A stretch of 39,782 nucleotides of DNA from Streptomyces sp. DvalAA-14 (GTDB lineage Bacteria; Actinomycetota; Actinomycetes; Streptomycetales; Streptomycetaceae): assembly GCF_900091855.1 (NCBI RefSeq), contig NZ_FMCH01000012.1, forward strand, positions 1-39,782. The letters are read 5' to 3'. Positions within the stretch are counted from its first letter, which is position 1, and each line of letters starts with the position of its first letter. The notes below the pieces were generated by a model. That model was not told the DNA's origin. It searched no databases and saw nothing but the letters and a program-made list of their open reading frames with translations. A program made the position numbers and the translations under genes. Positions 1-39,782 of this stretch are shown in pieces.

Positions 1-290
1 GCCGCCACGGCACGTACGGCGCCCGGCGCGGCTCTTCGCCGGTGCCCGTCGAGGGCGGCCGGCTGCCGTCCGCCGGACGCACCCCCACACCCACCGGTCC
101 GGCGGCTGCCGGACAGCCGCCCTCCACCCCGCCCGCGGCCTCGGATCCGGCGGCGGAGTCGGCCTCGGAGTCGGCCTCCGCACCGGCCCGGCGGGCGACC
201 CGGATACTGCCGCTCGGCCTCGGCCTGCTCCTGACAGGTCTCGGGCTCGGCTTCATCGGGCTGCGGCTGCGCCGACCCGCCGGCTCCTGA
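1..290 (+). CDS. C-terminal part of a membrane-anchored protein (5' end outside window)
   Basis: An open frame runs from the left edge to a TGA at 288-290 with no stop before it, so this is probably the tail of a longer gene; a GTG at 42 would give an 82-residue protein but has no clear ribosome-binding site. The visible part has a Pro/Ala/Ser-rich linker (about residues 20-65), then one hydrophobic segment rich in Leu and Gly (ILPLGLGLLLTGLGLGFIGL) and a short basic tail (RLRRPAGS). This is the layout of a C-terminal membrane anchor of an exported or surface protein. No LAXTG-type sortase signal is seen before the anchor. Function not recognised. A strong hairpin follows at 294-333. Confidence 0.55.
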   Translation, partial: RHGTYGARRGSSPVPVEGGRLPSAGRTPTPTGPAAAGQPPSTPPAASDPAAESASESASAPARRATRILPLGLGLLLTGLGLGFIGLRLRRPAGS

Positions 291-293
291 TCC

Positions 294-333
294 GCGCCTT
301 TCGCCGGCCCGGGCCCGGGCCGGCGGAAGGCGC
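294..333. terminator. Hairpin between convergent genes
   Basis: A 20-bp inverted repeat with no loop bases (arms 294-313 and 314-333, one G-T-type pair) lies just after the left-edge gene and before the stop of the minus-strand oxidoreductase. It has no U-tract, as is common in Streptomyces, and could serve both strands. Confidence 0.6.
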
Positions 334-352
334 TGGACCCGGGCCCGACCCC

Positions 353-1333
353 TCAGGCCGGTCGCACCGCGAGCAGCACCTTCCCCACGTGCCCGCTGCT
401 CTCCATCAGCCGATGGGCCTGCGCCGCCTCGTCGAGCGGGAAGACCCGGTCCACCACCGGCCGTACGACCCCGGCCTCGATCAGCGGCCAGACATGCTCC
501 CGCACCGCCGCGATGATCGCGGCCTTCTCGTCCAGCGGACGGGTCCGCAGCCCGGTCGCGATGACGGCGGCCCGCTTGGCCATCAGCCGGCCGAGATCCA
601 GCTCCGCCTTCACGCCGCCCTGCATCCCGATCACGACCAGCCGGCCGTTCACGGCGAGGGCCTCGATGTTCCGGGCCAGGTACTTGGCCCCCACCAGGTC
701 CAAGATCACGTCGGCGCCGTGTTCGCCGAGCTCCGCCACGAAGTCCTGCTCGCGATAGTTGATCAGGACATCGGCGCCGAGTTCGCGGCAGGCGGCCAGC
801 TTGTCCGCGCTGCCCGCGGTGACCGCGACCTTCGCCCCGACCGCCTTGCCGAGCTGGATCGCCAGCGTCCCGATGCCGCTGGACCCGCCGTGCACCAGCA
901 GCGTTTCACCGGGCCGCAGGTTCGCGACCTGGAAGACGTTCGACCAGACCGTCGCGGCGACCTCCGGCAGCGCCGCCGCCGTCGTCAGATCGACGCCCTT
1001 GGGCACCGGCAGCAGCTGGCCGAGCGGCACCGCGACCTTCTCCGCGTACCCGCCGCCGGCGAGCAGCGCGCACACCTGGTCGCCCACCGACCAGGCCCCA
1101 CCGCTCGCGCCGGGGCCAAATCCCGCGATCCGCCCCGAGCACTCCAGCCCGGGGTACGGCGAAACCCCGGGCGCCGGGTCGTAGCGGCCCTGCCGCTGGA
1201 GCAGATCGGCCCGGTTCACCGCCGACGCCGTGACCTCCACCAGCACCTCGCCCGGGCCCGGCACGGGATCGGGGACTTCCGCCAGGACCAGTGCCTCGGG
1301 GCCGCCCGGCTCAGCAATCGTTATCGCACGCAT
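353..1333 (-). CDS. NAD(P)H:quinone oxidoreductase, zinc-independent MDR family
   Basis: This 326-residue protein is a quinone oxidoreductase (QOR/PIG3-like) of the medium-chain dehydrogenase/reductase superfamily, predicted to reduce quinones or enones with NAD(P)H in the cytosol. The N-terminal GroES-like half carries the family pattern VNRADLLQRQGRY (about residues 40-52) and PGLECSG. The Rossmann half carries LLVHGGSSGIGTLAIQL (about 145-161), the cofactor-binding glycine motif. The cysteines of the structural zinc lobe of alcohol dehydrogenases are absent, which fits the zinc-free branch. Length is normal for the family. The ATG at 1333 gives the expected N-terminus MRAITIAEPGGPE, but no strong ribosome-binding site precedes it. 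It is divergent from the MFS gene at 1531, so the two may share a promoter region. The natural substrate cannot be told from sequence. Confidence 0.9.
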   Translation of the reverse strand: MRAITIAEPGGPEALVLAEVPDPVPGPGEVLVEVTASAVNRADLLQRQGRYDPAPGVSPYPGLECSGRIAGFGPGASGGAWSVGDQVCALLAGGGYAEKVAVPLGQLLPVPKGVDLTTAAALPEVAATVWSNVFQVANLRPGETLLVHGGSSGIGTLAIQLGKAVGAKVAVTAGSADKLAACRELGADVLINYREQDFVAELGEHGADVILDLVGAKYLARNIEALAVNGRLVVIGMQGGVKAELDLGRLMAKRAAVIATGLRTRPLDEKAAIIAAVREHVWPLIEAGVVRPVVDRVFPLDEAAQAHRLMESSGHVGKVLLAVRPA

Positions 1334-1499
1334 GCTGTCGACGGTAACGCCGGACAGCGGAGGAAGTCCGGTGCCCCCGCCGAGGATTCACGGACGGCCC
1401 ACTGCCGCCCCGCCCTTGCCCCACCACCCGCCCGACCTACGCGCCCGCACCTCCCCGCGTCCGCGTCCGTGCCCGTGCCCGGCTCGTAACCCTGCTGAC

Positions 1500-1514
1500 G
1501 TCGGTCGTACCGAC
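1500..1514. promoter_or_regulatory. Inverted repeat upstream of the MFS gene
   Basis: GTCGGT-CGT-ACCGAC is a perfect 6-bp-arm palindrome ending 16 bp before the GTG start of the MFS exporter. Exporters of this class are often controlled by TetR or MarR repressors at such sites. Its half-sites face the opposite way from the ACCG-N6-CGGT operators elsewhere in the window, so it is probably not the same regulator's site. No regulator gene is adjacent. Confidence 0.35.
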
Positions 1515-1530
1515 CAGCGAAACTGAACAG

Positions 1531-3000
1531 GTGATCGATACCACGTCGCAGCCGCTCGGCGACCGGCAGCGCGCCGTCGCCCTGCTCGTCGCGGGCTGCT
1601 TCTTCATGGAGAACCTGGACGGCACCATCGTGACCACCGCCGCCCCGCACATCGGCGCCTCGCTGGGGGTCTCGGCGACCGCGATCGGTCTGGTCGTCAC
1701 CGCCTATCTGCTGACCCTCGCGGTGCTGATCCCGCTCAGCGGCTGGCTCACCGCCCGCTACGGCGCCCGGCGCGTCTTCCTCGCCGCGATCGCGCTGTTC
1801 ACCCTGGCGTCCCTGGCCTGCGCCGGGGCCTCGAACCTCGGTGAACTGGTGGCGCTGCGCGTGGTGCAGGGCGCGGGCGGCGCGATGATGGTCCCGGTCG
1901 GGCGGCTGACGGCCATGTCCGGGGTGGCCAAGCCGGACCTGCCGAGGATCGTGTCCTACATCGTGTGGCCCGCGCTGCTCGCCCCGGTGATCGCGCCCCT
2001 GCTGGGCGGCGTCATCACGACGTACGCCAGCTGGCGCTGGCTCTTCCTGATCAACATCCCGCTCGGGGTGCTGGCCTTCGCGGTGGCCTGGCGGCTGATC
2101 GAGGGCGGACCGGTGAGCGGGGTCGGCGCGCTGGACTGGCCCGGGGTGCTGTGGACATCGGCCGGGCTGGGCACCCTGACGTACACCGGGCACCTGCTGT
2201 CCCGGACCCACGGGTCGTGGCCGGTGGCGGCGGCGTTCGGTACGGCCTCGGTGGCCATGCTGGTGGCGGCGGTCCGGCATCTGCGACGGGCGGATCATCC
2301 CCTGATCGACCTGGGGACGCTGCGGGCGCCGTCGTTCCGGGCGTCCGTGTCGGGCGGCTCGTCGTTCTGGGTAGCGGTGAGCGCGGTGCCGTTCCTGCTG
2401 CCGCTGCTGTTCCAGGAGGTGTTCGGCTGGAGCGCGGTCACCTCGGGCGCCCTGGTGCTGTTCGTGTTCGTCGGCAACATCGGCATCAAGCCGGCCACCA
2501 CGTATCTGTTCGGGCGGTTCGGCTACCGGTCACTGCTGGTGGTGTCGGGCGCGACGCTGGCCGGCAGCATGGTGGGCTGCGCCTTTCTCACCCCGGGCAC
2601 CCCGCGGTGGCTGATCGCCGCGCTGGCCGTGATCAGCGGCGCGGCGCGGTCGCTCGGCCTGACCGGATATTCGACGCTGGCCTTCGCGGACATTCCGCAG
2701 CGGCGGATGCGGGACGCCAGCACCCTGAACGCGACCGCCAACCAGATGGCCGCGGGTCTCGGCGTCGCGGCGGCGACCGTCGCGATCCGACTCGGCGGCC
2801 CCGTCACCCACGCCCTCCTCGGGCGCACCTCGCCGGCCCTGTCCTACAGCGCCGCCTTCTGCCTGCTGGCCCCCGCTGCCCTCGCCGCCACGGCGGGCGC
2901 GGTCCGCCTGCACCCGGGCGCGGGGGACGCGCTGCGGTCGCGGGCGGGCAGGCCGGCCCGCGCTTCGGTACGCGGGGCGGGATCGCGGGGCGTGGGCTGA
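1531..3000 (+). CDS. MFS transporter, DHA2 (EmrB/QacA-type) drug:H+ antiporter
   Basis: This 489-residue integral membrane protein has the hydrophobicity pattern of a 14-helix DHA2 major facilitator exporter, predicted to expel drugs or other small molecules using the proton gradient. The first helix contains FFMENLDGTIVTTAAPHIG (about residues 23-41), close to the DHA family motif D1 (LDxTIVNxALP). The loop between helices 2 and 3 carries GWLTARYGARRVF, motif A. Motif C-like residues appear in helix 5 (VIAPLLGGVIT). The GTG at 1531 is the first plausible start; the upstream sequence has only a weak ribosome-binding site. The last roughly 30 residues are Arg/Gly/Ala-rich and look like a cytoplasmic tail. 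The gene converges on moeA. The substrate is unknown. Confidence 0.9.
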   Translation: MIDTTSQPLGDRQRAVALLVAGCFFMENLDGTIVTTAAPHIGASLGVSATAIGLVVTAYLLTLAVLIPLSGWLTARYGARRVFLAAIALFTLASLACAGASNLGELVALRVVQGAGGAMMVPVGRLTAMSGVAKPDLPRIVSYIVWPALLAPVIAPLLGGVITTYASWRWLFLINIPLGVLAFAVAWRLIEGGPVSGVGALDWPGVLWTSAGLGTLTYTGHLLSRTHGSWPVAAAFGTASVAMLVAAVRHLRRADHPLIDLGTLRAPSFRASVSGGSSFWVAVSAVPFLLPLLFQEVFGWSAVTSGALVLFVFVGNIGIKPATTYLFGRFGYRSLLVVSGATLAGSMVGCAFLTPGTPRWLIAALAVISGAARSLGLTGYSTLAFADIPQRRMRDASTLNATANQMAAGLGVAAATVAIRLGGPVTHALLGRTSPALSYSAAFCLLAPAALAATAGAVRLHPGAGDALRSRAGRPARASVRGAGSRGVG

Positions 3001-3177
3001 GCGGCGCGACCGGATCGCGGAGCCCGGGCCGGGGCGGCCGGGGCGAAAGCCGCCGCAGCACCTGGCGCAGCGGCCCGGCGGCGGTGTGGGGGAACAGCAC
3101 CCGGTACGAACGCGGCCCCGCCCCCGTGGCCGGTGCCGCGGCCAGGCGATCTGCCGCCGTGTCCCGCCGGGAGAGCC

Positions 3178-4953
3178 TCACCCGCCGCTCCCCCAGGCGG
3201 CCGCGGACATCCCGGTGTCGAGCACGGCGGTCTCCTGCCCGGCGCGCAGGCCGCCGGGCGGGATCACCGCCATACCGTCGGCGGCGGCCAGGCCGCGCAG
3301 CATCGCCGAGCCGGCGAAGCGCAGCGGCCGGGCGGCGGAGTCGTCGTCGAAGACCACCGGGACCAGCCGGGTGTCCACGCGGTGGCCGGCCACGTCCTCC
3401 GTCAGCGGCGCCGCGTACGGAGCTGGTACGCGGTGACCGGCCAGGGTCCGCAGCAGAGGGGCGACCAGGGTGAGCACTCCGGCCGCGGCGGCCAGCGGGT
3501 TGCCCGGCAGGCCGATGAGGAACGGGCCGCCTCCGGGTACGGCCGCCGACGCGCGTGCCGGGGCAGTCGCAGGTCCCGGGGTTGGCAGTTCGGCGAGCAG
3601 CATCGGGTGGCCCGGGCGAACCGCCACCCCGTCGACCAGGAGCTTCGCGCCGATCGCGGCCAGCACGGGATGAACGTGGTCGACCGGGCCACCCGCGGTG
3701 CCGCCCGTGGTGATGATCAAATCGGCCGATCCGGCGCTGATCGCCTCACGCACGGCGCCCAGATCGTCCAGCAGGTGCCGGACCGAGGTCACCTCGGCGC
3801 CCAGCGCGCGCAGCCACGACGGCAGCATCGGACCGAGGGCGTCCCGTACCCGGCCCTTGCGGGGCAACCCGTGGCCGAGCAACTCGTCGCCCAGCACGAG
3901 CACCTCGACCCGTGGCCTGGCGGTCACCGTCAGCTCGTCGTAACCGCTCGCCGCCGCCAGGCCCAACACGGCCGGCGTCACCACCGCCCCGGCCGGCAGC
4001 AACTCGTCACCGCTCCGGCACTCCTGCCCCCGCCGCCGCACCTCCTGGCCCGGCCGCGGCGCGAACCGCTGCTCCCGGAGCTCCAACCGCGTCCCGTCGG
4101 TGCGGTGTTCGGTCCGGCCGTGCTCGCTGCGGAGCACGGCCACCGCGCCCGGCGGCAGAACGGCGCCGGTGGCGATCGGCGCGGCGCAACCGTCGCGCAG
4201 AAGGGCCGGGGAGCCCTGACCTGCCAGCAATTGGCCGGTCAGCCACCAAGGGCCCGGGCCGGCCACCGCCCAGCCGTCCATCGCCGAGGAGTCGAAGGAC
4301 GGCAGATCGACGAGGGCCGTCAGCGGCTCGGCCAGCGCCGTCCCGAGAGCGTCGTCGCCCAGCGGCTGGACCTGCGGACCCAGTCGGCGGGCCGCCTGAC
4401 GGGCGATCCGCCGGGCTTCGGGCCAAGTGGCCTCGTGGGTGTGGAGATGCGGGGCGGCCACGGGCGGACCGGGGGGTTCGGGGCGGGAGGCCGAACGGCG
4501 GGGGGCGGCTTCACCGTCAGGGGGGGCGCCGTCCTCAGGGGGACGGCCGGGGGAGGTTCGGCCGGCGGCGGCCCGGCGGGAGGGGGTTCGGGCGGCGTCG
4601 GCTCGGCGGGCGGAAGGACGGTCCCCGGAAGAGCTGTCGGCCGAGGTCTGGGCGCCACCTTTGCCGCTCCGGGCGGGCGGGCGCGGCGGGGCGGATTCCT
4701 CCTGGCCGTGGCGCAGCGCGACCGCCACCGGGTCCAAGGGCGGCGGGGGAGCGGGCGGCACCGGGCGCGGGCGCGATCCGGCCGAGCCGCGGGCCCGGCC
4801 GGGGGGTCCCTCGGCTTCGCCGATACCCAGCGCGACGACCAGCGGGTCGGTGGTTGCCGGGCGACCCCGATCGGCCTCGCCCCGGGGCTCGTTGGCAAGC
4901 GCCAGGGCGTCGTCGAGTGCGCGGTCGGCGGCGTCACCGCCCGAACCGCTCAT
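3178..4953 (-). CDS. moeA: Molybdopterin molybdotransferase MoeA with a long N-terminal extension
   Basis: MoeA inserts molybdate into adenylylated molybdopterin, the last step of molybdenum cofactor synthesis. Core motifs are clear: SFDSSAMDGWAV (219-230) near the active site, a MoCF-binding domain with GDELL (355-359) and TTGGTAGGPVDHVHP (415-429), and IGLPGNPLAAAAGV near the C-terminus. At 591 residues it is about 170 longer than a usual MoeA. The extra part (about 25-168) is Pro/Arg/Ala/Ser-rich low-complexity sequence with two similar phrases, DPLVVALGIG (36-45) and DPVAVALRHG (74-83). The ATG at 4953 overlaps the stop of the DUF6457 gene (ATGA), which supports this start and translational coupling. 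An internal start near the core is possible but less likely, because the first 24 residues look conserved rather than random. Last gene of a mobA-DUF6457-moeA unit. Confidence 0.9.
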   Translation of the reverse strand: MSGSGGDAADRALDDALALANEPRGEADRGRPATTDPLVVALGIGEAEGPPGRARGSAGSRPRPVPPAPPPPLDPVAVALRHGQEESAPPRPPARSGKGGAQTSADSSSGDRPSARRADAARTPSRRAAAGRTSPGRPPEDGAPPDGEAAPRRSASRPEPPGPPVAAPHLHTHEATWPEARRIARQAARRLGPQVQPLGDDALGTALAEPLTALVDLPSFDSSAMDGWAVAGPGPWWLTGQLLAGQGSPALLRDGCAAPIATGAVLPPGAVAVLRSEHGRTEHRTDGTRLELREQRFAPRPGQEVRRRGQECRSGDELLPAGAVVTPAVLGLAAASGYDELTVTARPRVEVLVLGDELLGHGLPRKGRVRDALGPMLPSWLRALGAEVTSVRHLLDDLGAVREAISAGSADLIITTGGTAGGPVDHVHPVLAAIGAKLLVDGVAVRPGHPMLLAELPTPGPATAPARASAAVPGGGPFLIGLPGNPLAAAAGVLTLVAPLLRTLAGHRVPAPYAAPLTEDVAGHRVDTRLVPVVFDDDSAARPLRFAGSAMLRGLAAADGMAVIPPGGLRAGQETAVLDTGMSAAAWGSGG

Positions 4954-5222
4954 CTCGCCGGGTCCGGTTCGCTGCCGGACTCCTCGGCCCAGCGCTGCGC
5001 GAGCGCCGCCGCCTTGCTCGCTGCCTCCCGCACCGCCTCCGGGCCGCCGCCCGCGCTCGCCGCCGCGTAACCCACCAGGAAGGTGGTCAGCGGTGCGGCA
5101 GGGCGGGCAACGCCGTGTGCGGCATCACGGGCCAGGTCGAGCAGGACGGCGATGTCCACGTCGAGGTCGATGCCCAGTTCGGTCTTGGCTGCTGAAATCC
5201 ATTCGTCCAACACAGGCCCCAT
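4950..5222 (-). CDS. DUF6457 small protein of the Moco operon
   Basis: A 90-residue, probably soluble and helical protein that I assign to the DUF6457 family from its pattern LDEWISAAKTELGID ... LLDLARDAAHGVARPAAPLT. Members are small actinobacterial proteins often encoded beside or fused to MobA-like nucleotidyltransferases; their biochemical role is not established. The ATG at 5222 is preceded by GGAGGAGG and GGAG within 20 bp. The stop overlaps the start of moeA by 4 bp, and mobA lies 33 bp upstream, so it is likely to act with molybdenum cofactor synthesis, perhaps as an accessory subunit of MobA or MoeA (inference). Confidence 0.8.
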   Translation of the reverse strand: MGPVLDEWISAAKTELGIDLDVDIAVLLDLARDAAHGVARPAAPLTTFLVGYAAASAGGGPEAVREAASKAAALAQRWAEESGSEPDPAR

Positions 5223-5255
5223 GTTCTCCGATCCTCCTCCCGTCGGCGGGCAGGC

Positions 5256-6119
5256 TCACCCCTCGGACGCGCCGTCCAGCCGGGCCCGTGCCACCGCTAC
5301 GTCCTCCCAGGTGTCGCAGTCGAAAGACGCCTCCCCCGTCGGGTCGGGCATCCTCCGCATCCTCAACTCCCCCGTCAGCAGCCGCAGCGGCAACCCGGTC
5401 AGCCCGCCGTGCTCGGCCCCGAGCAGGGCGAGTTCGCGCCGCAGTGGTTCGATCCGGTACGCCGCCGCCAGCGGCTGGTCCCGGCCGTCCGCGTCCGTCA
5501 GCATCACTCCTTCCCACTCCGTCACGTCTTCGTCGCCGTTCTTGATGCCTTCGGGGCCCCCGCTGTCTCCGGTGCCTTCGGTGCCTTTCGTGTCTTTGTC
5601 TTCGCCCTCGGTCAGGCGATCCCGCCGCCCGACCGTTGGTCCGACCGGTCGCTCAGCCTGTCGCTGGGCCCTTGGCTCGGCCCGTCGCTCGTCCGGCCGC
5701 TCGCCGGTCCGCTTCCTGGCGTCCGCGGTGAGCGCCTCGGCCAGCGCGTCCACGGTGCGCGCCGTCAGGAACGGCAGATCAGCGGCCAGCACCAGCACCA
5801 CCTCGGGCCGCCCCCAACCGCTGGAGGCAACGTCGCCCGGCCGCGTGGCTCCGGCCCGACCGGCGTCCGGCCCCAACGCGACGAGCCCGGCGGCGAGGGC
5901 CGGCAGCGGACCACCGCCGGCCGGCTGCTCCCGGGTCCACCGCACCGGCCGCGCGGTCGACCGGCGCGGCCCGACGACGACCGTGGCGTCCGCCGCCCCG
6001 CAAGCCGCCAGCACCCGGTCCAGCAGCATGCGGCCGCCGACCGGCAGCGCGGGCTTGTCCGCACCGCCGAGCCGCCTCGCCGCGCCGCCGGCCAGCACCA
6101 CCGCGTCGTAGCTCGTCAT
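5256..6119 (-). CDS. mobA: MobA-like molybdenum cofactor guanylyltransferase (NTP transferase)
   Basis: MobA transfers GMP from GTP to the molybdenum cofactor. The 287-residue protein starts with the nucleotidyltransferase signature VVLAGGAARRLGGADKPALPVGG (residues 7-29), giving the P-loop-like LAGG and the conserved Lys. It also has the metal-binding ADLPFL (113-118) and a QPLAAAY segment (215-221) typical of MobA. Unusually, residues about 133-201 form an inserted low-complexity region that is first Arg/Glu-rich, then Gly/Asp/Thr-rich, making the protein about 80 residues longer than most MobA proteins. The ATG at 6119 follows a GGGGGA sequence. It is the first gene of the Moco trio and lies 57 bp after the E2 stop on the same strand, so read-through from the dehydrogenase operon is possible. 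No molybdoenzyme is encoded in the window. Confidence 0.85.
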   Translation of the reverse strand: MTSYDAVVLAGGAARRLGGADKPALPVGGRMLLDRVLAACGAADATVVVGPRRSTARPVRWTREQPAGGGPLPALAAGLVALGPDAGRAGATRPGDVASSGWGRPEVVLVLAADLPFLTARTVDALAEALTADARKRTGERPDERRAEPRAQRQAERPVGPTVGRRDRLTEGEDKDTKGTEGTGDSGGPEGIKNGDEDVTEWEGVMLTDADGRDQPLAAAYRIEPLRRELALLGAEHGGLTGLPLRLLTGELRMRRMPDPTGEASFDCDTWEDVAVARARLDGASEG

Positions 6120-6176
6120 GCCCGCGAGTATCCCCCGGTCACCCCGCCGTGCGGCCTCCCGTGCACGCCGCCGGGA

Positions 6177-7826
6177 TCACACGGATGCGAGGAGCACCGC
6201 CGGATTCTCCACGCAGTCGGCCACGAAGCGCAGGAATCCGCCGGCCGTGCCGCCGTCGCAAACCCGGTGGTCGAAGGTGAAGGACAGCTGCACCACCTGC
6301 CGTACCGCCAACTCGCCCTGATGCACCCACGGCTTGGGCACGATCCGGCCGATGCCGAGCATCGCCGCCTCCGGGTGGTTGATGATCGGCGTGGAGCCGT
6401 CCACCCCGAACACCCCGTAGTTGTTCAGCGTGAACGTCCCGCCGGTCAACTCTCCCGGCGTCAGCGAGCTGTCCCTGGCGGCCTGCGTCAGCCGGCCGAT
6501 CTCGGCGGACAGCCCGGCCGTGGTCCTGGCCTGCGCGTCCCGCACCACCGGCACCACCAGCCCGCGCTCGGTCTGCGCGGCGAACCCGAGGTGCACGGCG
6601 GGCAGCCGCACGATCTCGCCCCGCTCGGTGTCCACCGTGGCGTTCAGGTCCGGGTGGCGGGCCAGCGCGGCCGTGGTGATCCGGGCGAGCACCGCGAGCA
6701 CCGATATCCGCTCGGCGCCCGCGGCCTGCGCGGCGGCGTTCATCGCGGTCCGTACCGCGAGCAGTTCGGTGGCATCGGCGTCCACCCAGCAAGTGGCGTC
6801 CGGGATCTCCCGGCGGCTGCGGGTGAGCTTCGCCGCGACGGCGCCGCGTATACCGCGCAATGGAATGCGCTCGGCTCCTTCCTGATCCCGGGTCATGGAC
6901 GATCCGGCCGAAACCGGAGCCGCGACCGGGACCGGCGTCGGGCCAGGCGTCGGGTCCTGGGCGTGGGCTCGGGCGTTGGCGTTGGGGTAGCTCCGGTTCA
7001 GATCCCGGTCCGGTGCCTGGGCCGAGGCCGTCGCGCCGTCCGTGCCCGGTGCCGCCGCCCGCTCGACATCCGCCCGCAGGATCAACCCGTCCGGGCCACT
7101 CCCCGCCACCGTCCTCAGGTCGAGACCTCGCTCGCGGGCCAACCGCCGGACCAGCGGCGACACCACGGCCACCGGCCCGCCGTCCGCCAGGTGGCCCGCC
7201 CGGGCATCCGCCCGGCCGTTGTCCTGGCCCTGTGCGGGGCCCGCCGACCGGTCGTCCGCCCGGTGGCCGTTCACCGCAGGCGCGGTCCGGGGCGGCAGCG
7301 CATCGTGGGGCGGCACGGATGCCGCCGCACCACCGTGCCCCGTGGCCGCGCCGGTGTGCATGGTCCCTCGGCCTATCGTCCGCACCCGATTGCGCCGTCG
7401 GGCCGCCGGACCCGTGCCATAGCCCACCAGGACGTTGCCCGAGCCTTCCTCCGCCGCCGTGCCGGCCCCGCCGTCATCGGGCCCATTGCCACCGGGCCCA
7501 GTGCCACCGGGTCCACTGCCACCGGGCCCGGGAGCGGCCGACTTCTCGTCGGCCGGCGCGCCGCCCTCGGTGCCGTCCATCGAGCCGACCGCCACCGTCA
7601 CCAGCGGCCGGCCCACCGCGAGGGTCTCGCCCTCCTCCCCGAAGCGGGCGGTGACCACACCCCCGTAGGGACAGGGCACCTCCACCACGGCCTTGGCGGT
7701 CTCCACTTCCACCACCGGCTGGTCGACGGCCACCACCTCGCCGATCTCCACCAGCCAGCGCACGATCTCCGCTTCGGTCAGTCCCTCGCCCAGATCGGGC
7801 AGGGTGAATTCCTTGACGACCGCCAT
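6177..7826 (-). CDS. bkdC: 2-oxoacid dehydrogenase E2, dihydrolipoamide acyltransferase (BkdC-like)
   Basis: E2 is the core acyltransferase of a 2-oxoacid dehydrogenase complex: it moves the acyl group from E1 via its swinging lipoyl arm to CoA. The 549-residue protein has one lipoyl domain (1-80) with the lipoylated Lys45 in VETAKAVVEV, then a long Ala/Pro/Gly linker that includes the actinobacterial phrase VLVGYGTGPAARRR. A peripheral subunit-binding domain follows (SPLVRRLARERGLDL), then a second linker and the catalytic domain ending with FDHRVCDGG, which holds the HxxxDG active site. The ATG at 7826 overlaps the E1beta stop by one base (TAATG), so it is preferred over upstream starts. 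The E3 (lipoamide dehydrogenase) is not in the window. Branched-chain 2-oxoacids are the default substrate guess, but the promoter evidence suggests aromatic 2-oxoacids (see findings). Confidence 0.9.
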   Translation of the reverse strand: MAVVKEFTLPDLGEGLTEAEIVRWLVEIGEVVAVDQPVVEVETAKAVVEVPCPYGGVVTARFGEEGETLAVGRPLVTVAVGSMDGTEGGAPADEKSAAPGPGGSGPGGTGPGGNGPDDGGAGTAAEEGSGNVLVGYGTGPAARRRNRVRTIGRGTMHTGAATGHGGAAASVPPHDALPPRTAPAVNGHRADDRSAGPAQGQDNGRADARAGHLADGGPVAVVSPLVRRLARERGLDLRTVAGSGPDGLILRADVERAAAPGTDGATASAQAPDRDLNRSYPNANARAHAQDPTPGPTPVPVAAPVSAGSSMTRDQEGAERIPLRGIRGAVAAKLTRSRREIPDATCWVDADATELLAVRTAMNAAAQAAGAERISVLAVLARITTAALARHPDLNATVDTERGEIVRLPAVHLGFAAQTERGLVVPVVRDAQARTTAGLSAEIGRLTQAARDSSLTPGELTGGTFTLNNYGVFGVDGSTPIINHPEAAMLGIGRIVPKPWVHQGELAVRQVVQLSFTFDHRVCDGGTAGGFLRFVADCVENPAVLLASV

Positions 7827-8857
7827 TACCCCTCCTCCCACTGCAGGCGCCCCACGGCGTCGAGAATCCGGTCGACGCCGGGCAGGTGGTGCCGTTCCAG
7901 CATCGGCGGCGGGTAGGGGATGTCGAATCCGGCCACCCGCAGCACCGGCGCCTCCAGGTAGTGGAAGCACCGTTCGGTGATCCGGGCGGCTATCTCCGCG
8001 CCCGCGCCGCCGAAGCCGGCCGACTCGTGCACCACGACCGCCCGCCCCGTGCCGCGGACCGCCGCCGCCACCGTCTCCTCGTCGAAGGGCACCAGGCTGC
8101 GCAGGTCCACCACGCCGAGGTCCCAGCCCTCCTCCTTTGCCGCCTCGGCCGCCTCCAGGCAGACCGGCAGCGACGGGCCGTAGGTGACCAGGGTGGCGGT
8201 GCGGCCGGCCCGGCGGATCACCGCCCGGCCGATCGGCTCGACCTCGGACGGTGCCTGCGGGGACCAGTCCGCCTTCGACCAGTACAGCCGCTTCGGCTCC
8301 AGGAAGACCACCGGGTCGTTGGAGGCGATGGCGGCCCTCAGCAGGCCGTAGGCGTCCGCGACCGTGGCCGGGGTGACCACATGCAGGCCGGGGGTGTGGG
8401 CGTAGTACGCCTCCGAGGAGTCGCTGTGGTGCTCCACCCCGCCGATGCCGCCGCCGTAGGGGATCCGGATGGTGATGGGCAGCGGCAGGGCGCCCCGTGT
8501 GCGGTTCCGCATCCGGGCGACATGGCTGACCAGCTGCTCGAAGGACGGGTAGGCGAAAGCGTCGAACTGCATCTCGACCACCGGCCGCAGTCCGTACATC
8601 GCCATGCCGACCGCGGTACCGAGGATGCCGGCCTCCGCGAGGGGGGTGTCCGTGCAGCGCTCCTCGCCGAACTCCCTGGCGAGGCCGTCGGTGATCCGGA
8701 AGACGCCGCCGAGGGCGCCGACGTCCTCCCCCAGCACGTGGACCGCGGGATCGGCGCTCAGGGAGTCGCGCAGCGCCTGGTTGAGTGCCTGCGCCATCGT
8801 TGCGGGCTTGCGGGCGGGCGCCTGGGTGCGGTCGGCGGCCCGGGTGGCGGTGGTCAT
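7826..8857 (-). CDS. bkdB: 2-oxoacid dehydrogenase E1 beta subunit (BkdB-like)
   Basis: This 343-residue protein is the beta subunit of a heterotetrameric thiamine diphosphate-dependent E1 that decarboxylates a 2-oxoacid. Family patterns are clear: MAQALNQALRD at the N-terminus, the cofactor-contacting LGEDVGALGGVFR, DTPLAEAGILGTAVGMAMYGLRP, and the transketolase C-terminal domain with VVDLRSLVPFDEETV. The phrase GGGIGGVEHHSDSSEAYYAHTPGLHVV matches the pyruvate/branched-chain E1beta group. The ATG at 8857 is chosen because it overlaps the E1alpha stop (ATGA). This adds about 20 residues (TTATRAADRTQAP...) before the conserved MAQAL, where a second start could be used. It is the middle gene of the E1alpha-E1beta-E2 operon. 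Confidence 0.92.
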   Translation of the reverse strand: MTTATRAADRTQAPARKPATMAQALNQALRDSLSADPAVHVLGEDVGALGGVFRITDGLAREFGEERCTDTPLAEAGILGTAVGMAMYGLRPVVEMQFDAFAYPSFEQLVSHVARMRNRTRGALPLPITIRIPYGGGIGGVEHHSDSSEAYYAHTPGLHVVTPATVADAYGLLRAAIASNDPVVFLEPKRLYWSKADWSPQAPSEVEPIGRAVIRRAGRTATLVTYGPSLPVCLEAAEAAKEEGWDLGVVDLRSLVPFDEETVAAAVRGTGRAVVVHESAGFGGAGAEIAARITERCFHYLEAPVLRVAGFDIPYPPPMLERHHLPGVDRILDAVGRLQWEEG

Positions 8858-9954
8858 GACTGCTGCTCCGCTTCCAGCTCGGCCCGCAGTTGGGCCTCTT
8901 GTTGCCGCAGTTGCTGCGTCGGCTCGGCGTAGACGTGCGCGAACAGCTCCATCGGATCGAGCGCCGGGTCGGCGTTCATCCGCGCGCGCAGGGCGGCGGC
9001 CGTCGTCTCGGCCTCGTCCGCCGCGCTCCGCCGCAGCGCGTCGTCCAGCAGACCGCGATCGGTCAGCTCGCGTTCCAGCAGGGTGATCGGGTCGTGCTCG
9101 CGCCAAGCGGCGACTTCGCTGTCGTCGCGGTAGCGGGTGGCGTCGTCGGCGTTGGTGTGGGCGTCGATGCGGTAGGTCACCGCCTCCACCAGGGTGGGCC
9201 CGGCGCCGCCGCGGGCCCGGTCGACGGCCTCGGTCAGCACCTCGTGCACGGCTGCCACGTCATTGCCGTCCACGAGCCGCCCGGGCATGCCGTAGCCGAC
9301 CGCCTTGTGGGCGAAGGTCGGGGCCGCGGTCTGCTTGGCGAGCGGGACGGAGATGGCGAAGCCGTTGTTCTGGACCAGGAAGACCACCGGCGCCCGCCAC
9401 ACGGCCGCGAAATTGAGCGCCTCGTGGAAGTCGCCCTCGCTGGTGCCGCCGTCGCCGACCAGGGCGAGCGCCACCACGTCGTCACCGCTGAGCCGGGCGG
9501 CGTGGGCGAGTCCCACGGCGTGCGGCAGCTGGGTGGCCAGCGGTGTGCTCAGCGGGGCCACTCGCTCGGCGCGGGGGTCGTAACCGGTATGCCAGTCGCC
9601 GCGGAGCAAGGTGAGCGCGGCGACCGGGTCCACACCCCGGGCGATCACGGCGAGGGTGTCCCGATAGCTGGGGAAGAGCCAGTCCTGGGGCTGCAAGGAC
9701 AGGGCGGCGGCCACCTCGCACGCCTCCTGGCCGGTGCTGGACGGGTAGACGGCGAGGCGTCCCTGCTTGGTCAGCGCGGTCGCCTGCTGGTTGAAGCGCC
9801 GGCCGCGGACGAGCTGTCCGTACAGCGCGCGCAGCAGCGCGGGATCGAGCCGGGCGGCATCGGGGGTGCCCAGCAGCCGATACGGCTCCGGGTCGGGCAG
9901 CAGCGGCGCGGCATCGGTGCGGTGGCGCCAAGCGGGGGTGTCCAGCACGGTCAT
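8854..9954 (-). CDS. bkdA: 2-oxoacid dehydrogenase E1 alpha subunit (BkdA-like)
   Basis: The 366-residue alpha subunit binds thiamine diphosphate and catalyses decarboxylation of the 2-oxoacid together with E1beta. The TPP-binding motif runs from GDGG (167-170) through TSEGDFHEALNFAAVW to QNN (195-197). The phosphorylation-loop-equivalent region reads YRIDAHTNADDATRYRDDSEV, typical of bacterial branched-chain/pyruvate-type E1alpha. The C-terminal 20 residues (QQLRQQEAQLRAELEAEQQ) look like a short coiled coil. The ATG at 9954 has an excellent ribosome-binding site (GAGGAGGT) 6-8 bp upstream, which decides the start over the upstream in-frame ATG at 10020. It is first in the operon and is preceded by a PaaR-like operator at 10020-10033. 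An Lrp/AsnC gene diverges from it, as for known Streptomyces bkd operons. Confidence 0.93.
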   Translation of the reverse strand: MTVLDTPAWRHRTDAAPLLPDPEPYRLLGTPDAARLDPALLRALYGQLVRGRRFNQQATALTKQGRLAVYPSSTGQEACEVAAALSLQPQDWLFPSYRDTLAVIARGVDPVAALTLLRGDWHTGYDPRAERVAPLSTPLATQLPHAVGLAHAARLSGDDVVALALVGDGGTSEGDFHEALNFAAVWRAPVVFLVQNNGFAISVPLAKQTAAPTFAHKAVGYGMPGRLVDGNDVAAVHEVLTEAVDRARGGAGPTLVEAVTYRIDAHTNADDATRYRDDSEVAAWREHDPITLLERELTDRGLLDDALRRSAADEAETTAAALRARMNADPALDPMELFAHVYAEPTQQLRQQEAQLRAELEAEQQS

Positions 9955-10019
9955 CGCGAGCACCTCCTCGTGATCGTTGACCGGGTTCGGTCGGGGGGCG
10001 AGCGGGTTTCGCTCTCCCA

Positions 10020-10033
10020 ACCGATTGTTCGGT
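10020..10033. promoter_or_regulatory. PaaR-type operator upstream of the 2-oxoacid dehydrogenase operon
   Basis: ACCG-ATTGTT-CGGT is a 14-bp inverted repeat located 66 bp upstream of the E1alpha start. It has the same ACCG-N6-CGGT form as the sites at 12993-13006 and 17929-17942, which sit in paa promoters. The Corynebacterium PaaR (TetR) consensus core is ACCGNNCGNNCGGT; this copy has TG instead of the central CG. Confidence 0.6.
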
Positions 10034-10065
10034 CGCCGGAGGCATTTTGGCTACGGGGTGGTTTC

Positions 10066-10077
10066 GCCTGTGGACAA
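10066..10077 (-). promoter_or_regulatory. TTGTCCACAGGC element upstream of the dehydrogenase operon
   Basis: Read on the minus strand this is TTGTCCACAGGC. It starts 44 bp before the operator and points toward the dehydrogenase genes. The first nine bases match the Streptomyces DnaA-box consensus (TTGTCCACA). The first six could instead act as a -35 element with a -10 near 10046-10054. The same 12-mer, with one allowed change, recurs at 12959 and 17869. Confidence 0.4.
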
Positions 10078-10135
10078 ACGGTTCTGCACAGCCTGAGATG
10101 GAGCCAGTACGTCCATGGTATGGAGCTTCCGGGGG

Positions 10136-10618
10136 ATGGCGAGCGAACAGATGGCCGATGAGGAACCAACGGTCCGACCTCTGGACCCGATCGACCGCAC
10201 GATCCTGCGGCTGCTGCAAGAGGACGGACGCGCCTCGATACGCTCCGTGGCCGAGCGTGTACACGTGTCCCGGGCCAACGCCTACGCGCGGATCAATCGG
10301 CTGATCGAAGACGGAGTGATCCGAGGTTTCACCGCCCGCGTCGACCACGAGCGAGCCGGGCAAGGCGCGTCCGCGTACATCACGCTCAAGATCGTCCAGA
10401 ACTCGTGGCGGACCGTCCGGGAAAAACTTGTCACCCTTCCGGGTGTAGTCCATATTGCCCTGGTAAGCGGTGATTTTGACGTTTTGTTGCTGGTGCACAC
10501 CGTCGACAACCGCAGTCTGCGCGAGCTGGTCCTGACCCGTCTGCAGGCCATCGAGGAGGTGCTCAGCAGCCGCACGCTGCTGGTCTTCGAGGAGACCGAT
10601 CCGGTCATCGGCGACTGA
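10136..10618 (+). CDS. bkdR: Lrp/AsnC-family regulator, BkdR-like
   Basis: A 160-residue Lrp/AsnC regulator, divergent from the dehydrogenase operon, where Streptomyces bkd clusters are known to carry bkdR. The N-terminal winged helix reads LDPIDRTILRLLQEDGRASIRSVAERVHVSRANAYARINRLIEDGVI. The C-terminal RAM-type alpha/beta domain reads YITLKIVQNSW ... LPGVVHIALVSGDFDVLLLVHTVDNRSLRELVLTRL, a fold that usually binds amino acids and forms octamers. The ATG at 10136 is chosen for the GGAG 10 bp upstream; ATGs at 10115 and 10151 are alternatives. The 181-bp region shared with E1alpha holds one PaaR-like operator and one TTGTCCACAGGC element. It probably controls the dehydrogenase operon in response to an amino acid or its keto acid (inference). 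Confidence 0.88.
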   Translation: MASEQMADEEPTVRPLDPIDRTILRLLQEDGRASIRSVAERVHVSRANAYARINRLIEDGVIRGFTARVDHERAGQGASAYITLKIVQNSWRTVREKLVTLPGVVHIALVSGDFDVLLLVHTVDNRSLRELVLTRLQAIEEVLSSRTLLVFEETDPVIGD

Positions 10619-10762
10619 GCGGGACGGGGCTGCCGGACCCACGGCGGTTCGCCGGAGTCCATCCGGAGCCGTTCGGGTGAAAGATTCGAGGGCGATTCGA
10701 GTACAAGCGGAAAAGAGGAGGGGACGGGCGTCCGTGACGGCCGGCCCGCCCCGGCGAGCCGC

Positions 10763-11350
10763 CTACGTGCGCAGCCCGTCGAACGCCAGCCGCACCACCG
10801 CGTCGCCCACCTGCGCGCGGTCCGCCGCGCTCTTCCCTTCGGGCCGGTACCACTCGACGACCGAGTTGATCATCCCGAACAGCAGCCTCGTCGCGAGCCT
10901 CGCCTCGACGTCCGCGCGCAGATCGCCCTCGGCCACCGCCGCCTTCAGCAGGGCGGAAACCCGCTGATCGAACTCCCTGCGCCGCTCCATCGCCCACCGC
11001 TCGGTCTCCGTGTTGCCCCGCACGCGCAGCAGCAGGGTGACGTACGGGAGTTCCTCCATCAGGACCTCGGTGGTCCGCCGGGTGACGTGCTCCAGCCGCT
11101 CGACCGCGCGCCCGTCCAGCGACGCCGGTTCCTCCAGGATGGCAAAGAGGCCCTCCAGGGCCCGCCCCACCGCCCGGTTGAGCAGTTCCTCCTTGCCCCG
11201 CACGTGGTGGTAGATGGAGGACTTGGAGATGCCCGCCGCGTGGGAGAGGTGCTCCATGGAGGTGCCGTCGTAGCCGCGTTCGTTGAAGACCTCGACCGCG
11301 ACGGCGAGCAGCGAATCCGGCGTATAGGTGTCGCGCTTGGACATGGTCAT
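10763..11350 (-). CDS. paaR: TetR/AcrR-family regulator, probable PaaR
   Basis: A 195-residue TetR-type repressor. The N-terminal helix-turn-helix is typical: LLAVAVEVFNERGYDGTSMEHLSHAAGISKSSIYHHVRGKEELLNRAV. The helical C-terminal half (ITxx-like region ending in VVRLAFDGLRT) would bind the effector. The ATG at 11350 overlaps the stop of the 3-hydroxyacyl-CoA dehydrogenase gene (ATGA), so the two are translationally coupled and this start is favoured over upstream ones. Its place in the phenylacetate locus, and ACCG-N6-CGGT sites before paaA, between paaH and paaN and before the dehydrogenase operon, make it the candidate repressor, by analogy with Corynebacterium PaaR, which is released by phenylacetyl-CoA. 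Ligand and targets here are inferred. It would be autoregulated through the operator at 12993-13006. Confidence 0.8.
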   Translation of the reverse strand: MTMSKRDTYTPDSLLAVAVEVFNERGYDGTSMEHLSHAAGISKSSIYHHVRGKEELLNRAVGRALEGLFAILEEPASLDGRAVERLEHVTRRTTEVLMEELPYVTLLLRVRGNTETERWAMERRREFDQRVSALLKAAVAEGDLRADVEARLATRLLFGMINSVVEWYRPEGKSAADRAQVGDAVVRLAFDGLRT

Positions 11351-12897
11351 GAGGAGACCACACCTTCCGCCGCGGCCGCGCGCCGTCTCAATTCCGGGCA
11401 GGGCGCGTAGCGGCCGGTCGGATACCAGGAGTGCAGGCCGTCGAGGAGATCGCGCACCCACGGCGCGGTGAGACGCTCGCCCCACTCCAGCGGGCCCAGC
11501 GGGTAGTTCACTCCCAGGCGCATCGCGGTGTCCACGTCGTGGGCGGAGGCCACTTCTCTGGCCACCGCGTCGACGGCGAAGTCCACCAGCATCGCCACGG
11601 TCCGCGCCACGACCATGCCCGGCACGTCGCCGATGACGCTGACCGCCTTGCCCATGGCCTGGAAGAACCCAACGGCCTGCTCCAAGCCATCCTGGTGCAC
11701 CCCCGCGGACGGCGCGATCCCGATCCGGGTGGCGGCCCGGTAGTCCAGCGCCAGATCGAAGCAGACGGCCGCTTCACCCGGCAGCCGTCCGTCCGCCAGC
11801 CGGAGGGGCGTTCCCGAGGGCAGGACGACGACGCCGCGGCGCGGCCGTCCGTCGCCCCGCGGACGCCCCGCCTGCCCGCTCGCCGGATACGGCTCTTCGC
11901 GCACCTCGATCCCGGATTCCTGTGCGAGCGCGACCAGTTCGCGGGCCGGTCCCAGGTCGCCGCGAACGGTGACGAAGGGGGGTGCGGCGGCGGGCTCGGC
12001 GGTCCGGGGTCCGGACAGGGCTGCCGTGTCCGCGTCGTAGGCGAACCAGCCGCGCCCGGACTTGCGGCCGAGCCGTCCCGACTCGACCAGGCGGCGCTGC
12101 GCGAGCGAGGGGGTGAACTTGGGGTCGTGGTTGAAGGCGTCCCACACCGATCGGGTAACCGCCTCGTTGACGTCCTGGCCGATCAGATCCATCAGCGCGA
12201 AGGGGCCCATGGCGAAGCCCCCGCACTCCCGCAGCAGCGCGTCGACTGTGGCCGGGTCGGCGGCCCGCTCCTCATGGATCCGCAATGCCTCGGCGTAGAA
12301 GGGGCGTGCGACGCGGTTGACCAGGAAGCCCGGGGTGTCGGTGCACCGCACCGGGGCCTTTCCCCAGGCCGCGGCGGTGTCGTAGGCCGTGGTGACAGCC
12401 GCCGGGTCACTGGCCGCTCCGGCCACGACCTCGACCAGGGGCAGCACGGGGGCCGGGTTGAAGAAGTGGAGGCCGACCAGACGCCCGGGCAGGCGCAAGG
12501 CGCCCGCGACCGCGGTGACGGACAGCGAGGAGGTGTTGGTGGCCAGCAGGCACTCGTCGCCGACGACCGCCTCCAGTTCCGCGAGCAACCGCCGCTTGGC
12601 GGCGAGGTCCTCGATCACCGCCTCCACCACCAGCCTGGCATCGGACAGTTCCTCGATGTCCCCGGCCGCGGCCAGCCGTGCCAGAGCCGCCCCGCGGTCC
12701 GCGGCACTGAGCCGCTCTTTGGCCACGAGCCGGTCGAGGCGTCCCGCGAGGGTCTCCACGGCCGCCCGCGCCCGGCCGGGCACGGCGTCGTGGAGCTTCA
12801 CGCGGTGGCCGGCCAGCAGCGCGACCTGTGCGATTCCCTGGCCCATGGTGCCCGCGCCGACGACGGCCACGGTGCTGCTGCGGTCAAGTGCGCTCAC
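11347..12897 (-). CDS. paaH: 3-hydroxyacyl-CoA dehydrogenase, PaaH-type
   Basis: A 516-residue NAD-dependent 3-hydroxyacyl-CoA dehydrogenase of the phenylacetate-pathway type, predicted to oxidise 3-hydroxyadipyl-CoA to 3-oxoadipyl-CoA. The Rossmann motif GAGTMGQG is at 14-21. Other family marks are ATNTSSLSVTAVA, GLHFFNPAPVLPLVEVV (catalytic-His region), DTPGFLVNRVARPFYAEAL, and a C-terminal duplicated 3HCDH domain with PGMVVARTVAMLVDFAVDAV and GVNYPLGPLEWGE. The length and duplicated C-terminal domain match PaaH (about 475-510 residues). A linker at about 325-375 (AAPPFVTVRGD ... GRPRGDGRPRRG) separates the parts. The GTG at 12897 (N-terminus VSALDRSST) is chosen over an ATG at 12966 because GGAG lies 12 bp upstream and the ATG version adds 23 unlikely residues. 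It is divergent from paaN and coupled to the TetR gene. Confidence 0.9.
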   Translation of the reverse strand: MSALDRSSTVAVVGAGTMGQGIAQVALLAGHRVKLHDAVPGRARAAVETLAGRLDRLVAKERLSAADRGAALARLAAAGDIEELSDARLVVEAVIEDLAAKRRLLAELEAVVGDECLLATNTSSLSVTAVAGALRLPGRLVGLHFFNPAPVLPLVEVVAGAASDPAAVTTAYDTAAAWGKAPVRCTDTPGFLVNRVARPFYAEALRIHEERAADPATVDALLRECGGFAMGPFALMDLIGQDVNEAVTRSVWDAFNHDPKFTPSLAQRRLVESGRLGRKSGRGWFAYDADTAALSGPRTAEPAAAPPFVTVRGDLGPARELVALAQESGIEVREEPYPASGQAGRPRGDGRPRRGVVVLPSGTPLRLADGRLPGEAAVCFDLALDYRAATRIGIAPSAGVHQDGLEQAVGFFQAMGKAVSVIGDVPGMVVARTVAMLVDFAVDAVAREVASAHDVDTAMRLGVNYPLGPLEWGERLTAPWVRDLLDGLHSWYPTGRYAPCPELRRRAAAAEGVVSS

Positions 12898-12958
12898 GGT
12901 TGTCCACGACTCCCTGCCGGGTTGTCCCCGAATCGTCCGTTGTGCCGATGTCCCGAAG

Positions 12959-12970
12959 TTGTCCACAGGC
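12959..12970 (+). promoter_or_regulatory. TTGTCCACAGGC element upstream of paaN
   Basis: TTGTCCACAGGC reads toward paaN and begins 34 bp before the operator at 12993. It contains a perfect Streptomyces-type DnaA box (TTGTCCACA). A related TTGTCCAC lies at about 12900. Role unknown. Confidence 0.4.
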
Positions 12971-12984
12971 CGGCGACGTTCTCC

Positions 12985-13012
12985 TTGTCCCGACCGAACA
13001 TTCGGTTAATCT
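12985..13012 (+). promoter_or_regulatory. paaN: Likely paaN promoter
   Basis: TTGTCC (12985-12990) and TAATCT (13007-13012) are spaced by 16 bp and fit -35 and -10 boxes 47 bp upstream of paaN. The 14-bp operator fills the spacer, so a bound repressor would block RNA polymerase directly. Inferred from sequence only. Confidence 0.5.
12993..13006. promoter_or_regulatory. PaaR-type operator between paaH and paaN
   Basis: ACCG-AACATT-CGGT has perfect ACCGAA/TTCGGT arms around CA. It lies in the divergent promoter region of paaH-tetR and paaN, inside the likely paaN -35/-10 spacer. It matches the form of the sites at 10020-10033 and 17929-17942. Confidence 0.7.
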
Positions 13013-13058
13013 AGCGGTGTCCCAACCACTCAGCCCAGCTCGACGAGGAGTTGGTCCC

Positions 13059-14735
13059 ATGTCCGCCGATCTCTCCACCGCGGTCCTGATCGAACGCCAT
13101 CGCGCCACCCTCGACAAGGCGCTGGAAGCCATCCGGACCCGCGAATACTGGTCGCCCTACCCCGAGCACCTCAAGGCCTACCCGGACGCCGAAGCGGGCA
13201 AGGCGGCTTTTGACGCGCTGCTCGGCCGCCCCTTCGAGCTGGACCAGCCCGGCACCGACGACTGGACCGGCGGCGAGCGGTCGCCCTACGGGGTGGAGCT
13301 GGGCGTGCGGTATCCGCACCCCGATCCCGACCGGCTGCTGCCCGCGATGCGCGCCGCCGTGCCCGCCTGGCGGGACGCCGGCCCGGAGGCCCGCGCCCTG
13401 GTCTGCCTGGAGATCCTGTCCCGGATCAACGCCCGGAGCCACGAATTCGCCCACGCGGTGATGCACACTTCCGGCCAGGCGTTCACCATGGCCTTCCAGG
13501 CGGGCGGGCCGCACGCGCAGGACCGCGGCCTGGAGGCGGTGACCTACGCGTACGCCGAGCAGATCCGTGTCCCGGAGACCGCCGAGTGGATCAAGCCGCA
13601 GGGCAAGCGCGATCCGGTCGCTCTGCGCAAGTCCTTCACCGCGGTGCCGCGCGGGGTCGGCCTGGTGATCGGCTGCAACACCTTCCCGACCTGGAACGGT
13701 TATCCGGGGCTCTTCGCCTCCCTCGCCACCGGGAACGCGGTGCTGGTCAAACCGCACCCGCAGGCCGTGCTGCCGCTCGCGCTCACCGTGGCCGTCGCCC
13801 GTGAGGTGCTGGCGGAGGCCGGCTTCCCGCCCGAGCTGGTGTGCCTGGCCGCCGAGCGCCCCGCCGAGGGCCTCGCCAAGACTCTCGCGGTCCGGCCGGA
13901 GATCCGCGTCATCGACTACACCGGCTCCACCGGCTTCGGGGACTGGCTGGAGGCCAACGCCCTGCAGGCCCAGGTCTTCACCGAGAAGGCGGGCGTCAAC
14001 ACCGTCGTCATCGACTCCACCGACGACTACCGCGGCATGCTCGCCAATCTGGCCTTCTCCCTGTCGCTGTACAGCGGCCAGATGTGCACCACCCCGCAGA
14101 ATCTGCTGATCCCGCGGGACGGCATCGAGACCGACGCCGGACCGAAGGCGTACGAAGAGGTCGTCGCCGACCTCGCCGCGGCGGTTCAGGGGCTGCTGGG
14201 GGACGACACGCGGGCCAACGCCCTGCTCGGCGCCCTGGTGAGCCCGGAGGTCAAAGCGCGGCTCGAGGCCGCCTCCGGAGTCGGCGAGGTCGCCCTCGCC
14301 TCCCGCACCCTGAAGCACCCCGACTACCCGCACGCGGTGGTCCGCACCCCGGCCATGATCACGCTCGACACGGCCAAGCCGGACGCCGAGAGCACCTTCA
14401 TGTCGGAGTGCTTCGGGCCGGTCTCCTTCGCGGTGGCGGTCGATTCGACCGCCGGCGCGGTGGAGCTGCTGCGGCGCACCATCCGCGACAAGGGCGCCAT
14501 GACGGTCAGCGGTTACACCACCTCTCCGGAAGTCGAGCGGCAGTTGGAGGAGGCGTGCTGGGAGGAATGCGCGCAGCTCTCGCTGAATCTCACCGGCGGG
14601 GTCTACGTCAACCAGACCGCGGCTTTCTCCGACTTCCACGGTTCGGGCGGTAATCCGGCGGCCAACGCGGCGTTGAGCGACGGCGCCTTCGTCGCGAGCC
14701 GCTTCCGGATGGTGGAGGTGCGGCGGCCGGCCTGA
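13059..14735 (+). CDS. paaN: Phenylacetic acid degradation protein PaaN (aldehyde dehydrogenase-like)
   Basis: A 558-residue member of the PaaN family, aldehyde dehydrogenase-like proteins of phenylacetate clusters. They are thought to act on a ring-opened semialdehyde, the step done by the ALDH domain of PaaZ in E. coli. Marks include GLVIGCNTFPTWNGYPGLFASLATGNAVLVKPHP (cofactor-binding region), YTGSTGFGDWLEANA, FTEKAGVNTVVID and YSGQMCTTPQN, where the Cys of QMCTTPQ aligns with the ALDH catalytic Cys region. The N-terminal 100 residues (YWSPYPEHLKAYPDAEAGKAAF) are specific to PaaN. There is no MaoC-type hydratase domain. The ATG at 13059 follows GAGGAG by 8 bp, so the open frame further upstream is not used. 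The operator and promoter at 12985-13012 lie just upstream. Confidence 0.9.
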   Translation: MSADLSTAVLIERHRATLDKALEAIRTREYWSPYPEHLKAYPDAEAGKAAFDALLGRPFELDQPGTDDWTGGERSPYGVELGVRYPHPDPDRLLPAMRAAVPAWRDAGPEARALVCLEILSRINARSHEFAHAVMHTSGQAFTMAFQAGGPHAQDRGLEAVTYAYAEQIRVPETAEWIKPQGKRDPVALRKSFTAVPRGVGLVIGCNTFPTWNGYPGLFASLATGNAVLVKPHPQAVLPLALTVAVAREVLAEAGFPPELVCLAAERPAEGLAKTLAVRPEIRVIDYTGSTGFGDWLEANALQAQVFTEKAGVNTVVIDSTDDYRGMLANLAFSLSLYSGQMCTTPQNLLIPRDGIETDAGPKAYEEVVADLAAAVQGLLGDDTRANALLGALVSPEVKARLEAASGVGEVALASRTLKHPDYPHAVVRTPAMITLDTAKPDAESTFMSECFGPVSFAVAVDSTAGAVELLRRTIRDKGAMTVSGYTTSPEVERQLEEACWEECAQLSLNLTGGVYVNQTAAFSDFHGSGGNPAANAALSDGAFVASRFRMVEVRRPA

Positions 14736-14778
14736 CGAACGACGGGCCGCCCGTCTCGGCCCGCCCTGCCCGAACGGC

Positions 14779-15549
14779 TCAGGAGCGTCCGGGGACCAGG
14801 GGGGACCGGGACGTGGCCGCCCAGTGGTAGAGCGCCATACCGACGCTGGTGGCGAGGTTGTAACTGGAGACCTGGGCCCGCATGGGCAGGGCCACCAGCG
14901 CGTCGGCCCGGGCCCGCAGTTCGTCGCAGACCCCGTGCCGCTCCGAGCCGAACACGATCAGTGCTTCGTCCGGCAGCTCGACGGCCCGGATGTCCTCGCC
15001 CTCCGGGTCCAGGACCCACAGCGGCCCGGGCGGCAGTTCGGCGGCGTCCCGGTGCTCGACGGCCGTGGCGTAGTGCAGGCCGGCGCCGGACCGTACGGCG
15101 TTGGGGTGCCAGGGGTCGAGGTCCCCGGTGGTGACGACCCCGGTGACGCCGAATCCCGCGGCGAGCCGGACAACCGCACCGACGTTGCCGAGGTTGCGGG
15201 GCCGGTCCAGCACGACGACCGGCGCCGGGCGGGGCCGCCGGGCGAGGTCGGCCAGGTTCGCCTCCGGGTCGCGCCGCCCGGCGAGCGCGGCCACCCCGGT
15301 GGGGTGCACCCGGCTGACCAGGCCGCGCAGCGCCTTTGGCGGGATCTCGCTGAGCCGGGTGGCGAGGTCGCCGGCGAGATCAGGGGCCAGCTCGGCGGCA
15401 AGCCGCAGGGCCGCCGCCTTGTCGGCGGTGACGGCGACACGCACATCGGCCCCGAAGCGGAGCGCGTGCTTCAGGGCGTGGAAACCGTCGAGCAGTACCG
15501 CACCGGAAGAGGTCTCGCGCCAGCGCCGTACGACCTCGTCCTCGCTCAT
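14779..15549 (-). CDS. TrmH/SpoU-family RNA 2'-O-methyltransferase
   Basis: A 256-residue SPOUT methyltransferase, predicted to transfer a methyl group from S-adenosylmethionine to a ribose 2'-OH in tRNA or rRNA. The three SpoU motifs are in order in the C-terminal half: RPRNLGNVGAVVRLAAGFG (motif 1), LIVFGSERHGV (motif 2) and VSSYNLATSVGMALYHW (motif 3), which form the trefoil knot and cofactor site. The N-terminal 100 residues form a small substrate-binding-type domain (GFHALKHALRFGADVRVAVTADKAAA). Length is normal for TrmH/RlmB relatives; the exact target base cannot be told. The ATG at 15549 is the only sensible start. It converges on paaN and lies 114 bp after the HTTM gene on the same strand. 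Confidence 0.88.
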   Translation of the reverse strand: MSEDEVVRRWRETSSGAVLLDGFHALKHALRFGADVRVAVTADKAAALRLAAELAPDLAGDLATRLSEIPPKALRGLVSRVHPTGVAALAGRRDPEANLADLARRPRPAPVVVLDRPRNLGNVGAVVRLAAGFGVTGVVTTGDLDPWHPNAVRSGAGLHYATAVEHRDAAELPPGPLWVLDPEGEDIRAVELPDEALIVFGSERHGVCDELRARADALVALPMRAQVSSYNLATSVGMALYHWAATSRSPLVPGRS

Positions 15550-15663
15550 GGCGTCAGCCTACGGGTCGGGTCGGAGGGCTCCTTCCCGCTTCCGGCGGGC
15601 TTCGGCCGACTGTCCCAGCTGTGCGGCCGGCCGGGGAGCCGATGGCCCCGGCCGACCGGCCGG

Positions 15664-17121
15664 TCAGGACACGGCGCCGGCGGGTGGCCGGCCGACCGCC
15701 GGTTCCGTGCCGCCGGGCGGGCGCTGCTCGGGGATCGCCGTCTCGGCGGACCCGGCGCCGGGTCGCAGAAGCCCTGCGGCCCGACTGGCGGCCCAGATCA
15801 GAAATCCGGTGGGCAGGAAGACCGAGTCGGCGGCGATCATCGCGAGTGAGAAGAAGGGCAGGCCCAGCACGATGGCGATCGAGGCGTGCTCCAGCATCAT
15901 CAGGCAGAGCAGCACGTTCTTCACCCGCCGGTTGAACAGGGTGAAGGGGAAGGCGACCTGGACGATGACGGTGCCGTAGGTGATCAGCATGACCATGATC
16001 GCGCTGCCGGCCAGGGCGTGCGACAGGGCGGGCCAAGGGGTGAAGTCGTCCAGGTGGAGCGGGTAGTAGAGCGCGGTGCCGTCTTGCCAGCGGCTGCCCT
16101 GGATCTTGTACCAGCCGGCCGTGGAGTAGATGAGGCAGACCTCGGCGGCGATGACGAGCATGGCGCCGTTGTGGACGATGTTGCCCATGATGTCGAGCAC
16201 GCTGCGGGGCTCGCCGGGGGCGTAGCGTCGCACCGCCCACCAGACAGCCTGGCCTGCCCAGCAGGCCCAGAAGATCACCGCCCATCCGGTGCTGAGTTTG
16301 CCGGCGAGGCAGGCGGCGATCAGGGCGGCGCCGAGCACCGCCCACAGCGCGATACCGATGGGGTCGGCGAACCTCGGGGCGCTCTCGGCCCTCTCGCCGC
16401 GCTCGGCCTGCTCCGCCCTTTCGGCCTGCTCGGCCTGCTCGGCCTTTTCGGCGCGGCCCTCCTGCCGCAGGGCCCAGCGGCGGTCGAGGGACCAGACCCG
16501 TCCGCAGCGGGTGAAGGCGAGGTAGATGGCCATGATGTGCACGACGTTGTCGCCACCGTCGCCCACGAAGACGCTGCGGTTCTGCAGGGACAGCACGCCG
16601 ACCATGAACAGCAGCGCGGACGTCCGGGTCCGCCAGCCCAGCAGCAGCGTCACGCTCGCCGCGATCGCCAGCGCGTAGACCAGTTCGAACCAGGCGCGGC
16701 TGTCGCTCCACATCAGCACGCTGAAGGCGTGATTGCCCGCGATGAGTCGCTTGGCCAGGTCGAAGCCCCAGGGGCTGTCCGGACCGTAGAGCTCGTCGCG
16801 GTGCGGGAATTCGCGCAGCAGGTACAGCAGCCAGGTCAGCGAGAACCCGATCCGCACGATCGCGCTCTGGTAGGGGCCCAGGACGTTCTCGCAGGCCCGG
16901 CGCAGACCGCGGGCTATCGAGCGGTCCAGACCGGCCCCGAAGGAGGCGAACGGGGAGTCGGCCGCCGGGGCGGGGACCGCTCGGGAGCCGGCGCCGGACG
17001 CGGAGGCGGCACCGGAACCGGCACCGTAACCGGCACCGGAGCCAGCGTCCGATCGGGCTTCGGATCCGCCGTCCGATCCGGCGTCGTCGGCGGCGGCGCG
17101 GCTGTGCGGGGTGGCGCTCAT
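15664..17121 (-). CDS. HTTM-domain integral membrane protein
   Basis: A 485-residue membrane protein of the HTTM family (horizontally transferred transmembrane domain, related to the membrane part of vitamin K-dependent gamma-glutamyl carboxylase). Recognisable pieces are SAIVRIGFSLTWLLYLLREFPHRDELYGPDSPWGFDLA, VTLLLGWRTRTSALLFMVGVLSLQNRSVFVGDGGDNVVHIMAIYLAF and YSTAGWYKIQGSRWQDGTALYYPL, with several hydrophobic helices. The N-terminal 55 residues are Gly/Ala/Ser repeats (GSGAGYGAGSGAAS). A loop at about 195-225 is a run of imperfect AE(K/R/Q)-type repeats (AEKAEQAEQAERAEQ). The ATG at 17121 overlaps the stop of the DUF5819 gene (ATGA) and has AGGAG upstream. The true reaction is unknown; most bacterial HTTM proteins are uncharacterised. 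Confidence 0.88.
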   Translation of the reverse strand: MSATPHSRAAADDAGSDGGSEARSDAGSGAGYGAGSGAASASGAGSRAVPAPAADSPFASFGAGLDRSIARGLRRACENVLGPYQSAIVRIGFSLTWLLYLLREFPHRDELYGPDSPWGFDLAKRLIAGNHAFSVLMWSDSRAWFELVYALAIAASVTLLLGWRTRTSALLFMVGVLSLQNRSVFVGDGGDNVVHIMAIYLAFTRCGRVWSLDRRWALRQEGRAEKAEQAEQAERAEQAERGERAESAPRFADPIGIALWAVLGAALIAACLAGKLSTGWAVIFWACWAGQAVWWAVRRYAPGEPRSVLDIMGNIVHNGAMLVIAAEVCLIYSTAGWYKIQGSRWQDGTALYYPLHLDDFTPWPALSHALAGSAIMVMLITYGTVIVQVAFPFTLFNRRVKNVLLCLMMLEHASIAIVLGLPFFSLAMIAADSVFLPTGFLIWAASRAAGLLRPGAGSAETAIPEQRPPGGTEPAVGRPPAGAVS

Positions 17122-17783
17122 GAGGCGTTCTCCTGACCGGCCGACGCGGCGCTCACGGTCCACCAGGGCAGCGTCCGGTACTCGGCGCTCGAACTCGTCG
17201 CGCCCGCTGCCCAGGAGGGCTGCGGAACCTGGGTGGTGGCGGCGCGGGCCTGGATCCGGACGACGTCGCCGCCGTCCAGCCGCGAGCCGAAACGGTCCTG
17301 CAGGATGCGTTGCAGGTAGTCGCGGCTCATGTCGCTGCGATCGCCCGCGTTGGGCTGCTCCTGCTGGTCGTGGGTGTCGGTGTAGAAGCCCCAGGCGCGG
17401 CGGAGTTCGTTCTGCTGGGTGTGACTGGGCAGCGGATCGTGCCGCATGGCGGCGATGTCCATGCCGGTCATGTCCACCCAGCCGGTGGTCTTGAGTGCGC
17501 CGCCCGGCTGGCGGACCTCGGCACGCGCCTCGACGTGGATGTTCTGCTGCAGCGGGTCGGGGGCGAACAGCTTCCAGTTCTGCTCGAACTCCGGATAGAT
17601 GTAGTCGCTGACCGCCGCCGCGTGCTCCTTGCTGAGTGTGTTCGAGGGGGCGACATGCAGGAACACCATGGCGAGGTGCAACAGAGCGGCCACGCTGACG
17701 ACGCCGACCGTCACCGCCACGGCTATGCGCCCGGGCAGCGAGAGTGCCGCCACCCGGGGCGGCGGCCCTTGCATTGACTCCAT
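17118..17783 (-). CDS. DUF5819 family membrane-anchored protein
   Basis: A 221-residue protein with one N-terminal transmembrane segment (about 15-40, IAVAVTVGVVSVAALLHLAMVFLHV), followed by a predicted extracytoplasmic domain containing the family pattern YIYPEFEQNWKLFAPDPLQQNIHVEARAEV. I recognise this as DUF5819, regularly encoded next to an HTTM gene in actinomycetes. The NWKLFAP(D/N)P phrase also recurs in other proteins paired with HTTM domains, so the two probably form one membrane unit (inference). The ATG at 17783 is preceded by GGAG at a 6-bp spacing; an ATG at 17774 is an alternative. It is translationally coupled to the HTTM gene and divergent from paaA. Confidence 0.82.
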   Translation of the reverse strand: MESMQGPPPRVAALSLPGRIAVAVTVGVVSVAALLHLAMVFLHVAPSNTLSKEHAAAVSDYIYPEFEQNWKLFAPDPLQQNIHVEARAEVRQPGGALKTTGWVDMTGMDIAAMRHDPLPSHTQQNELRRAWGFYTDTHDQQEQPNAGDRSDMSRDYLQRILQDRFGSRLDGGDVVRIQARAATTQVPQPSWAAGATSSSAEYRTLPWWTVSAASAGQENAS

Positions 17784-17868
17784 CGTTTCTCCGATCTCGC
17801 CAGCTGCTCGGGCCCTGCTGCCGCGCAGCACGCTACCCACCCGGGGGCCCGGCGGTGACCTTACCGAG

Positions 17869-17880
17869 TTATCCACAGGC
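17869..17880 (+). promoter_or_regulatory. TTATCCACAGGC element upstream of paaA
   Basis: TTATCCACAGGC reads toward paaA and begins 60 bp before the operator. TTATCCACA is the E. coli DnaA-box consensus and is allowed by the Streptomyces one. It differs by one base from the elements at 10066 and 12959. Confidence 0.4.
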
Positions 17881-17891
17881 TGAGGAACGGC

Positions 17892-17921
17892 TTGACACCC
17901 GCCTCTTGCGCGCTCGACCAT
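17892..17921 (+). promoter_or_regulatory. Likely paaA operon promoter
   Basis: TTGACA (17892-17897) is a perfect -35 box; GACCAT (17916-17921), 18 bp on, is a weak -10. The operator starts 8 bp downstream, so it would cover the transcription start. Inferred from sequence only. Confidence 0.5.
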
Positions 17922-17928
17922 GGAGTGA

Positions 17929-17942
17929 ACCGAACGATCGGT
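17929..17942. promoter_or_regulatory. PaaR-type operator of the paaABCDE operon
   Basis: ACCG-AACGAT-CGGT matches the reported Corynebacterium PaaR core ACCGNNCGNNCGGT at every fixed position. It is followed by two further CGGT repeats (to about 17951), which may extend the site. It lies over the likely transcription start of paaA. Confidence 0.75.
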
Positions 17943-17978
17943 CGGTCGGTTGATTCAGGTGAGTGAGAGGAAGGTCCG

Positions 17979-18953
17979 ATGACGACCACGGCGCAGCCCC
18001 CGGCGACCGCAGCGGCGGCGGACCAGGACGCGATGACAGCGGCCTTCGACGACGCGGTGGCCGCCGATCTCAGGATCGAGCCCCGCGACTGGATGCCGGA
18101 CGCGTATCGCGCCACGCTCATCCGCCAGATGGCCCAGCACGCCCACTCGGAGATCATCGGCATGCAGCCGGAGGCCAACTGGATCAGCCGGGCGCCCTCA
18201 CTGCGCCGCAAGGCGATCTTGATGGCCAAGGTGCAGGACGAGGCGGGACACGGCCTCTACCTCTACAGCGCCGCCGAAACACTGGGGGTGAGCCGGGACG
18301 AGTTGCTGGACAAGCTGCACGCCGGCCGCCAGCGGTACTCCTCGATCTTCAACTACCCGACCCTCACCTGGGCGGACGTCGGCGCAGTCGGCTGGCTGGT
18401 GGACGGCGCCGCCATCACCAACCAGGTCCCGCTGTGCCGCTGTTCCTACGGGCCGTACGCACGCGCCATGGTGCGGATCTGCAAGGAGGAGTCCTTCCAC
18501 CAGCGGCAGGGATACGAACTGCTGCTCGCGCTGAGCCGGGGCACCCCCGCCCAGCACGCCATGGCCCAGGACGCGGTGAACCGCTGGTGGTGGCCCTCGC
18601 TGATGATGTTCGGCCCGCCGGACGACGAGTCGGCGCACTCCGAGCAGTCAATGACCTGGAAGATCAAGCGCCACTCCAACGACGAGTTGCGGCAGCGCTT
18701 CGTGGACATATGCGTCCCGCAGGCCGAGGTGCTGGGCCTGACCCTGCCCGACCCGGACCTGCGGTGGAACGAGGCACGGGGCGCCCACGACTACGGGGCC
18801 ATCGACTGGAGCGAGTTCCAGGAAGTGCTGCGCGGCAACGGCCCCTGCAACGACCAGCGGCTGGAGCGCCGTCGAACCGCACACGACGAAGGCGCCTGGG
18901 TACGGGACGCGGGCGTCGCCTACGCGGCCAAGCACAAGGAGGCCCAGCGATGA
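17979..18953 (+). CDS. paaA: Phenylacetyl-CoA 1,2-epoxidase subunit PaaA (catalytic diiron subunit)
   Basis: PaaA is the catalytic diiron subunit of the multicomponent monooxygenase that converts phenylacetyl-CoA to its ring-1,2-epoxide with O2 and electrons from PaaE. The 324-residue protein has the ExxH metal-ligand motifs DEAGHGLY (E88, H91) and KEESFHQRQ (E171, H174) in a ferritin-like helical fold. Strong family phrases include [34 protein letters not shown] and [19 protein letters not shown]. The ATG at 17979 follows GAGAGGAAGG at a good distance. It is the first of five tightly packed genes and ends by overlapping paaB (ATGA). Confidence 0.97.
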
Positions 18954-19258
18954 CCGGGGGACAGGACGAGCCGAGCGGCACCGAGTGGCCGCTGTGGGAA
19001 GTCTTCGTCCGCAGTCGGCGCGGGCTCAGCCACAGCCACGCGGGCAGTCTGCACGCACCCGACGCCGAGATGGCGCTGCGCAATGCCCGGGACCTGTACA
19101 CCCGGCGATCCGAGGGCGTCTCGATCTGGGTGGTGCCGTCCACAGCGGTGACGGCCTCCTCCCCCGACGAGAAGGACCCGTTCTTCGAGTCGTCGTCCGA
19201 CAAGCCCTACCGGCACCCGACCTTTTACGAGATCCCCGAAGGGGTGAAGCACCTGTGA
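18950..19258 (+). CDS. paaB: Phenylacetyl-CoA epoxidase subunit PaaB
   Basis: A 102-residue protein with the PaaB pattern [38 protein letters not shown] and IWVVPSTAV, ending in [17 protein letters not shown]. PaaB is a small subunit needed for epoxidase activity, thought to bridge PaaA-PaaC heterodimers. Length is normal (about 95-105 residues). The start overlaps the paaA stop and the end overlaps paaC (GTGA), which indicates stoichiometric, coupled translation. Confidence 0.96.
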
Positions 19259-20049
19259 CCGCCACCGACACAACCGCGCCGACCCCTGGGACGCCCAGCA
19301 CCCAGGCGGTCGACTCCTCGCCGACCCCCGCGCTGACGGGGCCGGCCGCTGCCGCCGCGCGCGCCCTCGGCGACGACGCCCTGGTGCTCGCCCAGCGACT
19401 GGGGGAGTGGGCCGGAAACGCGCCTGTGCTGGAGGAGGACGTCGCCCTCACCAACATCGCCCTCGATCTGCTCGGCCAGGCCCGCACCCTGCTGTCGCTG
19501 ACCGGTGACGAGGACGAGCTGGCTTTCCTCCGCGAGGAGCACGAGTTCCGCAACGTGCAGCTGGTGGAGCGGCCCAATGGGGACTTCGCCGAGACCATCG
19601 CCCGCCAGCTGTACTTCTCCGTCTACCAGGAGCTGCTCTACGCCGGGCTGGCCTCATCCGGCGGCGAGCTGGCGCCCCTGGCGGCGAAGGCCGTCAAGGA
19701 GGTCGCCTACCACCGGGACCACGCCGAGCAGTGGACGCTGCGACTCGGTGACGGAACCGAGGAGAGTCACCGCCGGATGCAGGGGGCCCTGGACGGGCTG
19801 TGGCGCTACACCGGCGAGCTGTTCAACCCGCTGGACGGCCTCGCCATCGACCCGCCCGCGCTGCGCGAGCGCTGGCTGGAGCACGTGACGGCGACGGTCG
19901 GGCGGGCGACCCTGACGATGCCGCAGGGCCGCGACCGCACACCGTGGTCGGCCGGGGCGGGCCGGCAGGGGGTCCACACGGAGCCGTTCGGGCGGCTGCT
20001 TGCCGAGATGCAGTATCTGCACCGTGCCCACCCGGGGGCGTCATGGTGA
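19255..20049 (+). CDS. paaC: Phenylacetyl-CoA epoxidase structural subunit PaaC
   Basis: PaaC is the non-catalytic ferritin-like partner of PaaA that shapes the epoxidase core. The 264-residue protein has the family phrases LVLAQRLGEWAGNAPVLEEDVALTNIALDLLGQAR, EHEFRNVQLVERPNGDFAETIARQLYFS and KAVKEVAYHRDHAEQWTLRLGDGTEESHRRM. The first 45 residues (TDTTAPTPGTPSTQAVDSSPTPALTGP) are a Thr/Pro/Ala-rich extension. The GTG at 19255 overlaps the paaB stop (GTGA), which supports this start; an internal start near the conserved region is possible. It overlaps paaD by 7 bp. Confidence 0.95.
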   Translation: MTATDTTAPTPGTPSTQAVDSSPTPALTGPAAAAARALGDDALVLAQRLGEWAGNAPVLEEDVALTNIALDLLGQARTLLSLTGDEDELAFLREEHEFRNVQLVERPNGDFAETIARQLYFSVYQELLYAGLASSGGELAPLAAKAVKEVAYHRDHAEQWTLRLGDGTEESHRRMQGALDGLWRYTGELFNPLDGLAIDPPALRERWLEHVTATVGRATLTMPQGRDRTPWSAGAGRQGVHTEPFGRLLAEMQYLHRAHPGASW

Positions 20050-20579
20050 CCGCCGAAGCGACCGCACTGGAGCAGGAGCTGCTGCGGCTGGCCGGCGCCG
20101 TGCCCGACCCCGAGCTGCCGGTGATCTCGCTGGCCGAGCTCGGCGTGCTGCGCGGTCTGCGGGTCATCGGCCCCGGGCGGGTGACCGTGGAGCTGACCCC
20201 GACCTGGACAGCCTGCCCGGCCATCGACACCATGGCCGCGGACGTGACCGATGTACTGAGGGCGCACGGCGTGTCCGAGGTGGAAGTGCGCACGGTGCTC
20301 GCCCCGGCCTGGTCCACCGACGCGATCAGCCCGGAGGGCCGCCGCAAGCTCGCGGAAGCCGGAGTGGCACCGCCCCGCCACCTCCCGGCCGGCCCGGCCT
20401 CCCCCGACGGACCTGCCGGCGCCGGCCCCGGCCCGGTGGCCGTCGACCTGGCGATCCGCTGCCCGCACTGCGGCTCGACGGACACCCGGCTGCTGAGCCG
20501 CTTCTCCTCGACCGCCTGCAAGGCACTGCGGCGCTGCGAGTCCTGCCGCGAGCCGTTCGACCACTTCAAGGAGGTGTGA
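20043..20579 (+). CDS. paaD: PaaD, MIP18/DUF59-type maturation factor of the epoxidase
   Basis: PaaD belongs to the MIP18 (DUF59) family and is thought to help assemble iron centres of the phenylacetyl-CoA epoxidase. The 178-residue protein has the DUF59 domain (about 10-90) with AVPDPELPVISLAELGVLRGL and VELTPTWTACPAIDTMAADV, where the conserved Cys sits in TACP. A Pro/Gly/Ala linker follows (about 115-135), then a C-terminal zinc ribbon CPHC ... CESC and the family ending FDHFKEV. The ATG at 20043 overlaps the end of paaC. Its stop abuts the paaE start (TGAATG). Confidence 0.94.
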   Translation: MVTAEATALEQELLRLAGAVPDPELPVISLAELGVLRGLRVIGPGRVTVELTPTWTACPAIDTMAADVTDVLRAHGVSEVEVRTVLAPAWSTDAISPEGRRKLAEAGVAPPRHLPAGPASPDGPAGAGPGPVAVDLAIRCPHCGSTDTRLLSRFSSTACKALRRCESCREPFDHFKEV

Positions 20580-21707
20580 ATGTTCCATCCGCTCCGGGTG
20601 GCGGAGGTCCGCCCCCTCACGGACGACTCGGTGACCATCTCCTTCGAGGTCCCCGAGGAGCTGCGCGCCGCGTATCGCTACCGGCCGGGTCAGCACATCG
20701 CCATCCGCCGACAGGTGGCGGGCGCCGAAGTCAGGCGGACGTACTCGCTGTGCGACCCGGTGCCGGCCGACCTGCTGCCGGCCGGGCCGGAGGCAGTGCC
20801 GGGCTCCGGCCCCGGCGACGGGCCGGACTCCGGGCCGCGGCGGCTGCGGGTCGGGGTGCGCCTGGTGGAGGACGGTGAGTTCTCCACCTACGCGCTCAAG
20901 GAACTGCTCACCGGGCACGTGCTGGACGTGATGACCCCGGCAGGACGGTTCGTTCTGGAGCCACGGCCCGGGCGGTTCGCCGCGGTGGTCGGCGGCAGCG
21001 GCATCACCCCGGTGCTGTCACAGATCGGCACGGTACTGGCCCGGGAGCCGAGAGCAACCTTCTGCCTGATCCGCAGTGACCGCACGGCCGCGTCCACGAT
21101 GTTCCTGGAGGAGGTCGCGGACCTGAAGGACCGCTGGCCGGACCGCTTCCACCTGGTGTCCGCACTGTCCCGGGAAGAGCAGCAGGCGGGGCTGCCGTCG
21201 GGCCGCCTCGACGCCGAGCGGCTCACCGCGCTGCTTCCGGCGCTGCTCCCGGTGCTCGCGGTGGACGGTTGGTATCTGTGCGGGCCACTGGGCCTGGTCA
21301 GCGCTGCCGAGCACGCGCTGCGCACCTTGGGCGTACCCCGCTCCCGGGTGCATCAGGAGATCTTCCATGTGGACGAGGTGGCGGCCGAAGCCCCGGCGGG
21401 ACCGACGGCGGCGGCGGGGCCGATGTCCGGCGGCGCCACCGTACGGGCGACGCTTGACGGCCGCGGCGGCAGCTGGCCGTCGGCGGGCGAGGAATCCGTC
21501 CTGGAGACGGTGCTGCGCAACCGGTCGGACGCCCCGTACGCCTGCAAGGGCGGAGTGTGCGGAACCTGCCGGGCGAAGCTGGTGTCGGGCGAGGTGCGGA
21601 TGGACCGCAACTTCGCGCTGGAGCCGGAGGAGACGGAGGCCGGCTATGTGCTGGCGTGCCAGTCGCACCCGCTGACGCCGGTCGTCGAGGTCGACTTCGA
21701 CGCCTGA
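20580..21707 (+). CDS. paaE: PaaE, NADPH-dependent reductase of the phenylacetyl-CoA epoxidase
   Basis: PaaE passes electrons from NADPH through FAD and a [2Fe-2S] cluster to the PaaA diiron site. The 375-residue protein has three parts: an FAD-binding domain with YRPGQHI and RRTYSLCDPV (about 35-65), an NAD(P)-binding domain with VVGGSGITPVLSQIG (about 138-152) and LCGPLGLVSAAEHAL, and a plant-type ferredoxin domain with cysteines in CKGGVCGTCRAK (from about 321) and LACQSHP. A Gly/Pro-rich insert of about 20 residues (about 67-85, AGPEAVPGSGPGDGPDSGP) interrupts the FAD domain between conserved strands. The ATG directly follows the paaD stop with AAGGAGGTG as ribosome-binding site. Last gene of the operon. 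Confidence 0.95.
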   Translation: MFHPLRVAEVRPLTDDSVTISFEVPEELRAAYRYRPGQHIAIRRQVAGAEVRRTYSLCDPVPADLLPAGPEAVPGSGPGDGPDSGPRRLRVGVRLVEDGEFSTYALKELLTGHVLDVMTPAGRFVLEPRPGRFAAVVGGSGITPVLSQIGTVLAREPRATFCLIRSDRTAASTMFLEEVADLKDRWPDRFHLVSALSREEQQAGLPSGRLDAERLTALLPALLPVLAVDGWYLCGPLGLVSAAEHALRTLGVPRSRVHQEIFHVDEVAAEAPAGPTAAAGPMSGGATVRATLDGRGGSWPSAGEESVLETVLRNRSDAPYACKGGVCGTCRAKLVSGEVRMDRNFALEPEETEAGYVLACQSHPLTPVVEVDFDA

Positions 21708-21801
21708 TCAGCCGGCTCAGCCAGATCAGCCAGATCGTCACCGGCCCGCCCCCGACGACCGCGCCAGCGAGTCCCGACGAGGCGAATCGGAGTGGACGGA
21801 C

Positions 21802-22134
21802 TCACAGGACGTAGCCCTCGGCGCCGTTGTCGTCCACCACCGGTCGGCCGCCGGCTTCCCAGTCGAGCATGCCGCCGCTGACGTTCACAGCGTCGACGCC
21901 CTGCGCGATGAGGTACTGGGTGACCTGGGCCGAGCGTCCGCCGACCCGGCACACCACGTGGACGCGGCCGCCCTCGGGCACCTCCGCCATCCGCGAGACG
22001 ACCTCACCCATGGGGATGTGCACGGCGCCGTCGGCATGCCCCGCGGCCCACTCGTCGTTCTCCCGGACGTCCAGCAGGATCGCGTCGGCCGGTACGGCGG
22101 CGGCATCCACCGCGGGCAGCTGGGAGCGGAACAT
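21802..22134 (-). CDS. Single-domain rhodanese-like sulfurtransferase
   Basis: A 110-residue single rhodanese domain, predicted to carry a persulfide on its active-site cysteine. The catalytic loop is CRVGGRSAQ (about residues 62-70), the usual CxxGxRS form. Other marks are ILLDVRENDEWAAGHADGAVHIPMGEV and the C-terminal GGMLDWEAGGRPV. Length and layout match stand-alone, cytosolic, GlpE-like rhodaneses. The ATG at 22134 has AGGAGG 10 bp upstream. It converges on paaE with a 94-bp gap in which I see no strong hairpin. The sulfur acceptor is unknown. Confidence 0.9.
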   Translation of the reverse strand: MFRSQLPAVDAAAVPADAILLDVRENDEWAAGHADGAVHIPMGEVVSRMAEVPEGGRVHVVCRVGGRSAQVTQYLIAQGVDAVNVSGGMLDWEAGGRPVVDDNGAEGYVL

Positions 22135-22300
22135 AGGGCGCGGCCTCCTGGGTCACGAAGGGTGCGGCGGCCCGCGCGGGGCGCGGACCACACAGGGAAT
22201 GGGGAAAAGCTACCTCAGCGGCCCGTGGTCCTCGCCGCGGAGCCGCACGACAACCCGCTGGGACCCCCGCTACGACCGCCGGCCGGCCGACGGCGAGCGC

Positions 22301-23119
22301 TCAGCCGCCGGATGCCTGGTGGACGAGATCGGCAAGCCGGGCCTCACGCTGGGCGACCTGGGTGAGGAGCTGCTCGGCGATCTCGTTGAGCAACGCGTCC
22401 GGGTCGTCGGGGGCCAGCCCCATCATCTGCCCGATCGCGCTGTCGGCCAGCTCGGCAGCAGTCGCAGCCAGCTTCTCCTTGCGCTCGGCGAGCCATTCCA
22501 GCCGGGCGTACAGCACCTCGGCCTCGCCCGGAAGTTCCTCCTCCGGCACCGGCCCGGCGTCCCACTCCTCGGCCAGGGCGCGGAGCAGGTCCTCGTCGGC
22601 GTAGGCGTAGGCCTCATTGACCCGGGCGATGAAGGTGCTGCGACGCTCCTTCTCGGCTTCGTCCTGGGCGAGGTCGGGGTGGGCCTTGCGGGCGAGCTCC
22701 CGGTAGAGGCGCTGGGCCTCCTTGCCCGGCCTGACGCGGCGTGGCGGGTTGGGGTCCTCCACCGGCCGCACGCCGTCCGAGCCCAGCAGCCCGCCGAAGA
22801 GCTCCTCCACCCCCGGCATCGGCATCACCAGGGCCCTGGCCTCCCAGGCCCGCTCGATGTCCGCGCGGTCACCGCTGTGCGCCGCGACAGCCTCCGCGAT
22901 CAGCGCGTCCAGCTCGTCCAGCCGGGCGTACATCGGGCCGAGACGCTGGTGGTGCAGTCGGGAGAAGTTCTCCACCTCGACCCGGTAGGTCTCCACCGCG
23001 ATCTCGAACTCGATGAGGGCCTGCTCGGCCGCACGCACCGCCTTCGCCAGCCGGTCCTCGGCGCCCGGCGCGGGCGCGGAGGCGGCAGCGGAGGATTCGG
23101 TGTCGGAGGTGTTCGTCAC
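22301..23119 (-). CDS. J-domain (DnaJ-like) protein
   Basis: A 272-residue protein with a J-domain-like segment at about 140-195: AQRLYRELARKAHPDLAQDEAEKERRSTFIARVNEAYAYAD. It contains the HPD motif that stimulates the ATPase of Hsp70 (DnaK). The zinc-finger and C-terminal domains of true DnaJ are absent. The rest is predicted to be largely helical and coiled (AEQALIEFEIAVETYRVEVENFSRL near the N-terminus; ARLEWLAERKEKLAATAAEL near the C-terminus). The GTG at 23119 (N-terminus TNTSDTESSAA) has only a weak ribosome-binding site. The client and the DnaK partner are unknown. A parS-like palindrome lies 166 bp upstream. Confidence 0.85.
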   Translation of the reverse strand: MTNTSDTESSAAASAPAPGAEDRLAKAVRAAEQALIEFEIAVETYRVEVENFSRLHHQRLGPMYARLDELDALIAEAVAAHSGDRADIERAWEARALVMPMPGVEELFGGLLGSDGVRPVEDPNPPRRVRPGKEAQRLYRELARKAHPDLAQDEAEKERRSTFIARVNEAYAYADEDLLRALAEEWDAGPVPEEELPGEAEVLYARLEWLAERKEKLAATAAELADSAIGQMMGLAPDDPDALLNEIAEQLLTQVAQREARLADLVHQASGG

Positions 23120-23539
23120 TCGGACAGCCTAGGCCCTGCACGGCCAGAACCCCTCAAACGCCGAGCCCGGGGACGGGCGAGCGCCCGACCAGGCAGGTCA
23201 GCGGCCGTCCACCGCGCCATCCGGCGACCCCGAGCCGACGACCAGCGGCGTGAATTCGTCACGAGGCGCAATCCCGCATATGCCGCATGTTCCACGTGGA
23301 ACATGCCCCGGCACGGATACGCGGCCACTCCGCTCCCCCACTGCTCCTCAGATGTCATGGAGGTCAGTCGGGCAATGGCGGCTGCTGACAGGGCGTCGGC
23401 GTCAGCGGACTTCCCGTCACCCTCCCACCGCCGAGGGGCAATCCGGCAATTCGGTCGACTCCGCCCACGATTTCGTGCTTGCCTTGAGTCCGGACCCTAC
23501 TCAGCACCCTACTCAGCGCCGAACCGCAGGTGCACGACG
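23120..23539. other. 420-bp intergenic region
   Basis: This gap between two divergent genes holds the parS-like palindrome and, at 23495-23518, a perfect tandem 12-bp repeat (ACCCTACTCAGC twice). TTGAGT at 23485-23490 with CCTACT 18 bp on could be the phosphatase promoter. The frame of the downstream gene stays open through the gap, but its composition there is not protein-like. Confidence 0.5.
23285..23306. other. parS-like ParB-binding site
   Basis: A perfect 22-bp palindrome whose centre TGTTCCACGTGGAACA (23288-23303) matches the parS consensus GTTTCACGTGAAAC with one symmetric change per arm (C for T). Streptomyces chromosomes carry many parS sites clustered around oriC, bound by ParB for segregation. 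The site lies in the non-coding gap between the J-domain and phosphatase genes, as expected for parS. It is the only good copy I found in the window. Confidence 0.8.
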
Positions 23540-26431
23540 TTGGACGAGATCACCCGGCAGGCAGCGACCACCGACACGGATCACCACACCGACCGTCAGG
23601 CCGGTTACGAACAGCGCGAAGAGCACGAGTCGTACGAGCACCCCGAGATTCCAGACGGGAACGGTTCCCGCGGAGCGGGGCAGAAAGCGCCCGCCAGCGC
23701 CCGCCCAGCGCCCCGGTGCGCCCGCACGGCCCCGCCCGCGCAGCCCGGCGCCACAGCGGCGGCAGCAGCTGCGGCGGCACCTGCAACGGTCGCAGCGGCG
23801 GCGGAAAGGTCCGCCCTGCCCTACGGTCCCGCCGACCCCATCCCCGGAATGGCCGCGCTGGTGCGCCTCGCCGTGCTCTGCGTGGACCCCGACGGCCGCA
23901 TCTCGTACTGGAACCGCGGCGCCGAGGAGCTGTTCGGCCACCGCTGGGAGCACGTCTTCGGCCACGGCGCGTCCGGACTGCTGTCGGCGACGCCCCCGAT
24001 CGCCTCCGCCACCGCCGTCCGGTCGGCCGCACAGCACCAGGACACCCTGGATCTCCTGGACGACCTCACCAACCCGGCCTGGGCCGGCGCGCTGGCCGCA
24101 ACCGACCGGGACGGCACCTTGAAGGACGTCCTGTGGTGGACGTACCGCATCGTCGAGCCCGGTGGCCGGAGCCTGCTGGCGATCGCCACCCACGCCAAAC
24201 CCCTGCGGACCGGCGGCCTGCGGATCGCCCTCGGCGGACGGCTGCTGCCCTACACCGCCGAGGGCCCGCAGCGGCAGGACATCTCGGTCGCCGCGGTGCT
24301 GACCCCCGCCGCCGACCCGGCGCGGGGCCAGGCGATGGCCGCCCGGCTGGTCAGCGTGCTGCCCGGGGTCAGCCCCGGGCGGCTGGACCGCCTCGTGCGG
24401 CAGATGGCCCCGCTGGGGCACCCCGGCCTCGAAGTCGAGGGCGGCACCCGGCTGCCAGTCGTCCCGCACGACTACGCCCGGTTCGCCGCCGCGTCGCGCC
24501 CCGCCGCCCCGTCCGTCCGCCGTGAACTGCTCCCGCCGCCGCGTCCCGACGGCCCGACGACGAACGGTACGGCGTCGCCGGCCACCGACTTGTCCAGCGC
24601 TTCGGCGCTCACGGCCGTACCGCCGCCTTCGGTGGTCTCCCTCTCGCCGCTGGGGCCCCCCGCCTTCCCACCTGTGCCACCCGGCTGGGCCGATCCGTCG
24701 TCCGCGGCGCAGACCCAGCAGAGCCACGAGGCGCAACCGGGTCCACAGGCGGCCCGCCCGGTGGCCGGCAACGCGCTGGACGAGCAGCTGTCCCTGCTGC
24801 GTGAGACGGGCGCGGTGGTCGGCTCCACCCTCGACCTGAACACCACCGCCCGCGAGCTGTGCGCCGTGACCGTGCCGCGTTTCGCCGACTTCGCGGCCGT
24901 ACTCGTGGTGGACCAGCTCTTCTCCGACACCGAGCCGCCCACGGACGACCGGCCGGGCCGCACCGTACTGGTCCGCCGGGTCGCCGTCGCGCATTCAGAT
25001 CCGCTCGGGCTCTGGGAGGCGGCCGTCCCCGAAGGGGAGCTGCTGACGCTGTCCGCCGACGAGATCGTGCCGCGGCTCGGCGACCCCGTGCTCGTCCCCG
25101 TGGTGGATCCGACCCTCGCCGGCGACATCGCCGTCGACCTCGGCGTGCCGGGGCTCGGGCAACTGCTGGCCGGCCACTCCATGATCGTGGCACCACTCAC
25201 CGCGCGCGGCACCGTACTCGGCCGGGTGTGCTTCCTGCGCGGTCCCGGCCGCCGCCCGTTCGACGCCCGGGACGCCGCGACCGCCACCGAAGTGGTGGGC
25301 CGCGGCGCCGTCCACATCGACAACGCCCGGCTGCACCGCCAGGAATCGCGGGCCGCCGCCACCTTGCAGCGCTCGATGATGCCGACCCGGCCGCCCCGAA
25401 TCCCCGGGGTCCGTATCGCGCACCACTACATGCCGGGGGACCGGCAGGCCCAGGTCGGCGGCGACTGGTTCGACGCGATCCAGCTGCCGGGGGGCCGGGT
25501 GGCGCTGATCGTCGGCGACGTGATGGGGCACGGACTGCAAGCAGCCGCGGTGATGGGCCAGTTCCGCACCGCTGTGATCACCATGGCGGCCCTCGACCTG
25601 CCGCCCGCTCAGCTGTTGCGCCACTTGGACAACCTCGCCCACCGGCTCAGCCCCGAACACCTCGCCACGTGCGTGTACGCCGTCTACGACCCGATTCTGA
25701 GGATCTTGACCCTCGCCAACGCCGGTCACATCCCGCCGGTGCTGTCGGCGGGCTACGACGGACACAGCGAGCTGCTGGAAATCCCCGGCGGCGCGCCCAT
25801 CGGGGTGGGCGGAGTGCCGTTCGAGACGGTGGAAGTCCCGGTTCCGGACGGCAGTTGGCTGGTGCTGTGTACGGACGGCCTGGTGGAAGTGCGCGGCCAG
25901 GGCATAGACGCCGGACTCGCCGCGCTGTGCGCCACCGTGATCGAGCCCGAGCAGACGCCCGAGGACGTGTGCGCGCAGATCCTGGCCCGGGTGCATTCGG
26001 AGGACCGCAGGGACGACGTGGCGCTGCTCGTCGCCCGCTTCGAAGGCATCGCGCCGCAGGACGTGGTGAGCTGGACGCTGCGCCTGGATCACGGCGAGGT
26101 GGCCGCGGCACGGGAGTTGACGCGCCGCCAGCTTGCCCAGTGGGGCCTCGAACGGCTCAGCGACACAGCGGAGTTGCTGGTCAGCGAGCTGGTGACCAAT
26201 GCGATCAGGGCGGCGTCGTACGAGGTGGAGCTGCGGTTGATGCGGGTCGGCAAACTGCTGGTCGAGGTGAGCGACGACAACCACAACCTGCCCCATCTGG
26301 TACGCGCCGACGCCGACGACGAGCGGGGGCGCGGACTGGCGCTGGTGTCGCACCTGTCACGGCGCTGGGGCACCAGCCGCAAGGCGGTCGGCAAGGTCGT
26401 CTGGTTCGAGCTTCCGCTGCCCACCGCATGA
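23540..26431 (+). CDS. PAS-GAF-SpoIIE(PP2C)-HATPase regulatory phosphatase
   Basis: A large multidomain regulator typical of Streptomyces, predicted to dephosphorylate an anti-anti-sigma factor and perhaps phosphorylate one. Domains, numbered from a TTG start at 23540 (963 residues): disordered Ala/Pro/His/Glu-rich N-terminus (1-100); PAS domain (about 104-220, VDPDGRISYWNRGAEELFGH); linker; GAF domain (about 412-595, ETGAVVGSTLDLNTTARELCAVTVPRFADFAAVLVVD); SpoIIE-type PP2C phosphatase (about 605-835) with metal-binding VGGDWFDAI and GDVMGHGLQAAAVM and the later CTDGLVEVR; and a C-terminal HATPase_c anti-sigma-type kinase domain (about 845-960) with the N-box ELVTNAI and a GRGLALV lid motif. 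The start is uncertain: TTG at 23540 has a weak AGGTG upstream, and ATGs at 23357 and 23375 are alternatives. Confidence 0.88.
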   Translation: MDEITRQAATTDTDHHTDRQAGYEQREEHESYEHPEIPDGNGSRGAGQKAPASARPAPRCARTAPPAQPGATAAAAAAAAPATVAAAAERSALPYGPADPIPGMAALVRLAVLCVDPDGRISYWNRGAEELFGHRWEHVFGHGASGLLSATPPIASATAVRSAAQHQDTLDLLDDLTNPAWAGALAATDRDGTLKDVLWWTYRIVEPGGRSLLAIATHAKPLRTGGLRIALGGRLLPYTAEGPQRQDISVAAVLTPAADPARGQAMAARLVSVLPGVSPGRLDRLVRQMAPLGHPGLEVEGGTRLPVVPHDYARFAAASRPAAPSVRRELLPPPRPDGPTTNGTASPATDLSSASALTAVPPPSVVSLSPLGPPAFPPVPPGWADPSSAAQTQQSHEAQPGPQAARPVAGNALDEQLSLLRETGAVVGSTLDLNTTARELCAVTVPRFADFAAVLVVDQLFSDTEPPTDDRPGRTVLVRRVAVAHSDPLGLWEAAVPEGELLTLSADEIVPRLGDPVLVPVVDPTLAGDIAVDLGVPGLGQLLAGHSMIVAPLTARGTVLGRVCFLRGPGRRPFDARDAATATEVVGRGAVHIDNARLHRQESRAAATLQRSMMPTRPPRIPGVRIAHHYMPGDRQAQVGGDWFDAIQLPGGRVALIVGDVMGHGLQAAAVMGQFRTAVITMAALDLPPAQLLRHLDNLAHRLSPEHLATCVYAVYDPILRILTLANAGHIPPVLSAGYDGHSELLEIPGGAPIGVGGVPFETVEVPVPDGSWLVLCTDGLVEVRGQGIDAGLAALCATVIEPEQTPEDVCAQILARVHSEDRRDDVALLVARFEGIAPQDVVSWTLRLDHGEVAAARELTRRQLAQWGLERLSDTAELLVSELVTNAIRAASYEVELRLMRVGKLLVEVSDDNHNLPHLVRADADDERGRGLALVSHLSRRWGTSRKAVGKVVWFELPLPTA

Positions 26432-26492
26432 CGGCCGCCACCTGACGCCCACCGCCCGGACAGCCGCCGCCGCCCGAAAAGACCCCCGCTGA

Positions 26493-26521
26493 CAGCCGTC
26501 ACCCGGTACGGCTGACGGCTG
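26493..26521. terminator. Hairpin after the phosphatase gene
   Basis: Inverted repeat CAGCCGTCA / TGACGGCTG (arms 26493-26501 and 26513-26521, 11-base loop) lies 62 bp after the phosphatase stop. It has no U-tract, so the terminator call is tentative. Confidence 0.4.
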
Positions 26522-26539
26522 GGTCCACGAGCCCCTACC

Positions 26540-26568
26540 ATTGCGCTCAATATCATGTACTCCGCAAT
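26540..26568. promoter_or_regulatory. AT-rich promoter region with inverted repeat upstream of the MarR gene
   Basis: ATTGCG (26540-26545) and CGCAAT (26563-26568) form an inverted repeat around an AT-rich core (TCAATATCATGTAC), unusual for this GC-rich window and 56 bp before the MarR start. It could be a promoter with an autoregulatory MarR site. Confidence 0.35.
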
Positions 26569-26623
26569 TTTTCGGGCATAACGCTATCGGGCCAACGGCA
26601 CACGGAGAGGTGGGAGCGAGGCG

Positions 26624-27058
26624 ATGTCCGGACGTCAGGAGTCCCTGGACACCATCCAGCGCGAACTGACCGCGTTCGCGCGCCGGGCACGGGCAGCCGC
26701 CGCTCGGATGCATCCCGAGCTCTCGCTGGTCGCCTACACGTTCCTCGCCCACCTGGAGGACAAGCAGGGCTGCCGGGCGACGGATCTGGCCGCGCACTAC
26801 CTGCTGGACAAGTCGACCGTGAGCCGACAGGTGGCCGCGCTGGAGCGGGACGGCTTCGTCGAGCGCCGGGTGGACGCCGCCGACCACCGGGTTCAGGTCC
26901 TGCATCTGGCGCCGCGCGGCATCGAGGTCCTGGCGGCGGCCCGGGTCCGCCGGCGCGAGACCTTCGAGGAGCGCCTGGCCTCCTGGGCACCGGCCGACCT
27001 GGACCGATTCGCGGCGTATCTCGTGCGCTACAACGGTGAACCGCCGGCACACCCGTGA
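26624..27058 (+). CDS. MarR-family transcriptional regulator
   Basis: A 144-residue MarR-type winged-helix regulator. The DNA-binding core reads GCRATDLAAHYLLDKSTVSRQVAALERDGFVERRVDAADHRVQVLHLAPRG (about 45-95): the recognition helix (STVSRQVAALE) and the beta-wing with the conserved DxR (AADHR). Flanking helices form the dimer interface. Length is normal. The ATG at 26624 follows a GGGAGCGAGG sequence. It converges on the TerD gene, with a long hairpin between them. The ligand and target genes cannot be told; no transporter or enzyme gene is next to it, so it may act only on itself or on distant genes. Confidence 0.9.
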   Translation: MSGRQESLDTIQRELTAFARRARAAAARMHPELSLVAYTFLAHLEDKQGCRATDLAAHYLLDKSTVSRQVAALERDGFVERRVDAADHRVQVLHLAPRGIEVLAAARVRRRETFEERLASWAPADLDRFAAYLVRYNGEPPAHP

Positions 27059-27102
27059 CCTGCGGTTCGAGAGGAACCCGAGAAGAGCCCACAGAAAAAC
27101 CC

Positions 27103-27151
27103 GCAGGGCCGCGATCACCGGCGAACTCGCCGCCGGTCATCACGGCCCTGC
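27103..27151. terminator. Long bidirectional hairpin terminator
   Basis: Two 21-base arms (27103-27123 and 27131-27151, two mismatches, 7-base loop) lie between the convergent MarR and TerD genes. On the minus strand the stem is followed by GGGTTTTT, which gives TerD a good intrinsic terminator. Confidence 0.75.
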
Positions 27152-27163
27152 GATGCGGCTGCG

Positions 27164-27739
27164 TCAGAGGTTGACGCCGAAGTCCTGCGCGATGCCGCGC
27201 AGGCCGGAGGCGTACCCCTGGCCGACGGCGCGGAACTTCCATTCGGCGCCGCTGCGGTACAGCTCACCGAAGACCATGGCGGTCTCGGTGGAGGCGTCCT
27301 CGGTCAGGTCGTAGCGGGCGATCTCGGCGCCCCCGGCCTGGTTGACGACGCGGATGAAGGCGTTGCGGACCTGGCCGAAGCTCTGCTGCCGGGTCTCGCC
27401 GTCGTAGATCGAGACCGGGAAGACGATCTTGTCCACATCGGCCGGAACGGTGGCCAGGCTGACCTTGATCGCCTCGTCGTCGCCCTCGCCCTCACCGGTG
27501 AGGTTGTCACCGGTGTGCTCGACCGACCCGTCGGGACTCTTGAGGTTGTTGAAGAATACGAAGTGCTTGTCCGAGACGACCTTGCCCGACGTGTTGAGCA
27601 GCAGTGCGCTCGCGTCGAGGTCGAAGTCCGCACCGGTGGTGGTGCGTACGTCCCAGCCCAGGCCGACGGTGACCGCCGTGAGTCCGGGGGCCTCCTTCGT
27701 CAGCGAGACATTGCCGCCCTTGGAGAGGCTGACACCCAT
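27164..27739 (-). CDS. TerD-family (tellurite resistance / stress) protein
   Basis: A 191-residue single TerD domain, a calcium-binding cytosolic fold linked to tellurite resistance and general stress responses; Streptomyces genomes carry many copies. Family phrases are [108 protein letters not shown] and the ending [17 protein letters not shown]. The Asp-rich DLDAS and GEGDDE segments are the usual calcium ligands. The ATG at 27739 has GGGAG upstream, so the longer upstream frame is rejected. No other ter genes are adjacent, which suggests a stand-alone stress gene rather than a tellurite operon. Confidence 0.93.
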
Positions 27740-27881
27740 GGTGGATCTCCCTGCTCGGTTCGGCGCGGGCCGCGCCATTTGACGATTCCTTTGCCCATTG
27801 ACTCCAACGGAAACCAGCCTGCCCCGGTTCCCCGTCGCGTGCCACCGTTCTCCCCGCAGCGCGTCGATGCTTGACGCGCCC

Positions 27882-28448
27882 TTAATCCGGCGTTTCCCCC
27901 ATATCGGCCGCCTGGCTCGACGTGGGCGCTTCTCGGCCCTCGACCTGCTCCACCGCCCAGCGGGCCCACTCCTCCTGCATCGCGGTGAGCCGCAGGCCGT
28001 ACTCGAGAGCGAGGCGGCCGTAGACGGATATCGGGTCGTCTCCCCACGGCACGGACGCCTCCAGTTCTCGCAGGGCGGCATGGCCGGCCGCGGCGCGGCC
28101 GGCTTCGAGGCCGAGATAGACCGCGGCCTCCACCGGAGTGAGAGCGCCGAGAAAGAAGACCCGCAGCAGCGTTTCGCTGCGGCGGATCCGATCGGGCTCG
28201 GTCTCCGTAAGCCAGTGGCGCAGCTCGACCCGGCCCTCGGCCGTGATGGCGTACTCCTTACGCCCGCGTGGACCTTCCGCGGACACCGTCAGCAGACCGG
28301 ACGCGGCCAGCTTGCCCAGCTCTCCGTAGACCTGGCTCTGGGTGGCGGGCCAGACATTGGCCAGGGACGTCTCGAACAGCTTCATCAGGTCGTAGCCGCT
28401 GGCCGGACGTTCGGCGAGCAGGCCCAGGACCGCGTGGCGAAGACTCAT
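27882..28448 (-). CDS. PadR-family transcriptional regulator
   Basis: A 188-residue PadR regulator. The N-terminal winged helix reads [50 protein letters not shown], with the PadR phrase SGYDL and the wing region [22 protein letters not shown]. The C-terminal half is helical ([29 protein letters not shown]), as in the PadR-s2/Vir-type C-terminal domain used for dimerisation. The ATG at 28448 has GGAAGG about 14 bp upstream, a long spacing. It is divergent from a small membrane protein gene. Two palindromes in the 123-bp gap (28470-28483 and 28497-28514) are likely PadR operators, so the regulator probably represses itself and the membrane protein. Confidence 0.9.
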
Positions 28449-28469
28449 GCAAGCAGCTTACCTTCCACT

Positions 28470-28483
28470 CTTGACAGGTCAAG
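28470..28483. promoter_or_regulatory. Palindrome 1, likely PadR operator
   Basis: CTTGAC-AG-GTCAAG has perfect 6-bp arms and lies 22 bp upstream of the padR start. With palindrome 2, it shares TTGACA.GTC.A, so both may bind one regulator. Confidence 0.55.
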
Positions 28484-28496
28484 AGATGACCTTCTA

Positions 28497-28514
28497 CTTT
28501 TGACATGTCGAAAG
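28497..28514. promoter_or_regulatory. Palindrome 2, likely PadR operator
   Basis: CTTTTGACATGTCGAAAG is an 18-bp palindrome with one mismatched pair, 58 bp upstream of the membrane protein gene. TTGACA within it could also be a -35 box for that gene. Confidence 0.55.
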
Positions 28515-28571
28515 TGGAATGATGATCGAGCGGGCGTCGCACGCCCACCCGGACTCTGGGAGGGAAATCTC

Positions 28572-29150
28572 ATGAACTACCTGCGCGGCTTCGTCCCGTG
28601 GATCGCGTTCGCGGCGGTCTCCACGGTTGGCTGGCAGTGGGGCGCGCTCGCCGGGCTGCTCCTCGGGCTGCGGCTGGTGGTGCAGGAACGCAGGGCGGGC
28701 GTGGCAGCCGACGCGCTGATACTGGAGATCAGCACGGCGTTGTATTTCGCGGTCCTGACCGCGCTCGCCTATGCCATGACCAACAGTGGCCTGCACCACT
28801 ACACCGGTGCGCTCTCCATGGGCTGGCTCGCCGTCACCGCGTGGGCCACGCTCGCCGTCCGGCGCCCCTTCACCCTGGGGATAGCCCGCCGCCAGGCGCC
28901 CGAGGCGGTCTGGGAGAACCCGGTCTTCCTCCGGCTCAACACCGTGCTGACCAGCGCCTGGGCCGCCGCCTTCACGATCACCGCCGCCGTGCTCCTGACC
29001 GTCTCAGCCGCCGGCCTCGGCGCCGCGGTGTCGGTACCGGTTCAGATAGCCGGATTCGTCCTGCCCGCGCTGTTCACTGCCCGCTATCCCGAGCGTGTGC
29101 GCGCCCGCATGGCCGCCACCGCCGCCGGGGCCGCCACCGCCGACGCATAG
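28572..29150 (+). CDS. Small multi-pass membrane protein, function unknown
   Basis: A 192-residue protein with about six hydrophobic segments (about 5-37 as a pair, 48-68, 77-95, 125-150 and 155-172) and a short Ala-rich basic C-terminal tail. Distinct phrases are RLVVQERRAGVAADALILEISTALYF and RRPFTLGIARRQAPEAVWENPVFLRLNTVLTSAW. The second resembles conserved loops of septation-protein-A-like and other small membrane families, but I cannot assign a family with confidence. The ATG at 28572 follows GGGAGGGAAA. Divergence from padR and the two shared palindromes suggest that it is the PadR target, and PadR targets are often export or stress membrane proteins (inference). Confidence 0.8.
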   Translation: MNYLRGFVPWIAFAAVSTVGWQWGALAGLLLGLRLVVQERRAGVAADALILEISTALYFAVLTALAYAMTNSGLHHYTGALSMGWLAVTAWATLAVRRPFTLGIARRQAPEAVWENPVFLRLNTVLTSAWAAAFTITAAVLLTVSAAGLGAAVSVPVQIAGFVLPALFTARYPERVRARMAATAAGAATADA

Positions 29151-29245
29151 CCCCGGGCGGGGCCCACCAGCCCGGCCCGTGACCCGCACCCGCCGACCGC
29201 ATCCGCTGAACAACCCCGGTCCCCGACCTGCCCCGCGACAGCAAA

Positions 29246-29277
29246 AAGGTCGGCATCATGATCATGATGCCGACCTT
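29246..29277 (-). terminator. Perfect 32-bp palindromic terminator of the tRNA-Leu gene
   Basis: A perfect 32-bp palindrome (arms 29246-29261 and 29262-29277) with TTTTT following on the minus strand lies 18 bp after the tRNA 3' end. It is an intrinsic terminator for the tRNA; on the plus strand it could also stop transcripts of the membrane protein gene. Confidence 0.85.
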
Positions 29278-29295
29278 CTCGACGGTGTCCATCTG

Positions 29296-29379
29296 TGCGC
29301 GAGGGGGGAGTTGAACCCCCACGCCCTTTCGGGCACTGGAACCTGAATCCAGCGCGTCTGCCTATTCCGCCACCCGCGC
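29296..29379 (-). tRNA. tRNA-Leu (anticodon CAG)
   Basis: On the minus strand the 84-nt sequence folds as a class II tRNA. The acceptor stem is GCGCGGG with CTCGCGC and discriminator A. The anticodon stem CTGGA/TCCAG encloses loop TTCAGGT with anticodon CAG at 29343-29345. A long variable arm (TGCCCGAAAGGGC) precedes the T arm GGGGGTTCAACTCCCCC. The CCA end is not encoded. It reads CUG, the main Leu codon in this GC-rich genome. Confidence 0.95.
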
Positions 29380-29939
29380 ATGGGTGTTGTCGTTTGGCTT
29401 TTTCACACCGGGTGGACTGGCCGGTCCTGTTGGTGTGGGAGCGCCTCCCGACATGCAGAAGATTAGCACGCCGTCCGGAGTGGAATCACATCCGTTTGGG
29501 CTGGAGCGGAGCAGGCGGGGGTACGAGGAAGCAGGGCACGCGGTGACGGCGGCGGGCCGGGGCAGCCGGAGGACAGGGCCAGGTCCACGGCGGAACCGGA
29601 GCGCGGACGAACGACGGGCCGACGACGGACCGACGACGGACGACGACGAACGAGGCACGGGCGGAGGGCGGAGTGGAGGAGCGCGGCGGTGCGGGACACT
29701 GGGGGCAAAGGGATTGGGCACACTGGACCGGGGACAGGGACCGGTGAACGGGGGACCGGGCATGGATGCCGCATCTACCATCGCTGTGGGCGGGGGTCGG
29801 CGGACACAGCACGGTGTGAGAGTTGACACTGCCCTGTCCAGCGGGATCAGGGAACCAGGTGTTTTTCCCAGGCGTGGATACGATCAGTAAGCAGTATCGG
29901 AAATGACACGAAGAAAGGCCCCGAGGAGGGAGGTGCCCG
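29380..29939. other. 560-bp region without a convincing gene
   Basis: Open frames here have unlikely composition and no good start. About 29606-29655 holds imperfect repeats of CGACGACGGAC. Upstream of fhaA, TTGACA at 29823-29828 and TACGAT at 29879-29884 are possible promoter pieces, but they are not paired at the right distance with each other. A -10-like ATCAGG lies 17 bp after TTGACA. The leader of the cell-wall operon probably starts in this stretch. Confidence 0.45.
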
Positions 29940-30842
29940 GTGGGTGTACTGAAGCGCTTTGAGCAGCGGCTGGAGGGCCTGGTGAACGGGACCTTCGCCA
30001 AGGTGTTCAAGAGCGAGGTGCAGCCCGTGGAGATCGCGGGCGCGCTGCAGCGTGAGTGTGACAACAACGCGACGATCTGGAACCGCGATCGCACCGTGGT
30101 GCCGAACGACTTCATCGTGGAGTTGAGCACGGGCGACTACGAGCGGCTCAGCCCCTACGCGGTCCAGCTCGGCGACGAACTGGCCGGCATGGTCAAGGAC
30201 TACGCCAAGCAGCAGCGCTACACCTTCATGGGCCCCATCAAGGTCCATCTGGAGCGGGGCGACGACCTGGACACGGGCCTGTACCGGGTGCGCAGCCGCA
30301 CGCTGGCCTCCAGTGAGTCCCAGCACCCCCAGTACCAGGCCGGCCAGGCTCCTGCCGCGTACCAGCAGAGCCCGGCGGCCTACCAGCAGCGTCCTGCCTA
30401 TCCGCAGGGTGGCCAGGGCGGCGCTTCGCAGAGCGCTCCCCCGATGCCCCCCGCACCGCCTCCCGCGGGCCCCAGGCCGGGCGGTGGCGGCCCGGCGGCG
30501 GGCCCCGCCCCGGTCACCCGGCTCCCCGGCACCGGCTTCCCGGCCGGTTCCGCCGCGGCCGGCCTGCGCCGCTGGATCGAGATCAACGGCACCCGCCACC
30601 AGATCTCCCGCTCCACCCTGGTGCTCGGCCGCTCCACCGAGGCCGATGTGCGGGTGGACGATCCCGGCGTTTCACGCAAACACGCCGAGATCCGGGTCGG
30701 TACACCCTCCGTCGTCCAGGACCTCGGGTCCACAAACGGCATCGTGGTGGACGGACAGCACACCCAGCGCGCTACGCTCCGCGACGGCTCCCGCATCGTC
30801 GTGGGGAGCACCACCATCGTGTATCGGCAAGCCGAAGGGTGA
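29940..30842 (+). CDS. fhaA: FhaA: DUF3662 and FHA domain protein
   Basis: FhaA is a phosphothreonine-binding scaffold of the cell-wall/PknB system. The 300-residue protein has the N-terminal DUF3662 domain (1-115, VGVLKRFEQRLEGLVNGTFAKVFKSEVQPVEIAGAL), a Gln/Tyr/Pro/Gly-rich disordered linker (about 125-215) with repeats of AYQQ/PAYQQ, and a C-terminal FHA domain (about 222-300). The FHA domain has GRSTEADVRVDDPGVSRKHAEI and DLGSTNG, including the Arg, Ser, Arg-Lys-His and Asn of the phosphopeptide site. The GTG at 29940 follows GAGGAGGGAGG. It is first in the conserved fhaA-fhaB-pstP-rodA-pbpA-pknB order known from actinobacteria (Rv0020c homologue in M. tuberculosis). Confidence 0.95.
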   Translation: MGVLKRFEQRLEGLVNGTFAKVFKSEVQPVEIAGALQRECDNNATIWNRDRTVVPNDFIVELSTGDYERLSPYAVQLGDELAGMVKDYAKQQRYTFMGPIKVHLERGDDLDTGLYRVRSRTLASSESQHPQYQAGQAPAAYQQSPAAYQQRPAYPQGGQGGASQSAPPMPPAPPPAGPRPGGGGPAAGPAPVTRLPGTGFPAGSAAAGLRRWIEINGTRHQISRSTLVLGRSTEADVRVDDPGVSRKHAEIRVGTPSVVQDLGSTNGIVVDGQHTQRATLRDGSRIVVGSTTIVYRQAEG

Positions 30843-30852
30843 AGCGGGGGCA

Positions 30853-31371
30853 ATGTCAGAGCTGACCCTGACGGTCATGCGGTTGGGTTTCCTTGCCGTG
30901 CTGTGGCTGTTCGTGATCGTCGCAGTCCAGGTCATTCGCAGTGACCTGTTCGGGACGCGGGTGACCCAGCGCGGCGCGCGCCGCGGTGACAACGCGTCCC
31001 GTCCACCGCAGCAGCGCCAGCAGCAGGCGCCGCCCGCTGCCCGCCAGCAGCCCCAGGGCAACCGGCAGCGCCGCGGTGCACCCACCAAACTGGTGGTCGC
31101 CGAAGGATCGCTGGCCGGCACAACGGTGGCGCTCCAGGGCCAGACCATCACCCTGGGCCGGGCGCACGACTCCACGATTGTGCTCGACGACGACTACGCG
31201 TCCAGCAGGCATGCCAGGATCTACCCGGACCGCGACGGCCAGTGGATCGTCGAGGACCTCGGATCCACGAATGGCACCTATCTGGACCGGAACCGGCTGA
31301 CCACGCCTACTCCGGTCCCGCTGGGTGCGCCGATCCGCATCGGTAAGACCGTCATCGAGCTGCGGAAGTAG
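30853..31371 (+). CDS. fhaB: FhaB (FipA-like): membrane-anchored FHA protein
   Basis: A 172-residue protein with one N-terminal transmembrane helix (about 6-28, TVMRLGFLAVLWLFVIVAVQVI), a Gln/Arg/Pro-rich linker (about 40-75) and a C-terminal FHA domain (about 78-172) with LGRAHDSTIVLDDDYASSRHARI and EDLGSTNGTYL. The conserved residues for phosphothreonine binding (GR, SRH, STNG) are present. It follows fhaA by 10 bp, with GGGGG before the ATG. It is equivalent to Rv0019c (FhaB/FipA) in mycobacteria, which links the kinase system to the division machinery. Confidence 0.95.
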   Translation: MSELTLTVMRLGFLAVLWLFVIVAVQVIRSDLFGTRVTQRGARRGDNASRPPQQRQQQAPPAARQQPQGNRQRRGAPTKLVVAEGSLAGTTVALQGQTITLGRAHDSTIVLDDDYASSRHARIYPDRDGQWIVEDLGSTNGTYLDRNRLTTPTPVPLGAPIRIGKTVIELRK

Positions 31372-31458
31372 TCGCACAATGGGCGAGCGGAGCCACGACG
31401 CGCGAGCGAGAGGGTGGGCAGCGTGCGGATGTACCCGGAGCCGACGGGGGAGGTACGC

Positions 31459-32982
31459 ATGTCTCTGAGCCTGCGTTTCGCCGCCGGTTCGCACAAGGGC
31501 ATGATCCGCGAGGGGAACGAGGATTCCGGCTACGCCGGCCCCCGTCTGCTCGCGATCGCCGACGGAATGGGCGGCCAGGCCGCCGGTGAGGTCGCCTCCT
31601 CCGAGGTGATCTCCACCATCGTCACGCTGGACGACGACATCCCCGGCTCCGACATCCTCACCTCGCTGGGTACGGCGGTGCAGCGCGCCAACGACCAGCT
31701 GCTGCACATGGTCCAGGAGGACCCGCAGCTGGAGGGCATGGGCACCACCTTGACGGCCCTGCTGTGGACCGGTCAGCGCCTCGGCCTGGTGCACGTCGGC
31801 GACTCGCGCGCCTACCTGCTCCGGGACGGCGTACTGACCCAGATCACCCAGGACCACACCTGGGTGCAGCGGCTGGTCGACGAGGGACGGATCACCGAGG
31901 AGGAAGCCACCACGCATCCGCAGCGTTCGCTGCTGATGCGCGCGCTCGGCAGCGGTGAGCACGTCGAACCCGACCTGTCGATCCGTGAGGTACGCGTCGG
32001 CGACCGCTACCTGATCTGCTCCGACGGCCTGTCCGGCGTCGTCAGCCACCAGACGCTGGAAGACACCCTCGCGGGTTACCAGGCCCCGCACGAGACCGTG
32101 CAGGAGCTGATCCAGCTCGCGCTGCGCGGCGGCGGACCCGACAACATCACGTGCATCGTCGCCGACGTCCTGGACACCGACGACGGCGACACGCTGGCGG
32201 CGCAGCTCAATGACACCCCGGTGGTGGTCGGCGCCGTCGCCGACACCCAGCTGCCGCTCCAGGACGCCCGTCACCTGCAGACCCCGGCCGGCCGCGCCTC
32301 CGAGCTCGGCCGCACCCCGCACCAGGCCGGTCCGGACGGTGCCTTCGGCCCGCCCGGCAGCGGCGACGCGGCACCGGGCGGCGTGCTGGGTGCCTTCAGC
32401 TCCTACGACGACGAGGACTTCGAGAAGCCGGCCAAGGGCCACCCGTGGCTCAAGCGCAGCGTGATCACCCTCGTCGTGCTCGCGGTGATCGGCGGCGGCG
32501 TATACGGCGCCTACGCCTGGACGCAGACGCAGTACTACGTCGGTGCCAAGGGCAATCATGTCGCCGTCTACCAGGGCATCGACCAGAAGCTGGCCTGGAT
32601 CCAGCTGTCGAAGGTCCACCGGGACCGGCCCGACATCGAACTCAAGTACCTACCGACCTACCAGCAGAACCGGCTCCAGGACACCATCGCGGTGGGCAGC
32701 CTGAGCCAGGCCGAGGACAAGGCCGACGAGTTGGCCCAGCAGGCGACCGTCTGCAAGAAGGTCGCCGCCGGCACCGTCAAGGGGTCCGCCGGCGCGGGCA
32801 CCGCCACCGGCCAGGCCAACACCAAGCCCAGTGGGAAGCCGGCCGCGAAGCCGAGCAGCAAGCCGGGCACCAAGCCCGGGGCGAAGCCCACCGCCACTCC
32901 CACCCCGACGACCGCCCCCACCCCGTCCCTGACGCCGGAAGAAAAGAATCTGGCCGGGGAATGCGGTACGGGCCAGCAGTAG
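31459..32982 (+). CDS. pstP: PstP: membrane PP2C-type Ser/Thr protein phosphatase
   Basis: PstP removes phosphates from PknB-type kinases and their substrates. The 507-residue protein has an N-terminal PP2C domain (about 1-240) with the metal-binding GNEDSGY and IADGMGGQAAGEVAS, then VHVGDSRAYLLRDG, ICSDGLSGVV and GGPDNITCIVADV. A linker follows, then a transmembrane helix (about 332-355, SVITLVVLAVIGGGVYGAYAW), an extracellular region and a Lys/Pro/Thr-rich tail (KPSGKPAAKPSSKPGTKPG) that probably lies in the cell wall. The ATG at 31459 has GGGGGAGG upstream, which decides against the earlier in-frame starts. The 88-bp gap after fhaB is short; the operon continues. Confidence 0.95.
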   Translation: MSLSLRFAAGSHKGMIREGNEDSGYAGPRLLAIADGMGGQAAGEVASSEVISTIVTLDDDIPGSDILTSLGTAVQRANDQLLHMVQEDPQLEGMGTTLTALLWTGQRLGLVHVGDSRAYLLRDGVLTQITQDHTWVQRLVDEGRITEEEATTHPQRSLLMRALGSGEHVEPDLSIREVRVGDRYLICSDGLSGVVSHQTLEDTLAGYQAPHETVQELIQLALRGGGPDNITCIVADVLDTDDGDTLAAQLNDTPVVVGAVADTQLPLQDARHLQTPAGRASELGRTPHQAGPDGAFGPPGSGDAAPGGVLGAFSSYDDEDFEKPAKGHPWLKRSVITLVVLAVIGGGVYGAYAWTQTQYYVGAKGNHVAVYQGIDQKLAWIQLSKVHRDRPDIELKYLPTYQQNRLQDTIAVGSLSQAEDKADELAQQATVCKKVAAGTVKGSAGAGTATGQANTKPSGKPAAKPSSKPGTKPGAKPTATPTPTTAPTPSLTPEEKNLAGECGTGQQ

Positions 32983-33001
32983 CAGGAGGGGTCGGCTCGT
33001 C

Positions 33002-34402
33002 ATGAGCGCCAGCAATACCACCACCATCACGTCGATCGGTGCGCCCAACCGGCGCAACACCGAGCTGGCGCTACTCGTCTTCGCCATCGTCATCCCGCTG
33101 TTCGCCTACGTCAACGTGGGATTGGCGATGAACAACGCGGTGCCGACGAGCCTGCTCGGCTACGGCGTCGGCCTCGGGGTGATGGCGGGCGGCGCCCACC
33201 TGCTGGTGCGCAAGTACGCCCCGTACGCCGACCCGCTGATGCTGCCGATCGCCACCCTGCTCAACGGCCTCGGCCTGGTGCTGATCTGGCGGCTCGACCA
33301 GGAACCGACCATCACCACGCCGCAGCTCGGCGGGCCGCTGGCCCCCAAGCAGCTGGTGTGGTCCGCGATCGGCCTGGCCCTGTTCGTGATCGTGCTGATC
33401 TTCCTCAAGGACCACCGGATCCTGCAGCGCTACACGTACATCTCGATGTTCGCCGCGCTGGTCCTGCTGGTGCTGCCGGTGTTCTTCCCGCCGGTCTACG
33501 GCGCGCGCATCTGGATCACCATCCCAGGGGTGGGTTCGCTCCAACCAGGGGAGTTCGCCAAGGTCGTCATCACGGTGTTCTTCGCCGGCTACCTGATGGT
33601 CAAGCGGGACGCCCTGGCGCTGGCCAGCCGCCGCTTCATGGGGATGTACCTGCCGCGAGGCCGCGACCTCGGCCCGATCCTGGTGATCTGGGCGATGAGC
33701 ATGCTGATCCTGGTCTTCGAGACCGACCTGGGCACCTCGCTGCTCTTCTTCGGCCTCTTCGTGATCATGCTCTACGTGGCCACCGAGCGGACCAGCTGGA
33801 TCGTCTTCGGCCTGCTGCTGAGCGGGGCCGGCGCGGTCGCGGTCGGCTCCTACGAGTCGCACGTCCAGGTCCGCGTCCAGAACTGGCTGCACCCGCTCAA
33901 GCTCGCCAGCAACGGCGGCGTCACCGAGACCGCGCAGTCCCAGTACGCCTTCGGCTCCGGCGGCATCTTCGGCTCCGGCCTCGGCCAGGGCTACTCCCGG
34001 CTGATCGGCGGCATCGCCCCCAAGAGCGACTACATCCTGGCCACCGTCGGCGAGGAGCTGGGCCTGGCCGGTCTGATGGCCGTCCTGCTGCTCTACGGCC
34101 TGCTGATCGAGCGCGGCATCCGTACCGCGCTGGCCGCCCGTGACCCGTTCGGCAAGCTGCTCGCCATCGGCCTGTCCGGCGCCTTCGCGCTGCAGGTGTT
34201 CGTGGTGGCCGGCGGCGTCACCGGACTCATCCCGCTGACCGGTATGACGATGCCGTTCCTGGCCCAGGGCGGTTCGTCGGTGATCGCCAACTGGGCGCTC
34301 ATCGCGATCCTGCTGCGGATCAGTGACACCGCCCGTCGCCCGGCTCCCAGCCCGGCCCCCTCTCCCGACGCCGAAGCTACCCAGGTGGTGCGAAGCCCGT
34401 GA
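33002..34402 (+). CDS. rodA: RodA/FtsW-family SEDS peptidoglycan glycosyltransferase
   Basis: SEDS proteins polymerise lipid II into glycan strands together with a class B penicillin-binding protein. The 466-residue protein has about 12 transmembrane helices and the family phrases VYGARIWITIPGVGSLQPGEFAK (about 165-187), FETDLGTSLLFFGLF with the catalytic Asp region, and MPFLAQGGSSVIANWALIAILLRISD near the C-terminus. The cytoplasmic N-terminus is short. The ATG at 33002 has AGGAGGGG upstream, 19 bp after pstP. It ends by overlapping the pbpA start (GTGA), the usual pairing of a SEDS enzyme with its partner transpeptidase. Confidence 0.95.
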   Translation: MSASNTTTITSIGAPNRRNTELALLVFAIVIPLFAYVNVGLAMNNAVPTSLLGYGVGLGVMAGGAHLLVRKYAPYADPLMLPIATLLNGLGLVLIWRLDQEPTITTPQLGGPLAPKQLVWSAIGLALFVIVLIFLKDHRILQRYTYISMFAALVLLVLPVFFPPVYGARIWITIPGVGSLQPGEFAKVVITVFFAGYLMVKRDALALASRRFMGMYLPRGRDLGPILVIWAMSMLILVFETDLGTSLLFFGLFVIMLYVATERTSWIVFGLLLSGAGAVAVGSYESHVQVRVQNWLHPLKLASNGGVTETAQSQYAFGSGGIFGSGLGQGYSRLIGGIAPKSDYILATVGEELGLAGLMAVLLLYGLLIERGIRTALAARDPFGKLLAIGLSGAFALQVFVVAGGVTGLIPLTGMTMPFLAQGGSSVIANWALIAILLRISDTARRPAPSPAPSPDAEATQVVRSP

Positions 34403-35862
34403 ACAAGCCCCTGCGACGAGTCGCGGTCTTCTGCGGCCTGCTCGTCCTCGCCCTGCTGGCCCGAGTGAACTACGTGCAGTTCGTCCAGGCCGACCAGCTC
34501 TCCAACGACCCGAACAACCGCCGGGTCGCCATCAACCAGTACGCCCAGCCGCGCGGCGACATCATCGTCGACGGCAAGGCCGTCACCGGCCACACCACGA
34601 CCACCGGCAGCGACTTCAAGTACAAGCGCACCTACACCGACGGCCCGATGTGGGCGCCGGTGACCGGCCACGCCTCGCAGGCGTTCGGCACCTCGTTCCT
34701 GGAAGGCGTCGAGGACAAGTTCCTCACCGGCAACGACGACCGGCTGTTCTTCAACCGCACCATCGACCTGCTGACCGGCAAGCAGAAGCAGGGCGGCAAC
34801 GTCGTCACCACGCTCAACGCCAAGGCCCAGACCGCGGCCTTCAAGGGGCTGGGGGACAAGAAGGGCGCGGTCGTCGCGCTCGACCCACGCACCGGCGCGA
34901 TCCTGGCGATGGCGAGCACCCCGTCCTACGACCCGTCGAGCATCGCCGGCAACTCCACGACGACGGACGAGAAGAACTGGAACGCGCTCCAGCCGAAGAA
35001 CGATCCGGACGACCCGATGCAGAACCGGGCGCTGCGCCAGACCTACCCTCCGGGCTCGACCTTCAAGCTGGTCACCGCGGCCGCCGCGCTGCAGTCCGGC
35101 AAGGTCACCGACATCGACGGCACGACGACCTCCCCCGACCCGTACATCCTGCCCGGCACGACCACCGCGCTGCGCAACGAGGGCTCCATCCCCTGCAAGA
35201 ACGCCAGCCTGCGCAACGCGCTGAAGTACTCCTGCAACACCGTGTTCGGAAAGCTCGGCGCGGACCTCGGCCTCAGCACCATGGTCAAGGAGGCCGAGCA
35301 GTTCGGCTTCAACAAGGAGCAGCTCGTCCCGGTCCGCGCCGACGCCAGCAACTTCGACACCAAGATGAGCCCCGACCAGGTGGCGCAGTCCTCCATCGGG
35401 CAATTCGACACCGCGGCCACCCCGCTGCAGATGGCCATGGTGGCCTCCGCCATCGCCAACAACGGCACGCTGATGAAGCCGTACGAGGTGGACAAGCTGG
35501 TCGCGCCGAATCTGAGCACCATCGCCCAGACCACCCCCAGCAAGCTCAGCCAGCCGCTGTCGCCGGAGAACGCGCAGAAGCTCCAGTCGATGATGCAGAC
35601 CGTGGTCAGCTCCGGCACCGGCACCAATGCCCAGATCCCCGGCGTCACCGTCGGCGGCAAGACCGGCACCGCGCAGAACGGCATCGACAACAAGGGCAAG
35701 CCCTACGCCTGGTTCGTGTCGTACGCCATGACCGACCAGGGTTCGCCGGTCGCGGTCGCCGTCGTGGTCGAGGACGGCGCCGCCAACCGCGACGACATCA
35801 GCGGCGGCGGGCTGGCCGCCCCGATCGCGCAGAAGGTGATGGAGGCCGTCCTCAACAAGTGA
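34399..35862 (+). CDS. pbpA: PbpA: class B penicillin-binding protein (transpeptidase)
   Basis: PbpA cross-links peptidoglycan as partner of RodA. The 487-residue protein has an N-terminal signal-anchor helix (about 5-22, RRVAVFCGLLVLALLARV), a PBP-dimer-like region with NRRVAINQYAQPRGDII, and a transpeptidase domain with all three active-site motifs: STFK (S220-K223), SCN (278-280) and KTG (421-423). It has no PASTA repeats. The GTG at 34399 overlaps the rodA stop. The length is close to mycobacterial PbpA (about 490). In this operon it is expected to be controlled through PknB signalling (inference). Confidence 0.95.
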   Translation: MNKPLRRVAVFCGLLVLALLARVNYVQFVQADQLSNDPNNRRVAINQYAQPRGDIIVDGKAVTGHTTTTGSDFKYKRTYTDGPMWAPVTGHASQAFGTSFLEGVEDKFLTGNDDRLFFNRTIDLLTGKQKQGGNVVTTLNAKAQTAAFKGLGDKKGAVVALDPRTGAILAMASTPSYDPSSIAGNSTTTDEKNWNALQPKNDPDDPMQNRALRQTYPPGSTFKLVTAAAALQSGKVTDIDGTTTSPDPYILPGTTTALRNEGSIPCKNASLRNALKYSCNTVFGKLGADLGLSTMVKEAEQFGFNKEQLVPVRADASNFDTKMSPDQVAQSSIGQFDTAATPLQMAMVASAIANNGTLMKPYEVDKLVAPNLSTIAQTTPSKLSQPLSPENAQKLQSMMQTVVSSGTGTNAQIPGVTVGGKTGTAQNGIDNKGKPYAWFVSYAMTDQGSPVAVAVVVEDGAANRDDISGGGLAAPIAQKVMEAVLNK

Positions 35863-36016
35863 GGAACCAGCTCGGACGCGGCCAGGTACCGGTCAGGTAT
35901 CGGCGGGCGGCCGGGGCGCGGTCGCACGATGTACGCCCGGTAGCGTATGCCCGAGCAGGCACAGGGCAATGGTTAACGGATTCGGTTGAAGATCGGGTTT
36001 GAGAGAGGGCAGAGCT

Positions 36017-38017
<2,001 letters not shown>

Positions 38018-38041
38018 GCCGGGACGCCATCGCGCAACGGC

Positions 38042-38082
38042 AAGGGGGGCGGCCCGCACATGATGTGCGGGCCGCCCCCCTT
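38042..38082. terminator. Strong convergent terminator hairpin
   Basis: Twenty-base perfect arms (38042-38061 and 38063-38082) around a single base lie between the convergent pknB and sortase genes. On the plus strand it ends in CCCCCCTT with no real U-tract; the AA at its start gives the same on the minus strand. It should stop both operons. Confidence 0.8.
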
Positions 38083-38140
38083 CGTCGTCCGTCGTCGTCC
38101 TCCGCCTACGTCCTCCGCCTTCGTCCTCCGTCGCGGCCAG

Positions 38141-38950
38141 CTACTGCCGGAGCTCCACCGGCGGCGTCCGCTGCGGGTCGACCTTCTGGATCCGGACCAG
38201 TTGGCCCCAGACGATGTAGCGGTAGCGGGAGGTGTAGACGGGGGTGCAGGTCGTCAGGGTGATGTAGCGGCCCGGCTTGGTCTTCCCGGACTCCTTGGGC
38301 ACCTGGTCGGTCACGGCGACGTTGTACTTCGAGGTCTGGTCGAGGATCTTGTAGACCTTGTAGACGTACCAGGTGTCCTTGGACTCGAAGACGATCGGGT
38401 CGCCCGTCTTGATCTTGTTGATGTTGTGGAACTTGGCGCCGTGGCCGTCGCGGTGTGCGGCCAGGGTGAAGTTGCCGGACTTGTCCCAGGGCATCGCGGC
38501 CCGGGTCGGGGCGGTGTAGTAACCGGCCACGCCCTCGTTGAGCACGTCCGTGGAGGTGCCCTTCTTGACCAGCACCTCGTAGTCCTTGCCCATCGCCGGG
38601 ACGTGCAGGAAGCCGATGCCGTCCCGGGTGTCCAGGCCGCGGGCCGGGACGCCGGCGCCGTGGGCGGCCGGGGGGCTCTGGGCCCACTGCTGGCGGACCC
38701 GGTCGCCGGCCTGCTTCTCGTGGCGGTCGGCGATGACGTTCGTCCACCACAGCGAGTAGACGACGAAGAGGGCCAGCAGCACCCCCAGGGTGATCAGGAT
38801 CTCGCCGATGAAGCTGATGGTGGCCGCCACCGGCCCCCGGCCCGGCGGCCTGCCGCTCGGCACGGTGTTCCGTTCCCCGTCACTGGTGGCGGCGTCGCCG
38901 GCGGCGGCCGGGTCGTGCGCGGAGGCCGGCTCGGCGGCTCCCTTCGCCAC
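38141..38950 (-). CDS. srtE: Class E sortase (pknB-proximal copy)
   Basis: Sortases cut surface proteins at a C-terminal signal (LAXTG for class E) and attach them to peptidoglycan. The 269-residue protein has a cytoplasmic Ala/Pro-rich N-terminus, a transmembrane helix (about 35-60, ISFIGEILITLGVLLALFVVYSLWW) and a sortase domain with the catalytic His166 in AAHRDGHGAKF and Cys235 in TLTTCTP, followed by SRYRYIVWGQLV, which holds the catalytic Arg. The GTG at 38950 overlaps the upstream sortase stop by one base (TAGTG), so the much longer upstream frame is rejected. S. coelicolor has a tandem srtE1-srtE2 pair at this place, needed for chaplin anchoring and aerial growth. This copy probably matches srtE2 by position, but the 1/2 assignment is not certain. 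Confidence 0.9.
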   Translation of the reverse strand: MAKGAAEPASAHDPAAAGDAATSDGERNTVPSGRPPGRGPVAATISFIGEILITLGVLLALFVVYSLWWTNVIADRHEKQAGDRVRQQWAQSPPAAHGAGVPARGLDTRDGIGFLHVPAMGKDYEVLVKKGTSTDVLNEGVAGYYTAPTRAAMPWDKSGNFTLAAHRDGHGAKFHNINKIKTGDPIVFESKDTWYVYKVYKILDQTSKYNVAVTDQVPKESGKTKPGRYITLTTCTPVYTSRYRYIVWGQLVRIQKVDPQRTPPVELRQ

Positions 38951-39782
38951 TAGCCCTCGACCAGGGCGTCGGGCTTGCCCTTGCTGCGCGGCCGTTCCTC
39001 GATGAGCTTGCCCCAGACGATCAGCCGGTTGGTGCTGGTGAACTCGGGGGTGCAGGTGGTGAGGGTCAGGTAGCGGCCGGGCTTGGTGAAGCCGGAACCG
39101 GGCGGGACGGGCTGCAGCACGCTGATGTTGGACGGCGGCGTGGTGGCCAGGGAGCTGGTGATCTCGTAGGTGTAGTACGTGGTGGCCGTCTCCACCACCA
39201 CCTTGTCGCCCGGCACGAGTCGGTTGATGTACCGGAACGGTTCGCCATGGGTGTTGCGGTGGGCGGCGACCGCGAAGTTGCCGCTCTTGTCCCACGGCAT
39301 CGCGGTGTTCAGGTCGCCGTCGTAGTGGCCGATCATGCCCTTGTCGAGCACCTTCGTCTTGTCCACGCCCTGCGCGATGGGGGCCTTCACGTCCAGCTTC
39401 GGGATGTACATGATCGCGAAGCCCTGGCCCGGCGAGAAGGTGCCCGCCGCCCGGTTCGGGTCGGTCGTGGTGGTCTGCCACTGGTGTTCCAGCTTGTTGG
39501 AGGCGCTGTTGGCCTGCTGGTGGGCCCGGACGTTGGTCCACCACAGCTGGTAGGTGACGAACAGCAGCATGATGACGCCGGTGGTGATGAACACCTCACC
39601 GACGATGCGGCTGATGACGACGGACGGGCTCTCCTTGGCGGCTTTCGCGGCCCGGCGGGCCTCCACCCGGCTGAGCGGCGTGGACGCCTCGGTGGCGGGG
39701 GCGCTCGCGGGGCTGCCGGCCACCGGCCCGGCGCCGGCGCCGCGACCTCGCGCCCGGTGTCCGCCGCCGCCTTGCCGTGCGG
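38950..39782 (-). CDS. srtE: Class E sortase (second copy; 5' end probably outside window)
   Basis: A second class E sortase. The visible part has a basic cytoplasmic segment (LSRVEARRAAKAAKESPS), a transmembrane helix (VVISRIVGEVFITTGVIMLLFVTYQLWW) and the sortase domain with catalytic His in VAAHRNTHGEPF, Cys in TLTTCTPEFTS and Arg in STNRLIVWGKL. A GTG at 39723 would give 257 residues, but no ribosome-binding site precedes it. The frame stays open to the right edge (Gly/Arg/Ala-rich), so the true start is probably beyond the window. It is translationally coupled to the next sortase (TAGTG). The two proteins share the MPWDKSGNF(A/T)(V/L)AAHR phrase and clearly arose by duplication. Confidence 0.88.
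   Translation of the reverse strand, partial: ARQGGGGHRARGRGAGAGPVAGSPASAPATEASTPLSRVEARRAAKAAKESPSVVISRIVGEVFITTGVIMLLFVTYQLWWTNVRAHQQANSASNKLEHQWQTTTTDPNRAAGTFSPGQGFAIMYIPKLDVKAPIAQGVDKTKVLDKGMIGHYDGDLNTAMPWDKSGNFAVAAHRNTHGEPFRYINRLVPGDKVVVETATTYYTYEITSSLATTPPSNISVLQPVPPGSGFTKPGRYLTLTTCTPEFTSTNRLIVWGKLIEERPRSKGKPDALVEG

Follow-up and report, generated by a model that had tools for sequence, protein, structure and literature searches.

Passages in the literature describe bkdFGH as encoding the known branched-chain dehydrogenase of Streptomyces avermitilis, which provides avermectin starter units; they connect bkdFGH with the provision of isobutyrate and 2-methylbutyrate, and Bkd mutants with doramectin production. 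BkdFGH/BkdR of S. avermitilis and S. coelicolor resemble the locus described here in having an E1alpha-E1beta-E2 operon and a divergent Lrp regulator, and differ from it in that PaaR control goes unmentioned in these passages. The PaaR regulon, as summarized for S. pristinaespiralis, C. glutamicum, Burkholderia cenocepacia, and T. thermophilus, has a TetR gene with the paa genes and a palindromic operator, as here; what sets the present locus apart is that a 2-oxoacid dehydrogenase operon additionally carries the site. The PaaR effector is given as phenylacetyl-CoA in the literature on B. cenocepacia and T. thermophilus, and a similar operator, ACCGACCGGTCGGTT, is described as validated for B. 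cenocepacia PaaR. Among the papers listed by a search for PaaR together with bkd, titles and abstract openings contain no report of PaaR control of bkd, although an earlier report may exist. Direct conversion of phenylpyruvate to phenylacetyl-CoA has been suggested for PglB/PglC, a PDH-like E1 pair in the phenylglycine synthesis of S. pristinaespiralis; that system belongs to antibiotic biosynthesis, the pgl genes listed for it contain no E2, and the likeness drawn here is one of described function. Phaeobacter inhibens is described as using a direct phenylpyruvate to phenylacetyl-CoA route that bypasses free phenylacetate, as in the mechanism proposed below; that bacterium is unrelated, and the passages on it name no enzyme. 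Here we analyze a stretch of 39,782 nucleotides from Streptomyces sp. DvalAA-14 (the window).

Identity of the dehydrogenase operon

Domain matches in all three genes bear out the E1alpha-E1beta-E2 operon that the preliminary description placed at 6177-9954; it lies on the minus strand, and a single operon carries the components of a BkdFGH-type dehydrogenase (Table 1). The bkdF stop overlaps the bkdG start, and the bkdH product has lipoyl, E3-binding, and acyltransferase domains; its matches to the NCBIfam E2 models are all below their cut-offs. BkdF exceeds the cut-off of the pyruvate dehydrogenase-named model TIGR03181 (422.7 against 411.35 bits), with 1um9_A and 1w85_A as nearest solved chains, while the nearest solved chain to BkdG is 1um9_B, labeled "2-oxo acid dehydrogenase beta subunit" and presumably from T. 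thermophilus. Across the 80 named Streptomyces and Actinacidiphila loci that were kept (S. avermitilis and S. coelicolor are not among these by name), E1alpha is 78 to 88% identical and the order bkdFGH-bkdR is preserved, with E1alpha, E1beta, and E2 in 80/80 and the Lrp gene in 78/80, the other two loci ending too early. This Lrp/AsnC gene, earlier taken for a possible reporter of amino-acid or keto-acid levels, reads instead as bkdR, the name given in the literature to the regulator of the Bkd complex. By way of the bkdR literature, we take the operon to be the published bkdFGH, and BkdFGH is accordingly a predicted branched-chain 2-oxoacid dehydrogenase. A new kind of enzyme is not supported, since bkdFGH with bkdR is a branched-chain dehydrogenase in that literature. 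A purely aryl-specific enzyme is unlikely because the operon matches bkdFGH of S. avermitilis. Deletion of bkdF in S. avermitilis reportedly abolishes growth on valine, leucine, and isoleucine. BkdFGH also supplies branched fatty acids.

Table 1. Genes and sites in the window (positions of the whole stretch).
Feature	Position	Strand	Evidence
bkdH, E2, dihydrolipoamide acyltransferase	6177..7826	-	PF00198 254.9 bits, PF00364, PF02817
bkdG, E1 beta subunit	7826..8857	-	PF02779/PF02780
bkdF, E1 alpha subunit	8854..9954	-	PF00676
PaaR-type operator upstream of bkdF	10020..10033	.	exact match; 78/78 named loci with the region
Candidate bkdF promoter	10048..10077	-	TTGTCC 10072-10077, 18 nt, TAGCCA 10048-10053; assigned by inspection within a block shared by 78 loci
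bkdR, Lrp/AsnC regulator	10115..10618	+	PF13404, PF01037
TetR-family regulator, proposed PaaR	10763..11350	-	PF00440, PF17932
paaH-like 3-hydroxyacyl-CoA dehydrogenase	11347..12966	-	NF006124 592.4 over 508
PaaR-type operator, paaH-paaR/paaN intergenic	12993..13006	.	exact match; 76/76 named loci
paaN-like aldehyde dehydrogenase	13059..14735	+	PF00171
PaaR-type operator upstream of paaA	17929..17942	.	exact match; 39/39 named loci with paaA
paaA, phenylacetyl-CoA epoxidase subunit	17979..18953	+	TIGR02156 514.1 bits, cut-off 280
paaB, paaC, paaD, paaE	18950..21707	+	

PaaR-type operators at bkdF and the paa genes

The operon had also been said to share an operator with the paa genes, and this held: the palindrome ACCGAnnnnTCGGT occurs upstream of bkdF, in the paaH/paaN intergenic region, and upstream of paaA, and these three positions are all the zero-mismatch matches to ACCGANYGNTCGGT in the window. 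The looser pattern ACCGN6CGGT matches nine times in the window against a shuffle mean of 2.0, and 0/100 shuffles reach nine. ACCGA and TCGGT arms are common to the window operator and the validated B. cenocepacia site. As in a PaaR regulon, the operator lies at promoters and a TetR gene is linked. This gene is present in 76/80 named loci (the other four end too early), and we propose that it is PaaR, a name taken from context and operator. Among the remaining Paa genes, the paaH-like product falls below the TIGR02279 (PaaH) cut-off (565.3 against 669.4), and its true start is probably some 20 codons further in; paaC exceeds its cut-off (TIGR02158, 252.7 over 133.35), paaE is slightly below (TIGR02160, 400.9 against 420.8), and paaB and paaD were assigned solely by position and open frame.

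The bkdF operator stands after a conserved promoter-like block that reads as a candidate promoter towards bkdF; as a sigma-70 scan found no promoter at bkdF, we infer this one from the conserved letters. Lying between two divergent genes, the palindrome might serve bkdR or another TetR protein instead of placing bkdFGH under PaaR, a reading with which the empty sigma-70 scan would agree. We consider it very improbable, given the bkdF-directed promoter suggested by the block ahead of the palindrome and the near confinement of the exact site to paa promoters and bkdF: in seven near-complete genomes, 21 of the 23 exact ACCGAWYRWTCGGT sites are at bkdF, paaH/paaN, paaA, or paaK.

Conservation of the site was then followed across genomes. 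The bkdF operator is exact in 78/78 named loci, against a peak of 7/10 arm letters in 78 coding stretches used as a control; among 1560 shuffled controls 10/10 arm letters occurred in none and 9/10 in 13. The paaA operator is within the 200 bases scanned in 38/39 loci and slightly past these in one (L029). Of the 95 family genomes sampled that contain bkdF, 91 carry the operator ahead of it and four do not. In G020, G031, and G038, bkdF is operator-free although paa genes accompany bkdFGH in the genome, and a second bkdFGH copy in G089 also lacks the site (best match 7/10). Before paaK the exact site is missing in G100 and G060, in the latter before paaA as well. Both paaA and bkdF are missing from 4/101 genomes, which belong to three genera (Fisher p 6e-6, kinship ignored). 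At the level of sequence, bkdFGH is genuinely associated with the Paa pathway, and this association is conserved within the family. Outside the family, none of the 20 relatives read (of 40 found) has PaaA, the TetR gene, or the operator before bkdF. In a tree of E1alpha plus E1beta, the G020, G031, G038, and G089 copies form a separate clade and those of another family (f18) nest among family members, a topology that fits single and multiple recruitments by the paa locus alike. A plasmid search gave 703 matching records, nine at 60-80% identity and the others below 60%.

A second bkd set and paaK elsewhere in the genome

The search for a second bkd operon called for in the preliminary description returned a set on contig C150 of the same genome, with 40% (E1alpha), 58% (E1beta), and 55% (first 74 residues of E2) identity to the window operon; the operator scan found no site on this 6.8-kb contig. 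This bkdABC-like set could be the branched-chain enzyme and BkdFGH mainly a phenylpyruvate dehydrogenase, which would suit the operator-free second set and for which PglB/PglC offer a proposed precedent. We regard that division of labor as improbable: bkdR adjoins bkdFGH, the literature passages tie bkdFGH to branched-chain starter supply and are silent on bkdABC, and the genome has paaK.

The phenylpyruvate route had been argued from a missing phenylacetate-CoA ligase. Absence of paaK was correct for the window but not for the genome, which carries the gene at C212:2100-3356 (675.8 bits, cut-off 646.3) with an exact operator ahead of it at C212:1984-1997. That argument therefore falls; the complex would not be the sole phenylacetyl-CoA supply, and with paaK behind the same site a bypass is unnecessary in this genome. 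A recognizable paaK is absent from 11/96 paaA-bearing genomes; the operator is not enriched in paaK-less genomes (11/11, against 91/95 overall). In one of these, G027, the paaK profile has no match on the two paa/bkd stretches (L149, L150), and no ligase near the paa/bkd genes was found among three Pfam-scanned frames of the 19 there.

Neighboring genes and the substrate question

Genes for phenylpyruvate formation have no match within the window and are linked to the complex in other genomes. G089 has a phenylalanine aminotransferase-like gene (best solved match 4r2n, E 3.7e-108), bkdFGH, and paaABCDE in a single cluster; in G031 bkdFGH lies about 100 bp upstream of paaN, and in both genomes it is co-directional with paa genes. 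A prephenate dehydratase gene is directly 3' of bkdFGH in six of seven loci fetched from family f18 (six genomes), and another adjoins a paralogue in G096, of a type found in 1/393 genomes at E 1e-160. When four of the f18 prephenate dehydratases were scanned, three gave an ACT match (one above cut-off), and these enzymes may be ordinary pheA. The neighbors in other genomes lend indirect support to phenylpyruvate as a substrate, as do the 11 paaA-bearing genomes in which paaK is not recognizable. Five aligned solved E1alpha chains carry phenylalanine where bkdF has Val69, at a position that we take to line the substrate pocket; Val69 was rejected as a mark of an aryl pocket because 18/20 paa-unlinked relatives outside the family have the same residue. 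The genome also encodes a 4-hydroxyphenylpyruvate dioxygenase, an alternative aromatic route. No 2-oxoacid is known to be formed in the Paa pathway past phenylacetyl-CoA, so a role of bkdFGH further downstream is unlikely.

The shared operator could also mean co-regulation without aryl activity, BkdFGH being limited to branched-chain (and small) 2-oxoacids and PaaR signaling to bkdFGH that amino acids are being consumed, or else the operator having been captured via paaR adjoining bkdR and then kept. This is a real but lesser possibility. It agrees with the literature passages on starter supply and doramectin, with the adjoining bkdR, with the absence of a paa link in all 20 relatives read outside the family, and with G010, which retains bkdFGH without paaA; it needs an extra explanation for the exact operator in every one of the 78 loci, and further ones for the separate aminotransferase-like and prephenate dehydratase links.

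Discussion

The reading we favor, with reserve, is that BkdFGH is a branched-chain dehydrogenase which PaaR has captured and which forms phenylacetyl-CoA as well, phenylpyruvate use being read solely from the gene neighborhood. Because it carries the switch site of the Paa pathway, the complex probably also converts the keto acid of phenylalanine to phenylacetyl-CoA. PaaR binding and the phenylacetyl-CoA effector are presumed here from other species. By binding at 10020-10033, immediately after the candidate bkdF promoter, PaaR would repress bkdFGH, and phenylacetyl-CoA would release it along with paaH-paaR, paaN, paaABCDE, and paaK. BkdFGH would retain its branched-chain role under BkdR and, once released, would also decarboxylate phenylpyruvate to phenylacetyl-CoA, giving a second entry into the Paa pathway besides PaaK. 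More tentatively, actinomycete BkdF-type complexes might as a class be dual branched-chain/aryl-pyruvate dehydrogenases, which in Streptomycetaceae would, together with PaaR, convert phenylalanine to phenylacetyl-CoA by a self-amplifying route that needs no ligase, the sole such supply in the members with paaA but no recognizable paaK (about one in nine).

If PaaR control and phenylacetyl-CoA formation are both true, a single enzyme under a single switch would serve the breakdown of both aromatic and branched-chain amino acids in a family of major importance for antibiotic production. This would explain how paaABCDE could be fed in members without paaK, and would offer an easy means of adjusting the supply of phenylacetyl-CoA for, among other products, pristinamycin I or tropolones.

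Organization of the bkd and paa genes and their shared operator

Profile searches confirmed the gene families assigned to bkdFGH and the neighboring paa genes in the preliminary description, and the operator that it had proposed to be shared by the two groups is present at both as exact ACCGANYGNTCGGT, with three mismatch-free sites in the window (table below). The E2 protein BkdH has a long linker between its lipoyl and E3-binding domains (approximately residues 78-222; window ~7160-7590), and tblastn matches of bkdH to other loci are frequently interrupted there.

Features of the bkd and paa region in the window
Feature	Position	Strand or place	Basis
E2 (bkdH)	6177-7826	-	profile search
E1beta (bkdG)	7826-8857	-	profile search
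E1alpha (bkdF)	8854-9954	-	profile search
PaaR-type operator	10020	before bkdF/bkdR	exact ACCGANYGNTCGGT
Lrp/AsnC gene (bkdR)	10115-10618	+	profile search
TetR gene (proposed paaR)	10763-11350	-	profile search
paaH-like gene	11347-12966	-	profile search
PaaR-type operator	12993	between paaH-paaR and paaN	exact ACCGANYGNTCGGT
paaN-like aldehyde dehydrogenase	13059-14735	+	profile search
PaaR-type operator	17929	before paaA	exact ACCGANYGNTCGGT
paaABCDE	17979-21707	+	profile search; paaB, paaD named by place only

The similar sequence ACCGACCGGTCGGTT is described as a validated PaaR operator of Burkholderia cenocepacia, where, as in Thermus thermophilus, phenylacetyl-CoA is stated to release PaaR (PMC9493321); for PaaR of S. 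pristinaespiralis, the putative site tabulated in PMC10933834 is AACGA-N4-TCGGT. Among the best 80 of at least 587 confirmed loci, all from Streptomyces or Actinacidiphila, exact ACCGAACAATCGGT was found in the bkdF-bkdR gap of all 78 loci holding that gap (L051 and L104 end early). In the same 80 loci the operator occupies the paaH-paaN gap in 76 out of 76 and lies inside the 200 bases scanned before paaA in 38 of the 39 with paaA in reach, the site of L029 being just past 200. By comparison, 78 coding stretches of equal length matched a maximum of 7 of 10 arm letters, and 1560 simple shuffles gave 9 arm letters in 13 and 10 in none. Alignment of these 78 loci on the operator revealed a common block with the operator immediately behind it, from which we infer, by eye, a candidate promoter towards bkdF (TTGTCC, 18 nt, TAGCCA). 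A consensus scan found no sigma-70 site near the bkdF operator.

Distribution of the operator inside and outside the Streptomycetaceae

In 101 genomes of the family, paaA scores over the cut-off in 96, E1alpha is matched at E 1e-100 or better in 94, at least one exact bkd-type operator occurs in 93, and paaK is over the cut-off in 78. By coordinates, the operator lies no more than 500 bp ahead of E1alpha in 88 genomes; locus reading adds G023, G074, and G078, giving 91 of the 95 genomes with the gene (G034, with a contig-edge fragment only, is omitted). The operator was not found before bkdF in the other four, G010, G020, G031, and G038. The last three possess paa genes, with paaA on a different contig in G038, while G010 keeps bkdFGH and bkdR without paaA, operator, or paa neighbors. 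In G023 an in-frame insertion of about 580 bases splits bkdF (L145 8487-9070, contig C8), the frame being open throughout (597 aa, no stops); a PaaK N-terminal fragment lies nearby (11141-11431). In G004 the 14-mer occurs away from any bkd or paa gene; it is accompanied there by several operator-like sequences with one deviation each, all within 1.7 kb (L139 7603-9256, contig C3), perhaps a degenerate repeat.

Seven near-complete genomes contain 23 occurrences of ACCGAWYRWTCGGT. All 17 sites read in loci sit at bkd or paa genes, the coordinates of four more place them immediately in front of bkdF, paaA, or paaK, and two (G009 and G060) have no bkd or paa neighbor. No exact site precedes paaK in G100, or paaA and paaK in G060; paaA of G027 is preceded by a 9-of-10 form. 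In the genome of the window ACCGAWYRWTCGGT is listed five times: four of these sites belong to bkd, paa, or paaK, and the fifth (C510:599) has no bkd or paa neighbor. The site is thus carried by about four promoters, that of bkdFGH among them.

Matches were obtained in 40 genomes outside the family, and 20 of these loci were read (E1alpha 59 to 71%). In none of the 20 is bkdF preceded by the operator (at best 8 of 10 arm letters agree), and none has PaaA or the TetR gene; the Lrp gene is present in 11, and two give weak PaaN-like hits (25 and 29%).

The ligase gene and a second bkd set

The lack of paaK in the window had been taken to favor phenylalanine catabolism without a ligase. This argument falls for the genome as a whole: paaK is located at C212:2100-3356 (675.8 bits vs. 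a cut-off of 646.3) and has an exact operator at C212:1984-1997. A recognizable paaK is missing from 11 of the 96 family genomes with paaA (G014, G027, G036, G041, G043, G047, G057, G084, G087, G093, and G098), a count that leaves out G023 (fragment) and G020 and G038 (weak hits) and treats G031, G074, G079, and G100, just under the cut-off, as having the gene. At most 15 best candidates were scored per genome, among which a true paaK should rank first. Some genomes of this paaK-less set consist of just 2-3 contigs. The bkdF operator is found in 11/11 of them, and in nearly all other family genomes too.

The search for a second bkd set, proposed in the preliminary description, located one on the 6.8-kb contig C150 (E1alpha 40%, E1beta 58%, and the start of E2 55% over 74 residues), which we take to be bkdABC of Streptomyces; a scan of this contig detected no operator. 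In a 1995 paper, a bkdF mutant of S. avermitilis reportedly had lost its branched-chain activity and no longer grew on isoleucine, leucine, and valine. Published accounts have bkdFGH supplying isobutyrate and 2-methylbutyrate (PMC6662830) and describe bkdR, as SCO3832, as the regulator of the branched-chain complex (PMC8176718).

Gene neighborhoods pointing to phenylpyruvate

On contig C44 of G089, an aminotransferase gene is followed on one strand by a PaaN_2-like gene, bkdFGH, paaN, paaH, and paaABCDE, with an Lrp gene opposite (identified genes only; the stretch also holds one long opposite frame). The best solved match of the aminotransferase is 4r2n, "Putative phenylalanine aminotransferase" (E 3.7e-108; next 1.1e-40), and NCBIfam places it in a histidinol-phosphate transaminase subfamily. 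No operator was found before this bkdF (best 7 of 10). In G031, bkdFGH lies ~100 bp before paaN and is co-directional with a thiolase gene, paaH, and paaABC. In another family, f18 (nine genomes matched, seven loci fetched), six genomes (L201-L206) carry a co-directional prephenate dehydratase gene downstream of bkdFGH, which the seventh, G205, does not show. ACT matches were obtained for three of the four f18 dehydratases scanned, one over the cut-off, and thus they may be ordinary pheA.

Genome G096 has a bkdFGH paralogue, of a type seen in 1/393 genomes, that diverges from two genes, one AfsA-like and the other for a prephenate dehydratase without an ACT match. The dehydratase, the AfsA-type hotdog protein, and the paralogue lie together at L230 5377-10593 (contig C126) and may form a small cluster whose product is phenylacetyl-derived and butyrolactone-like. 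Other paralogues, in L229, L231, and L232, adjoin exceptionally long open frames (1568, 2798, and 2657 aa) and perhaps supply starter units to assembly lines. The phenylpyruvate links in G089, G031, f18, and G096 are gene neighborhoods, not activities.

The window and 18 of the 20 outside-family relatives share Val where the T. thermophilus enzyme has Phe66, a residue that presumably has a role in the pocket; the position is therefore uninformative. The genome of the window also encodes 4-hydroxyphenylpyruvate dioxygenase.

Discussion

All component families are already known, and conservation of PaaR within the paa context has been noted for Streptomyces and its relatives (PMC13186573). Among the matches listed for the open-license literature, titles and abstract starts gave no earlier report of PaaR control of bkdFGH; Zhao 2015, the likeliest to mention it, is outside that scope. 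Judging from the operator sequence and from PaaR of other species, bkdFGH is most likely under PaaR control, and the gene neighborhoods suggest that BkdFGH may act on phenylpyruvate. Counting against this reading are the four family genomes that have no operator before bkdF, the lack of a paa link in the 20 loci from outside the family, and the 4-hydroxyphenylpyruvate dioxygenase gene. PglB/PglC of S. pristinaespiralis are a suggested precedent for conversion of phenylpyruvate to phenylacetyl-CoA (PMC7089894), and Phaeobacter is described as having a route that skips phenylacetate (PMC7497051).

In the proposed scheme, PaaR would repress bkdFGH, paaH-paaR, paaN, paaABCDE, and paaK until relieved by phenylacetyl-CoA. 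PaaK forms this inducer from phenylacetate, and BkdFGH would make it from phenylpyruvate besides producing branched-chain acyl-CoAs, so that both inducer producers would be under PaaR.
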